DNA of 64,000 bases. Origin: Planctomycetes bacterium MalM25. Lineage in GTDB: Bacteria > Planctomycetota > Planctomycetia > Pirellulales > Lacipirellulaceae. Location of the stretch: positions 2,007,001 through 2,071,000 of the forward strand of contig CP036424.1 of assembly GCA_007745835.1 (NCBI GenBank), given 5' to 3'. Below, piece by piece: positions 1 to 64,000 of this stretch. A model generated the notes under the pieces. It saw nothing but the letters and a program-made list of their open reading frames with translations. It searched no databases and was not told where the DNA came from. Every line of letters starts with the position of its first letter. Position 1 is the first letter of the stretch. Both the position numbers and the translations under genes were made by a program.

Positions 1-140
1 GATGGACATCCGCCGTCAAGAATCCGAGACGGGGAGTATAGACAAGCAAGGCATCAGGCTGTTCTCTACTAGATGCTGGCGGGGAGCCGATGGCGCGTGA
101 AACAGGCACCCTCCTATCCTTGGACTGATCTACCTTCTCA

Positions 141-608
141 TCACTGCGAGGTCAGCTCAACCAGCAACGTATTACCCTTTCCCGGCTCAACCTCTACCGT
201 GATGCCTGAGGTGCTAGCGACTGTGTATTTCTTCGGCAGTGATTTCGCAACAGCGGATATGGGAGCGCCTTCCATCGCAGGCGGCGGGAGGATGGTAACA
301 GGGTGCGATCCCACCTTTGCTCCATCGGAATCGGAGTAGGTTCCTAGTACAAAAGTACCATCAGGCTGTATCTCCCCTTTAGCCATCCTGCCCTCAGCAG
401 GTGTTACGAGAACGTAACCGTCCGTCAATGGTTCTCCATCAAGTGTTACGGAGCCATGGACCGGCGCTACGCCGTTGGAGTTCCCGCACCCAAGCGTCAA
501 GATTGCACACGCAGCCATTAGGAAAGTTGCTTCCCAGCAAGCTCTGGACAGCACGCTATGCTCGCCTACAGAACGGCGGATGTTTGCTGGGGGAACGGGT
601 GGCATCAT
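141..608 (-). CDS. Small lipoprotein with a carboxypeptidase-regulatory-like fold
   Basis: A 155-residue protein with a hydrophobic segment (about residues 24-40) ending in the lipobox LTLGC, so Cys41 should be lipidated and the protein exported and membrane-anchored. The mature part reads VHGSVTLDGEPLTDGYVLVTP followed by a short beta-rich body; this is the transthyretin-like or carboxypeptidase-regulatory layout that planctomycetes have in many copies, commonly encoded just downstream of DUF1559 genes. That is the arrangement here: it lies about 200 bp downstream of the DUF1559 gene on the same strand. Two adjacent ATG codons (608 and 605) could start it. The specific role is unknown. The family assignment is by motif appearance only. 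Confidence 0.75.
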   Translation of the reverse strand: MMPPVPPANIRRSVGEHSVLSRACWEATFLMAACAILTLGCGNSNGVAPVHGSVTLDGEPLTDGYVLVTPAEGRMAKGEIQPDGTFVLGTYSDSDGAKVGSHPVTILPPPAMEGAPISAVAKSLPKKYTVASTSGITVEVEPGKGNTLLVELTSQ

Positions 609-812
609 TCAGAAGTGTTGTGGGCTGCGGCTGTTCGAATTACTGCTGATCTCTTTCGCAAGGCAATTGCAATGTTGCGACGGTAGAAGACTTGATCTAT
701 CGGGCTCCGACCCATGGTGTTTTTTTGCCTAGCACCAATCGTGGATTTGCCGCGTCGTGAGTGAGTCAGCACCCCCTCGGCTACGGCACCGTGGCCTGCC
801 CGGCTACCCGGT

Positions 813-1910
813 CTATTGGTCGGTACCGACCTCACCCCCAGAGCGGCTTGCGTAGGCATAGAGCGTCCTCAGCTCAACGTCTTCGTTAATGAACCTGACC
901 GAGCCGTCAGCGAGAGCGAAGTGGCACCCACCCGGGTGTTCAGAACCGAAGCCGACATCGTTCCTTAGCGGCCCGGGCTGCGGGTTGCTGTTGATCGGGT
1001 ACGTCAGGTTGTGAGAGTTGTAGAACCAGGTTGTAGCGGCTCCTATCCACCAGCCGCGTATTCGCTGCTCACTCGGATCCCCGAATGCGTACTCTGCCAT
1101 GATGGCGGTGTGGCTCGAGCCGTCCGTGATCTTTCTGAATCCGACCTTGCCTTCAAAAGTAATCACGCCGTTTGTCGCCACCTTTCCCTCTCCGCCATTG
1201 TGGCAACGGCCGGCTCCAGTACCTTCAAGCATCTCGTAAGGGCTGGTCTCATCAATGCGGTTGCCACGGCCGCAGTAGTTCGGGATGTCCGTATCGGGGT
1301 AGGCGTCGGTGTTGGCACCAAGGATGGCGGGATAATGCGTCGCGGTCCCAAGGTCTTCAAATTCCCCACCGCTACCAAAATCGCCCGTGATAATCGGCTG
1401 TGTTCGGGCGTAGGAGGGGCACTTGAACTCTTCGATCGGAGTGGTGTCAATGAAGTCACGCACTTCCTGAGTTTGCCTGTCGTAGGCGAAGTTGGGATCG
1501 AAGATGTCTCTGACAGCGTCTAGTTCAACGTAGGGAGTCAAGAAGGCGAGATGGCTCCAGTTACCAGAGTCCCGCGCGTTGCGCTTCTCTTCTTGGGGCG
1601 AGAGTTTACCATTTGCCGGAGGAAAGACTCGGTTCGAGTCAACGTAGTTCTGGCAAGCGATCCCCAGCTGGCGTAGTTGGTTGGAGCATTGCGTCCGCCG
1701 CGCCGCTTCACGCGCTGCCTGGACGGCGGGCAGTAGCAGCGCCACCAGGATCCCGATGATGGCGATCACTACCAAGAGCTCGACCAAAGTGAAGCCTTTA
1801 GATTGGCCTCGGGAAGCGGAAAGCGGGCTCCTGGCTGTATGCATTTCCCGGCCGAGTATGTTTCGGCTCAGGACTTCTGCCGACTCGCAGGCTAGATGGT
1901 GGGACATCAT
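813..1910 (-). CDS. DUF1559 (SBP_bac_10-like) protein with type IV pilin-like N-terminus
   Basis: The N-terminus carries a prepilin cleavage motif ([10 protein letters not shown]) followed by a long hydrophobic helix and the [10 protein letters not shown] segment, the hallmark of planctomycete DUF1559 proteins. The body has conserved aromatic and Cys positions and ends with the typical 'FALADGSVRFI' block. The ATG at 1910 is preferred because GGGAG lies six bases upstream; an internal ATG at 1844 would shorten the leader to a normal prepilin length. These proteins are expected to be processed by prepilin peptidase and displayed at the cell envelope, but their function is not established. The lipoprotein downstream is probably co-transcribed. 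Confidence 0.9.
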   Translation of the reverse strand: MMSHHLACESAEVLSRNILGREMHTARSPLSASRGQSKGFTLVELLVVIAIIGILVALLLPAVQAAREAARRTQCSNQLRQLGIACQNYVDSNRVFPPANGKLSPQEEKRNARDSGNWSHLAFLTPYVELDAVRDIFDPNFAYDRQTQEVRDFIDTTPIEEFKCPSYARTQPIITGDFGSGGEFEDLGTATHYPAILGANTDAYPDTDIPNYCGRGNRIDETSPYEMLEGTGAGRCHNGGEGKVATNGVITFEGKVGFRKITDGSSHTAIMAEYAFGDPSEQRIRGWWIGAATTWFYNSHNLTYPINSNPQPGPLRNDVGFGSEHPGGCHFALADGSVRFINEDVELRTLYAYASRSGGEVGTDQ

Positions 1911-2317
1911 CACAAACTCCCTTTTTGAGCTCAGGTCGATAACGATCGAGAAGTCCAGTCAAGAAAAGTCCCCCATAAGCGACCGGTCGCCCCAGAATGG
2001 GCGATAACTTACGAGGAGGGTGTCCAGCGGGACTCGGCTTGGAATCCACCGCCGACAATCAGAACGTCACCCTTGACCCAATTTGGACACGCAATCCGGG
2101 CCCATAGCGGAAAAGCAGCGGCGTGCGGCAGGCCGCACGCCGCTGCTAGATTCTGCTAAGCTTGCCAGGCGACGCCCGCAGGCAGAAGCTCGCCTCCTAG
2201 GCTTCGCTGGCCGATTACAACGGTAATGGTGCGACCGCAACGGCTTACGCATGCAATTTGGACGCTTCTAGCAACATTAGCCGTCCATATCCCGGCCGTG
2301 AGGGCGTTCTCTAGTTG
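1911..2317. other. Divergent intergenic region with a strong hairpin
   Basis: About 400 bp between the divergent DUF1559 and sigma-factor genes. It must contain the promoters of both, but no convincing -35/-10 pair was recognised. The only clear structure is the perfect hairpin at 2114-2147. No supported coding sequence was seen. Confidence 0.5.
2114..2147 (-). terminator. Perfect 15-bp stem hairpin followed by T4 on the minus strand
   Basis: Two perfectly complementary 15-base arms (2114-2128 and 2133-2147) enclose a 4-base loop. Read on the minus strand the second arm is followed by TTTTCC, so it resembles an intrinsic terminator for leftward transcription. No minus-strand gene lies just upstream of it, so it may insulate the DUF1559 gene from leftward antisense transcription, or it may be the relic of a lost gene. 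Confidence 0.45.
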
Positions 2318-2875
2318 ATGGACAAGCCCCAGGCACAACCCGGCTCAATAGCGGACCAGCAGAGGTACGAGCTGTTCGTACGGAATTTGCTGGAGCACGA
2401 GCCACGAGTACGGGCATTCCTGAGGGGCCTGCTGCCAAGTTGGCAGGATGCGGCCGAGGTGACGCAGGAAGCTAGCTTGGTGGCGTGGCGCAAATTTTCG
2501 GACTTTGAGGAGGGGACCTCGTTCGGCGGCTGGTTCCTGACCATCGCTCGGTACGAAGCCATGGCCTACCGTCGTCGCCAAGCGAGGTCGCCACTCGTGT
2601 TTTCCGACGCGGTTTGGGATCTCCTGGCAGAAGAGACCACGGAAGCAGAGGAAGAGCAGGTGCGGCACAGGCAGCTTGAGAGCTGCCTGGACACACTCGA
2701 CTCAAGGCAGCGTGAACTGCTCATGAAGGTTTACTCGTCGGGTGTGGTTATGCGTGAAGTTGCAAAACAGTACGGCAAAAGCGAGCAAGCGTTCTACAAG
2801 GTAGTTCAACGTCTCCGCGCGTCTCTCCTCAAGTGCATCTCAAAAGCGAAGGCTATGGAGGGCTGTGATGTCTGA
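2318..2875 (+). CDS. ECF-type RNA polymerase sigma factor
   Basis: A 185-residue sigma-70 family protein. Region 2 is recognisable in the 'LPSWQDAAEVTQEASLVAWRKF' stretch and the following FGGWFLTIARYEAMAYRRR, and region 4 in the C-terminal helix-turn-helix (VVMREVAKQYGKSEQAFYK). Its size and sequence style match the planctomycete/verrucomicrobial ECF group usually encoded beside a FecR-like membrane regulator, as here. The ATG at 2318 is chosen over the TTG one codon earlier. The stop overlaps the start of the FecR gene by 8 bases, implying translational coupling. Its regulon is unknown; the downstream rhamnosidase and sulfatase genes are plausible targets. Confidence 0.9.
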   Translation: MDKPQAQPGSIADQQRYELFVRNLLEHEPRVRAFLRGLLPSWQDAAEVTQEASLVAWRKFSDFEEGTSFGGWFLTIARYEAMAYRRRQARSPLVFSDAVWDLLAEETTEAEEEQVRHRQLESCLDTLDSRQRELLMKVYSSGVVMREVAKQYGKSEQAFYKVVQRLRASLLKCISKAKAMEGCDV

Positions 2876-4496
2876 AGCTGACCTCAGATCTTTAATCGGA
2901 TTGTGGCTTGACGGCCGGATCGAGGAACTGGAATCTAAAAGGCTGCAGCAAGAGCTCCTGAAGTCGGCGTCGGCCAGGTCGTTGTTTCGCAGGTACGCGA
3001 ATCTCGATTCCCTACTCCACGAGGTGGCAGACACGAGCGGCATGCTTGGGTCTTCTCCGTTGAGGCCTCACGCTGCGGGTCAAGCAACGACTCCGTACGT
3101 GGCCTCTATGCAAGCCACATTGCCGTTCGCTAAGCACACCGAGAGACGACGGAATCGGCTCGAACAAGCGGTCGGCTGGATGGCCGCCTGTGCGGCGGGC
3201 GCACTGCTCGGAGTTTCGTTGCTGAGCCTCTACGGCTCTCGGGATCTGATCGCTACGCAGGCCGCCGAGTCGCCTGAGAGCGTGGGCACGATCCACCCCG
3301 TGAGCAGGTCCCCTGTGAGGAAGCCACCCGCTCCCGTTGCGACTCTCTCTCTCGCCGATTTGGCTCAGTGGGATAGCGCGCCACGCAAGGTTGGCGAAGC
3401 CCTCCATGAGGGCGAAACCATCAGCCTGAACAGCGGCAAGGTGCGCGTTAGCATCGGCTACGGGGCAGAAATCGTTGCTGATGCCCCTTTGTCCTTGACG
3501 TTCCTGTCACGGCGTCGCGTAAAACTGCACCACGGCCATGTCGCCGTCGATGTGGCGCCGTGGGCGAAGGGCTTCACGGTAGAGACCGAGGACATGGATG
3601 TAGTCGATCTCGGAACCACGTTCACCGTCTCCGCTTCGCCCGGCACCAAATCGGAAGCTGCCGTGCTCAAAGGTATGGTGCGGGTTCACCCATCAAGAGC
3701 TAGTAACGGATCGCGGCGGGGCGTCCTAGTTACTGAGGGCGAGCAGGTGTCTATCAACGAGAATGGTTTCACCAGGGAGTCGCACCCCCACGAGGTGGAC
3801 CAGCTGCTTCGCGACCTCGACTTCGGTGCAACCGAACGCTACCGGCCGGTGGCTCTGCATAATACGGGTTATGGTCTTTCTGTAGGCGACGAGGACATGC
3901 ACTGGAAGGTGATAGCCGGTCCCAGTGGAGACGTGAAGCCTCCACAGTTCGCCACGGTGTGCCTGCCCCACGAGAGATACCTTCCCAACAACTCTGAAAC
4001 GTCGCAGTGGGTTTCCGTCGCCGACTGGCAGTCCGCTAGAGCCAACTCCACCTATACGTTCCAGGCGGAGTTCGACCTCGCTGGATACGACTTGGCCACG
4101 ATGCAGCTGTTCGGCCGGTTCTTGGCCGACAACGGGGTTACGGCGGTGCGCGTTAATGGCGAACCCATTCCTGTCCGGTCATGGGTTGATAACACCGAGT
4201 ACCAACCCTTCAAGTTGCCTCAGTTTCGGTTCGTCAACATCACGGAGGGGCTCATGCAGGGCAGGAACGTCATCGAAGTCGATGTCCGTAACGGCATGCA
4301 ACGCACCTGGGACGATGAAGCGAAGGCTGCTCTTCTTAGCGCCATCCCTAACCCGATGGCGCTGCGCGTCGAGTGGTACGCATTCGGTCGGCGCCATAGT
4401 GTCGCAAAGGTTGGGGGTCACCCTAGACGGCTCATGCACCCGGCAGGCAATCGGACCCCGTTGATCACACTCGCTGGCTTGGCTCGTGGCATGTAA
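2868..4496 (+). CDS. FecR-like anti-sigma factor with appended C-terminal domain
   Basis: About 542 residues. A cytoplasmic N-terminal helical segment (about residues 1-50, with SLIGLWLDGRIEELESKRL) should bind the sigma factor. A single membrane helix follows (about 104-125, WMAACAAGALLGVSLLSLYG), then a FecR domain in the periplasm (about 180-300, with the typical VDLGTTFTV and VLKGMVRV blocks). The last 200 residues form a beta-rich region with several Trp residues that could be a carbohydrate-binding or jelly-roll domain. The ATG at 2868 has GGAGG seven bases upstream and overlaps the sigma gene. The appended domain may let the protein sense an extracytoplasmic ligand and release the sigma factor; this is inferred from architecture. 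Confidence 0.85.
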   Translation: MSEADLRSLIGLWLDGRIEELESKRLQQELLKSASARSLFRRYANLDSLLHEVADTSGMLGSSPLRPHAAGQATTPYVASMQATLPFAKHTERRRNRLEQAVGWMAACAAGALLGVSLLSLYGSRDLIATQAAESPESVGTIHPVSRSPVRKPPAPVATLSLADLAQWDSAPRKVGEALHEGETISLNSGKVRVSIGYGAEIVADAPLSLTFLSRRRVKLHHGHVAVDVAPWAKGFTVETEDMDVVDLGTTFTVSASPGTKSEAAVLKGMVRVHPSRASNGSRRGVLVTEGEQVSINENGFTRESHPHEVDQLLRDLDFGATERYRPVALHNTGYGLSVGDEDMHWKVIAGPSGDVKPPQFATVCLPHERYLPNNSETSQWVSVADWQSARANSTYTFQAEFDLAGYDLATMQLFGRFLADNGVTAVRVNGEPIPVRSWVDNTEYQPFKLPQFRFVNITEGLMQGRNVIEVDVRNGMQRTWDDEAKAALLSAIPNPMALRVEWYAFGRRHSVAKVGGHPRRLMHPAGNRTPLITLAGLARGM

Positions 4497-4737
4497 GCCA
4501 TTCGTTCTGGCGAGGGGCGTCTCGTCCCCCTGCTGGATGACGCACAATCTACTGTTCAGTGACCGTCGGATTCGACACCGTAGGCGCATGCGACCAGCCT
4601 TTTGTCGGCTCTCAGACTGCAGGCTCCCAATGGACTATGATGGATGCACTAAGCGGTCTATGGCTGGATTAAGTGGTGCACTCCACCTTGGAACGCCTGG
4701 GCATGCATAGAAGAAGCGAGCAGGATTAACACCACGA

Positions 4738-6645
4738 ATGATAATTCCACAGCTTTCCACTGCCTGGATCTTCGCTGCAGCGCTGCTCGCTTATGGCAGT
4801 GTGGCAATTCCGAGCTGCGCAGAGCCGCCCGAAGCATCGGTAAAGCACAAGGTCGCCAGTCGCGGAACCTACCGCTCCCCTCGCGTCGCAAGCTCAGTCG
4901 ATTCGCTCTCCTTTGCGTTCGACTTTGTCGCGCTCACGCGACAAAGTCCGATGGCAATCAGCAGTCAGCCAGATGGCGATCTGCTGATTGATTTCGGGCG
5001 TGTCGCTTTCGGCAATATCGAGTTCACTCCTCCGGAAGGATGCGAGGGCGAGGTCGTCGTGCGTTTTGGCGAGAAGCTGAGCGACGACGGGTCGATCGAT
5101 CGGGATCCGCCCGGTACGGTGCGTTTCAGCGAGGTGGCAATCAAAGCCAAGCCGGGGGAGAGAGTCATCGTAGCGCCACCGGCCGATGAGCGGAACACAC
5201 AGGAGGGCAACCGCCAGGGGCGATACGGGAATACCGCTCCCCCGGCGGTCTTAACGCCGCCCGAGTGGGGTGTTCTCACGCCATTCCGGTGGGTTGAAAT
5301 CGAGGGCGTTACGGATGATCTGTGCGTCGGCCACATCTCTCGTCGCGCTGCCTTCCCCAGAGGCTGGGACGACAACGCCGCTTCGTTTGCGTGCTCCGAT
5401 GAGACCCTCAACCAAGTCTGGGAACTCTGCCACTACTCCATTAAGGCAACCCTTTTCTCGGGCATCTACGTCGATGGCGACCGGGAGCGGATCCCATATG
5501 AAGCCGACGCTTACCTGAACCAATTAAGCGATTACTACACGAGCGGCGATCCGGCGGCGGCTCGGCGGACTTTCGAATGGCTGATGGAGTACCCGACTTG
5601 GCCTTCGGAGTGGGCGCCCCACATGGTGTTCATGGCCCACGCCGACTGGATGCACTTCGGGGACATCGACTGGCTCACACGGCAATACGAAGGCCTGAAA
5701 TCGAAGACGCTCATCGAAAGATGCAACGACACGGCACTCGTTCAAAGCAGCCAACGCCAAATCGAATGGAACGACATCGTTGATTGGCCGCCGCAAGAAC
5801 GCGATGGCCACGTCCAATCCGAAGTGAACACCGTCGTCAACGCGTTCCATCTGGCAGCTGTCACCAAGATGGTGGAACTGGCCGAGGTGGTCGGAGCCCA
5901 CTCCGACGCGGTGAAGTATGCGAAGCACGCTGACCGGGCGAAGGAGGCCTTCAACAGCCAACTGTTCGACGCCGAGCGCGGGCTGTACCGCGACGGCCGC
6001 AATGTCGACCACAACTCCTTGCACGCGAGCTTCTTCCCTCTGGCCTTTGGTCTTGTCGACGAGGAGCATCGCGAATCAGTCACGGATTGGCTGATCAATC
6101 GCGGGATGCAATGTTCGGTCTACGCCTCGCAGTACTTGCTTGAAGCGCTCTTTGAGAACGGGGCCGGCGAGGCCGCGGTCGAGATGATGATCGCTCCGGG
6201 CGACAGGAGTTGGCGGCACATGCTCGACTCCGACGCGACAATCACGTGGGAGGCATGGAACGTTGAGGCCAAGGCCAACCTCGATTGGAACCACGCCTGG
6301 GGAGCGGCCCCCGCCAACCTGCTCCCACGATACGTCCTGGGCGTACAGCCCCTCAGCCCCGGCTGGGATCGAGCGATTATACGCCCGCACACGAGTGGTC
6401 TCGAGTTCGCACGGGGGGTGACTCCCACGCAGCATGGGCCGATCAGAATCGATTGGCGTAATTCCGATGATTTCAAGATGCGGGTAGAACTGCCCGAGGG
6501 GGTTTCGGCCGAGGTGCATGTCCCATCAGTTCCCAACGCCATCAGCGTCTTCGTCAACAATCACCAAGTCGAGGCCGTGCTCGAAGGCGGCTACTGGAAG
6601 CTTGTCGAAGAGTTGGCAGGTAATTCGGTGATCGAAGTTCGCTAG
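4738..6645 (+). CDS. GH78-like alpha-L-rhamnosidase (six-hairpin glycosidase)
   Basis: A 635-residue protein with an N-terminal signal-like segment (about 1-28) and a short beta-sandwich region. An (alpha/alpha)6 catalytic region carries the motif VDGDRERIPYEADAYLNQ (about residues 245-262), characteristic of one branch of family 78 rhamnosidases, where the acidic residues line the active site. A late WEAWN block and a C-terminal beta-sandwich ending in VEVHVP-like strands complete the usual layout. It should release terminal alpha-L-rhamnose from an oligosaccharide in the periplasm or outside the cell. The sulfatase that follows supports a sulfated substrate. It is shorter than the 995-residue paralogue nearby because it lacks the extra N-terminal domains. 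Confidence 0.85.
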   Translation: MIIPQLSTAWIFAAALLAYGSVAIPSCAEPPEASVKHKVASRGTYRSPRVASSVDSLSFAFDFVALTRQSPMAISSQPDGDLLIDFGRVAFGNIEFTPPEGCEGEVVVRFGEKLSDDGSIDRDPPGTVRFSEVAIKAKPGERVIVAPPADERNTQEGNRQGRYGNTAPPAVLTPPEWGVLTPFRWVEIEGVTDDLCVGHISRRAAFPRGWDDNAASFACSDETLNQVWELCHYSIKATLFSGIYVDGDRERIPYEADAYLNQLSDYYTSGDPAAARRTFEWLMEYPTWPSEWAPHMVFMAHADWMHFGDIDWLTRQYEGLKSKTLIERCNDTALVQSSQRQIEWNDIVDWPPQERDGHVQSEVNTVVNAFHLAAVTKMVELAEVVGAHSDAVKYAKHADRAKEAFNSQLFDAERGLYRDGRNVDHNSLHASFFPLAFGLVDEEHRESVTDWLINRGMQCSVYASQYLLEALFENGAGEAAVEMMIAPGDRSWRHMLDSDATITWEAWNVEAKANLDWNHAWGAAPANLLPRYVLGVQPLSPGWDRAIIRPHTSGLEFARGVTPTQHGPIRIDWRNSDDFKMRVELPEGVSAEVHVPSVPNAISVFVNNHQVEAVLEGGYWKLVEELAGNSVIEVR

Positions 6646-6846
6646 GGTGTACTGTGCTTGCACAGCAGCTCGAAGGACGAGGCCCTCAGGGGTTACCGAA
6701 TTCGCATCTACTGCGGCTTCGTTGACGGAGGTCTGCGCCATCCGCCAGCCCTCTTTGGCTGTGCGCCTTTATTGCTAAGCAACAATTGGCCTGTGCTGCA
6801 CCCAATCCCAAAGGTGCATCACCATTTCTAGCTGAGCTGATTCGAC

Positions 6847-8265
6847 ATGCTGCACCGAGCTACTCTCCTGGTCGTGCTCATCGCCACTGGCTCCCTCGGC
6901 GCGCATGCCCGTCCGAACGTGCTGCTCATCGCCGTTGACGACATGAACGACTGGGTCGGCTTTCTGAATGGGCATCCCCAGGTGAAGACGCCCCACATGG
7001 ATCGCCTGGCGAGCCGAGGGGTGGTCTTTTCCAACGCCCACTGCGCGGCTCCGCTGTGCGGCCCTTCGAGGGCCGCCGTCTTCAGCGGCAAACAGCCCTT
7101 TAATACCGGCGTTTGCAACAACCGTCAGCAGATCCGCAAGCTGCACCCCCAATTGGTTCTGCTCCCGGAGCACTTCCACGCCCATGGCTACCGAACGTTA
7201 GGCACAGGGAAGCTGATGCACCGCAAGTTTAACGATCTCTATGAAGAGACGTTCTACCCCGAGCAACGCTGGAGTCCCTACGCTAGCAAAGAGCCGCAGA
7301 AGGCCGAGCCCCGATTCGCACTGCGTCCCTTAAACGGAATGCCCAACGATCGGCAGGAGCTGCAACCCGGACGGTTTAGCTCCTTCGATTGGGGGGCGGT
7401 TGACGTGCCGGATGGCGAGATGGGCGATGGCAAAGTTGGTGCCTGGGCGGCGAGCAAGCTGCAGCACCAGGGCGAGTCGGGTCAGCCGTTCTTCCTGGCG
7501 GTGGGATTCTATCGACCCCACATACCGCTGTACGCGCCTCAGGAGTATTTCAACCTCTACCCGATCGACTCAACCGTAGCGCCGGAGGTTCCGGCCAACG
7601 ACTTTTCCGACTTGGGTGCGCCCGCAATCGAGTTAGCTCATTCGATCCAAACGGCGGGTCTCCACGAAAGCGTGCTCAGACACGGCCGGTGGAAGGAAGC
7701 GGTCGCAGCGTACTTGGCGTGCATCTCTTTCGTCGACGCGCAGATCGGCAATCTGCTCGATGCGCTCGACAGCGGCCCCTATGCGGACAACACCGTTGTC
7801 GTGCTGTGGAGTGACCATGGCTGGCACCTCGGAGAGAAAGAGCACTGGGGAAAAACAACCGGATGGGAGCGATCGACGCGCGTGCCACTTATTATCGTAC
7901 CCGCGAACGAGGGCCAAGCAATTTGCCGGGTGGGCGAACAATGCGGCGAGCCTGTAAGCCTGATCGATCTCTATCCGACACTGATCGATCTGTGTGACCT
8001 GCCAACGATGGCGGGGTTGGATGGCGAGTCTCTTACGCCACGGTTGCGTCAACCAGAGGCCGAGTCGAAACGCACTGTAGTCACCTGCGTAAAAAAAGGC
8101 GTGTACTCTGCGCGGAGCCGGCGTTGGCGACTGATCCAGTACGCAGATGGATCAGAAGAGCTATACGACCACCAAAACGACCCCAACGAATGGTATAACG
8201 TGGCGGCAGACGATCGCTTCACGGCCATAAAGGAAAGTCTCTCCAGTGTGATGCCTAACCAATAG
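6847..8265 (+). CDS. S1 family sulfatase (iduronate-2-sulfatase-like)
   Basis: A 472-residue arylsulfatase-fold enzyme with a short signal peptide (about 1-20). The metal-binding DD pair is in IAVDDMNDW (residues 31-32). The formylglycine motif is CGPSR with Cys71, which fits the canonical C-x-P-S-R that anaerobic or FGE-type maturation would convert to formylglycine. The later WSDHGWHLGEKEHWGK block supplies further metal and sulfate ligands and is typical of the iduronate-2-sulfatase-like branch. It should remove sulfate esters from a polysaccharide. It sits between two rhamnosidase genes on the same strand, which fits sequential desulfation and rhamnose release. The exact substrate cannot be read from the sequence. 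Confidence 0.93.
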   Translation: MLHRATLLVVLIATGSLGAHARPNVLLIAVDDMNDWVGFLNGHPQVKTPHMDRLASRGVVFSNAHCAAPLCGPSRAAVFSGKQPFNTGVCNNRQQIRKLHPQLVLLPEHFHAHGYRTLGTGKLMHRKFNDLYEETFYPEQRWSPYASKEPQKAEPRFALRPLNGMPNDRQELQPGRFSSFDWGAVDVPDGEMGDGKVGAWAASKLQHQGESGQPFFLAVGFYRPHIPLYAPQEYFNLYPIDSTVAPEVPANDFSDLGAPAIELAHSIQTAGLHESVLRHGRWKEAVAAYLACISFVDAQIGNLLDALDSGPYADNTVVVLWSDHGWHLGEKEHWGKTTGWERSTRVPLIIVPANEGQAICRVGEQCGEPVSLIDLYPTLIDLCDLPTMAGLDGESLTPRLRQPEAESKRTVVTCVKKGVYSARSRRWRLIQYADGSEELYDHQNDPNEWYNVAADDRFTAIKESLSSVMPNQ

Positions 8266-8322
8266 CCGGTTGCTCGCACCGATGGGACCGCTTCCGTAAA
8301 AAAACAGGATCTACCTCGGTAT

Positions 8323-11310
8323 ATGTCTACTTGCAAATCATCTGCCTCGTACCTCCTATTCTTTGGTATGTCCGTCTTGGCTATCGGGCCAGGCAGAGCT
8401 GTCGCCGAAGCGCCGGCGCCGCATCGACTAACACTCAGCGAAGGATTCAATGCCCCTGTGGGGTTCTATGATCCTCGGCCGACTTTTTCTTGGCGGCTTC
8501 CGGTTGATGATGGCATTGTAAAACAGTCCGCCTACCGGATCGTCGTTGGCAAGTCGGCGACTGGTTTGCCCGAAGACGCCGATTACTGGGACTCGGGTAA
8601 ACGTTTGTCTGACCAGTCCGTCTATGTGCCCTACGGAGGGAAGACGCTGGCTTCACGTGATGTCGCGCATTGGCGGGTTAAGTACTGGGATTCACGGGGG
8701 CGTGAGTCGCACTGGAGTGATCCCGCTCGCTTCGAGCTCGGGTTGCTTGATAATAGAGATTGGAAAGCGGAGTGGATTCATTCGGAAGAGACACAGCCGC
8801 TTGCAAAGAGGATCGAGGTCGTCCGCGCCAGCTACGGTGTCGCAGGCGATCGTGAACGGCAGGTTGATCTGACCGGCAAGATTAGAAGGCTGATCGATGC
8901 GTGGGGCAGGCCCGTCACTGCCAGCAATGATTTTGCTGGCAGTGACCCGGCGCCGGGATTCCCCAAACAACTGGTGATCACCTATCGCAAAGGGGGGGAG
9001 TCCTTCACATCGACGACTCGAGAAGGGAGTCGCTTGAATTTGCATACTTTGATCCCATCGGCCTACGCACCTGAGTATCTTCGTAAAGAGTTTATGGCTC
9101 CCTCGCCGGTCGTATCAGCGCGCATGTATGTTACGGCGAAAGGGCTCTTCGAAGCGTATATCAACGGTCACCGAGTTGGCGGCGATCACCTGACCCCTGG
9201 TTGGACACCGTATCACGCGAGGGTCGAAACGCTTACCTACGATGTGGCCTCGCTCCTTGCCGAGGGCGGCAACGCCCTCGGAGTGGTGCTGGGAGAGGGC
9301 TGGTACGCAGGTCGGATGATGCGAAAGAGAGACGTCTATCCGTTTGTTGTGCCGAGTGCGTTGGTGCAGCTGGAGATCCAGTACGCAGACGGCAGCACCC
9401 AAGTGGTGACGACCGACAGCAGCTGGAAAGCCTCGAGGCAAGGCCCCATGCGGCGCTCGGGCATCTACGATGGAGAGGACTACGACGCACGCCTCGAAAT
9501 GCCGGGCTGGAGCCGATATGGCTATAAGGACTCCACCTGGACTGGGGTCACTACGCATCCCGTCGGCGACGGGCCTAGGCTGCAGCCAAAGCGGCATCAC
9601 CCGATACGGGCAACGCAGGAGGTCAAGTCCGTACAAGTCAGCTCGCCATCGCCTGGCAAGCACGTCTTCGACCTGGGACAGAACCTTGTTGGATGGCCCC
9701 GAGTGCGGTTGCCCGTGGTGGAGGGCGCTCTGGTTACGCTGCGTTTTGCGGAGATGCTTAACGAGGACGGCACGCTTTACACTGAGAACTACCGCAGCGC
9801 CAAGTCGACCGACACCTACATACCGGCCGCGACCGGCGTCGTGGAGTGGCAGCCGACGTTCACTTTCCACGGATTCCGATACGTAGAAGTTAGCGGGGTC
9901 CCAAAAGAAGCTGTTCCCAGCACGGACTGGGTTACGGGCGTCGTCTTGCGCTCTGACTTCAAACAGGCGGGTAGCTTCTCCTCGTCTAACGAGAAGCTCA
10001 ATAAGCTGCAGTCCAACATCACTTGGGGCCAGCGAGGAAATTACCTGGACATCCCGACAGACTGTCCGCAGCGCGACGAGAGACTCGGTTGGACCGGCGA
10101 CGCTCAGGTGTTCTGTCCGACCTCGATTTTCAACTACGACGTTCACTCTTTCTGGGCGAGCTGGTTACAGAGTCTCCGCGAAGATCAGACGCCCGAAGGG
10201 ATCGTCCCCAATGTGGTCCCCAACACGCTTGAGCCAGGCGGGAGCCCGGGATGGGGGGATGTGGCCGTTGTCGGCCCCTGGGAGGTCTACGTGCGTACCG
10301 GCGATCGTCGACTCTTGCATGAGAATTATGGGATGATGGCCAAGTGGACTGCGGCCTACGAGCGAGAGGCCAAGGACTTCATGGTTAGACGGCATGGCTT
10401 TGGCGACTGGCTACAGCCCTACCCGGAGACCAAGAATTCTCGGTCGGACACACCGCTAGATCTCATCGCTACCGCGTACTTCGGTCGCTGCGCCGCTTTG
10501 ATGCATAAGGCGGCGCTCGCCCTCGATCACGTTGAGGATGCAGCGAAGTACGAGCGACTGCACCGCGAAATCCGCAAGGCGTTTTCAGCCGAGTACTTTG
10601 ATTCATCGGGGCAGATGATTGCTGATCACGAAACCCAGACCGGCTACCTGCTTGCACTGGCGTTCGACTTGCTCGAGCCGGGATTGCGTGAGCCGGCAAC
10701 CGTGAACCTCCTGCAACTCATCGATGACGCTGGTGGTCATCTCCGCACGGGCTTCTTGGGCACGCCTCTCTTAGCGCCACAACTCGACGAACTTGGGCAT
10801 TCCGACAAGGCCTACCAAGTGCTGCTCAAGGAGACCTACCCGTCCTGGTTCTATTCCATCAACCAGGGCGCAACGACGATGTGGGAGAGATGGAACAGCT
10901 ACAGCCACGAGGACGGGTTCGGCAACGCGGGAATGAACTCGTTCAACCACTACGCGTACGGAGCCATCGGCCAGTGGATGTACGAACGAATCGCAGGCCT
11001 CGCTCCCGATCCGAATCAACCTGGCTACAAGCACTTCTTGCTTCAGCCCAATCCGGGAGGAGGACTGACCTCGGCCTCGGCATCACTCGATACCCCCTAT
11101 GGTGAGGCATCTTGCGGTTGGATAAGGAAAGGGGGCAAGCTGTTCGTGAAGGCGGTTGTTCCCCCTAACACGACAGCAACCTTCAAGCCGCCGCACCTAG
11201 CCGATGGCACGCCTTCGGTCCATATGGAGGAGGGGGCTGATCTGGTAACGACGGATGGCGGTCAGACCTATCTGTTGAAGCCAGGAAAATACCGAATGAC
11301 GGTACAATAG
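8323..11310 (+). CDS. GH78 alpha-L-rhamnosidase, full-length multidomain form
   Basis: A 995-residue enzyme with a signal peptide (about 1-27). Domains in order: an Ig-like N-terminal domain (about 30-150, with WRLPVDDGIVKQSAYRI), a rhamnosidase N-domain/CBM67-like region (about 240-420, including LGEGWYAGRM), a concanavalin-like strand set, the six-hairpin catalytic domain, and a C-terminal beta-sandwich. The catalytic motif DCPQRDERLGWTGDAQ (about residues 580-595) has all the expected acidic residues. It hydrolyses terminal alpha-1,2/1,3/1,4-linked L-rhamnose; linkage cannot be predicted. It is the third plus-strand gene of the cluster and lies next to the rhamnose catabolic operon, with which it should work. 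Confidence 0.95.
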   Translation: MSTCKSSASYLLFFGMSVLAIGPGRAVAEAPAPHRLTLSEGFNAPVGFYDPRPTFSWRLPVDDGIVKQSAYRIVVGKSATGLPEDADYWDSGKRLSDQSVYVPYGGKTLASRDVAHWRVKYWDSRGRESHWSDPARFELGLLDNRDWKAEWIHSEETQPLAKRIEVVRASYGVAGDRERQVDLTGKIRRLIDAWGRPVTASNDFAGSDPAPGFPKQLVITYRKGGESFTSTTREGSRLNLHTLIPSAYAPEYLRKEFMAPSPVVSARMYVTAKGLFEAYINGHRVGGDHLTPGWTPYHARVETLTYDVASLLAEGGNALGVVLGEGWYAGRMMRKRDVYPFVVPSALVQLEIQYADGSTQVVTTDSSWKASRQGPMRRSGIYDGEDYDARLEMPGWSRYGYKDSTWTGVTTHPVGDGPRLQPKRHHPIRATQEVKSVQVSSPSPGKHVFDLGQNLVGWPRVRLPVVEGALVTLRFAEMLNEDGTLYTENYRSAKSTDTYIPAATGVVEWQPTFTFHGFRYVEVSGVPKEAVPSTDWVTGVVLRSDFKQAGSFSSSNEKLNKLQSNITWGQRGNYLDIPTDCPQRDERLGWTGDAQVFCPTSIFNYDVHSFWASWLQSLREDQTPEGIVPNVVPNTLEPGGSPGWGDVAVVGPWEVYVRTGDRRLLHENYGMMAKWTAAYEREAKDFMVRRHGFGDWLQPYPETKNSRSDTPLDLIATAYFGRCAALMHKAALALDHVEDAAKYERLHREIRKAFSAEYFDSSGQMIADHETQTGYLLALAFDLLEPGLREPATVNLLQLIDDAGGHLRTGFLGTPLLAPQLDELGHSDKAYQVLLKETYPSWFYSINQGATTMWERWNSYSHEDGFGNAGMNSFNHYAYGAIGQWMYERIAGLAPDPNQPGYKHFLLQPNPGGGLTSASASLDTPYGEASCGWIRKGGKLFVKAVVPPNTTATFKPPHLADGTPSVHMEEGADLVTTDGGQTYLLKPGKYRMTVQ

Positions 11311-11381
11311 CAGCGTCGTCCGGTGCCGGGGCTGTTGCCGTTAAGACATGTGTGGCGTGCCGAAGTGGTATAGCAAAGCGG

Positions 11382-12542
11382 CTACCGTAGATTGCTCAAA
11401 GCTAGCTTCTGTGGTAAGTCACCAATGCGTTCGCAGCACAATTGCTCCAAGACCTGCTGGAGCTGACGTTGGAGGATCGTGATGGTGTGGTCGCCGCCAC
11501 GTTGACCGAGCGCCGCGACGCCGTACATGAAGGCGCGTCCGAGGAAGGTGAAGTCGGCACCGCTAGCCAGCGTTCGGGCGATGTCGGGGCCCGAGCGGAT
11601 GCCGCTGTCCATCATCACGGTGATCCGGTCGCCGACCTCGGCGGAGATTGTTCCCAACGTCTTGATCGACGATTGGCCGGCGTCGAGTTGGCGGCCGCCG
11701 TGGTTCGAGACGATGATCCCGTCCAAGCCCAGGTCGCAGGCCATCCGGGCGTCGGCGAGGCTGGCGACCCCTTTCAAGACGAGCTTTCCCGGCCACATGT
11801 CGCGGATCGGCTTGATCCTCTCGGCGTTCAAGCGTCCCGAGAAGGTCTTGTCCATAAAGGCCCCCAGCTGCTTGAGGTTTAGGCCCTTCGGCATGTAGGG
11901 ACGCAGGGTCTCAAAGTTGGGCTTGCCGGCGACGAGCGTCTTGAGTGCCCAAGTCGGGCTCCCTAAGATTTGGAGGATGTTGGCCAGCGTCATCTTCGGC
12001 GGCATCGCCAGCCCGTTGCGGATGTCGCAATGGCGGTAACCGAAGGTGGGCACATCGCAGAGGATGACCAAGACGGGGTACTCGGCCGCCTTGGCGCGCT
12101 GGATGATGTCGTCCCGCACCCGCTCCTCGGCCGGGTGGTAGAGCTGGAACCAAGCGGACCCCTCGGAGATCTCACCGATGCGTTCGATGCTGCTCGTCGT
12201 CACGGTGCTCAGCACGAACGGGATGTTCTTCTCGCGAGCCGCTTTGGCGAGGATCTCGGGCGCACGGGGCCACATCAGCCCTTGCAGGCCCACGGGGGCG
12301 ATGCCGAAGGGGGCGTCGTAGACGTGCCCGAACAGCTCGGTCTTGGTGCTGGATCCGCCGTGCTGGGTCAGGTATTCCGGGATCAGTTCGATCTCGCGGA
12401 TATCGGCCGTGTTGCGGTGGAGATTGACCCCCTCGTTGCACCCGCCATCGAGGTACTCGAAAGCGAAGCGGGGGATGCGGCGTCGGGCCCGAGCACGCAA
12501 GTCACCGACGCTTGGGAACTGCGGATCGAAACTGCTTGGCAT
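11382..12542 (-). CDS. lldD: FMN-dependent alpha-hydroxy-acid (L-lactate) dehydrogenase
   Basis: A 386-residue TIM-barrel flavoenzyme. The signature SNHGGRQLD holds the catalytic His, and DSGIRSGPDIARTLASGAD with the following FLGRAFMYG binds the FMN phosphate. It oxidises L-lactate (or a similar 2-hydroxy acid) to pyruvate. It is the last gene of the minus-strand rhamnose operon, 15 bases after the small membrane protein gene. In that setting it should convert the L-lactate formed by the aldolase/dehydrogenase into pyruvate, completing the pathway. Glycolate oxidase activity is the main alternative by family. Confidence 0.9.
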   Translation of the reverse strand: MPSSFDPQFPSVGDLRARARRRIPRFAFEYLDGGCNEGVNLHRNTADIREIELIPEYLTQHGGSSTKTELFGHVYDAPFGIAPVGLQGLMWPRAPEILAKAAREKNIPFVLSTVTTSSIERIGEISEGSAWFQLYHPAEERVRDDIIQRAKAAEYPVLVILCDVPTFGYRHCDIRNGLAMPPKMTLANILQILGSPTWALKTLVAGKPNFETLRPYMPKGLNLKQLGAFMDKTFSGRLNAERIKPIRDMWPGKLVLKGVASLADARMACDLGLDGIIVSNHGGRQLDAGQSSIKTLGTISAEVGDRITVMMDSGIRSGPDIARTLASGADFTFLGRAFMYGVAALGQRGGDHTITILQRQLQQVLEQLCCERIGDLPQKLALSNLR

Positions 12543-12557
12543 TTCTCACTCGTCAGG

Positions 12558-12746
12558 TTACTCAGTGGATTCGACTTCAGGGGATGACATCAGCCGAGTT
12601 CCACTGGCGATGAACCAAGCGAAGGTGCCGAACAGCATCGCCCACTGCGCGGCGGGCAGGCTGACGCCGCCGGTCACATAGGCGATTGGCGAAATGAGAG
12701 TCACCACTAGGGCAATCAGACCTATCAAGAAGAGTGGGGCGTTCAT
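12558..12746 (-). CDS. Small two-helix membrane protein in the rhamnose operon
   Basis: A 62-residue protein with two hydrophobic segments (about 5-25 and 32-50) separated by a short turn. Its ATG overlaps the TGA of the permease gene in an ATGA arrangement, so the two are almost certainly translated together. Not recognised as a named family. The tight coupling suggests a small partner of the permease, comparable in placement to short auxiliary subunits beside some transporters; this is inference. Confidence 0.75.
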   Translation of the reverse strand: MNAPLFLIGLIALVVTLISPIAYVTGGVSLPAAQWAMLFGTFAWFIASGTRLMSSPEVESTE

Positions 12747-14227
12747 TGGGGGGGCTCTGGAATGGCCGGGGTATCACTTGTGCCGATGAAAGCGGACCGG
12801 AGCGCCCAGTAGATGGCGCCGCAAACGATCCAGCAGGGGATCACACAGTACGCCGCGTCGGTCCCCTGCTTGAACACAAAGAAGATGCAGTACAAGCCGG
12901 CGGTCACGGGCAGGAGCCATGCGACCAGGACGGCCAGATTGAAAGTCGATCCGCTGCGGACGGCCGGCTCGTCCGCCTGCCGGGTACGGAACCAGTAGTA
13001 ATCGACGAAGATCACCGCCCCCATCGGGCCGAGCACGGTGCCGTACGTGCCGACGAAACCCAGGAGCCTACCCGAAAGGTTCGGAAAGGCCCCCGCCACC
13101 GTGGCGATCAGCCCCGCCAAGAGCGTCATCCGGACGCGGCTTGATTTGGTGAAGACTCCCTGCAACGCCAGGCCTGCGCGGTAGATCGTCGGGTTGGCGG
13201 TCGTCCAGCCCGCGATGACCACGCAGAGGATGCCGGTCCACCCCAGCGCGGTGTGGGCCAAAACCCCGGGGTTGGCGGTCGTGTCGCTGCTCAACTTGAT
13301 CTGCGCCGCGAGCATCAAGCCCGCGGCGATCCAAGCCATGTAATGACCCAAGAACATGCCGATCGAGGGTGCCCAACCAGACGACTTATCGCGGGCGAAC
13401 CGGAAGATCGACAGGTCGGCCATCCCGAAGTGCATCGCTCCGTTGCAGAGCCAAGCGAACAGCACGATCTGCCAGAACCCGAACACCGGGGGCGTGTCGC
13501 CCTTCTCTTGGTACTCGGTCGCAACGAAGTCAACCGCTTGCGACCAGTACTCCCCCTTCGTCAGGTCACCGAGGCTGTTGACTTCCATCTGCCCAAGCGA
13601 GACCAGCCCGGCCGCGCCGAACACAATGATCATCCAGGGAGCCGCCAGGTTCGCTACCCGTGCGACCGTCGCGTAGCCGCTGGAAGCCACCACCGAGATC
13701 ACCAAACCAACCAGGACCACCAGGGCGGTGAAGGAGAGGGGGCCGAGGCCGAAGATGCTCTCGGGGACTTCGTAATCGATCCCGAAGGGGACGCCGACCG
13801 CGCTGGCGGAGACGGTGATCATCGCCCCGGCGAGGAAGCAGAACAGCACGCCGTTGACGACGTTGTAGAGCTTCACCAAGCGCGAGCCGGCGATGCGCTC
13901 GAGCTGGTAGTACAGCGTGTACCGCTTCGCGATGGCGATCGGGACCACCAGGTACCGCCAGGTGAGCACCGCGAGCACGTTGCCCAGCAGAAGCCCGAGC
14001 ACCAGATCGCCCAACGACGCCCCGGCACCCAGGAAAAGCGGCCCGATCATGAACTCGGTCCCCGCGCAGTGCTCGCCGGCGTACATGCCCCAGAACTTGC
14101 CGGGCCCGAGCAGGTGCGATTCGGGGACGCGTTCGCGTTCGAACTCGCCGCCTTCAGACTTGGATTCTTCCACGGATTCCTCTTCGCTCAGATAAGACTT
14201 CGATTCGAACCGAGACGCCCTACGCAC
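12743..14227 (-). CDS. NCS1-like (purine/cytosine permease family) transporter
   Basis: A 494-residue membrane protein with about twelve hydrophobic helices and a charged N-terminal tail of about 45 residues. The first membrane region begins [18 protein letters not shown], and the overall pattern, with a mid-protein [18 protein letters not shown] loop and [14 protein letters not shown], resembles NCS1 symporters for nucleobases, allantoin or hydantoins. It starts at a GTG that overlaps the end of the rhamnose isomerase gene by eight bases; no Met occurs before residue 48. No other transporter lies in the operon, so it may import rhamnose, lactate or a related compound instead of a nucleobase. 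The substrate is unknown. Confidence 0.8.
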
Positions 14228-15473
14228 GCTGAGAGAGAACGTCCCTCTCGTAACGCCGCACCGACTCGAGCCACCCCGCGGCGGGGACGTCGTGGCGGCG
14301 GCAGTATTCCTCCCAGACCGCCCCGTAGGGGAGGTTCTTGTGCTCCTCCATCAGCGCCAGCCTAGCGGTGTAGTCCCTTCGGTCTTCGGCCTGTCGGAGG
14401 GCATCGACCGGTTCGAGTTGCGCCTCGAGCAGGGCCCGCTGCGTCGCCCGGATGCCAATGACCCAGGCGGCGACCCGGTTGATCGTGGCGTCGAAGAAGT
14501 CGAGGCCGATGTGCACCCGCGAGGCGTAGTCGTGCAACGCGATCTCGCGGGCGATCGCCCGTAGTTCATCGCTAAGCACCACGACGTGATCGCTGTCCCA
14601 CCGCACGCCCCGGCTGACGTGCAGCAAGACCTCGGGAACCCAGCAAAGCACGGCAGACAGCTTGTCCGAAACCACCTCGGTCGGGTGGAAGTGCCCCGTG
14701 TCGAGGCACAGAAGCTTCTGGTTCTTGGCGGCGTAGCCGAGGTAGTACTCGTGCGAGCCCACGGTGTAGCTCTCGGCACCAATGCCGAAGAGCTTCGACT
14801 CCACCGCGTCGAGGTGGTGCGTCGGATCGAGCTGTTCGGAGAAGACCGCGTCCAGCGACTCGGTGAGCCGCTCCCGCGGGGCTCGCCGATCGAAGGGGGT
14901 GTCCTTAGAGCCGTCCGGAATCCAGACGTTGGTCACACAGGGCGATCCGGTAGCGGCACCCATCGCGGCGCCGATCCGTCGGCATGCTTGTCCGTGCGAG
15001 ACCCAGAACCCACGCACGGCCGGGTCAGGGTGGGAGAGCGTGAGCCCTTCCGCCGCCTGGGGGTGAGAGAAGTAGCTCGGGTTGAAGTCGAGCCCAAGTC
15101 CCTGTTCTTTCGCCCAATCAATCCAACGCGAGAAGTGCTTGGGCTCTAGCTCGTCCCGTTCGACGCGGCCGCCGTCCGTCTCGGCGTAGATCGCGTGCAG
15201 GTTGAAGCGGTGCTTGCCGGGGAGCAGGGCGAGGGCTTGGTCGGCGTCCTGACGCAGCTCGTCCGCGTTCCGTGCCGGCCCGAGGTAGTTGCCCGTCACG
15301 GCGAGCCCGCCGCCCAGCGCGTCTCCGCTGTCCTCAAAGCCGGCAACGTCGTCGCCCTGCCAGCAGTGGATTGAGATTGGGAACGCCGCCATCGAGTCGA
15401 TGGCCTTATCGGCATCGACGCCCCTCTCGGCGAACTGCTCTCTGGCTAGGCGGTAGGCGGCTTGGTCGCTCAT
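14220..15473 (-). CDS. rhaA: L-rhamnose isomerase
   Basis: A 417-residue TIM-barrel isomerase. It interconverts L-rhamnose and L-rhamnulose in the cytoplasm, the first step of the pathway. Recognisable blocks are [14 protein letters not shown] near the N-terminus, the metal-binding region around [12 protein letters not shown] (about 258-270), and [13 protein letters not shown] (about 333-345). The length is normal for RhaA. The ATG at 15473 follows the rhamnulokinase stop by 12 bases, and its own stop overlaps the permease start, so it sits in the middle of a tightly packed operon. Confidence 0.95.
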
Positions 15474-15485
15474 CTCGGTTGATCC

Positions 15486-17015
15486 TTAAGCAGATTGCCC
15501 AGCGATAGTCGTGTAGCGTTCGCGAGCCGATGTCCAGTCGCTCGGAACCTCCGAGGCATCGACCTGCTGTGGCGGAAGCGAGCGGGCGACTAGGTGACGC
15601 AGCTCGGCCAGGTCCTCGATCAGGCCGAGCCCCATCGCCTGGACCAGCACGTTGCCGATCGCCGTCGCCTCGACCGGGCCGGTGAAGAGCGGTCGCCCGA
15701 TGGCAGCGGCGGTGAGGCAGTTGAGGAAGTCGTTTTGGATGCCGCCCCCCACGGCGTGCAGGACCTCGATCTTGCGGCCGGTGATCTGCTCGAGTCGGTC
15801 CAACGTCTCCGCGTAGCACAGCGCGAGGCTCTCCAGGCAGCAACGCGCCAGCTCGCCGGGACTCGTAGGAAGTGGCTGACCCGTGCGTTCCGCGTGCCCG
15901 CGCAGCTTCGCGACGATCTGCCCGGGGGCGGCGAGGTCCTCAGCGTTTGGATCGATCTGCGTGCGGAATGGCTCCGCCTTGACGGCGAGGGCCGCGAGGT
16001 CGGAGAAGCTGTGCTCGCTCCCCTGCAGGGCGAGGTCGCGTTGGAGCTCCTGGATGAGCCACAGCCCGCCGATGTTCCGAAGAAAGCGGACGGTCGGCTT
16101 GCCTTGGCAGTCGACGCCGAGTTCGTTGGTGAAGCCGGCCTGGAAGGCTTCGGCGGTGGCGATCGGCTCGGCGAGTTCCACGCCCAGCAGCGACCAGGTG
16201 CCGCTGGAGAGGTACGCCCAAGTGCCGGGCTCCCGTCCCGTGGCGGGGACCGCCGCCACGGCGGAGGCTGTATCGTGCGTGGCCGGGGCCACGACCTCGA
16301 TCTCGGGGCTGACCCCAAGGCCGGCGGTGAGCTCGGGACGCAGCTTGCCGAGCCGTGTGCCCGGGGCGCAGAGTGATCCAAACCAGTCCTGGGGGATTCC
16401 CAACTGCTGTAGGTTCGCCCGGTCCCAGTCCGCGGTGCTCGCTTCGAGCAGCGCGCCGGTCGAGGCGTTGGTTCTTTCGTTCGAGTGCGTCCCGCTGAGC
16501 CAGAAGTGGAGCAGGTCGGGCATCAACTGCACGCGCCCCGAGGTGGGCATCATCTCGGAACCCTTCTGCACCCGCGCCCAGAGCTGGAACAGCGTGTTGA
16601 ATGGCAAAGGCTGGATGCCGGTCCGGCGGTAGAGCGATTCGGCACCCCCCTTTAGTTCTCCTAGCACCTCCCCCCGCGCGGCGGTGTTCGCTGGGTCGCG
16701 GTAGCAGTGCGGCAAGCCGATCAGCTCGCCGTGTTGATTTACGACCCCGTAGTCAACGCCCCAGGTATCGACGCCAACACTCTTGAGCTCAACGCCTGCG
16801 GCCCGGGCCGCTTCGGCCCCGAGCTTAACGCCGAGCAGGACCTCGTTCGCGATCCCCGTGAGGTCCCACACCGGCCCGCCGGGGGCTTCGAGCGGGACGT
16901 GTTTGAAACGGTGGACCTCTTCGATGCGGAGCGACAGCGGTTCCCCTTCGAGCAGCCCCAGCATGGCCCTGCCTGAACTCGCGCCGAGATCGATTGCAAG
17001 GTGGGCGGATGACAT
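15486..17015 (-). CDS. rhaB: Rhamnulokinase (FGGY family)
   Basis: About 509 residues. It phosphorylates L-rhamnulose to rhamnulose-1-phosphate with ATP. The FGGY fold shows in the N-terminal phosphate loop AIDLGASSGRAMLG, in GVDTWGVDYG (about 75-84), in the THDTASAVAAVPA segment before the central Gly-rich loop, and in the C-terminal ATP-site block GGGIQNDFLNCL. The ATG at 17015 is preferred over an upstream TTG at 17045 because it directly precedes the first strand of the fold. The gene lies 45 bases after the aldolase/dehydrogenase gene. Confidence 0.95.
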   Translation of the reverse strand: MSSAHLAIDLGASSGRAMLGLLEGEPLSLRIEEVHRFKHVPLEAPGGPVWDLTGIANEVLLGVKLGAEAARAAGVELKSVGVDTWGVDYGVVNQHGELIGLPHCYRDPANTAARGEVLGELKGGAESLYRRTGIQPLPFNTLFQLWARVQKGSEMMPTSGRVQLMPDLLHFWLSGTHSNERTNASTGALLEASTADWDRANLQQLGIPQDWFGSLCAPGTRLGKLRPELTAGLGVSPEIEVVAPATHDTASAVAAVPATGREPGTWAYLSSGTWSLLGVELAEPIATAEAFQAGFTNELGVDCQGKPTVRFLRNIGGLWLIQELQRDLALQGSEHSFSDLAALAVKAEPFRTQIDPNAEDLAAPGQIVAKLRGHAERTGQPLPTSPGELARCCLESLALCYAETLDRLEQITGRKIEVLHAVGGGIQNDFLNCLTAAAIGRPLFTGPVEATAIGNVLVQAMGLGLIEDLAELRHLVARSLPPQQVDASEVPSDWTSARERYTTIAGQSA

Positions 17016-17060
17016 GACGAGTAGGCAGCTTGAAGAGAGAAGCAACGAAGTGAGGAGCGA

Positions 17061-19262
17061 TTATCGCAGAAACGCTTCGTGGAGTCCCCCATCGACGTTG
17101 ATGACCTGGCCGGTCGTCTTGCTCGAGCGATCCGACAAGAGGAAGTAGGCGGCTTCCGCTTGATCGCGGGGAGTGATCGGTTGCTTGGTCAGCGTGCGTT
17201 GCGAGTAGAAGCCGGCGAGCTTGGAGCGCAGTTCGTCGTCGCCCTCCGCTTCCTCGAACGGGATCTCGTACTTTGTGAGCGAAGCGATCACCCGGTCGCG
17301 CGGGAACATGGTCGAGCCCTCGACCACCGTCGCCGGGGCGACCGCGTTCACCCGAACGTAGGGCGAGCACTCGATCGCCAACTCACGCACCAAGTGGTTA
17401 GCGGCCGCCTTCGAGGTGTCGTAGGCAACCGAGCCTTTCTTCGACACAACCGCGTTGACGCTCGTCGTGAGGACCACCGAACCGTTCAGCCCCTGGTCGC
17501 GGAACAGCCGTTTGGCCTCGTCGACCACGTTGTAGGCGCCGTGGACGTTGACCTCGAAGGTCAGACGCCAAGCGTCGTCGGACAGGTTGCCCTCACGGTC
17601 GGGCGGCAAGAACACGCCGGCGGTGACGAGCAGGTGATCGACACCGCCGTAGGCGAGGGTCGAGGTTCTGAGGAGGTCGCGGATCGACTCCCGGTCGGTG
17701 ATGTTGACACCAACCCCGAGGGCGGGGCCGCAGCCCGACACGCCCGAGCCCGCGACGCCGATGCCCTGGCCGTACTCGGCGGTCAGCTCGTCCGCGGTCG
17801 CCTGGGCGGCGTCGGCGTTGAGGTCGGCACACACGACGTGGGCACCCTCCTTCGCCAAGCGGTGGGCGGCCTCTTTCCCGATGCCCGAGCCGGCCCCCAC
17901 GACGATCACGACCCGTCGCGCCAGCTCCTTCTCGGCGGGCATCCGCTGGAGCTTGGCCTCCTCGAGAAGCCAGTACTCGATGTCGAACGCCTCCTGTTGA
18001 GGCAGGGCGATGTACTCGTCGATCGCCTCGGCTCCGCGCATCACCTCGACGGCACAGTTGTAGAACTCGGCCGTGACACGCGACTCGCTCTTGTTCTTGC
18101 CCCAGGCAACCATGCCCACGCCGGGGATGAGCACGACGCTCGGGTTCGGGTTCCGCATCGCCGGAGAGTCGGCGTGCTTGCAGCGATCGTAGTACGCGGC
18201 GTAGTCCTCGCGGTACTTGGCCATGCCCTCGACGAGCTTCTGCTTCAGCTCCTCGACGCCCTCACGCGCCGGGTCCCAATCCACGTAGAGCGGCTTGATC
18301 TTGGTCCGCAAGAAGTGGTCCGGGCAGCTGGTGCCCAGCTCCGCCAGCCGCGGTGCGTCGTGCGAGTTGACGAACCGCTGGATGGTCGCGTCGGTCTGCA
18401 CGGTCCCGATCAGACGCTGCCCTTCGTGCGTCACCTGCCCTCGCAACCAAGGAAGCAACTCGGCGAGCAAGCCGTCTCGGTCGCCCTCGGCGACCGGTTC
18501 GTGCTTGGCGCCGCCAAAGGTTTGGGCCCCCTTGTCGTGCTGCTCAATGTAGCGAGCCGCTTTCTCGATCAGCGAGAGGGTCAGCTCGTAGCACTCACGG
18601 TCGTCATCGGCCCAGTTGATCAGGCCGTGTTGGCCCATCACCAGGCCCTTGAGCGACGGGTTCGCCTCCGCTTCCTTCTGCATGACCAAACCGAGCTCGA
18701 ACCCGGGACGCAGCCAAGGCACCCAGCCGATCTCGCCGCCGAAGATCTCCTGCGTGAGCTTCTCGCTGTTACGGCTCGCGGCGACCGCGATCACGCTGTT
18801 GGGGTGCATGTGATCGACGTGGCGGGCGGGCAGGAACCCGTGTAGCGGGGTGTCGATCGACGACGCGCGGGGGTTCAGGTTGAAGGTGCAATGCGGGAAG
18901 TACCCGACCATGGCGTCTTCGGCCGGGGTCTTGGGGCCTCTCTCTTCCGCGGCAGCGTACGTCTTCTGAAGGCCGAGCAGCTTGTCCATGTGAAGCGAGG
19001 CAAAGTTGACCGCCTTGCTGGTCCGCAGGTCCCCGCCGGAGCCCTTCACCCACAGGACGTCGGACTCTTCCCCAGTCAGCGGATCAACCTCGAACACCTT
19101 CGACGACGTGTTGCCGCCACCGGTGTTGGTGATCCGCTGGTCCGCCCCCAGGCAGTTCGAGCGGTAGACCAAGCGCTCGAGCGGCGAGAGCCCCTCCGTT
19201 TCTGATTCGTCCCAGTGGCGGGTGACGTGCTGCAGTTCGTCGAGGAGAGTGGTTTCAGCCAT
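17061..19262 (-). CDS. Bifunctional rhamnulose-1-phosphate aldolase / lactaldehyde dehydrogenase
   Basis: A 733-residue fusion. Residues 1 to about 430 form a class II aldolase/adducin-type domain with the zinc-binding RHVDHMHP motif (about 167-174). Residues from about 445 on form a short-chain dehydrogenase with the nucleotide-binding VVGAGSGIGKEA and the catalytic YDTSKAAANHL (Tyr and Lys of YxxxK). It should split rhamnulose-1-phosphate into DHAP and L-lactaldehyde and then oxidise lactaldehyde to L-lactate with NAD+. This is the RhaD/RhaE-type bifunctional enzyme known from several bacteria, so no separate aldolase or lactaldehyde dehydrogenase is needed. It is the first gene of the operon and is divergent from the regulator. 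Confidence 0.93.
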   Translation of the reverse strand: MAETTLLDELQHVTRHWDESETEGLSPLERLVYRSNCLGADQRITNTGGGNTSSKVFEVDPLTGEESDVLWVKGSGGDLRTSKAVNFASLHMDKLLGLQKTYAAAEERGPKTPAEDAMVGYFPHCTFNLNPRASSIDTPLHGFLPARHVDHMHPNSVIAVAASRNSEKLTQEIFGGEIGWVPWLRPGFELGLVMQKEAEANPSLKGLVMGQHGLINWADDDRECYELTLSLIEKAARYIEQHDKGAQTFGGAKHEPVAEGDRDGLLAELLPWLRGQVTHEGQRLIGTVQTDATIQRFVNSHDAPRLAELGTSCPDHFLRTKIKPLYVDWDPAREGVEELKQKLVEGMAKYREDYAAYYDRCKHADSPAMRNPNPSVVLIPGVGMVAWGKNKSESRVTAEFYNCAVEVMRGAEAIDEYIALPQQEAFDIEYWLLEEAKLQRMPAEKELARRVVIVVGAGSGIGKEAAHRLAKEGAHVVCADLNADAAQATADELTAEYGQGIGVAGSGVSGCGPALGVGVNITDRESIRDLLRTSTLAYGGVDHLLVTAGVFLPPDREGNLSDDAWRLTFEVNVHGAYNVVDEAKRLFRDQGLNGSVVLTTSVNAVVSKKGSVAYDTSKAAANHLVRELAIECSPYVRVNAVAPATVVEGSTMFPRDRVIASLTKYEIPFEEAEGDDELRSKLAGFYSQRTLTKQPITPRDQAEAAYFLLSDRSSKTTGQVINVDGGLHEAFLR

Positions 19263-19304
19263 GGAGAGAAGGTGGGTTTGCGTTGGTTTGCGCGCGGCTT
19301 TTTC

Positions 19305-19332
19305 TTGCCAAGGTCGCAGAATGGCCTATAAT
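19305..19332 (+). promoter_or_regulatory. Predicted sigma70-type promoter of the DeoR regulator gene
   Basis: TTGCCA (19305-19310) and a perfect TATAAT (19327-19332) are separated by 16 bases. This would start transcription near 19339, about 37 bases ahead of the regulator's ATG. The position in the divergent gap between the rhamnose operon and its likely regulator supports it; planctomycete promoters are poorly defined, so this rests on consensus match alone. Confidence 0.5.
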
Positions 19333-19341
19333 GCAACAAAT

Positions 19342-19353
19342 GTCAACATTGAC
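19342..19353. promoter_or_regulatory. Candidate operator: inverted repeat GTCAA-CA-TTGAC
   Basis: A perfect 5-bp inverted repeat with a two-base centre lies just downstream of the predicted promoter and inside the 113-bp divergent gap. CAAC and GTTG sequences flank it on either side. It is the best candidate in the gap for binding by the adjacent DeoR-type protein, which would then control both its own gene and the rhamnose operon. Confidence 0.4.
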
Positions 19354-19375
19354 TCGTTGAAGTTTGTGGTTATTG

Positions 19376-20107
19376 ATGCTCGCAACCGAAAGACGCTCTC
19401 AGATCCTTCAGCTCCTGGATTCCTCCGGTGCCGTCCAAGTCACGCGACTTGCGGAAGACCTGGAGGTCACGGACGAAACGATCCGGCGTGACCTCGCCAA
19501 GCTGATGGACGAGGGGCTCGCGGTTCGCACGCACGGCGGCGCTGTTCGCCCCGAGGCGGGTCTGCACGATGCCCCGTTCGCGCAGCGTCAAGTGATGAAC
19601 GTCGAGGCGAAGCGCGCCATCGCCACCGAAGCGGCCAAGCTGGTCCAGCCGGGCGACGTCATCGGTATCGACGCCTCGACGACGGGCTTTGAGCTGGCTC
19701 GGATCCTCCGCAACCTCACGCCGTCGTCGCCCATCACGGTGGTATCGAACGGGCTCGACGTCGCTAAGGTCCTGGCGGGGCGTGACGGTTTCCGCATCAT
19801 CTCGACCGGCGGCGAGCTCGACAACGAGGGGACCAGCTTCACCGGGACGATCGCCGAATCTTCACTGCGCCAATTCGCCCTGCGGCGTGCCTTCATGTCA
19901 TGCAAGGGCTTCGACAAGGAACGCGGCCCGAGTGAGGCGTCCCTCGATCACGCCGCCATAAAAAGAACCATGCTTTCGGCTGCCGACGAGTCTATCTTGC
20001 TAGTGGACACGTCTAAGATTGGCTTGCCTTCAATCTGCTTCGTTGCCGAGCCGGCGTCCTACACCAGGATCGTTACGGAGAGCTCTGAGCAAGAGGCATT
20101 AAAATGA
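19376..20107 (+). CDS. DeoR/GlpR-family transcriptional regulator
   Basis: About 243 residues. The N-terminal winged helix-turn-helix (about 5-55) includes LAEDLEVTDETIRRDLAKL, the DeoR signature. The C-terminal sugar-phosphate-sensing domain (about 75-235) has GDVIGIDASTTGFELARIL and the later LVDTSKIG block. The ATG at 19376 is chosen over an upstream TTG at 19364. Members of this family are usually repressors released by a phosphorylated sugar; here rhamnulose-1-phosphate is the obvious candidate because the gene is divergent from the rhamnose operon. Being of DeoR rather than AraC (RhaS/RhaR) type, it differs from the enterobacterial arrangement. Confidence 0.92.
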   Translation: MLATERRSQILQLLDSSGAVQVTRLAEDLEVTDETIRRDLAKLMDEGLAVRTHGGAVRPEAGLHDAPFAQRQVMNVEAKRAIATEAAKLVQPGDVIGIDASTTGFELARILRNLTPSSPITVVSNGLDVAKVLAGRDGFRIISTGGELDNEGTSFTGTIAESSLRQFALRRAFMSCKGFDKERGPSEASLDHAAIKRTMLSAADESILLVDTSKIGLPSICFVAEPASYTRIVTESSEQEALK

Positions 20108-20234
20108 ACTTATACGGGTAAGATACATTCGTCTCGAGCCGGAGCGGTTGGCTCTCTCTCCTCCTCGTTGAGTCAATCTTTCGGTTGGATTCTGTCTAGA
20201 GATTAGTGGGGGTATCTAGTCGTTTGTGCACGAT

Positions 20235-23200
20235 CTATGGCATAGCTGTGGTTAAGATCAGATTCTGTATGACTTCAGGCGTAGCGTGTCGGTCTCCTCT
20301 TTGATCGGCGCCCGTCATCCACCAGCAAAGCATGCCAGCGTCAGAGCAGTCGAACTTGTTCCGCTGAAACTCTACGACGCCGTCTCTTTCAGCGTAGAGC
20401 AGCTGGTCCCATAACCAACCCACATCAGAATCGGTATGGTTGCATGCCCAGTCCCAAGGACTCTTTGCTGTTTGGAGCAGTGTATTCTGATCGCCTATCT
20501 GATGCTCCTTGACACCGAAGCCAAGGATGTCAGTCCATTGAAAAAAATCTCCGCTGTCGTCGTTCGCTGGATGGTGCGACACGACATGCACATGCTCAAT
20601 ATTGGAACGCTGCGACCCGCGAAGAGCGAAGCCGATGATGTCTGGCTCGCCCGCCTCGATTATCCACAATGGGTCGTTGGCGGTAGACGCATCGATAGCT
20701 TTCCGCAGGTCTTCAACCGCGGCTTCCTGCTCCTGCCTACAGTTGTAGTGACGCACCAAATTCCTGTAAGGACCGAATCGAGCGAGCCCCTCTCGGCACA
20801 CTTTGTCCAGGACTTTCTGGCGGCGAAGCTCGTCAGATTTCGTGATGCGACTGCTAGGCCGCAGGTCGCATGAGTGTGAAAGATGAGTCAACCTATCCTG
20901 CAAGCCAGCCCTGCCAAGCAAGCCAAGCATGACCGCGGTGGCACCGATGTCGTCGGGATCAGGGGAATTGCCATCTACTACTATCGCCAGGCGACCCACG
21001 GGGGGCTTCAAGGGTGTCACGCGCTGTGCTGCATCATGGTCTTGAGGCGTATTGATTCTCCATTCAATATGGTGGTCGCCTGCCTGCATTGCGATCCTGT
21101 TCTTTGGCAAGTGTTTGGCATTGCCATTCCATACAATACCACTGATGTTCGGCGGAAGGCGTACCTCAGCGACCGAGTTCGCCGGGATCGTGAATTTCCA
21201 TGTCACCCGCTTTTTCTCTTGCTTCCAGGAACTCTTAACGGTGCCGTAAGGCGTCTTCATGGTCGCTGCGACCGACTCCAAATCTTGTGGGATGAACGGC
21301 TGAAGCAACAGTCGTCGAAACCCCGCTTCCTCAGGGTGGCAGCGGATGCCCGCCAGGTAGTTCAGCATCCAGGCGGTGGGGTGGTTCATGGCGTGGTGAT
21401 CAAGCGAACGCTGTGTTTGTCGAACCCTTGAGATGCCGATGAACCTTTCAAAGATCGTCGTGGCGTCGTAGTCACGTATGCTCTGCGCCACACCCGGGTA
21501 GTCGGGATTTTTGAGCATGCGCAGTGCCAGATCGACGTGGCCGTGCTCGGTGAGCTGAGGGTAGATGAAGTAGGACATAAAGCCGCCGTCAAACTTCGCC
21601 CCATTGTCCTCGTAGACCTTCGCCAACGACTTGGCGACGGCCTTCTCTTCAGCCGGATCGAACACGTCAAACGCCAAGGCCAGGCTGTCGTGCGTGCCGT
21701 TGCCCAGAGTCTGATCCTGCTCGTCGTAGTACGTCTCGCGGATCGACTTTCGGATGCCCTCGGCGAGGCGTCGACTCCATTGGGCATCGATTGAATGGCC
21801 GAGTGCCTCGGCCATCTGACCGAACCGATCCGCGGCCGCAAAGAAGTTTAGCGCAGCGATCAGCCGGTTGTCCGCTGGGGCACGGGGCACCTCTTGCGGG
21901 GCGGCGTGATCACCGTAGCGGTGAAGGCGTGGCAGCAACTTGTCGGACGCCTTCTCGAAGTACCTCAAGAACCGCCGCATCGCTTCGTAGTGATCGGCGG
22001 CGGTCTGCAGGTCGCCGTTCAGGCGGTAGCTGTGCCAGGCGATGAACAGAGGAGAAACAGCCCAAGTGAAGTCCCCCGCTGAGTTGGTGGCGCGCAGCCC
22101 GACTCCAACCCTGCCCGGAATGCCGTTCCGGTCCATTGGCGGTGTGTAGAAGAGCCGCACCTGCTGCCGGTAGAAGGACGCCGACTCCAAGGCTTGCATG
22201 CCGGTCGACCACGATGAATGCAGGTCGCCCCCCCACAGGCATTTCTCTCGGTGCGGGCAGTCCTCCAGCACGGAGTGCATGTTGTTGAGGTGCGTCTGGA
22301 CGCCCATACCGAAGATTCGATCAAGCAGGGGGTCGGACGATTCAAACGTCGCTTTGATCGGGGCGTCCGTGTGGACGACCAACCCCTTGATCTGCCCCGC
22401 GGTCGGCGGCTCGCTCAGGCCGTGAACCTCGGCGTACCGGAAGCCGTGGTAGCTGAAGTAGGGACGCCAGTCATGAGGCTTCCCATCGGCGATAATATGA
22501 TGATTCTGCGGCGAAGCGTGGCAGTTCCAGAACGAGTAGGGAACGTTATCGAGGCGGCGCCCCTCCTTGTCGAGCATCTCCGAGCAACGAACACGCAGGA
22601 CGGTCCCTGCTGGCTCGTGGAAGCGTAGGCCGACCCAACCACTGATGTTCTGGCCCAGGTCAACGATCCAGGTCTTCTCTCCGACGCGCCAGGTTCTAAC
22701 CGGATCGATCTCACGCACGACGCGGATCGGGGGCTGGTCTTGTGCGATCAACCGGGGCGACAGCGCCTCGACGGTCTGTACCGGCTCCCAGCCCGCGGGT
22801 GTCCCCGGCCTCTGCCATTCTGTGTGCCAATCTCGGTAGTCGATGTCGTCGCCGAGGAAGACGTTGGACCGTAAGACGCCCGACGGCTTCCATCGCCAGC
22901 CTTCGCTAGTCACGACATGGTCAAGCGTCCCATCCGCGTAGCGGACCTCCAGGTACGCACGCAAGCCTGGCTTGCCATACCGGTGGCGTGAGTGGGAAAA
23001 CCAGCGATCGTTGTTGTACCAACCATCCCCCAGCAGCACCGACAGGGCGTTGCTCCCCCGCCGCAGATTATTCGTCACGTCGAACACCGAGTAGTGTGCG
23101 AACTGTGGGTAGTCGGTTTGGCCGGGATCGAGCACGTGATCCCCCACCTTCTCGCCGTTGAGGTAGGGCTCGTTGTATCCCAGGCCGCACACGTATAGCC

Positions 23201-24236
23201 GGGCAGAAGTCGGCTGCTTGGTGACCTCGAAGTCTTTCTTGTACCAGGCCGCTCCGAGTGGGGCCCGGGGGGAGATCATCGCCTCTCCCAGGGGGGCCTC
23301 GCCGTGCTCGCACACAACTTTTGCCGGTGTTTTCCGCTGCCCCATTTTGGCGATCCAATCGTCGTCTGACTTGACGATCTGCTGGCTGCCGTCGGCGAAG
23401 ACTACCTGCATGCCGAAGGAGACGGGCGTTCCCGGGTCGCAATCGGTCAGGGTGATGCGAACCTCGTTTTCGGGCCGCAGGTAGAAACCGTAGTCTTTGT
23501 AGTTGATCGTCGGTGGGCCCTCCGGGCCGCTGAGTCCAGCTCGACCATTGACCTCGACCTGGATCGCTCCCTTCTTCACGTGGCTCCACCACGTGCCTGC
23601 GTAGACGACTTCCTTGTCGGGCAGTGAAAACTTGAGATGGTAGCTCGCGTCCTCTGCTTGGCTGGATTGCCTGTCCGCAGCGATCCAGTCGCCCATAACG
23701 TGAGGTGGTCCGCGTTCCACATCGATCTCTCGTGTGCAGGAGATCCACTCCGCGCCCTGCCAAGCCGCATCGTCCAAGAGCCCCGCGTCGAACCACGACG
23801 GTTCGGACCAAGGCGAGAGGTCGCCTTGGTCGTCCTGGATGCGGACACGCCAGTGGATGCGCTGCTTCGCCGAGAACGGCTTGCCGGCGTAAGGGATGGC
23901 GACTGATTCCGCAGCCCGCACCCAGCCGCTATCCCAGAAATCGGGTGCCGACAGCCGGGACGCTGTGCTGGCGGCCTGGATGCGATAGGCGCGTTGCGCT
24001 AGCCCCGCCCGGCCGCCCTCCAGCCGCCATGAGAGCATAGGGTCGGCGCGATCGACGGCGAGCGGCGTGACGCGCAGGTCGCACTTCAAACCCACCACCA
24101 CGGCGTGATCGCCAGAAGACGATGCGGGGGTGACTAAGAGGGCGAGTGCCAACGCCCCAACCAGGTTGCTAGCTGAATGCTTCAAGACGCCGGCCTTATT
24201 CTGGGAGTGATAGGGACCGCTTTCCCCGCTCTTCAT
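20235..24236 (-). CDS. GH78 alpha-L-rhamnosidase fused to a nucleoside-hydrolase-like C-terminal domain
   Basis: A 1333-residue exported protein. Residues from about 40 to 1075 follow the standard GH78 layout: Ig-like domain (LSWRLEGGRAGLAQRAYRI), CBM67-type region, N-domain with LLGDGWYNNDRW, and a six-hairpin catalytic domain whose motif is DCPHREKCLWGGD (about residues 640-652), with acidic residues at the expected spacing. From residue 1082 to the end is an extra domain beginning RLAIVVDGNSPDPDDIGA and later WIIEAGEPDIIGFAL. The D-x-D-D cluster resembles the nucleoside hydrolase fold. The rhamnosidase function is well supported; the C-terminal domain's activity is unknown. It is 13 bases downstream of the GH10-like gene. 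Confidence 0.9.
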   Translation of the reverse strand: MKSGESGPYHSQNKAGVLKHSASNLVGALALALLVTPASSSGDHAVVVGLKCDLRVTPLAVDRADPMLSWRLEGGRAGLAQRAYRIQAASTASRLSAPDFWDSGWVRAAESVAIPYAGKPFSAKQRIHWRVRIQDDQGDLSPWSEPSWFDAGLLDDAAWQGAEWISCTREIDVERGPPHVMGDWIAADRQSSQAEDASYHLKFSLPDKEVVYAGTWWSHVKKGAIQVEVNGRAGLSGPEGPPTINYKDYGFYLRPENEVRITLTDCDPGTPVSFGMQVVFADGSQQIVKSDDDWIAKMGQRKTPAKVVCEHGEAPLGEAMISPRAPLGAAWYKKDFEVTKQPTSARLYVCGLGYNEPYLNGEKVGDHVLDPGQTDYPQFAHYSVFDVTNNLRRGSNALSVLLGDGWYNNDRWFSHSRHRYGKPGLRAYLEVRYADGTLDHVVTSEGWRWKPSGVLRSNVFLGDDIDYRDWHTEWQRPGTPAGWEPVQTVEALSPRLIAQDQPPIRVVREIDPVRTWRVGEKTWIVDLGQNISGWVGLRFHEPAGTVLRVRCSEMLDKEGRRLDNVPYSFWNCHASPQNHHIIADGKPHDWRPYFSYHGFRYAEVHGLSEPPTAGQIKGLVVHTDAPIKATFESSDPLLDRIFGMGVQTHLNNMHSVLEDCPHREKCLWGGDLHSSWSTGMQALESASFYRQQVRLFYTPPMDRNGIPGRVGVGLRATNSAGDFTWAVSPLFIAWHSYRLNGDLQTAADHYEAMRRFLRYFEKASDKLLPRLHRYGDHAAPQEVPRAPADNRLIAALNFFAAADRFGQMAEALGHSIDAQWSRRLAEGIRKSIRETYYDEQDQTLGNGTHDSLALAFDVFDPAEEKAVAKSLAKVYEDNGAKFDGGFMSYFIYPQLTEHGHVDLALRMLKNPDYPGVAQSIRDYDATTIFERFIGISRVRQTQRSLDHHAMNHPTAWMLNYLAGIRCHPEEAGFRRLLLQPFIPQDLESVAATMKTPYGTVKSSWKQEKKRVTWKFTIPANSVAEVRLPPNISGIVWNGNAKHLPKNRIAMQAGDHHIEWRINTPQDHDAAQRVTPLKPPVGRLAIVVDGNSPDPDDIGATAVMLGLLGRAGLQDRLTHLSHSCDLRPSSRITKSDELRRQKVLDKVCREGLARFGPYRNLVRHYNCRQEQEAAVEDLRKAIDASTANDPLWIIEAGEPDIIGFALRGSQRSNIEHVHVVSHHPANDDSGDFFQWTDILGFGVKEHQIGDQNTLLQTAKSPWDWACNHTDSDVGWLWDQLLYAERDGVVEFQRNKFDCSDAGMLCWWMTGADQRGDRHATPEVIQNLILTTAMP

Positions 24237-24249
24237 TGACTTGTCTTGA

Positions 24250-26139
24250 TCACTTCAGCTGCAAGGTGAGGTTGGCGCCTTCGCGACTCAAGGTGAAGCT
24301 CTGCTCTACAGTAGCGCCGTCGTGTACAGCTTTCGCTGTATAGGTCCCAAGGTAACCCCGCACCCGGCAGGTGCCCTGCGAGTCGGTCGTAACGGACTCG
24401 TCGGTCCACCACTGCTTGGTCACCAGGTCGACGAAGACTTCTCCTGAGGGCTTCAGCTTCCAATCACTTCTCCACAGAGCCGCCGAGGGCTTCCAGTGCA
24501 TCGGCTCCCAGAACCCCCACTGAATGATCGCCTCAAAGCTGGGGTGGCTGAAGGTAGCGATCATGACATCACGGTAGTAATCGGCCTGCAGCTCGTCGTC
24601 ATCTCCCGCTTCGACATCGAACTCGCTCAGCTGGAGCCGCGGCGCCATTTGCGCGAACTCGTCGTAAACTACGAGCAGCTCCTCCGGTGGGGTCAGCGTG
24701 GTCAGTCCAAAGTGGGCCATGAACCCAACCACGTCGGGCGACTGGCCCTGCGCGTTCAGGAATCGGATGATTTTCTTGTACGGTTCTCGCTTGTAGCCGT
24801 CCGGAAGGACCTTGCCTTCGTTGATGGCGTGCGTCGCTTCGGGTGCGAGGCGGCGGGCCTCGGCGAGTATCTGGGCGTAGATCTCGGGGCCACCATACTC
24901 TCGCTCGTAGGTGTGTTTCCCCCAGCCGACGATGTGGTTGATGGTGTCCCATTCGGAAACGAACGGGGCCGTTGCGGGCAGCACATCGGCCATGTGCTCC
25001 CAGAGCCACACGCGGTGCGACGCCGGATCACCGACGAACGGTTTCTCGTCCGCGTTGAAGTCCATCGGAGCCCAGGCGATGTAGTGCCCGCGGACCTTGA
25101 TGTGGTTGGCTTGCAACCACGGCACGGTCCGCTCGAAGAGGATCCTCCGCTTCCTTTGCCAGCCTTGATCCTCACTCTTCGATCGTTTCCAGTTGCCCGG
25201 ACGCAGCTCGGACTCGAAGGTCACGCGGTCGTAGTACTTCTTGACGACCTCGCGATACTTCTGGGCGTCTTCCCAGGTGACCGTCACTTTCCCTTTGGGC
25301 CGGATTGGGAACTCGCTCTTATCGGCCCCAAGCACTTCGGAGTTGACCGCGTTGCCGAAACCGAAGGCGTGCCGTCGCATCGCGATCGTGACGTGTGCGT
25401 TTGCGACCGGGTCGCCGTTGGCGTCGAGGACCCGAACGGCGATGTCCCCCTTGCGGATCTTCTCGATCCGCTCCAAGGCTTTTTGGCGCCACGGCGCGTC
25501 GGACTCGCGTCCTCGGTACATCACGGTTGATCTGGGCAACTCCGCGATGTCGTGATCGGGTCCGTAGTTGAGCAGTTGCAGGTCCGCGATCTCGGTGACC
25601 TTTCCCGCCTCACCCAGGTCGATGCGGAGGTGGCTGTCCACCGGGTTATGATCCAGCTGCGCCACGAACGACCGCACGTGCTGCTTCCACTCACGATACG
25701 CCGACAGCCGATAGGTGTAGCCCGACTCCTCTCCGGCGTTGACCGAGAAGCACGCGTTATTGGGCTGACCGCCGGCATGTGGGCGGCGAATCCAGAACGA
25801 GATCAGCACGACGTCGCCCCGCCGGATAGGCCGGTTAATCGAAGCCAGCACTTGCACGTTCTCCGCCTCGCTCATCCGTTCGCTGGATTCGACGCGATAC
25901 GCTCGCTGAGAAGGCGTGCCCGGTGCGGACGTCCACCGGCCACTCGCCTCGACGTTCTGCGAGCGCAAGCTCAACGCTTGCTCCGGTCCGAACGAGAGCA
26001 CCGGGTCGCCCCCCTCGGGGTGAGTGATTGGCGACGCCCCGAGCGCGCTCAACCCGCCCCAACCGCACGCCGCAATAGCCAGCCCAACGAGCGTGGATCG
26101 GATCCCAGGATTGCGAGGGCAGCGTGCTCGTTTGTGCAT
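24250..26139 (-). CDS. GH10-like glycoside hydrolase with an N-terminal carbohydrate-binding region
   Basis: A 629-residue exported protein. After the signal peptide (about 1-35) comes a jelly-roll carbohydrate-binding-like region (about 40-200), then a GH10-type TIM barrel beginning near HAFGFGNAVNSE, with KVRGHYIAW in the middle. The usual WDVVNE segment reads EWDTINHIVGWG (about residue 400), so the general acid/base Glu is replaced by His, whereas the nucleophile strand LQLSEFDVE (about residue 506) keeps its Glu. The C-terminal GFWEPMHW block is also GH10-like. It may act on a xylose-containing or related polymer, or bind without cleaving it. It lies between the sulfatase and the rhamnosidase fusion in one operon. 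Confidence 0.8.
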   Translation of the reverse strand: MHKRARCPRNPGIRSTLVGLAIAACGWGGLSALGASPITHPEGGDPVLSFGPEQALSLRSQNVEASGRWTSAPGTPSQRAYRVESSERMSEAENVQVLASINRPIRRGDVVLISFWIRRPHAGGQPNNACFSVNAGEESGYTYRLSAYREWKQHVRSFVAQLDHNPVDSHLRIDLGEAGKVTEIADLQLLNYGPDHDIAELPRSTVMYRGRESDAPWRQKALERIEKIRKGDIAVRVLDANGDPVANAHVTIAMRRHAFGFGNAVNSEVLGADKSEFPIRPKGKVTVTWEDAQKYREVVKKYYDRVTFESELRPGNWKRSKSEDQGWQRKRRILFERTVPWLQANHIKVRGHYIAWAPMDFNADEKPFVGDPASHRVWLWEHMADVLPATAPFVSEWDTINHIVGWGKHTYEREYGGPEIYAQILAEARRLAPEATHAINEGKVLPDGYKREPYKKIIRFLNAQGQSPDVVGFMAHFGLTTLTPPEELLVVYDEFAQMAPRLQLSEFDVEAGDDDELQADYYRDVMIATFSHPSFEAIIQWGFWEPMHWKPSAALWRSDWKLKPSGEVFVDLVTKQWWTDESVTTDSQGTCRVRGYLGTYTAKAVHDGATVEQSFTLSREGANLTLQLK

Positions 26140-26202
26140 CTTGAAGAGAGGGCTTAGGAGCTTGCGTCAACCATGGCAAAAGGGTTGCTCCTGGGCTGCG
26201 GA

Positions 26203-27681
26203 TTAATCGGCGTTCTTGGCTGCTGGCGTATTCTTCAGGCGCGCGCGTAGCCGTTGTGAGAGCGAAGCGACAAGGGCCTCTTTCTCGGTGTCTTCCGCGA
26301 GGTTGCGATCGTGGATCACGCCTTGCCGGAGATCGTAAAGTTCCCGTGCAACGAGGCGATTGGACTCCGAGAGAATCCATTCCGTGTAGCGCCAGCGGTC
26401 GGTGCGTAGGCTGTACCCCATCTTGGAGCCGCGTGGGTACTGACTCAGTGCATCGGAGCGAGTGGCCTGAGTCGCGTCCTGCAAGACCGGCAAGAGGCTC
26501 ACGCCTTCGCAGGAGTCAGGAACGCTCCCTTCGGTCAGCATTGCTAGGGTGGGGAAGAGATCCACCATCTCGGCCAGAGCTCGGGTCCGAACCCCCGCGC
26601 TAAGATTCGGGGCCGAGATGATCAGGGGGACGTGAGTGTCCAACTCAAGATTGGTGTGCTTGCACCACAGGCCGTAGTCTCCGAGCTTGTAGCCGTGATC
26701 ACCCCAGAGGACGACGGTCGTTTTGTCTCGCAGCCCTTGGCGATCGAGTTCAGTCAGCACCCTGCCCACTTGCGCGTCCGCGTAGCTGACGCAGGCGGCG
26801 TACCCGTGCTTCAGTTCGGCCGTCTGCTCGTCGTTCAAGGGGCCATCCTTCGGAATGTCGGTGTAGCTGCGCAGCTCGCCCCAATTCGTGAAGGCGAGGG
26901 AAGGCGCGCCATCGGGAAGCGCTCGCTCGGGAACCTCGAATTGCTCACGATCGTAGAGATCCCAGTACCGTTTCGGGGCGGCGAACGGCAGGTGTGGCTT
27001 CGCGAGGCCGACGCACATGAAGAACGGCTCATCGCCGGCTCGCTTCAGGGCTTCGACGGCCTGGTTAACGACCGCGCCGTCTCGGTAGGCGCCGTCATCG
27101 ACATCGACCGACTCGACCGCCGGGCCTTTGGTGGCTTGCGACAGGGCAAGTCTTGTAAGCTTATTCTTCTTAGCGATTACGCGACGTTCAGCTATGGATC
27201 CTAAGGTTGTCGGGTCAGCGTACCGATCACCCGGGACGTCTGGCAGATTTGACCAATAGCGGCGATCATCGTTGTGGTGGTGGTAAACCTTCCCGAACGA
27301 CGACGTGTTGTAACCCCTCTCATAAAAGTATCGCGGTAAGCTCATCGCGTCCGGGACCGTACGCCGCAGAGGAGACCATAAGTCATAGATGCCCAGCGAA
27401 TCTGGATACTGTCCCGCCATCATGCTGGCGCGGGACGGGGCGCAGATCGCTTGCTGGCAGTAGGCCCGCTCGAAGAGCACGCCGCGCGACGCTAACGCGT
27501 CGATGTGCGGGCTGTGGATGTACGAAGCGCCGTAGCACGCCAGCTCAGGCCTGAGGTCGTCGATACACAACACCAGCACATTCGGGCGCTCCTCTTTTGC
27601 AGCAGCCTGCGTGGCCAACACCATGGAAAGCAGTGCTAAAGCAAGCCATACAAGGGCACGCAAGTCGTTGATGATTATCAT
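26203..27681 (-). CDS. S1 family sulfatase (iduronate-2-sulfatase-like)
   Basis: A 492-residue sulfatase with a signal peptide (about 1-28). The metal ligands DD are at residues 41-42 (CIDDLRPELACYG) and the canonical formylglycine motif is CAPSR with Cys80. LWGDHGYKLGDYGLWCKHTN supplies the later conserved ligands, and the overall sequence is close to the iduronate-2-sulfatase branch. It should desulfate a glycan outside the cytoplasm. It is the first gene of a three-gene minus-strand unit with the GH10-like and GH78-fusion genes, with gaps of 63 and 13 bases. Confidence 0.93.
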   Translation of the reverse strand: MIIINDLRALVWLALALLSMVLATQAAAKEERPNVLVLCIDDLRPELACYGASYIHSPHIDALASRGVLFERAYCQQAICAPSRASMMAGQYPDSLGIYDLWSPLRRTVPDAMSLPRYFYERGYNTSSFGKVYHHHNDDRRYWSNLPDVPGDRYADPTTLGSIAERRVIAKKNKLTRLALSQATKGPAVESVDVDDGAYRDGAVVNQAVEALKRAGDEPFFMCVGLAKPHLPFAAPKRYWDLYDREQFEVPERALPDGAPSLAFTNWGELRSYTDIPKDGPLNDEQTAELKHGYAACVSYADAQVGRVLTELDRQGLRDKTTVVLWGDHGYKLGDYGLWCKHTNLELDTHVPLIISAPNLSAGVRTRALAEMVDLFPTLAMLTEGSVPDSCEGVSLLPVLQDATQATRSDALSQYPRGSKMGYSLRTDRWRYTEWILSESNRLVARELYDLRQGVIHDRNLAEDTEKEALVASLSQRLRARLKNTPAAKNAD

Positions 27682-27725
27682 AAATCAGCTGTCGGTATCA
27701 AACAAAATTTCCTCGTCAGTCCTAA

Positions 27726-28265
27726 CTACTCTGACACAGAGGCCTCTTCTTCGATCTGCAAATCGGTCTTTGCATCAGTCGAAGAAACTTTACCTTTCAA
27801 CAGGGCCTGATACTTGGCGTCGTCTGTAACTTCAAGGATCTTGCGGTTGGACAGCATGACCAGTCGGACGTTGTCTTTGCCGGTACGCTCAAACACTAAG
27901 GGTTCTCTCGACCGCTCTAGGTCAGGATTTATAAAGACCCCCCATCGTACATGGAACTCTTCGGAATCATTCTCACTCACAAAGCAGTCCTCAACATTCG
28001 CCAGATCGATCTCCATTAGCTCTAGGTTCCTAGCGATGCGATCGTCGCTGATCAAGAAATCTAGCAGCTCTTCCTTCGACTTAGGCCCCAGATAGCCGTG
28101 CCTGGAAGCGTACAGCTGGTAGACGCTAGCGACCTGCTTGATGTTGGAGTCGTTGGAAGCCTGCACGAATCTGACGCTGTCGGAGGCACCGCACCCGAAG
28201 AGAGGCACGAGTAGCGCGACAGGAATGAGTAGGCGCCAAGACTTCAGAGCAGTGTTCGTAACCAT
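27726..28265 (-). CDS. Lipoprotein of unknown function
   Basis: About 179 residues from the ATG at 28265; an upstream alternative start would give a non-signal-like leader. The N-terminal hydrophobic segment ends in LFGCG, a lipobox, so the protein is probably membrane-anchored. The mature sequence is acidic and has no motif I recognise; its C-terminus is rich in Glu and Asp. It lies downstream of a DUF1559 gene on the same strand with about 90 bases between, a common pairing in planctomycetes. The family is not identified. Confidence 0.75.
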   Translation of the reverse strand: MVTNTALKSWRLLIPVALLVPLFGCGASDSVRFVQASNDSNIKQVASVYQLYASRHGYLGPKSKEELLDFLISDDRIARNLELMEIDLANVEDCFVSENDSEEFHVRWGVFINPDLERSREPLVFERTGKDNVRLVMLSNRKILEVTDDAKYQALLKGKVSSTDAKTDLQIEEEASVSE

Positions 28266-28353
28266 TCGTCTTGTGTGAGTTAAGATTTGCACGGGAGATG
28301 CATGGCTCGATGACCATGGTCTGTGGTTTACACCACAAGACCTGTATCCTCTC

Positions 28354-29397
28354 CTAGCTGCCGTCCGCGTCGATGGCCAAGCCATCAGCGCGATGCAATA
28401 GGGCATAGTACGGCAAAGGCTCTATATCCATGCTGATGGTCCGGACTGATCCATCCGCGAATACGCTGTTAAGGATTCCGGGATGCGCTGAACCGAAGCT
28501 CTGGTTGTGCGAGAATTTCTTGTAATTGGACGAAGTGGTGGTAGTGCTGTCCGGGTAGGGACCGCCACGACCAAGTCGCACGGTTGCAAACCCGCCTGCG
28601 TAAATGCCGCCTCTCTCAGTCGGGTTCTCTGGGGCCGTATAAAGATCCGCTGGCATAGCCTTCTCGGCGAACATCACGGTCTTTGATGCGCCGTCGGTAA
28701 TTTTTGAGAATCCCACTTTAGTGTACTTGCTGAGCTGGTCAGCAGATTCGGAGGTTCGCAAAAAACCGCCTCTGCCGATGACTCCTTGGCTTATGAACTC
28801 CTCAATGTCCTCTTCTTCGTTGCGACTTCCACGAACTGGATCTATGAAGGGGACGGTGGCGTCAACGTCGGATGCGTTCGTCACCCTGTTTCCGAAGTAG
28901 TAGTCCATTGCAAAAGCCGCGTAATCACCGTAGAACGCTTCGTCCCCAACGAAATCAACAATGATTCTAGGTCCGCGTGTCGGGCATGACAGACTAACGA
29001 CTTGACGTCCGAGTAGCTCGGGCGTTAATCCAATTGTGGACCGCAGATCGTAGAGGGCATTCTCTTCAAGGAAGGGCATGAGCTGATAGCACCAAGAGAG
29101 GTTTTCAATCGCGGCTTTGGATTGAACGTTTGGCTCGCCACTAGGCCCTGTCAGACCTGCTCCATAGCCATTCAAGGCAAGTCCCCATGTTGGAAAACGC
29201 CCGTTGGTTGACTCGTAGTTCAGTGCTCCAATGCCTAGCTGCTTGAGGTTGTTGGTGCATTGTGTTCGGCGAGCCGCCTCCCTCGCCGCTTGTACTGCTG
29301 GTAGCAGCAGGGCAACCAGAATGCCAATGATGGCAATAACCACAAGCAGTTCAACTAGCGTGAACGCCTCACGGCTCTTTGGATCTGTCGCCTTCAT
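28354..29397 (-). CDS. DUF1559 protein with type IV pilin-like N-terminus
   Basis: A 347-residue protein. The prepilin motif [11 protein letters not shown] and the [10 protein letters not shown] segment match the first DUF1559 protein in this window almost exactly at the N-terminus, while the bodies differ. The C-terminal block [12 protein letters not shown] is conserved. The start has AGGAG seven bases upstream. It should be an envelope-displayed pseudopilin-like protein. Whether it is linked to polysaccharide capture at this locus is unknown. Confidence 0.92.
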
Positions 29398-29474
29398 AAA
29401 CTTCTCCTAGGGTAGCTGTGTGCCGCGATGCGTGTGACGATGGCTAGTGATTTGATGACGGGTAATAAGTTCAA

Positions 29475-31244
29475 TCAAAAGTCGAACGCATAGCCCACGC
29501 GTGACAGTGCGTAGCGAGGTGAGCATGCGCACGTGGACAGAATGAGAAGCAGCTGACCTAAGCTGCTGACCTCTGGTACGGTGGTAGAGCTGACTGAACC
29601 GAAGTTACCGAAGCCTGCATGCCAGAGTGCATAATCGCCTTGGTCAACGGTGCCTGATCCGTCACCGGTTCCAGGGGCCAGCGAGGATTCATCGGCCCCC
29701 AGGTGGTCCCTCCAGACGGTGTAGTCGGCCGCGTTGACGATCCCATCACCGTTGAAGTCACCGCCCACAGCAAGGAACAAGCCGGTCACGCCCACGTTGT
29801 CGACCCACAGATCGTGACCTCCCGATCCATCCCCCTCTCCGCCCGAGAAGGCCAGCAAGAAATCGACCGTTCCGCCGGCTTCGAGGGTGTTGTCGGCGAG
29901 CCCCAGCAAGGAGTGGCTGATATCGTCATGGGCGCTGTTGTCCCAGGCTCCGGCGACGTGGCTGATTTCTTGTTCTTGAGAGGTGTAGAGAACTCCGTTG
30001 GTAAGGTCTCCTGATACCACGCTCAGCTCATATGTTCTTGCCGCTTTCGGGCGGAAGGCGTAGGCGTCGAAGTGGAAGCCGTCGAGGTCGATATCGGTTG
30101 TCCCGTTGTTGGTTAGGGTGAACGTAATCGTGCCGGCGGTGGTGGCGTTGGAGAGCTCGAGGTTCTGGTTATTCGTGTCCGCAACAGACGTGTCGGCCGA
30201 TGGCGAGACGGCGTGCGAGCCCCAGTCGCCGTCAACGCTGGCGCCCCGTTCGTCCGTCGTGTGCCAGTTGATGCCTTCGGAGGTGGTGACCGCGGAACCT
30301 GAAACCCCCGCCGTGGCGTACGACGCCGAAGGGCTCGAACCGCTGTTCCAGGTGTCCCAGCCGGCTAGCAATGAGCCGTAGGCAGGGTCTGGTTCTGTAG
30401 GAAACTCTATGTTGGGATCGACTGAAGCATGGCTAACGAAAATCATCGCTTCCTCAAGCACCTCTTTCGCCCCAACGTAGATTCCCCACCGAAACCGCGT
30501 GTCGGAATTATCTCCAGGATCCGAATTGCGGGTGTATTGCCCTGTCGTGAATGGCTGTGGCTGGTCGCCAAAGTACACTTCGTAGTCGAGCCCGTTGTCG
30601 CGGATTCGGATGTCAAACGGCTGGCCAATAGCGTTCTCGACAAGCGTTTGAGTCTTTGCCTGTCCAGGCAGTGGGCGCCTATGAGTTACTGAAACCCTGC
30701 CATCCTGGTTCATGTTGAGGTGGACCGACCAGGCTTCGTCGTCCTGATCTTTCGCCTGAAAGATTGCAGCGTTGATCGGCTTGATAATAGTGTATCGTGC
30801 AACCCAGTCATGCCACACTCCATCGCTAACGTTCCAGCCAGTGCTGGCGTCAAAGGCTTCGACTCGGGCAGCCAGCGGTCGATCGTTGCGAACGTTTTCT
30901 TCGCCGGGAAACAACCGGAAGACTTGTGTGGCACCGTCTGTTTGATACCAGCGGCTCCAATTGTCGAAACTGCTTTCAGGGAGCGTGCTGTTGGCGAGTG
31001 TGTGAAGACGCAACCCGTCGTCAATGCCTAGTGCTCCGTTAAGGCCCCCTTCGACAGCCGCGTTATTCACATCGATGATCGTCCCGCTGTATCCGTTTGT
31101 GATGTCGTTACGGATGTCATCAAAGGGCGGATTGACACCCGGCCCCTCGGTGTAGAGCGACACCTGCCCGTAAGCCGAAGGGATACAGCATGCAATTGCA
31201 AGCAAGGCCGTGCTGGAAAGTTCTGATGATCTCACAGGTTGCAT
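29475..31244 (-). CDS. Exported jelly-roll protein with dockerin-like module
   Basis: About 589 residues from the ATG at 31244; the signal peptide is SSTALLAIACCIPSAYG. Residues of about 20-320 form a beta-rich domain with a Trp-containing core (WHDWVARYTIIKPINAAIFQ, then AWSVHLNMNQDG), reminiscent of jelly-roll polysaccharide lyases such as heparin-lyase-like or alginate-lyase-like families; this assignment is tentative. The C-terminal third is the duplicated segment shared with the next gene, which ends in the dockerin-like calcium motif GDFNGDGIVNAADYTVWRD and its partner. The tail lacks a clear PEP-CTERM Arg cluster but has a short hydrophobic stretch after VPEVSS. Confidence 0.75.
   Translation of the reverse strand: MQPVRSSELSSTALLAIACCIPSAYGQVSLYTEGPGVNPPFDDIRNDITNGYSGTIIDVNNAAVEGGLNGALGIDDGLRLHTLANSTLPESSFDNWSRWYQTDGATQVFRLFPGEENVRNDRPLAARVEAFDASTGWNVSDGVWHDWVARYTIIKPINAAIFQAKDQDDEAWSVHLNMNQDGRVSVTHRRPLPGQAKTQTLVENAIGQPFDIRIRDNGLDYEVYFGDQPQPFTTGQYTRNSDPGDNSDTRFRWGIYVGAKEVLEEAMIFVSHASVDPNIEFPTEPDPAYGSLLAGWDTWNSGSSPSASYATAGVSGSAVTTSEGINWHTTDERGASVDGDWGSHAVSPSADTSVADTNNQNLELSNATTAGTITFTLTNNGTTDIDLDGFHFDAYAFRPKAARTYELSVVSGDLTNGVLYTSQEQEISHVAGAWDNSAHDDISHSLLGLADNTLEAGGTVDFLLAFSGGEGDGSGGHDLWVDNVGVTGLFLAVGGDFNGDGIVNAADYTVWRDHLGADESSLAPGTGDGSGTVDQGDYALWHAGFGNFGSVSSTTVPEVSSLGQLLLILSTCACSPRYALSRVGYAFDF
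29622..30386. repeat. 765-bp direct repeat, copy 1
   Basis: Matches 31442-32206 over 765 bases at an offset of 1820. One difference was found: T at 30099 versus C at 31919, which does not change the encoded Thr. The segment encodes a beta-rich domain plus the dockerin-like motif in the same frame in both genes. Confidence 0.93.
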
Positions 31245-33622
31245 ACCCTGTTTGATGGTTGCGTTGGTTCTACTGGCGTATCTGATTCTTGCTGCAGGCT
31301 TAGGGATGTGGAGCCGTGAATATTCCTGCGCCGGCTTGTCGCGAGCATTAGCGTCAGGCCGCAGAAGCAAAGTGACGTCGGTTCGGGGATTGTTGAAAAG
31401 CTTAGCGGTGTGATGCTGTTCGCTCCCCCAAAATACGCCGTCCAGAGTGCATAATCGCCTTGGTCAACGGTGCCTGATCCGTCACCGGTTCCAGGGGCCA
31501 GCGAGGATTCATCGGCCCCCAGGTGGTCCCTCCAGACGGTGTAGTCGGCCGCGTTGACGATCCCATCACCGTTGAAGTCACCGCCCACAGCAAGGAACAA
31601 GCCGGTCACGCCCACGTTGTCGACCCACAGATCGTGACCTCCCGATCCATCCCCCTCTCCGCCCGAGAAGGCCAGCAAGAAATCGACCGTTCCGCCGGCT
31701 TCGAGGGTGTTGTCGGCGAGCCCCAGCAAGGAGTGGCTGATATCGTCATGGGCGCTGTTGTCCCAGGCTCCGGCGACGTGGCTGATTTCTTGTTCTTGAG
31801 AGGTGTAGAGAACTCCGTTGGTAAGGTCTCCTGATACCACGCTCAGCTCATATGTTCTTGCCGCTTTCGGGCGGAAGGCGTAGGCGTCGAAGTGGAAGCC
31901 GTCGAGGTCGATATCGGTCGTCCCGTTGTTGGTTAGGGTGAACGTAATCGTGCCGGCGGTGGTGGCGTTGGAGAGCTCGAGGTTCTGGTTATTCGTGTCC
32001 GCAACAGACGTGTCGGCCGATGGCGAGACGGCGTGCGAGCCCCAGTCGCCGTCAACGCTGGCGCCCCGTTCGTCCGTCGTGTGCCAGTTGATGCCTTCGG
32101 AGGTGGTGACCGCGGAACCTGAAACCCCCGCCGTGGCGTACGACGCCGAAGGGCTCGAACCGCTGTTCCAGGTGTCCCAGCCGGCTAGCAATGAGCCGTA
32201 GGCAGGCGGCTCGGCGAGCTCAAAGCCCGAAAGAACGCTGATCGATAGCGGGGGGAGTGAGATAGAGCCAGGGGTCGATGCGACAAGGTTCAGCCCACTG
32301 TCGCCGAGATCGAACGTTGGGAAATCGTTTACGTCACTGAACTGCAGTGCCTCATGGACATAGGTGCCGTTGTAGATGGCGCTGTCGATGTTGACGTCGA
32401 ATGGAGCACTAACCGGCGACTTGTTTACCGCGTACACCACAAGCTCACCATCTCGATAGGCCGCCTGCGCCGACGCGGCGTCGAGGCCCGGAACGATCTG
32501 GCTGGAAGTCACCTGCCCCGAAACCAACTGGCTGTCAAAGAAGACATTTCGCAGAATGTCGTACGCCGCGCCGCGTGTGGTTTTCACGTGCTTGGGGTTT
32601 GCGGACTTGTCGTACACGATCATCGGATCATGATTGTGGATCTGAAAATACTCGGACGAGTCGAATAGATCAGGGCGATCGATCAGCCCCAAGTACGTGT
32701 CCGATAGCCCTAGAACGCTGATGGCGTTGCTGCCGCCGTCGATGCTCCACTCTGAGAGCCAGATCGGCTTGCCCGGGAATTGGGTTCGGATGTCCTCGGC
32801 GGTCTGAATCATCTGAGTGCGAGCGTCAAGGACTTCCTGCAATCCGGCAGTCGAGTCTCCAGGGCGGATGTACTTGTGCAGTGTTACCGCGTCGTAGTAG
32901 GTCTGATCGGCCGCCATGGCGGCGTTCCACGGCCCGTGGACGGAACCCCCGGTTCTCCAAGTCACTGGTACCGAGACCTGGATGCTCGGGTCTTCCGCTT
33001 TCAGGGCCACCGAATGCGCCTGGGCCACACCCACGTAGAGCTCTGGGGTCGCAACGGCGTTGCTGCGTTGAGAGCGCCAGAAAGTCTCATTGCCCAGTTC
33101 GATTCGATTGACGTCGAAGCCTTTCGCGGTCCGGTCTTGAAGCCGGGCGACCCCTTTCTCCGGACTGTCGTAGTTGATGTTCCAGGTGTGGAGCACATCG
33201 AATCCGAGATTGTCGTGGAGCGTCTTGAACCCTTCAAATCCATATCTTAGCTGGGGTACATTCTCGACAGCCCCTCGATAGATTGTTTCGTAGTCGTCGT
33301 AGATTCGGCGACCATCGACCTCCCAGTCGTAGTAGTTCGCCCACACGCCGTGTGGGAATCTTAGTGATGGTGGAGACCAGCCGGTGATCAGCGCTTGGCC
33401 GTCTGAGTCGTCGTATCCATCGAGCCCGTACTGGTTTTCAGGGAAGTTGGTGTTGAGCCCTAGCAGCTTGTTGTTGAACGGGACTGCGTCGCTGCTGATG
33501 ATGTGGATCGCGGCGCTTTGCGAGCCGACGTTCTCGTAGGGATAGTCGATCGCGGTAGCAGTTGTCGCAAGATAAAGGTAACCGAGTGCAGCCAAGGGCT
33601 GGCGGCAAGAGCTGGTTTGCAT
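31232..33622 (-). CDS. Clan GH-A glycoside hydrolase (arabinofuranosidase-like) with dockerin-like and PEP-CTERM ends
   Basis: About 796 residues from the ATG at 33622. After a signal peptide (about 1-24), a TIM barrel shows the clan GH-A catalytic pair: acid/base Glu179 in IELGNE and nucleophile Glu291 in IWLSEW. The sequence style recalls GH51, GH39 or GH79 enzymes acting on arabinose, xylose or uronic acid residues. A beta-sandwich and then the 765-bp duplicated module follow. A tail starts with IPEPTSL, a PEP-CTERM-like sorting signal followed by a hydrophobic stretch and Arg residues. The gene end overlaps the start of the next by 13 bases. Confidence 0.82.
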   Translation of the reverse strand: MQTSSCRQPLAALGYLYLATTATAIDYPYENVGSQSAAIHIISSDAVPFNNKLLGLNTNFPENQYGLDGYDDSDGQALITGWSPPSLRFPHGVWANYYDWEVDGRRIYDDYETIYRGAVENVPQLRYGFEGFKTLHDNLGFDVLHTWNINYDSPEKGVARLQDRTAKGFDVNRIELGNETFWRSQRSNAVATPELYVGVAQAHSVALKAEDPSIQVSVPVTWRTGGSVHGPWNAAMAADQTYYDAVTLHKYIRPGDSTAGLQEVLDARTQMIQTAEDIRTQFPGKPIWLSEWSIDGGSNAISVLGLSDTYLGLIDRPDLFDSSEYFQIHNHDPMIVYDKSANPKHVKTTRGAAYDILRNVFFDSQLVSGQVTSSQIVPGLDAASAQAAYRDGELVVYAVNKSPVSAPFDVNIDSAIYNGTYVHEALQFSDVNDFPTFDLGDSGLNLVASTPGSISLPPLSISVLSGFELAEPPAYGSLLAGWDTWNSGSSPSASYATAGVSGSAVTTSEGINWHTTDERGASVDGDWGSHAVSPSADTSVADTNNQNLELSNATTAGTITFTLTNNGTTDIDLDGFHFDAYAFRPKAARTYELSVVSGDLTNGVLYTSQEQEISHVAGAWDNSAHDDISHSLLGLADNTLEAGGTVDFLLAFSGGEGDGSGGHDLWVDNVGVTGLFLAVGGDFNGDGIVNAADYTVWRDHLGADESSLAPGTGDGSGTVDQGDYALWTAYFGGANSITPLSFSTIPEPTSLCFCGLTLMLATSRRRNIHGSTSLSLQQESDTPVEPTQPSNRVCNL
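31442..32206. repeat. 765-bp direct repeat, copy 2
   Basis: Near-identical partner of 29622-30386, located at the C-terminal end of the GH-A glycosidase gene. The repeat begins and ends abruptly: outside the boundary (CCAGAGTGC at one end, GGCAGG at the other) the two genes are unrelated. Confidence 0.93.
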
Positions 33623-33664
33623 CAACGCTTTCCCAAGCAACGGCAATTGTCCACGCATGTAAGA

Positions 33665-33695
33665 GACCCGGTGCGGCACCCTTCCGCACCGGGTC
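33665..33695 (-). terminator. Perfect 12-bp stem hairpin after a PEP-CTERM gene
   Basis: Arms 33665-33676 and 33684-33695 are perfectly complementary around a 7-base loop. It lies 28 bases beyond the stop of the minus-strand gene at 33723 and before the next start. No T-run follows, so it may be a Rho-assisted terminator or an mRNA end-stabilising structure. Confidence 0.5.
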
Positions 33696-33722
33696 ATAGA
33701 TTGAATACGAGCGCGACGCGGC

Positions 33723-34367
33723 TCAGTCTCGGCAACGGCTACGTGTTACTAGCGACACGAATGCGAGGCCAGCGATCGCCAAGGACGCCGGCTCGGGAAT
33801 CGCGGGCACGCCGCTGAGTCGGACGTAGTCGAGCTCGTAGTTCGCGCTCCGGAGGGTCGTAATCGGGTCAATCCGTATCTGCGTGATGTCGTTAGCGGCA
33901 TTGCCCGAAATATCGAGCGTTGCGGTGTACCAGAACTCTTGGTCCCCGGGCGTTTCTTCGACGAATCCGCTACCGTTGATCGAGATAGCGGCTGCGTTGA
34001 TCCCTAAGTGCAACGAGCTGTCAGCACCCGCCAAGTCTCGCGGAGCCCCCTGATCATCGAGCTGGCGGAACCGGATATCGACCGCCGACCAGCTATCAAA
34101 ACCCGCTGGCAGCGAGAAATCCGGATTGTACAGGACGCGTAGATCGCCGGAGGTTGCCGGACCCAATGTCGTTGACGTGAGAACTCCCTCACCGCCCGAT
34201 GTTGTCACGGTGGTGAGACCGGTTGTGCCACCGTTGGCGCCGCCATTGTGTTGCCAACCCTCTGTATCGCCAGGCGTATTGAACTCGAAGGAGAGGATGG
34301 GGGCCGCAGCGGCTAGGCTAGGCGCGAGCAACGCGGCTAGCGGGGCAATCAAAACTCGGAGATTCAT
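33723..34367 (-). CDS. PEP-CTERM sorted surface protein
   Basis: A 214-residue exported protein. A signal peptide (about 1-20, ending ALLAPSLAAAA) is followed by a beta-sandwich of about 160 residues with LSFEFNTPGDTEGWQHNG near its start, resembling carbohydrate-binding jelly-roll domains. The C-terminus is a PEP-CTERM signal: IPEPASLAIAGLAFVSLV then an Arg cluster. Such proteins are exported and processed by an exosortase. No catalytic motif was seen; it may bind glycan. Confidence 0.85.
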   Translation of the reverse strand: MNLRVLIAPLAALLAPSLAAAAPILSFEFNTPGDTEGWQHNGGANGGTTGLTTVTTSGGEGVLTSTTLGPATSGDLRVLYNPDFSLPAGFDSWSAVDIRFRQLDDQGAPRDLAGADSSLHLGINAAAISINGSGFVEETPGDQEFWYTATLDISGNAANDITQIRIDPITTLRSANYELDYVRLSGVPAIPEPASLAIAGLAFVSLVTRSRCRD

Positions 34368-34455
34368 TAGAACGATTCCTCAAACGTGGTGAAAAGGCAA
34401 TGGTGAGTACTGGCTTAGAATTCCTCTGCGTAACTGAACGGGTCAGCTGGGCAGC

Positions 34456-35598
34456 TCAGCGACGACGCCCCGAAGCGACACACCCCACGGCAGCGAGCAA
34501 GCCCATCAGGACCGAGGCGGGCTCGGGGATGGCTGCCGCTGTCGCCGTCGCCGTCGAGAACAAGCTGGTTCCGTAGTTCGCCGCCCAAAGGTCGTAGCCG
34601 GCCTGCGATGAATCGGGGCTGTTGCCATCTCGCCAGACCGTGTAATCCGCCGCGTCGACTATGCCATCGGCGTTGTAGTCGCCGTCCGGCGGGGTCGTGG
34701 CATCGTAAGAGATGTCCCCGAAGCCCCATCGTTCCGCCGGGGCGACGTTGTCCTGCGTCACGCCAGCGACGGCGATGAAGAGGAAGTCGTATCCGTCGCC
34801 CAGATCGAAGACCAAGCTATCGGATTGCCACTCATCGCTCGGCAGGAAGATGTCCGTATCGGGGTTATCAAGGTCGAACTGGCTTTGCTTGAAGAGCAAC
34901 TGTTCGACAACCGGCTCGGCGCCGCCCGAGTCCATGTCGCGATACTGACCCGACGCCACCGACGCCCCCGCGTTGGCGTCACCCGCCGACAACTGGAAGT
35001 CATCGTTCGCCCACGGGTCAATAAGCGCACCGGTGCTCTGAATACCGAAAATCCGAACCGCGATGTTCCCACCGGAGAAGTTTAAGTTCTCAGGAACATT
35101 GTCGACCGTGTTGGTGCTGTCGGTGTTTGGGGTTGGGTCGTTGTAGTAGAAGCTGAAGTCAAGCGTCTGCAGGCCGGTCGTGGTCTTCTCATCGAATACC
35201 ACATAGCCTAGGCCAGCGCCGCGTGTGTCAGCTACACCTGTCCCGGGGCTGTTTGTCACGAATTGGGCCGGAGCGCCGACCGCCATGCCTGCCGTGCCAG
35301 CACGGGCACTGCCGGCATCCACGGTCGCCATTCGTCGGTCAGCGGTTTTGAACAACGCCGCATCTCCCTGCTCGAGCACGTTCGGGTCGGCGCCAGATTG
35401 AACAATGCCGTTTCTGGTGGCATTAGCGGGGTTGTTGTTGAGCATCAAGTCATCGTTCAGACGCGCGCTGCTAAAGAAGTTGAGCGGCTGACTGCCGTCG
35501 TAGAGCGTCGTTTGAGCGGTGGTCGACGTGGTGGCCACGAAGAGCACGGCGAGAAGGAGCGGGGCTACGCATGCGTAACGGATCATTTGGCGTGGCAT
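34456..35598 (-). CDS. PEP-CTERM protein with dockerin-like motif
   Basis: A 380-residue exported protein with a signal peptide (about 1-29). A large beta-rich body is followed by a dockerin-like loop DGDYNADGIVDAADYTVWRDG (about 310-330) and then the tail IPEPASVLMGLLAAVGCVASG with three terminal Arg residues, a clear PEP-CTERM signal. The function of the body is not recognised. It shares the calcium-loop module with neighbouring surface proteins, suggesting they belong to one surface assembly. Confidence 0.85.
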   Translation of the reverse strand: MPRQMIRYACVAPLLLAVLFVATTSTTAQTTLYDGSQPLNFFSSARLNDDLMLNNNPANATRNGIVQSGADPNVLEQGDAALFKTADRRMATVDAGSARAGTAGMAVGAPAQFVTNSPGTGVADTRGAGLGYVVFDEKTTTGLQTLDFSFYYNDPTPNTDSTNTVDNVPENLNFSGGNIAVRIFGIQSTGALIDPWANDDFQLSAGDANAGASVASGQYRDMDSGGAEPVVEQLLFKQSQFDLDNPDTDIFLPSDEWQSDSLVFDLGDGYDFLFIAVAGVTQDNVAPAERWGFGDISYDATTPPDGDYNADGIVDAADYTVWRDGNSPDSSQAGYDLWAANYGTSLFSTATATAAAIPEPASVLMGLLAAVGCVASGRRR

Positions 35599-36047
35599 GG
35601 GGTGGTGTGAGCTAGAAGAGTCACAAGATGCGGGTGAGCGGCTCGCCCACCTACTGCTAGCGGCGAGCCTGTGGCAATCAGGTCAGCCCAATACGATAAG
35701 AAGCGAGGCGAAAAGCGAGGCGAAACAAGGATGAATCGCGGGAACTGCAGCAGGGGCACTCGCCAACTGCCTACGCAACAGCATCCAAATACGCAGGACT
35801 GGCCCCGGAGTGGACGTACTTTCCGAGAAAACCAGGGGGGAAAGGGCATAAACGCCGGACTTTTTTGCCTGATAGGAGGGCCAAATCGGCCGGCGAAGCA
35901 GGATTCTCAGCGTTTTCACCCTCGGCGTGCTTAGTCAGCCTTCAGGGCCCGGTTCTGCCCGCATTTGGTGGCGTGGGCAGGTTCGGCGATACTAAGCGGC
36001 AACCGGGAGGCTTATAGCATGCGTTGCCTCGAAACAGCACAGCAGCG
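35599..36047. other. Intergenic region, no gene seen
   Basis: About 450 bp between the sulfatase end at 36048 and the PEP-CTERM gene start. It should hold the promoter of the PEP-CTERM gene, but none was recognised with confidence. Short GCGAGGCGAAA direct repeats occur near 35703. Open frames here have no recognisable protein features. Confidence 0.5.
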
Positions 36048-37424
36048 TTACTCCGCCGCCGCCTTCAGCTCCGCGAAACGTTCACGCATCCGTGCGAGCC
36101 GTTGCGCGTGCCGCGGTTCGCTGACCAGATCGCGTTCTTCTAGAGCGTCTGTGGAGAGGCAGAAGAGCTGCTCGACACCTTGCACTGGCCATAAGATGTA
36201 CTTCCAGTCTTTCTCGACCAAGGCCTCGGAGGCGGGAATGAAATCGGCGTTTCGGAAGGTGGGGTGCTCGTAGAAGAAGTCTTGTCGCCACGCCGGGGGC
36301 TGTTCGGCTGTGTACAGCGCAGCGACATCTCGGCCCTGCATGCGCTCGGGAGCGTCGATTCCTGCTGCTGCAAGGATGGTCGGGGCGAGGTCAATACTAA
36401 GAGTAAAGGCTTCGTCGGTCCTCCCGGCGCGCTTGCTAGGCATGCGAGGATCACGCACGATAAGCGGAACTCGGATGCTCTCCTGGTGCGGATACCATTT
36501 ATCTCCTAGGCCGTGCTCTGCGTGGTAGTAGCCATTGTCCGTGGTGAAGAGAACCAAGGTTTGATCCAGAACTCCCTGGTGTTTGAGCTCTTCCAGCAGT
36601 TTGCCGCAGGTCGTATCCACTTCGGTCGCCAGCCGATAGTAGTTCTTCATCATCTGTTGGTACTTCTCGGGAGTGTCGAACCGCCACGCCCAGCGAACGC
36701 GCCCTTCGTTCGCGTCGGTGAAGAACTCAGGCAGACGCTCCCAGGATTCCTGTGTTGCATTGACAGGGATTGGGACATCACGGTCTTGATACAACGACAT
36801 GCTCTGGGGCTGTGGTAAGAACTGCTTCGGGTTCTTGTCCTCGGCATGGGTGGCGAAGAACGCGACGGTTAGGCAGAAGGGCTGCCCGATGGGACGGGTC
36901 TTCAAGAACTCCAGAGAGTCTTCTTCGTTGCGCTGAGTGACATGCAGCCTGCGCCCATCTTCCATGTCGTACCAGTGCTTGCCGTAATACGACCTGCCGA
37001 AATCGTACCTGCCCTTTGGGAAGCGACCGTTGTGCCATTTCCCTACGTGACCAACCCAGTAGCCGGCGGATCGTAGCTTTCCGGGGTAGGTTTTGCTCCA
37101 CGGCGTCTCGAAGGCCGAAAAGGCGCGGCACCCGTGCCTCGACATGTACTGCCCAGTGAGCAAGTTCGCCCGGCTGACTCCGCAGATCGAGGTGGTGACG
37201 CAATTGTGTGTGAAGCGGATGCCTTCGCGCGCCAACGCATCGAGGGATGGGGTTTGAACCATAGGGTTCCCCGCGATTCCTAGGGTGTCGTGCCGCCAGT
37301 CGTCTGCGTAGAGCAGCAGGATATTAAGTGGCTCTGCTGCGCAGCAGGAAGACAACCCGAAGAGCAGCGTTGAAAGGGCAGCGCAGAGAGCGACGACTAG
37401 ACGTGCCGGCTGGGCAGTGATCAT
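36048..37424 (-). CDS. S1 family sulfatase with variant CGVSR motif
   Basis: About 458 residues from the ATG at 37424, which places a signal peptide (about 1-29) directly at the N-terminus. Metal ligands DD are at residues 41-42 ([13 protein letters not shown]). The formylglycine motif reads CGVSR (Cys81), with Val in place of the usual Pro; Cys and Arg are kept. [17 protein letters not shown] carries the later conserved ligands. It is probably an active exported sulfatase of a different subfamily from the two iduronate-2-sulfatase-like enzymes. Confidence 0.9.
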
Positions 37425-37605
37425 TGCGAACAGCTTGCGTATCAGGCAGAAGGTCGATTCTTTCGCACACAAACAGAGAGGGTCGGGGGGTAGATCTTTA
37501 CTCTTAACGGTTGGAGGAGACAGCCTAGCATGGCCACCTCGTCGAGCCTTGCCATGCGCTCATGAGAGAAGGGAAGCGATTCCTTCTGTGCTGCCTGATG
37601 CAATA

Positions 37606-37643
37606 TCAGGCGGGGGAGACCACCCCGGTTCTCCCCCGCCTGA
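37606..37643 (-). terminator. Perfect 14-bp stem hairpin after a PEP-CTERM gene
   Basis: Arms 37606-37619 and 37630-37643 are perfectly complementary around a 10-base loop. It lies 30 bases beyond the minus-strand stop at 37673. No T-run follows on either side. Its placement and lack of a T tail match the hairpin at 33665-33695. Confidence 0.5.
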
Positions 37644-37672
37644 AAAGCGAAACGAAAGGTATGCCCAATGTC

Positions 37673-39616
37673 TCAGGCACCACCGCGCCGGCTAGTTGGA
37701 ACGGCGATCATAGCCAGACCCATTAGAAACACCGCTGTAGGTTCTGGGACCGCAGCCGCAAATGAAGAAGAGATCTGACTGGCGCCGTAGTTGGCTGCCC
37801 ACAGGTCGTAGCCCGCCTGAGACGAATCCGGGCTGCCACCGTCTCGCCAAACGGTGTAGTCAGCGGCATCGACGTTCCCGTCGCCGTTGTAGTCGCCGTC
37901 CAGTGGCGCGGGCAGCAAGGCTTCCAAGGCGGTTATGTCGGCGGTGTCAAAGTAGTCATCACCGGTCAGGTCAAAGTCCGTGAGGTTCAGCGACTCAAGA
38001 ATGTCTGCCTCAAACGGGGCTGAGGGGGCGTTGAACAGGTCATCCTGACGTTTCTGGGCTGTCTCGCCACCGTTGCCAGCCAGGTAGTCTTGGGCAAGTG
38101 TGAGGTCAGCGGTCGTGAGAAAACCATCCTTGTTCAAATCGCCGGCCTGGGGGACAAACGCGCGAACCAGGGAGAAGTTGTCGACCTGAACTTGGGTGAA
38201 CACGGCCACGTCAACGTGGTTGTTCGGCACCGGTGTGCCCGGGAAGTTGACGATCGACGTGTTCGCCTGCGTTTGCACGATCAGATTGATCGGGTCACCA
38301 CTGTCCTGAGCGGCCTTGAGCGCGGCGCCGGTGATGGACAGCGTCTGGGTGTCGCCCGAGGTGATGTTGCTCAGCTGGTCGTCGAAAAGCGATCCAGCCA
38401 CCGCCGTGCCTGGGTCAGTAGAGTTGTCTCCAACGGTCAAAGCAACTTTAAAGTTCGAGTTGGGGTTGGCCGCCCGTGTCTCGTTGAAGTTGAGATCGAA
38501 TGAGAGCTCGTAAGTCGCGCTATCGTCGATTGTGACACCGTCGAGAACATCGGTCTGCGTCAGACCGTTCAGGTACCCGCCCGCGGTGTTCAGCGAGAAC
38601 TGTTCGGCCGTCGAGCTCCAGTGGGTGTCGAGGTACCAGGAGCCCTGAACTCCGTTGTCCGCGTTGAGCAAGTTTAGCCCCGTGCCATCGGGCCCGTTGA
38701 CGGCCTCGACGATTGAGTTTGGGTTGTTGTTGAAGGGGGTCCAATCGTCGACGTCGCCTGTGTTGCCTCGGAAGGGCCCGTAGTTGCCGTTGCCCCCGTT
38801 GACGTTGAAGCTGACGTCGTTGTCCGGAGAACCGTACACCGCGTTGCTGACCTGGGAGAGGTCACCGTTGCGGATCATGTTGGGCTGAACCGGGGTGATC
38901 TCAGGGAAGGCCAGAGTCGATGTCGTGCGACCGAGAATGACGTTGTCGACCGAGAACTTTGCCCCCAGCACGGCGGCTCCTCCCTCGGAGTTCGGAATGC
39001 CATCGAACAAGTCGAAACGGAGGCGGTTGATGTCGCCTTCCCAGGCCGCGTCATTGAAGTCGCGGACGATCGTGTAGGTTCGCCAGTTGTTGTCGATAGG
39101 GAAGGAGCTGTCCGGCTGGTAGGTGACTCCGTGAGTCAGGCTGCCACCACCAGCGGCGGTTCCTTGCACAAAGTTGCGACCACGGATGCGAGAATCAATC
39201 TCGCCCGTGCCGCCATCGATGGGGGGGGGCGTGTCCACGCGAAAGTCGAACTGAATGATGTCGTACTGACCCGGCAGTTCGCCGACTGTGAAGAGGTTGT
39301 TCGATCCCGTGTTCAGCCAGATCCAAGAGTCACCGTTCCCGTCGCTGCCCAGGCCGTCGGTGTCGGCGTTGTTCAGTACGCCACCCGAAGCGGACACACC
39401 AGGCATGCGGACACCGGTCCAGCCTTGCGTCGTGTCGTCGTCAAAGTCGCCGACAACGCGGGTGTCGTTGAGTGTCGGGGCACTGCCGCTGCTACCCACG
39501 CCGTCGATAAAGGTGCTTGCTGCATTCGCCTGACAGCCGAAGAGAGCCGCCGATAGGCAGCAAAGCGGCTTCGCCGCAGCTTGGAGTAGCCGGGCCAGAT
39601 AGCTCTTAGGACTCAT
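37673..39616 (-). CDS. Large PEP-CTERM protein with two calcium-loop modules
   Basis: A 647-residue exported protein. A signal peptide (about 1-32) is followed by two beta-sandwich domains (about 35-210 and 240-470) that resemble carbohydrate-binding modules. Then comes an EF-hand/dockerin-type region starting AGDLNKDGFLTTADLTLAQ, and a second loop DGDYNGDGNVDAADYTVWRDG close to that of the 380-residue protein nearby. The tail VPEPTAVFLMGLAMIAV followed by Arg residues is a PEP-CTERM signal. No catalytic residues were recognised. It likely acts in surface binding of the polysaccharide. Confidence 0.85.
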   Translation of the reverse strand: MSPKSYLARLLQAAAKPLCCLSAALFGCQANAASTFIDGVGSSGSAPTLNDTRVVGDFDDDTTQGWTGVRMPGVSASGGVLNNADTDGLGSDGNGDSWIWLNTGSNNLFTVGELPGQYDIIQFDFRVDTPPPIDGGTGEIDSRIRGRNFVQGTAAGGGSLTHGVTYQPDSSFPIDNNWRTYTIVRDFNDAAWEGDINRLRFDLFDGIPNSEGGAAVLGAKFSVDNVILGRTTSTLAFPEITPVQPNMIRNGDLSQVSNAVYGSPDNDVSFNVNGGNGNYGPFRGNTGDVDDWTPFNNNPNSIVEAVNGPDGTGLNLLNADNGVQGSWYLDTHWSSTAEQFSLNTAGGYLNGLTQTDVLDGVTIDDSATYELSFDLNFNETRAANPNSNFKVALTVGDNSTDPGTAVAGSLFDDQLSNITSGDTQTLSITGAALKAAQDSGDPINLIVQTQANTSIVNFPGTPVPNNHVDVAVFTQVQVDNFSLVRAFVPQAGDLNKDGFLTTADLTLAQDYLAGNGGETAQKRQDDLFNAPSAPFEADILESLNLTDFDLTGDDYFDTADITALEALLPAPLDGDYNGDGNVDAADYTVWRDGGSPDSSQAGYDLWAANYGASQISSSFAAAVPEPTAVFLMGLAMIAVPTSRRGGA

Positions 39617-39960
39617 CAGTAATCTCCGGTTGTCGTGCTAGGCGCGTAGAACACGCGCAGAAGAGTCGTATGGGCTGATCCTGCGTGGGATCCTGATCGA
39701 ATAAAGGAAAAGATGCAGAAAGGCTCCGCTCTGGCAGTCACTTCCGGCGACTGGCAGATTGGACGCCATTAATCGGAAAATCCACCGGATTCCCGATATT
39801 CCGCGAGACCCTAGTCGGCAGCCGGTAGTTCAGGAGGGTCCCCTCGCTAAGGGCATAGAGATGTTCAGGTCGACGGCTACCCGCATGCATGGACTGCCAA
39901 CTGCATGGAATCAACTCAGCCATCGTTTGGCTATCTGCAGCCCCGTCCGACGAACTATTT
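39617..39960. other. Intergenic region, no gene seen
   Basis: About 340 bp downstream of the sulfatase stop and upstream of the large PEP-CTERM gene. A short open frame on the minus strand (39738-39923) has no recognisable features and is not supported. The promoter of the PEP-CTERM gene should lie here. Confidence 0.5.
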
Positions 39961-41277
39961 CTATTTCTCCCACCACGACTCCAGCTGATCGGTCAGCCGG
40001 GCGACTATCTCGGTCTTCTCGCGGGCAAGATCACGCTCCTCATGAGGGTCCGACGCCAAGTCGTACAGCTCTCGCCTGGCTGCAGGATCGCCGTAAGCGA
40101 TGAGCTTCCACTGGCCAGAAATCACATAGCGTGACTTGACGCCTTTGGCCGGGGAATGGACGTCGATGATATCATGAGGAAAAGCCGCCCCGTACACCGC
40201 ATCTCGCGCCTTGAGCGCAGCTTGGTCTCGCAGGTCGATGCCGGACATGGTCGGCGGAGGGGTTTGACCGGCCATCATCAGCAAGGTCGGGGCAATGTCG
40301 ATAGCCGAAACCAGCGTCTCCTGGTCTATCCTGGAGCTTATGGCGTCGGGCTGGCGCACCATAATCGGGGTGCGGATGCCTCCCTCGAAGGGGGTTTGCT
40401 TCGAGCGTGGTGCGTACCGGCCGGCCCTTTCAGGGTCCTGGATCCAACCGTTGTCTGTCACGTAGACCACGACTGTTGAATCACGGAGCTCTCGTTCGTC
40501 GATCTCAGCGAGCAACTCGTCACAGGTTTGATCAAACCATTCGCACATGGCCCAGTACTTGGCGACCGGCTCGCTAGGGGCCAGAGGGCGATACTTCTCT
40601 AGAAGGTCCCGCGGTGGTGTGTGCGGGGCGTGGGGCAGAAAAGGAGCGTGCCAGATGAAGAAGGGCCGTTTCTCCCCCTCACGCACTTCGTCGAGGAAGC
40701 GACGAATCGGATCGATCCCCTGACGCGAGATCTTGAGACCTTCGTCGCCGTGGCGGGCACCACGCTTGGGATCGCCGTGTGTCATGGCGTGGCTGAAGCC
40801 AAAGTTTTTGGGATCGGCTTCCCACCACTTGCCAGTTTGCAGTGTGGCGTAGCCGGCATCGCTCAAGAGCTGGACCAGGTTCGGCAGCCTCTCCAGTCGA
40901 TCGTAGATCGCTTGGTGCAATGCGTGGTGGCGTTGGTGCCGGCGACTCCTGCTGTTGCGGATCGTCGAGTCGCCCGTGGCCGGGTCATTGCCGGTCACTC
41001 CATGGTGGTGGCAGGCGGTGCCAGTGAGGATTGAAGCGAGCGAGGGCCGACAGATCGGGGCTGTGACGTAGCCGCGCGTGTATGTGAGTGATTCTCTTGC
41101 TAGCCGATCGATGCTAGGCGTCTCGATACGGGGGTGCCCCATAAAACCGTAGTCGCCCCAAGCCTGATCATCGGACAGAATCAGAAGAATGTTGGGCTTT
41201 GATTCGCTCGCCTGCTCCGCTTGGCAAGAATCGGAGCAGACGACCAGCAATGCCATTAGAAAGCAACGCGACGGCAT
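39961..41277 (-). CDS. S1 family sulfatase with variant CRPSL motif
   Basis: About 438 residues from the ATG at 41277 (signal peptide about 1-20). The metal ligands DD are in LLILSDDQAWGDYG. The active-site motif reads CRPSL with Cys76: the formylglycine Cys and the Pro and Ser are present but the Arg at the fifth position is Leu. VTDNGWIQDPERAGRYAPRSKQ supplies the later ligands. The sequence IDEERELRDSTV-like region and 'GGIRTPIMVRQP' are usual for arylsulfatase-A-like enzymes. Activity is likely but maturation by a formylglycine enzyme may differ. It is the last polysaccharide gene before the mobile-element zone. Confidence 0.88.
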   Translation of the reverse strand: MPSRCFLMALLVVCSDSCQAEQASESKPNILLILSDDQAWGDYGFMGHPRIETPSIDRLARESLTYTRGYVTAPICRPSLASILTGTACHHHGVTGNDPATGDSTIRNSRSRRHQRHHALHQAIYDRLERLPNLVQLLSDAGYATLQTGKWWEADPKNFGFSHAMTHGDPKRGARHGDEGLKISRQGIDPIRRFLDEVREGEKRPFFIWHAPFLPHAPHTPPRDLLEKYRPLAPSEPVAKYWAMCEWFDQTCDELLAEIDERELRDSTVVVYVTDNGWIQDPERAGRYAPRSKQTPFEGGIRTPIMVRQPDAISSRIDQETLVSAIDIAPTLLMMAGQTPPPTMSGIDLRDQAALKARDAVYGAAFPHDIIDVHSPAKGVKSRYVISGQWKLIAYGDPAARRELYDLASDPHEERDLAREKTEIVARLTDQLESWWEK

Positions 41278-41502
41278 ATTCTTGATCCTGGTGATGTTCC
41301 CGATGTCGCGCCAAGGGCGTAGGCCAATCCGCAGTCGCAGCCTGGTCCCACTTAAGATCACTTCGCGCGGATGTGGGCAGACCGCCCACTAAAGAATACG
41401 TTCCGGTAGGTAATAACTGGACAAACAAAAAACAGTCGCCAGCGTCAGCAAGCAAGGCTGTCGGTCAACGTCGTCTTATTCAAGAAAGTAGTCCGACGTC
41501 CC

Positions 41503-42795
41503 GTTCAACAAGGTTGTCATACGATATCGACCACTAGTCGTCGGTCGATATCGTTCCTGAAGCTGAGAATGGTCACGTCCGATTGTCACGAATCCTGCAC
41601 GGTTCATCAACGGCGCATGGTTGGGAAGCGTGAAGCCACGCAACGTCTCGATAGCAGTTGTTCTTTAGCTGGTCAGGCCGCCGTTCGTTCGTAGTGCTTC
41701 AGCACGCCACCGAGCCACTGGCGGCAGACGATCTCCTCGCCCTCGCCAGGCGGGTCGTCGACCTCGGGCCAGACACCGAGCAACGGCTTGTTGTCTTTCC
41801 GCTGGTGAGGACGGCAGGCGTGATAATAATCGCAATAGGAAGAGACAAGATGGTCGAAGTGACCGAGGCCGAAGACGATGAACCGGTTCAGGCACTCAGC
41901 CCGAATCGAGCCGATCCAGCGCTCGACGAAGGCGTTCTGATTCGGCGCTCGTGGCGCTGTGGGTTCAACCGAAGTGCCGTTGTCGGCAAAGACCTGATCG
42001 AATCGTTTGGAGTACTTGAAGTCGCGGTCTCGGATGAGGTAACGGATCGGCAGCTCCATCCCACGGGCCTGCTCGAGCATCGACTCCGTTTGCTCGGTTA
42101 CCCACTTGTCGTCGGCCTTGAGCGTCGCGGGCGAGCAGATGACCCGTCGCGAGTTGACGTGCAGGAAAGCCAGCACGTAGGCCTGCCGCAATCCGGTGCT
42201 TGTCATGACCATCTTGCTGAAAAAATCACACTGCCAGAGGGTCTCGGCGTGGGTCTTGATGAAGTCGTCCCAGGTGCCTGGTCCTCGCTTCGGGCCCGGG
42301 TGGATACCTTCTTCCTTGAGGATTGTGCGGACCGTTGTGCGGCCACAGCAGCGGATCCGCAACTTGCGTAATTCGCCCACAATCCGACCGTACCCCCACT
42401 GGTTTTGTCTCGCGAGCCTGACGACGATCTGGCGGATGGTCTCCGACGTTCCTTTCCGGCCCATCTTCTTCGCCGGCGGCTTCCCCTGACTTCTCCGCTC
42501 CAGCCAGCGGCGGTAGGTTCGTGGGTGCACGATGGAGACCAAATTCAGCACATCTGAGCGCATGCCGTCACCCAACTCTAGCAGCCGCTGCCGCTCCTCA
42601 TCCTTAAGGAAGATGCGACTCTGCGGGACGGGAGCCCGAGTCAGCTCCAGCTCGGCCTTCAAGAAGAGGATGTGCCGTCGGAGTTGCTCTTCGTTCGAGC
42701 GGGCGAAGAGAAAGAAGAGTGGCGAGAACCAGGGCGGCATCGGGATGATAACCTCTCGAATCTCAGGCGTTTTCGGGGTGACAACCTTCCTGAAC
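41503..42795 (-). mobile_element. rve-type insertion sequence, copy 1
   Basis: About 1.29 kb bounded by imperfect inverted repeats: GTTCAACAAGGTTGTCA (41503-41519) and TGACAACCTTCCTGAAC (42779-42795). It carries one transposase gene and about 170 bp of conserved noncoding sequence at the left end, including CGATTGTCACGAATC. The outer boundaries are approximate because similarity between the two copies continues somewhat past the right repeat. No target duplication was identified. Confidence 0.8.
41673..42740 (-). CDS. rve/DDE transposase, copy 1
   Basis: A 355-residue transposase with an integrase catalytic core. The N-terminal helical region (about 1-110) includes a helix-turn-helix with TYRRWLERR, and the catalytic core has the acidic residues in WQCDFFSK, VFADNG and NAFVERW, consistent with a D,D,E triad. 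It ends in a typical HACRPHQRKDNKPL segment. The family looks related to IS3/IS481-type elements but is encoded in a single frame. It is intact and close in sequence to copy 2, so the element has been active recently. Confidence 0.9.
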   Translation of the reverse strand: MPPWFSPLFFLFARSNEEQLRRHILFLKAELELTRAPVPQSRIFLKDEERQRLLELGDGMRSDVLNLVSIVHPRTYRRWLERRSQGKPPAKKMGRKGTSETIRQIVVRLARQNQWGYGRIVGELRKLRIRCCGRTTVRTILKEEGIHPGPKRGPGTWDDFIKTHAETLWQCDFFSKMVMTSTGLRQAYVLAFLHVNSRRVICSPATLKADDKWVTEQTESMLEQARGMELPIRYLIRDRDFKYSKRFDQVFADNGTSVEPTAPRAPNQNAFVERWIGSIRAECLNRFIVFGLGHFDHLVSSYCDYYHACRPHQRKDNKPLLGVWPEVDDPPGEGEEIVCRQWLGGVLKHYERTAA

Positions 42796-42976
42796 CCCTG
42801 CTGTCGCTCGATTCTCGTCGCCCGATCTGGGTCCGCAAACGTCTACTGGTTTGCGCGGCGAAAAATGAGGTCCGTTGCTAATGCTTGCCAATCGTTGCTA
42901 TCCGTTGCAAGCCTCCCAAACCAGTAGTAGTCTTCGTAAAGCGTTGTAGACGAGTGGGTTGCGGCAAGGCCCTTTT

Positions 42977-43023
42977 GGAGCCTCATAACCTCGAGGTCGT
43001 CGGTTCGAATCCGGCCCCCGCCA
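42977..43023 (+). other. tRNA-Met-like 3' half (possible attachment site)
   Basis: The sequence contains a CAT anticodon-like loop (CCTCATAACC), the T-arm GTCGG-TTCGAAT-CCGGC, and a 7-base acceptor strand CCCCGCC followed by A. No matching 5' half (expected GGCGGGG) is present upstream, so it is not a full tRNA gene. A 3' tRNA half beside a tyrosine recombinase gene is the classic remnant of an attachment site. Confidence 0.55.
42980..43003. repeat. 24-bp direct repeat, left copy (possible att site)
   Basis: Identical to 44781-44804 over 24 bases. It covers the anticodon-arm part of the tRNA-like sequence. The two copies flank the truncated recombinase gene and IS copy 2. Confidence 0.75.
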
Positions 43024-43110
43024 CTTTTTGTAAGTACTACCGATACCTTGATTTAGGTAACCGGCCAAGGGTTGGCCGTGCGGCTCTCTGACAGCGCAAG
43101 CGGGGAAGGC

Positions 43111-43142
43111 AAGCGGGGATGACCCCCCGCACATCCCCGCTT
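43111..43142. repeat. Hairpin with 11-bp arms upstream of the recombinase remnant
   Basis: AAGCGGGGATG (43111-43121) pairs perfectly with CATCCCCGCTT (43132-43142) around a 10-base loop. The same two 11-base words recur, more widely spaced, near 44650 and 44715 on the far side of IS copy 2. This suggests recombinase arm sites or another element-specific signal. Confidence 0.5.
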
Positions 43143-43169
43143 GGGTTTGTCCCTGAGCGGAGAACGCAC

Positions 43170-43311
43170 GTGCCACGTCTCTTCCACACGCCGCCCAAGT
43201 ACCGGCGGCACAAGTCCACCCAGCAAGCCATCGTCGAGTTCGGTGGCAAGCGGATCTACCTGGGTCCCTACGGCTCCGCCAAGAGCCACGAGCGGTACCA
43301 GCAGGCGTCCC
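43170..43311 (+). pseudogene. Truncated tyrosine recombinase (5' end only)
   Basis: From a GTG, the frame encodes about 47 residues starting VPRLFHTPPKYRRHKSTQQA and continuing through GGKRIYLGPYGSAKSHERYQ. This is the N-terminal DNA-binding segment seen in planctomycete site-specific integrases. The frame then runs into the left end of IS copy 2 and stops. The catalytic domain is absent from the window, so the gene is dead. Its position next to a tRNA-like 3' half fits an integrase gene at the end of an integrated element. Confidence 0.65.
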
Positions 43312-44605
43312 GTTCAACAAGGTTGTCACACGATATCGACCGATGATTGTCGGTCTATGTCGATGTCGAAGCCGTAAACGAAGGTAATCGATTGTCACGA
43401 ATCATCCACGTCTTACCAGCGGCGCATGGCCGAGCAGCGTGAAGCCACGTAACGCCTCGATAGCAGTTGTCGCTGTAGCTGGTCACGCCGCCGTTCGTTC
43501 GTAGTGCTTCAACACGCCGCCAAGCCATTGCCGGCAAACGATCTCTTCGTCTTCGTTCGGCGGATCATCGACCTCCGGCCAGACGCCGAGCAGCGGCTTG
43601 TTCTCCTTCCGCTGGTGTGGCCTCGCCTGATGATAAAAGTCGCAATAGCAAGTAACGATATGGTCGAAGTGACCGAGGCCGAACACGATGAATCGGTTCA
43701 GGCACTCACCCCGAATCGATCCGATCCAGCGTTCCACGAACGCGTTCTGATTCGGCGCTCGCGGCGCCGTCGGCTCGACCGAGACGCCCGCGTCGGCGAA
43801 GACCTCGTCGAACCGCTTGGAGTACTTGAAGTCGCGATCCCGAACGAGGTAGCTGACCGGCAGCTCCATCCCGCGTGCTTGCTCCAGCATCGATTTGGCT
43901 TGCTCGGTGACCCATTCGTCGTCGGCCTTGAGCGTCGCTGGGGAGCAGATGACCCGACGCGAATTGACGTGGAGGAACGCCAGCACGTAGGCCTGTCGCA
44001 GACCGGTGCTCGTCATGACCATCTTCGAGAAGAAATCACATTGCCAGAGACTCTCGGCGTGGATCTTGATGAACTCGTCCCAGGTCCCGGGACCACGCTT
44101 GGGCCCCGGATGGATGCCTTCTTCCTTGAGGATGGTGCGGACCGTTGTGCGGCCAACGCAGCGGATGCGGAGCTTCCGCAACTCGCCAACGATGCGGGCG
44201 TAGCCCCATTGGTTCTGCTTGGCGAGCCGGACAACGATCTGGCGGATCGTCTCGGAGGTTCCTTTGCGGCCCATCTTCTTGGCAGGCGGCTTGCCCTGGC
44301 TTCTCCGCTCCAGCCAGCGGCGGTAAGTTCGGGGGTGGACTATCGACACGAGCTTCAATGCGTCTGAGCCGATGCCTTCCCCCAGCTCCAGCAGTCGCTG
44401 CCGCTCCTCATCCTTGAGGAAGATGCGGCTCTGTGGCACGCGAGCCCGGGTCATCTCCAGCTCGGCCTTGAGGAAGAGGATCTGCCGCCGGAGTTGCTCC
44501 TCATTCGAGCGCGCGAACAGGAAGAACAGCGGGCTGAACCATGGCGGCATCGTGTCGGCTCTCCCGCGATTCTCAGGCGTTTTCGAGGTGACAACCTTTC
44601 CGCAC
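43312..44605 (-). mobile_element. rve-type insertion sequence, copy 2
   Basis: About 1.29 kb with left repeat GTTCAACAAGGTTGTCA (43312-43328) and right repeat TGACAACCTTTCCGCAC (44589-44605). It has the same layout as copy 1 and is inserted in the integrase remnant. About 200 bp past the right end of both copies are also related, so the duplicated unit is larger than the IS. Confidence 0.8.
43483..44550 (-). CDS. rve/DDE transposase, copy 2
   Basis: A 355-residue transposase differing from copy 1 at a modest number of scattered positions, for example VFADAGVSVEP in place of VFADNGTSVEP. The N (of the D-N pair) next to the second catalytic Asp is Ala here, but the catalytic acids in WQCDFFSK, VFAD and FVERW are kept. 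The frame is intact. Confidence 0.9.
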   Translation of the reverse strand: MPPWFSPLFFLFARSNEEQLRRQILFLKAELEMTRARVPQSRIFLKDEERQRLLELGEGIGSDALKLVSIVHPRTYRRWLERRSQGKPPAKKMGRKGTSETIRQIVVRLAKQNQWGYARIVGELRKLRIRCVGRTTVRTILKEEGIHPGPKRGPGTWDEFIKIHAESLWQCDFFSKMVMTSTGLRQAYVLAFLHVNSRRVICSPATLKADDEWVTEQAKSMLEQARGMELPVSYLVRDRDFKYSKRFDEVFADAGVSVEPTAPRAPNQNAFVERWIGSIRGECLNRFIVFGLGHFDHIVTCYCDFYHQARPHQRKENKPLLGVWPEVDDPPNEDEEIVCRQWLGGVLKHYERTAA

Positions 44606-44780
44606 CCCTGCTATCGCCTCGATTCTCGCGGGTCGATTCGTGTTGGCAAGCATCCCCGCTTGCGAATGCCTACGTTTGCTAACGTTTGCCAATATTTGCC
44701 GTCGTTTGCAAGCGAATAAGCGGGGATGTATTCTTCGTAAGTCCTTGTCAGAGAGAGTGTTCGGGAAACGGGCTTCTGGT

Positions 44781-44804
44781 GCCTCATAACCTCGAGGTCG
44801 TCGG
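44781..44804. repeat. 24-bp direct repeat, right copy (possible att site)
   Basis: Identical to 42980-43003. Directly after it the sequence switches into a fragment of an IS5-type transposase, so the tRNA-like 3' end is lost at this copy. Confidence 0.75.
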
Positions 44805-45037
44805 AGCGGGACGAGTGCGTGCGGGAGATCCGCCGCGACGGCAAGAGGGCGTGGAAAGAACCGATCGACTACCACCGCCGCAGCCTCGGCGAGACCGCGA
44901 TGAGTCGGATGAAGACCAACTTCGGCGACCGACTGAAGAACCGCACCCTCCCCAACCAAGCAACCGAGGTCACCCTACGCTGCAAGCTCCTCAACCACTT
45001 CGCCCTCCTTGGCATGCCACTGTTTGCGTGGGGATAG
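44804..45037 (+). pseudogene. 3' fragment of an IS5/IS903-type transposase
   Basis: The frame from 44804 encodes ERDECVREIRRDGKRAWKE and continues to HFALLGMPLFAWG and a stop. It matches the last 77 or so residues of the two full IS5-type transposases in this window, including the RRSLGETAMSRMK catalytic-Glu region. The 5' three-quarters is missing. It is a distinct third member of that group. Confidence 0.85.
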
Positions 45038-45081
45038 GCGACAAGGCCCCAAGTCGATAATTCCTTTTCGGACAAACATTC

Positions 45082-46020
45082 ATGCAAACTCACGAATATC
45101 GAGACTTCGACGCCTTTGCTGATTCAGTCCAAGGGGTTGATTGCCAAATGATGCAGGATAAACCGACGAAGCGCATCTGGTCCATTACCGACATCGACTT
45201 AGGTGACACCAAGGTTCAGCATGGGCAACTCGGTAGTGCCAATATTGTGGAAGGCGAGACAGCTGCCGACGCGTACTTGCTCTACATGCCGCTAACCGCC
45301 ACTTGCGAATACAAGTTCAACGGCGTCCCCGTCAAAAAAAACGATTTGGCGATTCTGGAGCCGAACAGCGAATTCAGATTCAGCACGATAGTCGAGCATG
45401 ATTTTTGCATGGCTGTCGTATCAGCCAGCCATTTCGCTGATATGGAAGAGTGTTCATGCGATGCAAAACGGTCAACCGTGCGCGTGGCTCGCGGGAATCT
45501 TCAATCTGCCAGGAAGCTTTGCCAAATCGTGCATCAGATCCTGAGCTCAGCTGCTTCGTGCCCACAATTCGAGTCTAAGGTCGCGGCAAAACACGCGTCG
45601 GCAGCTCTTGTTAGAGTGGCATCAAAAGTTGTTGCTCACGAACTCCAACAAGAAGCTGTGCCGCAACTCGGGCGGGCGAGACTACCGCGAAGTGAGATTA
45701 TTGAGCGTTCGATGGCTCTGCTGGAGGATGTTAATGCGGAACCCGTTCATGTACGAGAATTGGCTACGGCAGCCGGTGTGTCGGAACGAAGCCTGCGGCG
45801 ATCCTTCCAAGAATATTTTGGTGTTGGCCCCATTCACTATCTGCAACTGAGGCGGCTTCATCTTATCAACCGAGTGCTTAGGGAAGCCGATCCAGACGCG
45901 AACTCGGTCACTGAAATCTTAGCTCAACATGGCGAGTGGCAGTTCGGTCGATTCGCCACAAGATATCGCCAGCTGTTTGGCGAACTGCCATCGGAGACAC
46001 TACGAGCGACCCGGCCGTGA
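45082..46020 (+). CDS. AraC-family transcriptional regulator
   Basis: A 312-residue protein. The C-terminal 100 residues hold two helix-turn-helix motifs: VRELATAAGVSERSLRRSF and the later LRRLHLINRVLREA...FGRFATRYRQLFGELPSE. This is the AraC/XylS DNA-binding domain. The N-terminal part (about 1-200) is a cupin-like ligand or regulatory region with NDLAILEPNSEF. Base composition is less GC-rich than in the carbohydrate region. It has no obvious neighbouring target: an IS lies on either side. It resembles regulators of aromatic or short-chain compound catabolism only at family level. Confidence 0.88.
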   Translation: MQTHEYRDFDAFADSVQGVDCQMMQDKPTKRIWSITDIDLGDTKVQHGQLGSANIVEGETAADAYLLYMPLTATCEYKFNGVPVKKNDLAILEPNSEFRFSTIVEHDFCMAVVSASHFADMEECSCDAKRSTVRVARGNLQSARKLCQIVHQILSSAASCPQFESKVAAKHASAALVRVASKVVAHELQQEAVPQLGRARLPRSEIIERSMALLEDVNAEPVHVRELATAAGVSERSLRRSFQEYFGVGPIHYLQLRRLHLINRVLREADPDANSVTEILAQHGEWQFGRFATRYRQLFGELPSETLRATRP

Positions 46021-46062
46021 CGTCCGCGGGTGCAGAGGCCATCTTTTTAGCATGCCCTGACC

Positions 46063-46071
46063 GTTCTGGCC
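46063..46071. repeat. 9-bp target-site duplication GTTCTGGCC, left
   Basis: Repeated exactly at 47116-47124, directly outside the other end of the IS5-type element. It proves insertion by a 9-bp staggered cut. Confidence 0.9.
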
Positions 46072-47115
46072 GGCCTTGCTTCCTAACCCCAGATGTTGAG
46101 AGGCATACCGATTGCGACGAAGGCGTTGAGTATCTTGCAGCGTAGGGCGAGTTCGGTGGCTTGGTTGCGGGGTTCTCGGTTCTTCAGCCGGTCGCCGAAG
46201 GCACCCTTCAGCCGGCTCATGGCCGTCTCGGCGAGGCTGCGTCGGTGATAGCCGATCGCCTCCTTCCAGCTCTTCTTGCCGTCGCGGCGGATCTGCCTGA
46301 GGCACTCGTCGCGTTCGATCGGGTCGGCCGACGAGTTGCCGTGCTGACGGATCACCGCGTTCTTCCGCGGCGGGATGATCTGGTGGATACGCTCTTCTTC
46401 GAGGTGCTCGCGGACGGCCCACGTGTCGTACGCCCCGTCGCCGTAGAACGTCTGGACCTCTTGCTCGACTTGTTCCAGCAGCGGCTTCACCGGCGTGGCG
46501 TCATGCATGCTCGACTCGGTCAGCAGCTGAGCGACGATTGCGTGGCTCGCCGGATCGACCGCCAGGTGGACCTTGCGGAACGTGCGACGCTTATCGACCC
46601 CGTGCTTCTTGCGATGCCACTCGCCGTCTCCGAAGACCTTCAGGCCCGTGCTATCGACCACCACGTCGATCGGCCCCTTCGCTGGGTCGATGTCGATCGA
46701 GACCTTCAGCTTCGCGGCACGCTTCACGAGGCTCGTATGGTGCGGGATCGCGACGCCCGCGTCGAGGAGCTTAGCCAACGCTCGTCCGAAGCCCTCGGTC
46801 TGCCGGTAAGGCAGGCGGAACAGCTCGCGGATCGTCAGCAGGGTCTCGATCGCCACGTCGCTGTAGGTGAACGGGCGGCCGTTCTTCTTCGCCTCGTTCT
46901 CGTGCTCCCAAGCGTCCACGACTTCTTCAGAGAAGTAGAACGTGAAGTCGCCCCGGTTCACGAGTGCCTCGTTGTACCGCTTCCAGTTCTTGACCTCGTA
47001 ACGCTTCTTACGCGGCTCCGCTGCGCCTGCTGGCATCGTTCGCTCCGTCAGATGAGAGATGGGACTCCGTCCACGGCGATCTACGCGGCGTTTCAAGGGG
47101 TTGTTCAGCAAGGCC
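46072..47115 (-). mobile_element. IS5-family (IS903-type) insertion sequence, copy 1
   Basis: A 1044-bp element ending in GGCCTTGCT at each end as inverted repeats, with similarity continuing to an ACCCC block at about base 15-19. The 9-bp target duplication and the GGCCTTGCTGA-like end match the IS903 group of the IS5 family. One intact transposase gene occupies most of it. Confidence 0.92.
46083..47036 (-). CDS. IS5-family transposase
   Basis: About 317 residues from the ATG at 47036, which lies just inside the IS end; a longer upstream frame would extend outside the element and is rejected. DDE residues are visible in VVVDSTGLKVFG, in YGDGAYDT and in RRSLAETAMSRLK. The N-terminal KNWKRYNEALVNRGDFTFYF is typical of IS903-type transposases. 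Intact. Confidence 0.93.
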   Translation of the reverse strand: MPAGAAEPRKKRYEVKNWKRYNEALVNRGDFTFYFSEEVVDAWEHENEAKKNGRPFTYSDVAIETLLTIRELFRLPYRQTEGFGRALAKLLDAGVAIPHHTSLVKRAAKLKVSIDIDPAKGPIDVVVDSTGLKVFGDGEWHRKKHGVDKRRTFRKVHLAVDPASHAIVAQLLTESSMHDATPVKPLLEQVEQEVQTFYGDGAYDTWAVREHLEEERIHQIIPPRKNAVIRQHGNSSADPIERDECLRQIRRDGKKSWKEAIGYHRRSLAETAMSRLKGAFGDRLKNREPRNQATELALRCKILNAFVAIGMPLNIWG

Positions 47116-47124
47116 GTTCTGGCC
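47116..47124. repeat. 9-bp target-site duplication GTTCTGGCC, right
   Basis: Second copy of the duplication at 46063-46071. Confidence 0.9.
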
Positions 47125-47635
47125 GGAAATGCATAGCACAGGCTACGGCGAAAACTTATTTTTTGGAGTGAGGAGTCTGATCTCTTGTAGCTTGAGTTGC
47201 AATGGAAGGTGTTTTGCAAAGGGATCTTGGCTTCGAGTTTCAACGAGGGATGATATTGGGTAGGACCTTGGTCTGTGCAGGTTTTCAAAACAGGCGTTCG
47301 GTTGTTGTATTGATGCGATGGCTTATTGAGCATGCTTCGCGTAAATTTCTTTGCTTAATTACTCTGCGCTCGATCATTAATTCCATGCGTACAGGATAAG
47401 AGCTACTGCCGACTCCGACACGAGAACGCCATCTCTCGACGCCAGCCAGCGTCGATGGGTCGCGTTCTTTATTGTTTCCCTTGCTAATTATAGACATAGG
47501 AACCGCGATATTGCGTCCAGACGCAGACAGTAATCCCTCCCCCCGGATACCACGCGATCGCGATCCTTAACGTGGGCGGAATACGGTACCAAGCCGAGTG
47601 TTGCAAATTTCAGTGTTCTTGGAGAAAAGCATAAT
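47125..47635. other. Intergenic region, no gene seen
   Basis: About 510 bp of lower-GC sequence between the IS and a PEP-CTERM gene. No coding frame with recognisable features. The promoter of the PEP-CTERM gene probably lies in the A/T-rich stretch near 47470-47500 or closer to 47600. Confidence 0.5.
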
Positions 47636-48223
47636 ATGTTCAAGCATTTCAACATGATGATCATGGGGTTTTGTCTTATCCTGCGGCTACTCGTCGCGGG
47701 CACCGCGGACGCACAGGGTCTGTCGAACTCACTAGTGGATTGCGAGCCCTTCGGCCTTGCGGTGTGTGCTCCCGATACTCCGCAGACCTTCCCCAGTGAG
47801 AATTTCGTAATATTCCCATTGACGGGGGGGGAGGACCCGCTGTTCGTCATCGACGGCCAAGCCAATACGGCCATCGACCTGATCATGGATGAATTTGTCA
47901 CTGCGGGCGAATTGGAAAAGGCAGGGTTCCGGTTGACCGGCTTGACTGCGTCGCCCGATGGAACGCGCATTGGACCGATCGAGCCCGGAGACATCCAGTA
48001 CATTGGCAACTGGTCATCAGAGGCCTCCAGCATTCCTTTTATCACCGGCGCAGGGTTCGGCCAGACGCTTGAGTGGACGAATCTCGCGGGTGCGGATCCG
48101 GTTGGTGCAGGAGCCATCCTCAGGATGAATCTGACTTTCATCACTGTCCCCGAGCCGAGCGCGGCGCTGCTGTTCGGCCTTGGTTTGCTCGGGCTGGGGC
48201 TGACAAGAAAACGACCAGCCTAA
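47636..48223 (+). CDS. Short PEP-CTERM protein, proteobacterial style
   Basis: A 195-residue exported protein with a signal peptide (about 1-26, ending GTADA). The body has no recognised domain. The tail VPEPSAALLFGLGLLGLGL followed by TRKR is a textbook PEP-CTERM signal of the kind common in beta- and gammaproteobacteria, and differs from the Ala-rich tails of the planctomycete proteins in region 3. GGAG lies 11 bases upstream of the start. It may be of foreign origin together with the next two genes. Confidence 0.82.
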   Translation: MFKHFNMMIMGFCLILRLLVAGTADAQGLSNSLVDCEPFGLAVCAPDTPQTFPSENFVIFPLTGGEDPLFVIDGQANTAIDLIMDEFVTAGELEKAGFRLTGLTASPDGTRIGPIEPGDIQYIGNWSSEASSIPFITGAGFGQTLEWTNLAGADPVGAGAILRMNLTFITVPEPSAALLFGLGLLGLGLTRKRPA

Positions 48224-48358
48224 CCCTCCCTTGCAGACTTGATTGCGGTTTCCTCTGAGGTGCTCGTGAAAACACTACTCTGACTGTCACTAACACGACG
48301 GATCAGAGGCAAAATGCGCTAGTTTTCCAACACACCCAAGCTAAGAGGATTAATCACA

Positions 48359-48922
48359 ATGCGAGTTACACAAGTCTTTGCAGTTGCATTTCTGTTCTCG
48401 ATCACCACATGTGCGGCCCATGCCCAGACGGTCCGACTGGATCCGGGGGATGACACGATCGCATACGGGATCGACAATCTGAACGTCGACGGCACATTAT
48501 ACAACATGACTTTCCGTAACGAAGGACCGGACGAAATCTACGGCCCTTCCTCACCCTTCGTTTTCGATTTCGCTTCAGAGTCCGAGGCGATCGCCGCAGT
48601 GGATGCTGTGAATGCCGCCCTCAACCTCTCGACGGCCACAACGTCTTCTTCGGCGTTGGTTTCTACTCCGTCACGCCGTGTAAACTACTTTTTGGTTGGA
48701 TGGGACGAGGATGAGTCGCTGGGCCGCGTATCCTACATCCAGGGGGTCTACAACAACACGAATACGTGGATCCACAGCGGCGACGGTTCCCAGAACGATT
48801 TCGCCAGTGACCAATATGCAGATTTCACGGTGGTGGTGCCCGAGCCTGGGACCGCGCTGTTGATGGGCCTGGGTCTGCTCGGTCTCCGCGCAGTCGGTCA
48901 CCGACGAAAGGCGATTGTCTAG
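48359..48922 (+). CDS. Short PEP-CTERM protein
   Basis: A 187-residue exported protein with a signal peptide (about 1-22, ending AAHA). The beta-rich body includes DDTIAYGIDNLNVDGTLYN. The tail VPEPGTALLMGLGLLGL followed by His and Arg residues is a PEP-CTERM signal. An AGAGGA-like ribosome site lies about ten bases upstream. It is in tandem with the preceding gene, with an intrinsic terminator directly after, so the two may form a unit. Function unknown. Confidence 0.85.
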   Translation: MRVTQVFAVAFLFSITTCAAHAQTVRLDPGDDTIAYGIDNLNVDGTLYNMTFRNEGPDEIYGPSSPFVFDFASESEAIAAVDAVNAALNLSTATTSSSALVSTPSRRVNYFLVGWDEDESLGRVSYIQGVYNNTNTWIHSGDGSQNDFASDQYADFTVVVPEPGTALLMGLGLLGLRAVGHRRKAIV

Positions 48923-48954
48923 ACGCACGGACATGACGTGATTTCTCAAGCCCC

Positions 48955-48985
48955 AAAGGCCCGACAACCGTCGGGCCTTTTCTTT
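48955..48985 (+). terminator. Intrinsic terminator after the PEP-CTERM pair
   Basis: Arms AAAGGCCCGAC (48955-48965) and GTCGGGCCTTT (48970-48980) pair perfectly around AACC, followed by TCTTTTT. This is the best-formed Rho-independent terminator in the window. Confidence 0.88.
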
Positions 48986-49233
48986 TTGGTCGGGTTCCAA
49001 ACGGAGCTCAGCAGCATGCATTACCTCTTGCCGATCAACGTGATTCCAAGCTCAATCAACAGTGCCTGGTTAGGGTCTTTGCCAATGCATTTGCCGCTGC
49101 GGACTAGTGCCATCGTGCCAAGGATCAGCAGGGTGCACAAACCCGCCAGCGTGTCCTTGATCCGATCAGTCCATCCGTCATGGTATTATGAAGGCGTGCA
49201 GAGTATTTCCCAACATGCTCCGGATCATCGTCG

Positions 49234-51642
49234 ATGACTCATAACCACAGATTGCTATTATTTACCATTGTCTACTCTGTAGGTGGGTCGTCACTGATCG
49301 GAAACGCTCAGGAGCTGACTGTCGGTGAAGCAAAGTCGATTGCTAGGGAAGCATACATCTATGGCTACCCGATCGTTGAGAACTACCGAGAGATGTATAG
49401 GTTTGCCATCGATGAGAATAGCGAGCAGTACGGCACATCTTTCAATAGTCTCTACCACCGCCTCCCAGTATTCAGCCCTAACGACACAGGCGTGGTAACA
49501 CCCAACATTGATACTCCGTATTCTCTCTTGTGGATGGATTTAAGATCGGAACCACTAGTACTAGCCATTCCGGAAATTAGCGAGGAAAGATATTATTCGG
49601 TCCAACTGATTGATCTGTTCAAGTATTGCTTTGCCGTTATTAGCGACCGGACGTCTAGCAATAGCTCTGCAAACTTTCTCGTCGCTGGTCCAGATTGGCA
49701 AGGTGAAGCACCAGCGAACATCGATCAAGTATTTCGCTGCAAAACAGAATTCGCCATGGCTGTCTACCGCACACAACTGCGTGGCAAGAACGACCTCGAA
49801 AACTTCAGGAACATCCGGAGTCAATACACGGTACAAACACTTAGCAAGTTTCTCGGGCAGCCAAATCCCGAGTCTCCGGCTACTTTCGAATTCCCTCTAC
49901 CGCCAACCGATTCTCATGCAGGCCTTGAGTTTTTCTCGAAGCTATGTTTCCTGCTCCAGTTTTGCGATTCTCATTCGTCAGAGAAAGGATTATTGAAAGA
50001 ATTCTCAAGAATCGGGGTTTCCGCCAACAAACTGTTCGACGCTACTACGCTGTCCCCTGAAATCGAAGATGCGCTGAATCGTGGTATTCAGGAGGGCGAG
50101 GCTGCCATTACAGCTGCTGCGTCGACGTTAAAAGTTGCCGAAGTCATCGGTACACGCGAGTATCTTGGCAATGACTATCTGAAACGGGCGGTAGCAGCCA
50201 GGATCGGGCGTTATAGCAACTCCAAAGAGGAAGCTCTCTACTCGTTGTATCTAAGTGATGGGGAAGGCAAGCCGCTTGAAGGTGGTGCTATTAGCTACGT
50301 CTTGAAACTGGGTGAAGCGGATCTACCGCCCGTCAACGCATTTTGGTCGCTAACCATGTACGAGAGTCAAAGCAAAGCTCTCGTCGAGAATCCAATCAGC
50401 CGCTACCAAATCAGTTCGTCGATGCTTCCAAGTCTTGCTCGTGATTCGGACGGTGGTGTGACCATACGGATCCAGCACAAATCACCTGGTGAGGAGCAGG
50501 TGAAAAACTGGTTGCCAGCGCCTGAAGGCCCGTTTTATATGGTCATGCGCCTTTACAGACCGAAGCCAGCAGCCTACGACGGAACTTGGTCACCGCCGCT
50601 TGTTTGGCGCAAGGAAAGGAATACAGAACCGGTCGTTACCAAACCTGATGGCGCCGAAACTGCGGAGGAGGTCAAGCCATCAATTATTGCCGACGAGCCC
50701 AAGCCCGAGTTGGAGAGGCCAACGATTTGGGGGGAGCCCACAGAGGTGAAGGTGCGCGTGTATGTTATCGACATCGACGAAATTGACTCGGCAGACCAAA
50801 GCTTTGCCGCTAGCGTCTATTATATCGCTCAATGGAAAAATCCATTCCTACGTCACAAGGGACCTGGGCCGATGAACCGTGGCCTGTCTGACATATGGAA
50901 TCCAAGACTAACCATCGTTGGTCAGCAAATGCAGTGGAAGTCGTATCCAGATTCTGTAGAGATACAATCTGATGGGACCGTGACATATCGTCAGAAAATC
51001 TGGGGAAGATTCTCGCAGCCTTTGAATCTACAAGATTTCCCGTTTGACAGACAGGAGCTCTCTATCCATGTCGTAGCGGCAGGTCTCCTGGAGGAAGACG
51101 TGAAGATAGTGCCATTTATTACTGAGCGTGAGGTTGGTTCTGCAATCGCTGAAAAATTTTCACTGCCGGACTTCGAGGTCATGTCGTGGGATGCTTCGCC
51201 TGAGCCGTATGTCCCCGGCCAGGAAGAAGTCGGTATTGCTGGATACGAAATGAGAATTCAAGTTGTCAGACAGGCTACCTACTACATATTAAAGGTAATT
51301 ATTCCGCTCTGTCTAATCGTTGTCATGTCGTGGTTGCCCCGTTGGATCGATCCAGAGCAGTCTGGAACGAATATTGGCATTTCGACATCAGCCTTTCTAA
51401 CACTCGTCGCTTACTTATTTGCAATTACGGTACTCTTGCCTCGAGTCTCGTATATCACACGCATGGATCGCTTTATTTTGCTTTCCACACTAACCGTATT
51501 TGCAGGACTCATCCAGACAGTCTTCAATACAGCTTTGCTGAGACATGAAAGGAAACGTTGGGTTGAGCGGATCGATAGCTGGTCGCGTGTTGCATACCCA
51601 ATCATGCTGGTGCTGGTACTCACGGTGTCCTTCGTCCTTTAA
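49234..51642 (+). CDS. DUF1254/DUF1214 protein fused to a pentameric ligand-gated ion channel
   Basis: An 802-residue protein. After a signal peptide (about 1-26) comes DUF1254 (about 30-170, with [16 protein letters not shown]) and DUF1214 (about 335-445, with [13 protein letters not shown] and [17 protein letters not shown]). A linker rich in Pro and Glu (about 455-495) leads to a Cys-loop-receptor-type extracellular domain (about 500-680), where WNPRL and the loop [12 protein letters not shown] are the family hallmarks. Four membrane helices follow: M1 near 684-706 ([13 protein letters not shown]), M2 near 714-738 ([21 protein letters not shown]), M3 near 743-765 and M4 near 780-801. Base composition is visibly less GC-rich than in region 3. 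It should form a ligand-gated ion channel with an added sensory domain. Confidence 0.88.
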
Positions 51643-51648
51643 GTCAGG

Positions 51649-51657
51649 ACGTTGCAT
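51649..51657. repeat. 9-bp target-site duplication ACGTTGCAT, left
   Basis: Repeated exactly at 52694-52702 directly outside the right end of the second IS5-type element. The insertion point is 15 bases after the stop codon of the ion-channel fusion gene. Confidence 0.9.
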
Positions 51658-52693
51658 GGCCTTGCTGAACTAATCGACGAGTAGCGTCGTAGATCGGCCC
51701 GGACGGAGTCCTCTTTTCTCAGACGGAGCGAACGATGGCCGCTAGCAAGGCGAAGAAGAAGTCGTACCGGGTGACGAACTGGCGGGAGTACAACGAGTCG
51801 CTTGTGTGCCGGGGCGACATCACGTACTGGTTCAGCGGCGAGGTGCTCGCCGTTTGGGAGCACGACAACGCCGAGGCTCGTCGCGGACACCCGTTCGTCT
51901 ACAGCGATCTGGCGATTGAGACGCTGCTGACGCTGCGAGAACTCTTCCGCTTGCCCTACCGCCAGACCGAAGGGTTGGGTCGGGCGTTGGCGAAGCTGAT
52001 GGGGGTTGATGTGGCGATCCCGCACCACACGAGCTTGGTGAAGCGGGCCGCCAAGCTCGACATCGACACCCAGCTGGCCGAGGTGAAAGGCCCGATCGAC
52101 GTGGTGGTCGATAGCACGGGCCTGAAGGTCTTCGGCGAGGGCGAGTGGAAGGTCCGTCAGCACGGCGTGGGCAAGCGTCGCGATTGGCGGAAGGTCCACT
52201 TCGCGATCGACCCCAACTCACACGCGATCCTCGCCGAACTGATGACCGGATCCGGCACGCACGACGCGACGGCGGCGAAGCCGCTGTTGGAAGACATCGA
52301 GCAACAGATCGAGACGTTCTACGGCGACGGAGCGTACGACACGTGGGTCTTGCGGGATCACCTGCAAGGCGAGTCGATCCACCAGATCATCCCGCCGCAG
52401 AAGAACGCGGTGATCAGGCAGCACGGCAACTCGAAGAAGGACCCGCTGGAACGCGACGAGTGCGTGCGGCAGATCCGTCGTGACGGCAAGGCGGCGTGGA
52501 AGGAAGCAATCGGCTACCACCGGCGAAGCCTCGCCGAGACCGGCATGAGCCGGCTGAAGATGACCTTCGGCGATCGCCTCAAGAATCGTGAGCCGCCCAA
52601 TCAGAAGACCGAAGTTGCTCTCCGAACCAAGATCCTTAACGCCTTCGTCTCTATCGGCATGCCTCTCTCGTTGTGGATTTAGTCAGCAAGGCC
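51658..52693 (+). mobile_element. IS5-family (IS903-type) insertion sequence, copy 2
   Basis: A 1036-bp element with inverted ends GGCCTTGCTGA and a 9-bp duplication. It is related to copy 1 but clearly diverged in sequence and in opposite orientation. It carries one intact transposase gene. Confidence 0.92.
51735..52682 (+). CDS. IS5-family transposase
   Basis: A 315-residue DDE transposase. Catalytic regions are VVVDSTGLKVFG, YGDGAYDT and RRSLAETGMSRLK. It is similar along its whole length to the transposase at 46083-47036 but differs at many positions, so the two elements are different members of the group. Intact. Confidence 0.93.
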   Translation: MAASKAKKKSYRVTNWREYNESLVCRGDITYWFSGEVLAVWEHDNAEARRGHPFVYSDLAIETLLTLRELFRLPYRQTEGLGRALAKLMGVDVAIPHHTSLVKRAAKLDIDTQLAEVKGPIDVVVDSTGLKVFGEGEWKVRQHGVGKRRDWRKVHFAIDPNSHAILAELMTGSGTHDATAAKPLLEDIEQQIETFYGDGAYDTWVLRDHLQGESIHQIIPPQKNAVIRQHGNSKKDPLERDECVRQIRRDGKAAWKEAIGYHRRSLAETGMSRLKMTFGDRLKNREPPNQKTEVALRTKILNAFVSIGMPLSLWI

Positions 52694-52702
52694 ACGTTGC
52701 AT
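52694..52702. repeat. 9-bp target-site duplication ACGTTGCAT, right
   Basis: Second copy of the duplication at 51649-51657. Confidence 0.9.
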
Positions 52703-52834
52703 TATTGCTTAGATCATGAGGTGGTTAGTCAGTCACTGCTTTCTGCATTACAACACTAAATAACACCGTAGAGTATTCCGTACTCTTATTGTCGGTCGCA
52801 TGGCGAATCAACTTTTGGTATCGCTAGCACCGTA

Positions 52835-53859
52835 TTGAGGGGCATGAGACCTCAAGGCAGTGCGGCGGAGCTGGAAGCTCGACGCCGTCGCGCTGCGGCG
52901 TGCTTCCAGGCAGGGGAGTCCGTCCGCACGGTGGCCGAACGTATCGGCGTCGATCGCAGCAGCGCAAAACGCTGGCGGCGGGTTTGGCGTGAAGGGGGCG
53001 AAGACGCGTTGGCCGCCAAGCCGCACCCCGGCGGCAAGTGCAAGCTCACCGACGAGCAACTCGACGAGTTGGTCGAGTTGGTGATCGCCGGGCCACGCGA
53101 AGCGGGCTTCCCGACCGACCTGTGGACCTGCGCCCGCGTAGCCAAGGTGATCCAAGATCGCTTCGGCGTCGAGTACGACCGCCGCCACCTGGCGAAGCTG
53201 CTCCGCAGGCTCGGCTTCAGCCCACAGAAGCCCCGGAAAGTTGCCCGCGAGCAGGACCCCGAAGCGGTTGAGCACTGGCGGAAGGTCGAGTAGGTGCGGA
53301 TCAAAAAAAAGCCCGCCGAAAGGGAGCCAGCCTTGTCTTCCTCGACGAAACGGGCTTCATGCTCCAGCCGGTGAACCGGCAGACCTGGGCTCCCATTGGC
53401 TGCACGCCGGTCCAGAAGGCGTGGGACCGACGCGATCGGCTCAGTGTGATCGGGGCGGTCGTTCTCTCGCCGACAAGAACCCGAGTGGGTTGCTGCTTCG
53501 GCGTGCAACGGAAGAACGTGAAGGCCGACGACGCGGTCGGGTTCTTGTGTCGGCTGCGGAAGAAGGTCCGCCGACCGCTGATCGTGGTGTGGGACCGCTG
53601 GAGCGTTCATCGATCGGCCGAGAAGAAGATCGCCAAGCTAGGTTGGAAGCACATCGAGTTCGAATCGCTGCCCGCCTACTGCCCGGAGCTCAAACCGGTT
53701 GAAGCGATGTGGAGCCACGCCAAGTACGCCGACCTGGCCAACTTCGTCCCCAACGAGGTGGAGCACCTCAACGAGGCGGTTCACACCTCGCTCGACGACC
53801 AAGCCCACGACCATCGCCTGAAACTCTCCTTTTTCAAGACCGCTCTACTCAGGCTATAA
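52835..53859 (+). pseudogene. IS630-family transposase, split by a stop codon and a frame change
   Basis: The first part (52835-53293) encodes the helix-turn-helix and N-terminal half, with VRTVAERIGVDRSSAKRWRR and LLRRLGFSPQKPRK, ending at a TAG. The second part, in another frame, runs from about 53335 to 53859 and encodes the catalytic core with VFLDETGFMLQP, VVWDRWSVHRS and YCPELKPVEAMWSHAKY (D,D,E). Between them, an A8 run (53303-53310) is where the frame must change. The TAG replaces a codon that is Trp in related proteins by my recollection. The element ends and TA duplication were not identified. Confidence 0.82.
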
Positions 53860-54126
53860 ACCGGCTCGTTAGCCATGCGACAGGCAACAAGTCTAGCCTC
53901 TCTTCTCGCCACTTCACTTATGGACGTGCTGCCAGCAATCTCTCAGATCAAACTTCTACTCGGTTGCTGTCAGATAAGTCTTGAGCAATGGTAGTTTAAT
54001 ATGTATGAGGTGTCAGCTCTAGATACGACAACTTGTGTTCTCGTGCATCGAGCGCACTCCAGCGCAAAAACGGCGGGCCTGTTCCATTATAAGATGCTTG
54101 GTACTTAATAATGTTCGAACAGCCCC

Positions 54127-55086
54127 TTACGTTCCAATCAGCTTCGAGGAAATGACGTCGAATAGTTGCTTGGTGATTTTTAGGTCAGTAGCCCTCTCCA
54201 ATTCGCGGATACCAGTCGCGCTGGTGACATTTATCTCTGTCATGACGTTCCCGATCACATCGATACCGACAAAAATCAGATCTTTATCGCGAAGCGCGGG
54301 ACCGATCTGCTCGCAAATCCAAGTGTCACGGTCGGTGAGCGGTCGGATCTCGGTCCGCGCCCCGGCGTCCATGTTGCCGCGGTGGTCACCCGGGGTTGGG
54401 ATGCGAACCAGAGCTTTGGGAATCGGCTTGCCGTCAATCAGGATGATCCGTTTGTCACCCGAATCGACGATATCGGTAAGGTATTTCTGCAACATGATAT
54501 AACGCGAGCCATAATGGCTGACCGTTTCGAGAACCACGTTTCGATTCCCGTCTTCGGCATCGGTGACGAACACGGATCGGCCACCCATCAGGTCGAGTGG
54601 TTTGACCACGACCTTTTGATGCTCGGCCACAAAATTACGCATCTCCTGTCGTGAACGAGTGATGAGCGTGGGTGGGGCACAATCCGGAAACCACGCCATA
54701 AACGCTTTTTCGTTGGCATCTCGCAAGCCCTGCGGCCCATTGATTACCAAGGCTCCGTCATCTTCTGCACGTTGCAGTACGTAGGTTGCGAAGATGTACT
54801 GCATGTCGAAGGGTGGATCCTTACGCATCAAGATTACATCCATGTCACTCAGTAGAGTCACCGCGACGTTGCCGGCAACAAACCATTCAGTGTGATCGTC
54901 TGCGACCTGCAGTGCGGTCAGACGGCCGAAGGCCTGACCCTCGCGCAGCCATATATCGTGCAACTGCCCATAGTGTATTTCCCACCCTCTCCTTTGTGCT
55001 TCTAACAGCATGGCGAGGGAACTGTCCTTGTGAGGCTTGATGGCCTCGATGGGGTCCATGATGACTGCCAACCTGCGCCTTCTCAT
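54127..55086 (-). CDS. gshB: Glutathione synthetase
   Basis: About 319 residues from the ATG at 55086, which has GGAG nine bases upstream. It joins glycine to gamma-glutamylcysteine using ATP. Family marks are RKDPPFDMQYIFATYVLQ (about 86-103), VVVKPLDLMGGRSVF (ATP-grasp, about 156-170) and the C-terminal VGIDVIGNVMTEINVTSATGI. The start overlaps the stop of gshA in an ATGA arrangement, so the two are coupled. Together they give a complete glutathione pathway. Confidence 0.95.
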   Translation of the reverse strand: MRRRRLAVIMDPIEAIKPHKDSSLAMLLEAQRRGWEIHYGQLHDIWLREGQAFGRLTALQVADDHTEWFVAGNVAVTLLSDMDVILMRKDPPFDMQYIFATYVLQRAEDDGALVINGPQGLRDANEKAFMAWFPDCAPPTLITRSRQEMRNFVAEHQKVVVKPLDLMGGRSVFVTDAEDGNRNVVLETVSHYGSRYIMLQKYLTDIVDSGDKRIILIDGKPIPKALVRIPTPGDHRGNMDAGARTEIRPLTDRDTWICEQIGPALRDKDLIFVGIDVIGNVMTEINVTSATGIRELERATDLKITKQLFDVISSKLIGT

Positions 55087-56504
55087 CTGAATGTCTCCTC
55101 GCACATTGCAGGTAAAGCAGTGTTCATAGTTTCCATCCATTGGCCCTGAAAACGGCGCAAGAGAGCTTCGCCGAAAGTCTGACCCGATTGGGCGGCCTCT
55201 TGCAACGGCTCAAGGTAGCAGCTTTCGTCTTGTCCGTATTGGTTCCGATATCCGCGTCGCTGCAAGCCCTGCCGCGCCAGCTCAAGGATCCACAATGCAA
55301 GCTCCTGCACGGTCCCGTTTCGAAACGGCGTCCGAAAACCGTGTTTTGCGACCTCTCGTTCCAGCGCGTATCTTTCTTCCGGTGTCCATGTACCGATACG
55401 CTCCCAAGCCGCATCCAGCGATTGGGCGTCGTACAACAGACCTGCCCACAACGCAGGTAGCGCCGCGACTCGCGAGATGGGACCAGCATCGGCACCACGC
55501 ATCTCCAAAAAGTGCTTCAATCGCACTTGGGGGAAGACCGTCGTTAGATGATCTTCCCAATCGCTGAGCATGGGCCGCTGACCCGGCAAGACAGCCAACT
55601 GACCGGCCAGAAAGTCGCAAAAAGACAACCCGCTGGCATCGATATATTTGCCATCCCGGCAAACGAAATACATGGGCACATCAAGGGCGTAGTCGGTGTA
55701 TCGCTCGAATCCCATGCCTGTCTCGAATACGAAGGGCAGGGAGCCACAGCGCCCGGGGTCGGTATCGCTCCATACAAAGCTGCGATTGCTAAGGTAGCCA
55801 CTGAATTTCCCCTCCGCGAATGGCGAATTGGCAAACAGGGCGGTCGCCACCGGCTGTAGAGCCAACGCGACTCGATATTTCTTCACCATGTCGGCTTCGT
55901 CAGCGAAGTCGGCGGTGACTTGGAGCGCACAGGTGCTTTGCATCATGTCAAGGCCGAGTGAACCGTACTTGGGCATGTAGTCCCGCATGATCCGATAGCG
56001 CTGCTTGGGCATCCAGGGCAATTCCTTTCGAGTGTGCTTGGGTTGATGCCCCAATGCCAGGAAACGCAGTCCAAGTTGGTCAGCCAGGATTTCAAGTTCC
56101 CGATGGTACGCCTTGGTCTCCTGAAACGTCTGATGTGCGTCGCCTAGCGCGGCACCGGATAGCTCGATTTGACCGCCAGGTTCCAGCGTGATGGTGCGGT
56201 TCTTCTTCACAGCAGCGATCGGAAGTCCGCGTTCTTCGATTGGTTGCCAACCGAAACTCGACATACTTTCCAATAACGCTTTGATCCCCGGTTCCGGCCC
56301 ATCGTAGGCTGCAGGGCGAAAGTCGCTGGCATGGTAAACGAACTGTTCTTGTTCCGTGCCCAGAGCAAACAACTCGGGAGCCTTACAGCCTGATTCCAAA
56401 TACTCGACAAGTTGCGCTTTGCTTTCCACCGGAATCGATTCAGCGTCGCCGAGGCGCGAACGCTCGGCCTTCTTCTGATCCACGATTGAGTCTACCGATT
56501 TCAT
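55083..56504 (-). CDS. gshA: Glutamate-cysteine ligase, plant/alphaproteobacterial type
   Basis: About 473 residues from the ATG at 56504; a TTG two codons earlier overlaps the upstream stop and is an alternative. It makes gamma-glutamylcysteine. The GCS2-type fold is clear: LGTEQEQFVYH (active-site Glu region), ITLEPGGQIELSGA (about 104-117), MMQSTCALQVTADF, and LPFVFETGMGFERY. The length fits the plant-like class. Most planctomycetes are not known for glutathione, so this pair may have been acquired. It is the fourth gene of the minus-strand operon. Confidence 0.93.
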   Translation of the reverse strand: MKSVDSIVDQKKAERSRLGDAESIPVESKAQLVEYLESGCKAPELFALGTEQEQFVYHASDFRPAAYDGPEPGIKALLESMSSFGWQPIEERGLPIAAVKKNRTITLEPGGQIELSGAALGDAHQTFQETKAYHRELEILADQLGLRFLALGHQPKHTRKELPWMPKQRYRIMRDYMPKYGSLGLDMMQSTCALQVTADFADEADMVKKYRVALALQPVATALFANSPFAEGKFSGYLSNRSFVWSDTDPGRCGSLPFVFETGMGFERYTDYALDVPMYFVCRDGKYIDASGLSFCDFLAGQLAVLPGQRPMLSDWEDHLTTVFPQVRLKHFLEMRGADAGPISRVAALPALWAGLLYDAQSLDAAWERIGTWTPEERYALEREVAKHGFRTPFRNGTVQELALWILELARQGLQRRGYRNQYGQDESCYLEPLQEAAQSGQTFGEALLRRFQGQWMETMNTALPAMCEETFR

Positions 56505-56506
56505 GT

Positions 56507-58654
56507 TCAATCTACCCAGTGCAAGACGTCACGAATGACACTCCATCTCGGTTGTTGCGGCTGGTTGGACTTGCCAAGAATCCAGTAGTCCGAAAGCTTT
56601 CGCAAAGTGTTATCCGTACGTTTAAGGTCGATCCACGTGTTGAGGAAGGTCCTCATGCGATCTTCCCCCCGTGCAACCGGAAAAGCGACCGGTACACGGT
56701 GAATCGTCGGCTGCGGAACAACCACCGCAAATTCAGGGTGAAGCAATGTCCAAGCCGACCCAGCTTCAGCCGAGAATAACAGCGCATCATAAGAGTCGCC
56801 CTCTCCTGCGACAAAATCCTGCGGCGAATCGACGAGTTTAATCTGTGGATCGGTCAAGAATGGTTGTACCAACTCTCGAAATTGCGACAGATTGCTCGGT
56901 ACCGCCAGCCTGATACCGTCGATCTGGATGATGCTTTCCCGGGTCATGAAATCGTTGCGACGGTGATCGCGCACGACGAAGGCAACCGTTTCTTCGAGAT
57001 AAGGTTTTGTGAACTCAACCTCCATTGCACGCCCGGGCGTCACCACGGCGCCTGACATCACCACATCGATCGCTCCGTCCGAAAGCAGCTCGGCCCCCTT
57101 TGATTTCCCCATGGGCACCAACTCCAGCTTCACACTCAGGTCATCAGCCAGTACGTGGGCCAAGTCAATGTCGTAGCCGACCAGCTGCCCGGAGTTATTG
57201 CGGAACGTGAATGGCAACCGCTGGTCGCGGTAGCCGACACGGAGTGTCCCACGGGAACGAATGCGCTCGAGTGCCGATTCAGAAACGTCCGGACTCGCTT
57301 CGGCCGGTTCCGAATCGAGCTCTGTTACCTGCAATGACGAAGGCATCATCAACCGGCGGCTCATGAAGTCAGTGTTTGCCGAGTCGCCGCGCGATGCATC
57401 CGCAAAGATCAGGCGGACGCCCAATACTCCCAGGAAGATAATCGCAACGGTGCCAACGGCCACCGCGATCAGCTGCTTCTTTCTAACCTGCAATTTGCCC
57501 GCCAGCGAACAGGCGCTCACAGCTCCAAACATCAGGATGAAAGCGCCCGACGCGACCATGCCGAATCTGCCGGTGAAGACATTGGCAACCACATACAACT
57601 GAAACAAGTCAGACGGGATTCGCAGTTGATCCAACAGGAACGGAATCGCCACCATGCTGCTGCCGAACTTGCTGAACAAACCCGAAATCAAGAAACCGGG
57701 CCACTGCGCAAGCGAGATCGCGACCCCGGATAGCCAAGAGGCGAACACGATGAAGCCAAGGATCAGGATTTCTCCCGGGCCGGGGAAGGCGAATGCCAGT
57801 GGAATCAGTACGTCTACTGCACTGGGCGCATCCTTGGATTCAGGCGCGCACTTTCGGACAAGAACCTTGGCGTGGTCAGCCAGCAGAGGTAGCACGACAA
57901 ACACGCTGCCGGTGGCAAACGCCGTGATCAGCGCGTCGCGGGCCGGCCCCATGATTTCCCGGTATTTCAGTGTCAGCACTGCAGTGGCGAACATGGGCAA
58001 GAACCAAATCGCCAAGGCAAACCAGAACACCAAATAGGTCGCGAAATAGATTTCGAGCGATTGCATTTCGGCGAAGTCCAGCGTACCGGCCGCCCGTGCC
58101 GTGATCGCGAAGACACCAATCGGGGAAAGCCTCGCAATGAACTTCGACACCCGCGACAGGGAAGTAGAAATCGTGTCCAGGGCATCCAGGATCGACTGCT
58201 TTTTATCGATTCCAATCAGGGCGGCCCCGACTCCCATGGCGAACACTACAACCGCAGGCACGGTTCCAGTGGCCAAAGAGTTGAAAGGATTCTTGGGGAT
58301 GAACAGATTGATGAAGTCAAATTTGGGAGACGGCTCCACCAAGGACGTGCTGAAGTAGGAACCCGATTCCGCTTGTGGATACGCCAGCGGCATGAGCACG
58401 ATGAAGACCAGCGCAACAGCCCACAAAAATCCCAACAACGTGATGGCGCGTTTGACAAGAATTCCCGCGTTGCCCGAACTCAACCGGCCCAGTCCGTAGA
58501 TCAGTGAAACAAAGACGTAGGGCAGAACGGTCATCTGCAGCAGACCGATGTAGGCGTCGCCCACGATACCCAACGGCGAGATCAACTCACCGAAGAAGAC
58601 GCCCGCGACGACTCCTACGACAAATCCGATCAGGACTTTCGTGGCCAAGCTCAT
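56507..58654 (-). CDS. SDF-type (dicarboxylate/amino-acid) symporter fused to a solute-binding domain
   Basis: About 715 residues. Residues 1 to about 400 form the multi-helix membrane domain of the DAACS/SDF family, with VPAVVVFAMGVGAALIGI and RLSPIGVFAITARAAG. The usual NMDGT cation motif is not found at its normal place; PLAFAFPGPGEILI stands there instead. Residues from about 455 to 690 form a bacterial solute-binding family 3 domain starting GTLRVGYRDQRLPFTFRNNSGQLVGYDIDLAH, with MSGAVVTPGRAMEVEFTKPY. This joins a transporter and its own ligand-binding lobe in one chain. The ATG at 58654 is preferred over an upstream TTG (58678). Confidence 0.88.
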   Translation of the reverse strand: MSLATKVLIGFVVGVVAGVFFGELISPLGIVGDAYIGLLQMTVLPYVFVSLIYGLGRLSSGNAGILVKRAITLLGFLWAVALVFIVLMPLAYPQAESGSYFSTSLVEPSPKFDFINLFIPKNPFNSLATGTVPAVVVFAMGVGAALIGIDKKQSILDALDTISTSLSRVSKFIARLSPIGVFAITARAAGTLDFAEMQSLEIYFATYLVFWFALAIWFLPMFATAVLTLKYREIMGPARDALITAFATGSVFVVLPLLADHAKVLVRKCAPESKDAPSAVDVLIPLAFAFPGPGEILILGFIVFASWLSGVAISLAQWPGFLISGLFSKFGSSMVAIPFLLDQLRIPSDLFQLYVVANVFTGRFGMVASGAFILMFGAVSACSLAGKLQVRKKQLIAVAVGTVAIIFLGVLGVRLIFADASRGDSANTDFMSRRLMMPSSLQVTELDSEPAEASPDVSESALERIRSRGTLRVGYRDQRLPFTFRNNSGQLVGYDIDLAHVLADDLSVKLELVPMGKSKGAELLSDGAIDVVMSGAVVTPGRAMEVEFTKPYLEETVAFVVRDHRRNDFMTRESIIQIDGIRLAVPSNLSQFRELVQPFLTDPQIKLVDSPQDFVAGEGDSYDALLFSAEAGSAWTLLHPEFAVVVPQPTIHRVPVAFPVARGEDRMRTFLNTWIDLKRTDNTLRKLSDYWILGKSNQPQQPRWSVIRDVLHWVD

Positions 58655-58720
58655 GCGATTCTTTGCTGGCTTACTCAATACGCACCGCCTGGTTGAACTC
58701 TGGGAGCACCGATCCGCGCC

Positions 58721-59638
58721 TTAAAGTCTATCGACAATCGCCTTGGCCAAACGCTCGGGGACTTCGATCGGTGGCCAGTGGGCGCAGTCTTTCCAGATGT
58801 GCAAATCGATCTCGGGGTTGAGTTCCTTCATCTTGTGTGCCATCTCGACCTTGGCGTTAATGTCTTGCTCGCCCCAGTAGACGCTCGTCGGCGCCGAGAG
58901 CTTTGTGAGCCCGTCCCTCCAACGCTGGAGATTGGCTTTCCGCTCCAACTGGTAGCGATTCAAACGGGTCAAGAGACGATCACCGTTCTTCGCGCAGATC
59001 TGTGCGACCATCACGTCCAGCAGGGCTTTGCAGGGAGCATGCTCCTTGGAGAACAATCCGTCCTGAGCCATGAAATGCTCCATGGTTTCCGGCGGCAAGC
59101 TTTCTTTCGACAACTCGTCAGGTGCCTCCAGCATCGCGACCTGTTCCGGCACGAAATGCACCATGTCGACCAGCGTCGAACCGTTGAGGATGATCGCGTG
59201 CTTAATCTTAAATGGGAGCTTGCCTTCTTCGTGGCGAGCCATGATTTCGGCCCCGACCGTTTGCCCCATGTCGTGAATCACGAGCACGATTTCTTCCAGG
59301 CCCTCGCGGCGAGCGATTTCGACCAGCTGATCTGCCTTTTGGAATAATGAGTAGTGCGTTTCGAAGGAACCGTCGGTCGGTTTGTCGCTCTGGCCAAAGC
59401 CCAGGAAGTCGGAAACCACGACGCGTGTGTGAAGAGCCACGCGGGGAACAACATGCTTCCAGTCGATGGACGATCCGGGAAAGCCGTGGCTAATCAGTAC
59501 CCCATGACCGGGCCTTTTCGCTGTACCGGAAGCGTGGACAAAGAGTTTGTGGCCATCAATCTCCTCGAACCGGCCTTCGTCAATCCAGATCTGCAGGTCT
59601 TCGGGGATGGCTTCGTCAGTTTTTTCGCTTGCGCTCAT
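58721..59638 (-). CDS. Alpha/beta hydrolase (haloalkane-dehalogenase / epoxide-hydrolase-like)
   Basis: About 305 residues from the ATG at 59638. The oxyanion-hole motif HGFPGSSIDW (about 51-60) and the nucleophile elbow VIHDMGQTVG with Asp123 place it among Asp-nucleophile hydrolases such as haloalkane dehalogenases and epoxide hydrolases. The late acid is in WGEQDINAK and the catalytic His in KDCAHWPPIEVPE. The operon context with glutathione genes suggests a role in detoxifying or degrading a xenobiotic. The substrate cannot be named. Confidence 0.88.
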   Translation of the reverse strand: MSASEKTDEAIPEDLQIWIDEGRFEEIDGHKLFVHASGTAKRPGHGVLISHGFPGSSIDWKHVVPRVALHTRVVVSDFLGFGQSDKPTDGSFETHYSLFQKADQLVEIARREGLEEIVLVIHDMGQTVGAEIMARHEEGKLPFKIKHAIILNGSTLVDMVHFVPEQVAMLEAPDELSKESLPPETMEHFMAQDGLFSKEHAPCKALLDVMVAQICAKNGDRLLTRLNRYQLERKANLQRWRDGLTKLSAPTSVYWGEQDINAKVEMAHKMKELNPEIDLHIWKDCAHWPPIEVPERLAKAIVDRL

Positions 59639-59830
59639 GATCTCGTCGTTCCGTAAACCATTGGAGGGGATGATCCTGATTCGTATTTTCAGGAATTGCG
59701 AGGCCGAATGGGGCGAAAGCCACGACGATCGCGGCGATGACATCCAAAGCCTCTTTTTCCGAGATCCTTACGCAAGACCCAGTCAGTGAACGGATCACTG
59801 ACTGGGCCTGGGCGAGTTCATTCAATGCAA

Positions 59831-60940
59831 CTAGAAGCCAGCCGGCCAGCGCAAAGGTTTCGTGGTAAGCGGGGCGCGCGGTGTCGTGCGTCTTGTCAAT
59901 CCGCTCTGATGCAGTCTCCAGACGAATTGATCGAAGCGGTCGCCGCCAAAGAAGGGTTCGCCATGGTGGACCATAAGTGGCACGCCGCCGTGTCCCGTTG
60001 CCGCCATACCCTCGGCGTTGTCGATCCAGATCTGGTCGATTTCCTCCGGATTCTTCTGGATGTAGGCGATCGCCTCGTCGTAATCAAGACCGTCGACCCG
60101 ATTCATGTACTCCTTCACATAATTCGGCCAATGACCCTTGGCTGGATCGTCGGCAGCATTGGGGTTAATCGGGTTCACAATGCCGCTCCAGATCAGATAG
60201 GAAACCTGGTTGACGAATTCGATCCCCTTGCCTTGCTTTTCGGCATAGCAGCCCAGCCGCGTGATCCAGAAGATATAGGGCTGCACCTCCGGCGGATGAG
60301 TAGACAGCCAATTGTCCGGTCCCGGAACTTTCCCCTTCGGATTCCATATCATCCGCACCGGGTCGGGAACTGGCATGGAGAACGGAACTCCGAGGAACTT
60401 GCCCTGCCGCGGAGCATCCCAGGCCATATCGGGAACCTTATAAGGAAGGCTGAACAGACCGCCAGCTTTGCCGGAGCCGCCCTTGGTCGAGCGAACCGCT
60501 ACCGGTAGGACGATCCGAATGTTCACGTTGACGTTGTAGTTGGAATTCAGCCATACCAGTCGGTTCAAGACAAGGTAGCTATAGGGACTGCGCATCGACC
60601 AGAAAACGTCGACTTCCATCGGGTCATCTTCGGTCACGAGCCGCGTGCGGGGTGCAGGCACTCCCTCGATTCGAGGCTTGTAAACGTTGTCCTGGAAATG
60701 GGTCCACAAAAATGCCTCCTGATTCATTTTCGGATCATCCGTGACCGGCATCGGCGGCAGTTCCGGAACGGCGGGGTCGTTCGGCCACTCCGTGCCCACG
60801 GTGGCATTCAGCTTGTCGTAAAGCTCAGGCGTGATCTTCGGGAACGATTGCTGTATCGCTTCTTGCGACTTAGCAAACTGCGCCACGAAGAGTACCGCCG
60901 TGACGGCAGTCAAGAACATTCGGCATCTAGCTGCGTTCAC
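59831..60940 (-). CDS. Exported GST-kappa / HCCA-isomerase-like protein
   Basis: A 369-residue protein with a signal peptide (about 1-25). From about residue 108 it has the thioredoxin-like DsbA/HCCA-isomerase fold: VDVFWSMRSPYSYL (catalytic Ser118 before Pro-Tyr), later GKFLGVPFSMPVPDPVR, and the C-terminal GGVPLMVHHGEPFFGGDRFDQF. Members use glutathione (GST kappa, 2-hydroxychromene-2-carboxylate isomerase). It is much longer than usual and appears to be exported, both atypical. The GTG start at 60940 has AAGGTGG seven bases upstream. It is the first gene of the operon with gshA and gshB. Confidence 0.82.
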   Translation of the reverse strand: MNAARCRMFLTAVTAVLFVAQFAKSQEAIQQSFPKITPELYDKLNATVGTEWPNDPAVPELPPMPVTDDPKMNQEAFLWTHFQDNVYKPRIEGVPAPRTRLVTEDDPMEVDVFWSMRSPYSYLVLNRLVWLNSNYNVNVNIRIVLPVAVRSTKGGSGKAGGLFSLPYKVPDMAWDAPRQGKFLGVPFSMPVPDPVRMIWNPKGKVPGPDNWLSTHPPEVQPYIFWITRLGCYAEKQGKGIEFVNQVSYLIWSGIVNPINPNAADDPAKGHWPNYVKEYMNRVDGLDYDEAIAYIQKNPEEIDQIWIDNAEGMAATGHGGVPLMVHHGEPFFGGDRFDQFVWRLHQSGLTRRTTPRAPLTTKPLRWPAGF

Positions 60941-61588
60941 AATTGTTCCACCTTTCTGTCAGATCTTGGGTTGGCAAGTTCGTCCGTCGATTGAAATCAG
61001 ATCGCGGGATTCGGCAGTGTTTAGATTCTTCGTGCAAAAATTGCAGTCTTGGCTCATTCTCCAAGAGGAATACGAAGCACTCCTATCTATTCTGCATCAA
61101 ACGCTCCCAACTAATATGCAGTTTCGGCCTAAAGTAGCCCTGGTGGGGCACATGCCCCAACTCCATCGACGGAACCGTTCGCAGTGTTGGCGATGAGAAC
61201 CGACTGAGGAATGAGTACTTGGGCGAGCGCGTTTGCACACTCGCACGTTGATGGGCGTCCTCATCACGTGTGTTCACCCGAATACTATCGAAGGCCCCTT
61301 GCAAGATTGCTACAACCGGAATCTCCGGTATATGTCTCGTCTGCGGAACAAGCGTAATAAGGGCGAACAGACAAACGCAGTGAACGGGATCGGACGATTA
61401 ACGAACTAGGTGCACAAACGCATCCAAGGTCGACAATTGGATCTTCAAGTCTTCTTCCGAACCTGAGAGTCGTTTCTTCAAGATAACTCTTAGCCTGCCT
61501 TCCGCGGCAGCCTGGTTGTTCGAGGAAAAGTGTTACGCGTCGGTTTTGCATCTTTGACGCCCGAAGAGCTGAGCCTCTCCAAACAGAT
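60941..61588. other. Divergent intergenic region, no gene seen
   Basis: About 650 bp between the GST-kappa-like gene and the porin gene. It should carry promoters for both the glutathione operon and the porin. No clear promoter, operator or coding frame was recognised. Confidence 0.5.
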
Positions 61589-63043
61589 ATGGATATCGAC
61601 ATGCACCATCCGATCTTTCGCATTGTCACATGCATTGGCTTATCCGGTTGCTTGCTCGTAGCGGCGGCTAACGCCCAAGTCGCGTTCGACCCGCTCGGAG
61701 ACGACTCTTTCGCGTTCGGAGAATTCGCGACGAATGCTCCGAGTTCTAAGTTTTCGCCAACTTCCTCGCCGCTGATGCCCATCTCATATTGTGAGGAGGA
61801 TTGCGATTCGTGTGATGCAGCGTATGGCCAAAGCAGTGGCTGCTGCTGCTCGGGCCGCCATTGCGACTGCATCTGTTGTCGCAGCGAACTCACCGGTGAC
61901 TGGTGCGGAATGCGAACTCATTTGGCCGAAAACGGGATTGCGATTCAGAGCTCACTCACCCAGTTCTACCAGGGCGTAGCTAGTGGAGGTGCAGAGCAGA
62001 AATTCCGCTATGGCGCCAAGCTCGATCTGTTCACCGAAGTTAACACCGAAAAGATGGGGCTGTGGAAAGGTGGCAGTTTTTTCCTACACGGCGTCAGTTG
62101 GAATTTCGGTCAAAACTCGAATGCCGATGCGACATTCCTGGCTCCTGTCAACGCCAGTCTGACCTACCCGGAGGCCGAACCATCATTTGGGGTCAGTTCC
62201 TTTTGGTTTCAACAAGAGTTGGGCGACCAAGGCTACGCCGCGTTGGTCGGCAGGTATGATCTGCTCGACGTGTGGGGGTTGTTTTATCCAGACTACGGCA
62301 AGGGTGTCGACGGATTCATGAATGTCTCGTCATTCGTTCCTTTCAATGTCGTTCTCACAGGCCTGCCACCGGTTTCCAACTTGGCAGGCATCGTCAAGGC
62401 GGGTGAGCAGGGTGTGGAGGGGGCGTTTCTCGTGTTGGAGAATGCAAACAGTCCCACCACCCTTGGATTGGAATTCCCCAACGGGGTAACTCTTTTATCG
62501 GCTCTTCGGAAGTACACGAAATTAGGTGGGCTTCGAGGTACGCACACCTTGGCCGCCTGGTATGCTACCGGTGATTTTACTTCATTCGACACCAACAGTT
62601 GGGTCGATTTCCCACCTGGACTCAACGCGACACCAACACGTAGCGGAAGTTGGTCGGCGATGTACATCGGTGAACAACGACTGTGGCAAGATCCCTGCAA
62701 TGAAAAAAGGTATACAAACCTGTTGGGGTACCTTGACTTTGCCGACAGTGACACCAACCCGTTCCAAGTGACCGCAGGTGGTTCGATTGAGTCGTTTGGG
62801 TTCTTCTTGAGTCGACCAGGCGACCGTATGGGAATCGCTGGCTTTTACAACGGGCTGGGTGAGTTTTCCAATCTACTCAGCGTACTTGAACCGGCTGGCG
62901 ACGTGTACGGTTGTGAAATCTATTATAACGCTGAAGTAAATCCCTGGTTTCATGTCACATTTGATCTGCAAGCTGTGAATCCGTCATTGAATTCTCGTGA
63001 TACAGCGATCGTGGCGGGCTTGCGAGCCAAGTTAGATTTCTGA
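61589..63043 (+). CDS. OprB-type carbohydrate-selective porin
   Basis: A 484-residue outer-membrane protein with a signal peptide (about 1-30). An unusual Cys-rich stretch follows (about 68-98, with EEDCDSCDAAYGQSSGCCC and CDCICC). From about 105 to the end is the OprB family beta-barrel: HLAENGIAIQSSLTQFYQG at its start, KLDLFTEVNTEKMGLWKGG, and a C-terminal Phe (KLDF) as expected for outer-membrane barrels. It should let sugars or other small solutes cross the outer membrane. It is divergent from the glutathione operon. Linkage to rhamnose uptake is possible but distant. Confidence 0.9.
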   Translation: MDIDMHHPIFRIVTCIGLSGCLLVAAANAQVAFDPLGDDSFAFGEFATNAPSSKFSPTSSPLMPISYCEEDCDSCDAAYGQSSGCCCSGRHCDCICCRSELTGDWCGMRTHLAENGIAIQSSLTQFYQGVASGGAEQKFRYGAKLDLFTEVNTEKMGLWKGGSFFLHGVSWNFGQNSNADATFLAPVNASLTYPEAEPSFGVSSFWFQQELGDQGYAALVGRYDLLDVWGLFYPDYGKGVDGFMNVSSFVPFNVVLTGLPPVSNLAGIVKAGEQGVEGAFLVLENANSPTTLGLEFPNGVTLLSALRKYTKLGGLRGTHTLAAWYATGDFTSFDTNSWVDFPPGLNATPTRSGSWSAMYIGEQRLWQDPCNEKRYTNLLGYLDFADSDTNPFQVTAGGSIESFGFFLSRPGDRMGIAGFYNGLGEFSNLLSVLEPAGDVYGCEIYYNAEVNPWFHVTFDLQAVNPSLNSRDTAIVAGLRAKLDF

Positions 63044-63082
63044 TTAAAATCTACCACGATCGTGCTATTCAACAAGCGTCCT

Positions 63083-63366
63083 ATTCAACAAGGTTGTCAC
63101 TTCATATCGACCGGCAATCGTTCGGTCGGTATCGGTCGTCGAGCAGCGAACGAAGTCACCCGATTGTCACGAATCATGCACGGTTCATCAACGGCGCATG
63201 GCTTAAAAGCGTGTAGGCACGCAACGACCCGATAGCCAGTTGTCTCTTCGGCTCGTCAGGCCGCTTTCCGTTCGTAGTGCTTCAACACACCGCCGAGCCA
63301 CTGCCGGCAGACGATCTCTTCATCCTCACTTGGCGGATCATCGACCTCGGGCCAGACGCCGAGCAG
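63083..63366 (-). mobile_element. Partial rve-type IS (left end and transposase 3' end)
   Basis: Starts with ATTCAACAAGGTTGTCA and has the conserved left noncoding part. It carries the last 37 or so codons of the transposase (stop at 63256), then breaks at 63366 where another left-end copy begins. A further TATTCAACAAG fragment lies just to the left, at 63065. Confidence 0.8.
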
Positions 63367-63372
63367 CGTCCT

Positions 63373-63490
63373 GTTCAACAAGGTTGTCCGAGTAGGCACC
63401 TCGTTGAATGAAGTTTGTTTGTCCGATTTCGAGTGCTTCGCCGATGAGTCGATTGTCGCGAATCAGCCCCGATCTGTCACCGGCCGTCCC
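63373..63490 (-). mobile_element. Short rve-type IS left-end fragment
   Basis: Begins GTTCAACAAGGTTGTCC and has a diverged form of the left noncoding region, with CGATTGTCGCGAATC near 63450. It contains no transposase sequence and ends at the next left-end copy. Confidence 0.7.
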
Positions 63491-64000
63491 GTTCAACAAG
63501 GTTGTCACTTGATATCGACCGACACTCGTCGGGCGATATCGCTCTTGAAGCTGTGATCGAAGCTGCCCGATTGTCACGAGTCATGCACGGTTCATCAATG
63601 GCGCATGGCTTAAATGCGTGAAGGCACGCAACGACTCGATGGCCAGTTGTCTCGTCAGCTCGTCAGGCCGCTTTGCGTTCGTAGTGCTTCAAGACACCGC
63701 CGAGCCACTGCCGACAGACGATCTCTTCATCCTCACTTGGCGGATCATCGACCTCGGGCCAGACGCCGAGCAGAGGCTTGTTCTCCTTCCTCTGGTGAGG
63801 GCGACATGCGTGATAATAATCGCAGTAGGAAGAGACGATATGGTCGAGGTGTGCCAAGCCGAAGACGATGAATCGGTTAAGGCACTCACCCCGAATCGAT
63901 CCGATCCAGCGTTCCACGAACGCGTTCTGATTCAGCGCTCGCGGAGCCGTTGGCTCGACGGAGACACCCGCGTCGGCGAAGACCTTGTCGAAGCGTTTGG
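63491..64000 (-). mobile_element. rve-type IS, runs off the window edge
   Basis: Left repeat GTTCAACAAGGTTGTCA (63491-63507) followed by the normal left noncoding sequence and the 3' part of a transposase gene. The element continues beyond position 64000, so its completeness cannot be judged. Confidence 0.85.
63663..64000 (-). CDS. rve/DDE transposase, partial (5' end outside the window)
   Basis: The last 112 or so codons of the same transposase family as at 41673 and 43483, in one open frame to the window edge. VFADAGVSVEP and NAFVERWIGS with the last catalytic Glu are visible. It is closer to copy 2 in these segments. Confidence 0.88.
   Translation of the reverse strand, partial: KRFDKVFADAGVSVEPTAPRALNQNAFVERWIGSIRGECLNRFIVFGLAHLDHIVSSYCDYYHACRPHQRKENKPLLGVWPEVDDPPSEDEEIVCRQWLGGVLKHYERKAA

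Follow-up and report, generated by a model that had tools for sequence, protein, structure and literature searches.

Recurrent gene conversion and module swapping as the probable source of a near-identical C-terminal module in two adjacent genes of a planctomycete polysaccharide locus

The window analysed here, a stretch of 64,000 nucleotides from Planctomycetes bacterium MalM25 (genome G000), contains two neighbouring genes, A and B, in the company of a GH78 rhamnosidase, a GH10 protein and sulfatases. Both genes encode an N-terminal domain followed by a module, a dockerin-like tail and an end that resembles a PEP-CTERM signal when read by eye (Table 1). As the start of gene B we chose the ATG at 31244, the mechanical open reading frame being longer; with this start, the short overlap of the two genes resembles that of translationally coupled genes and may reflect such coupling.

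Table 1. Positions in the window of the two genes, their domains and the repeat that they share.
Feature	Position	Strand	Description
Gene A, 821 aa	31232..33697	-	N-terminal domain, module, dockerin-like tail, PEP-CTERM-like end (by eye)
Gene B, 589 aa	29475..31244	-	N-terminal domain, module, dockerin-like tail, degenerate PEP-CTERM-like end (by eye)
Overlap, 13 nt	31232..31244	-	End of A and chosen start of B
N-terminal domain of A	32207..33697	-	One copy in genome; orthologs in G008, CALDEW, CALFUT
N-terminal domain of B	30387..31244	-	One copy in genome; orthologs in G008, G013, G025, CALDEW
Repeat copy in gene A, 255 codons	31442..32206	-	Partner of 29622-30386, sharp edges
Repeat copy in gene B, 255 codons	29622..30386	-	99.87% identical to 31442-32206, sharp edges
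Single difference	30099 (partner 31919)		Silent; Thr codon ACG in gene A (residue 593), ACA in gene B
Jelly-roll module of A, 206 aa	31589..32206	-	AlphaFold pLDDT 92.7, structural matches
Jelly-roll module of B	29769..30386	-	Protein identical to that of A
Dockerin-like segment of A within repeat	31442..31588	-	Dockerin_1 20.7 bits (cut-off 22.9); ADYTVW type
Dockerin-like segment of B within repeat	29622..29768	-	Dockerin_1 18.3 bits (cut-off 22.9); ADYTVW type

The N-terminal domain of A is 71-78% identical in amino acids among four genomes (G000, G008 and the MAG records CALDEW and CALFUT, the latter two also labelled G353 and G354), and has weaker relatives in G008 (36%), G321 (41%) and G025 (46%). 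That of B is 66-75% identical among five genomes: G000, G008, CALDEW, G013, which belongs to another genus, and G025, Bythopirellula polymerisocia Pla144 of the family Lacipirellulaceae. A Pfam search assigned neither domain to a family. The domain of A has a weak match (E 0.007) to heparanase, an enzyme of family GH79; in NCBIfam, gene A gives one match far under the cut-off (13.6 versus 580 bits) and gene B none. PDB sequence searches with the B domain yielded no usable match, and its model, built from only three sequences, has a mean pLDDT of only 30, for which reason no fold search was made.

In a class-wide survey of 297 genomes, G000 among them, A was found in three genomes including G000 (one partial, 41%), B in six including G000 (two distant, 42 and 47%; one doubtful, interrupted by stops, E 0.001) and the module in three including G000. 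The locus of G025, a genome outside that draw, came from a DNA search of 97 relatives. Three genomes of the same genus as MalM25 (G001-G003) have no match to the module protein or to either N-terminal domain, so that no sister strain with copies still unconverted was found. A scan of named genomes returned 20 loci with matches; among them were orthologs of A from CALDEW and CALFUT, one of B from CALDEW, and Verrucomicrobiota and Pontiellaceae records whose modules are more remote. The record CAKZVF holds a probable A ortholog, in which only 25 residues precede the module before the contig ends. This patchy occurrence suggests horizontal transfer of the genes.

The C-terminal parts of A and B form a pair of direct repeats in which 764 of 765 positions are identical (ungapped comparison at an offset of 1820). 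Identity drops at once on both sides: 100-base blocks lying wholly beyond the edges agree at just 20-31 positions. Near identity over a tract with sharp edges, between copies that are not allelic, is one of the marks by which gene conversion is recognized. Over about 189 synonymous sites, dS is about 0.005. The modules of A and B are identical at 120 of 121 fourfold sites, as against 23/87, 30/82 and 31/79 in three comparisons with modules of other genomes, so that codon constraint or selection on the protein does not explain the identity of the repeats, which instead points to a very recent common origin of the two copies. The original prediction had described a near-identical 765-bp pair with a single silent difference, joining genes with unrelated N-terminal domains, and had proposed very recent duplication or ongoing gene conversion. 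The description proved exact (the best blastp match between the two N-terminal domains covers 9 residues, with E 6), and the identity values above support the proposal. It had, however, called the duplicated part a dockerin-like module, a name that suits some 49 C-terminal codons; the other 206 of the 255 specify a jelly-roll module like those of CBM and MAM domains.

This module was modelled from 20 sequences as a jelly-roll beta-sandwich. Its structural matches include a meprin MAM domain (Z 12.3), CBM61 (2xom, Z 11.2) and CBM4-2 (2y6k, Z 10.8), with Z values of about 9-11 against CBM61, CBM4-2 and CBM35. Foldseek gave weak matches (best E 5.5e-4, TM-scores under 0.5). Although the module has the fold of CBM61, CBM4, CBM35 and MAM domains, it differs from them in its low sequence identity (6-15% among the 50 structural matches listed) and in having neither a Pfam family at E 1 nor a PDB sequence match. 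The model makes a carbohydrate-binding role likely and not more than that, because MAM domains match at least equally well.

A protein search of the MalM25 genome found the module in just two copies, those of A and B. Elsewhere it also occurs as a standalone small protein with a PEP-CTERM-like end, which adjoins A in G008 (L042 11047-11838) and is found in Roseibacillus and two MAGs (L084, L085 and L088, L085 being cut by the contig start). In Pontiellaceae B12227 (L075 2458-6813), a frame of 1,452 aa carries two tandem modules, 65% identical to each other, with a tail unlike the planctomycete ones. The GH78 protein of the window (20235-24236) is 61% identical, over its residues 1080-1328, to the N-terminal part of a Roseibacillus protein (L078 47-2182) in which that domain is followed by the same jelly-roll module. 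From this arrangement, the C-terminal domain of the GH78 protein would also be a partner of the module elsewhere; its 250 C-terminal residues have no convincing Pfam match.

Neither dockerin-like segment reaches the gathering cut-off of Dockerin type I (PF00404). In the seven orthologs scanned with the same profile, two tails pass (L073 with 28.9 and L070 with 26.7 bits), L067 scores 16.1 and the other four have no match; since these two tails pass, the various tails look like variants of one domain family. The edge of the repeat falls inside the second half of the dockerin-like segment (at ALW), and A and B consequently differ in their last residues and, as judged by eye, in their PEP-CTERM-like ends. 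The PEP-CTERM profile (PF07589) has no match in A or B at E 0.1, the resemblance being one seen by eye only, and of the seven orthologs scanned only G008_A passes it (21.5 versus a cut-off of 20.7). The end of gene B (29475-29621) looks by eye like a decayed PEP-CTERM signal, with VPEV present and the terminal arginine cluster absent, unlike that of A.

Which event produced the pair can be approached through the orthologs. The module follows the catalytic part in the B orthologs of G008, G013, G025 and CALDEW and in the A orthologs of G008, CALDEW and CALFUT, which makes it most likely that A and B each possessed one when the copying took place. We therefore regard the overwriting of one module by the other as the most likely history of the A-B pair, rather than a first acquisition. 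It is unlikely that one of the genes lacked the module and gained it from its neighbour by a single recent segmental duplication. The near identity and adjacency of the copies, the presence of only two of them in G000 and the A-like gene of G025 (46% aa), which ends without a module, would all fit such a gain. Yet it leaves unexplained why the module stands at the same place in B orthologs of four genomes and in the A orthologs (G008, CALDEW, CALFUT and, over its short stretch, CAKZVF), why the linkers that precede the module in B and in G025_B look alike (FPTEP...YG, by eye), and why A and B keep different dockerin and PEP-CTERM-like ends, as if each already had a tail. The linkers before the module, again read by eye, are compatible with both directions of copying. 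A search for the donor was likewise equivocal: of the positions that distinguish G008_A from G008_B, G000 shares 83 with A and 64 with B, with no clean breakpoint.

Replacement rather than gain is also in keeping with the way in which modules group. They mostly cluster by genome and not by gene. The module of G025_B is 85-92% identical in nucleotides to three other modules of G025, as against 67-68% to the B modules of G000 and G008, and that of G013_B belongs to a subtype different from its orthologs, with 45% amino acid identity to G000_B and 91% nucleotide identity to its own neighbours. The A and B modules of G008, on the other hand, are not homogenized (67% of nucleotides, 35/82 fourfold sites equal). 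AU tests rejected a gene-wise grouping of the modules both with G000 (p 1.4e-24, 16 of the 34 modules) and without it (p 7e-4 for protein and 2e-81 for DNA, 14 modules). These sets omit the G013 modules, the remaining members of subtypes II and III and the majority of the verrucomicrobial modules, so that G013_B, which conflicts with orthology, did not contribute to the rejection; CAKZVF_A was counted in the A set on its 25 residues alone.

Several relatives bear traces of comparable events. Within genomes, the proportion of equal fourfold sites descends from 127/127 (G013 x1-x2) through 108/114 (G025 x-z), 95/111 (G013 B-x1), 89/108 (G025 B-z) and 69/108 (G025 B-PLa) to 62/97 (CALDEW A-B), a range that indicates the same process at several ages. 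In G013, a tract of 1,528 bp contains 6 mismatches (99.6% identity), and 60-nt windows outside it agree at 37-72%. G025_z changes its affinity at the module: over the 522 nt before it, it has 29 differences from y and 213/519 from x, whereas inside the module it has 15/621 differences from x and 296/588 from y. It is a chimera of the body of one paralog and the module of another. The module shuffling envisaged in the original prediction therefore has counterparts in relatives (the G025_z chimera, the subtype switch of G013_B and the G013 tract), whereas its idea that shuffling gave the window genes their anchor does not fit the A-B pair, which is probably a replacement since orthologs of both genes already carry the module at that place.

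In G025, the module occurs in four consecutive genes, in a fifth about 39 kb further on and in the B ortholog (L044 5325-14300, L045 7971-9863, L046 3536-5251); these six genes comprise three module subtypes, each gene having a tail of the dockerin-like kind and, by eye, a PEP-CTERM-like end, and the fifth is the chimera of two others. In G013, transposase-like frames, recognized by eye, adjoin the homogenized genes (L067 9659-10321 and 17865-19295).

The tracts in relatives also bear on the quality of the sequence. A near-identical repeat of 765 bp exceeds the length of short reads, and one copy could have been duplicated or falsely corrected to the other during assembly. We hold such an artefact to be quite improbable: the genome is a single contig of 4.72 Mb, both copies lie in open frames between different flanks appropriate to each gene, one difference persists between them, and similar tracts are present in G013 and G025, the latter with older, clearly diverged copies as well.

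Taken as a whole, we have good confidence in recurrent gene conversion, accompanied by the swapping of modules within a polysaccharide locus; the A-B pair would be a very young case of it. A and B would be neighbouring secreted proteins, probably enzymes, of a locus for a sulfated rhamnose-rich polysaccharide. Before the copying, each would have carried a jelly-roll (CBM/MAM-like) module of its own, with a dockerin-like tail behind it. Then, recently, homologous recombination in the form of gene conversion, presumably RecA-dependent, would have replaced the module of one gene, along with the greater part of its dockerin, by the copy of the other, the differing ends of A and B remaining outside the 765-bp tract. 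The module would bind glycan and the tail would address the protein to the cell surface. The same process would recur in relatives, swap modules between genes and keep modules, and perhaps tails, alike within each genome. Known cases of gene conversion and concerted evolution likewise show sharp-edged tracts of near identity, clustering within genomes against the orthology of the flanks and mosaics of several ages. The difference is that here it would act not on whole paralogs but on a C-terminal module common to genes with unrelated N-terminal domains.

The dockerin-like tails offer a second view of the locus. Their DNA has matches at no fewer than 38 other places in G000 (40 of 140 candidates scored). 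Tail motifs were counted genome-wide with degenerate DNA patterns; the counts are matches and not genes, as one tail can hold two of them (seen for FxDIxPFI and VLGDAF), and the control with reversed patterns gave 0, except for 1 match in G025 (FxDIxPFI run) and 2 in G353 (VLGDAF run). The ADYTVW motif, to which the tails of A and B belong, has 81 matches in G000, 118 in G001, 107 in G002, 58 in G003 and 103 in G013, as against 0 in G008 and 1 in G025. GxDFLxxxQ has 64 matches in G008 and 73 in G025, with 2, 4, 3, 6 and 2 in G000, G001, G002, G003 and G013, respectively; these two counts leave out G353 and G354. FxDIxPFI reaches 82 in G353 (CALDEW), with 0 in G000, G008 and G013 and 1 each in G025 and G354, and VLGDAF reaches 77 in G354 (CALFUT), with 0 in G000 and G025, 1 each in G008 and G013 and 2 in G353. 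Among 43 genomes of the family, ADYTVW has at least 45 matches in 10, 7-16 in 2 and 0-4 in 31. Judging from these counts, the dockerin-like tail is typed per genome, and the orthologs of A and B bear the local type.

Tail alignments agree in the main. For six of the eight A and B tails, the scores against other genes in the same genome exceed those against every ortholog from another genome, the exceptions being G008_B and CALDEW_A, which prefer an ortholog with the same tail type. The comparators all came from fetched loci (17 for G000, 4 for G008, 2 for G013, 3 for G025 and 4 for G353), with a bias in G000, where 15 of the 17 are from loci found by repeat similarity, and in G353, where they were chosen by motif. 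When the G000 comparators are restricted to the two chosen purely for their position, the A tail continues to match its own genome better (118 and 123 versus at most 67), whereas the B tail reaches 118 and 114 versus 140 for G013_B, which has the same tail type; the count then becomes five of eight.

The tails of A and B also weigh on where the copying took place. Because both genes are unmatched in the three same-genus genomes and patchy in the class (3/297 and 6/297), the block could have been imported as a unit by horizontal transfer, already homogenized in another genome. We judge this very unlikely, given that the tails are of the ADYTVW type of the host, with its 81 motif matches in G000, and that no donor was seen; with host-type tails, an import would need a source with the same tail type or would have to precede the copying. 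Such an import contradicts only the place of the conversion and not the conversion itself. Finally, strong purifying selection on protein or RNA as the force keeping two old copies alike is extremely improbable, since, although the protein segments are identical, so are 120/121 fourfold sites in G000 versus 23-31 of 79-87 between genomes, and one repeat edge cuts the dockerin-like segment.

Alongside gene conversion with module swapping, a broader and more speculative scenario may be considered, which we advance tentatively, as a possibility that we think doubtful. In this part of the planctomycetes, the private tail of each genome could be the address tag for a single putative surface receptor, and glycan enzymes that move between genomes could be re-tagged by recombination through the C-terminal module, the 765-bp tract being a very young exchange of this kind. 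Vertical drift of all tails together with the receptor would look similar. A parallel is found in clostridial cellulosomes, whose dockerins are described as typed by species, one dockerin type likewise recurring in many genes per genome (PMC5748583). The duplicated motif resembling a calcium loop at the C-terminus, seen here by eye, is also shared with the type I dockerins of cellulosomes. The present case departs from cellulosomes in that six genomes have no Pfam cohesin match, that PEP-CTERM-like ends occur in some genomes and that the A and B copies fall below the Pfam cut-off. Closer at hand, a cohesin/dockerin ‘planctosome’ has been proposed for the Nemodlikiaceae (PMC6461901), another group of planctomycetes. 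It similarly involves secreted enzymes bearing dockerins, but cohesins are described for it and its enzymes are peptidases, whereas we deal with a glycan locus and found no Pfam cohesin in the six genomes. The cohesin search (PF00963, no match at E 0.01 in these six genomes) is weak evidence, because the control detected cohesin in only 2 of 14 well-known genomes, 1 of them above the cut-off, and a diverged cohesin would escape the profile.

Gene conversion between paralogs is in itself ordinary. Less so are an exchangeable module in genes with unrelated catalytic parts and an adjoining tail that is typed per genome while orthologs elsewhere bear other tails. In the open-licence literature we found no report of such module homogenization, or of genome-typed tails, in these bacteria. 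The combination of such a module and tail provides a natural experiment for finding the binding partner of planctomycete dockerin-like tails, for which the Pfam cohesin search of six genomes gave no candidate, as well as for learning how mobile enzymes are fitted to the surface system of a new host.

As to what the enzymes act upon, the gene content of the locus and of its counterparts would make a sulfated rhamnose-rich glycan such as ulvan the likeliest substrate. Loci for the utilization of ulvan or rhamnose-glucuronan likewise combine sulfatases and GH78, as in the window, BNR_4, as in the G008 locus, and GH106, as in the G025 locus. The BNR_4 protein of G008 matches an L-rhamnose-alpha-1,4-D-glucuronate lyase (E 2e-47) and, more weakly, ulvan lyases. 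The difference from those loci lies in A and B themselves, whose N-terminal domains are without a family match in Pfam.

Further repeats lie elsewhere in the window. The stretches 41497-42817 and 43306-44628, and also 63077-64000, are paralogous at 80-89% identity, one pair extending over 1,333 columns at 82.8%. An inverted pair of about 1 kb, at 46098-47085 and 51688-52667, is 76.5% identical.
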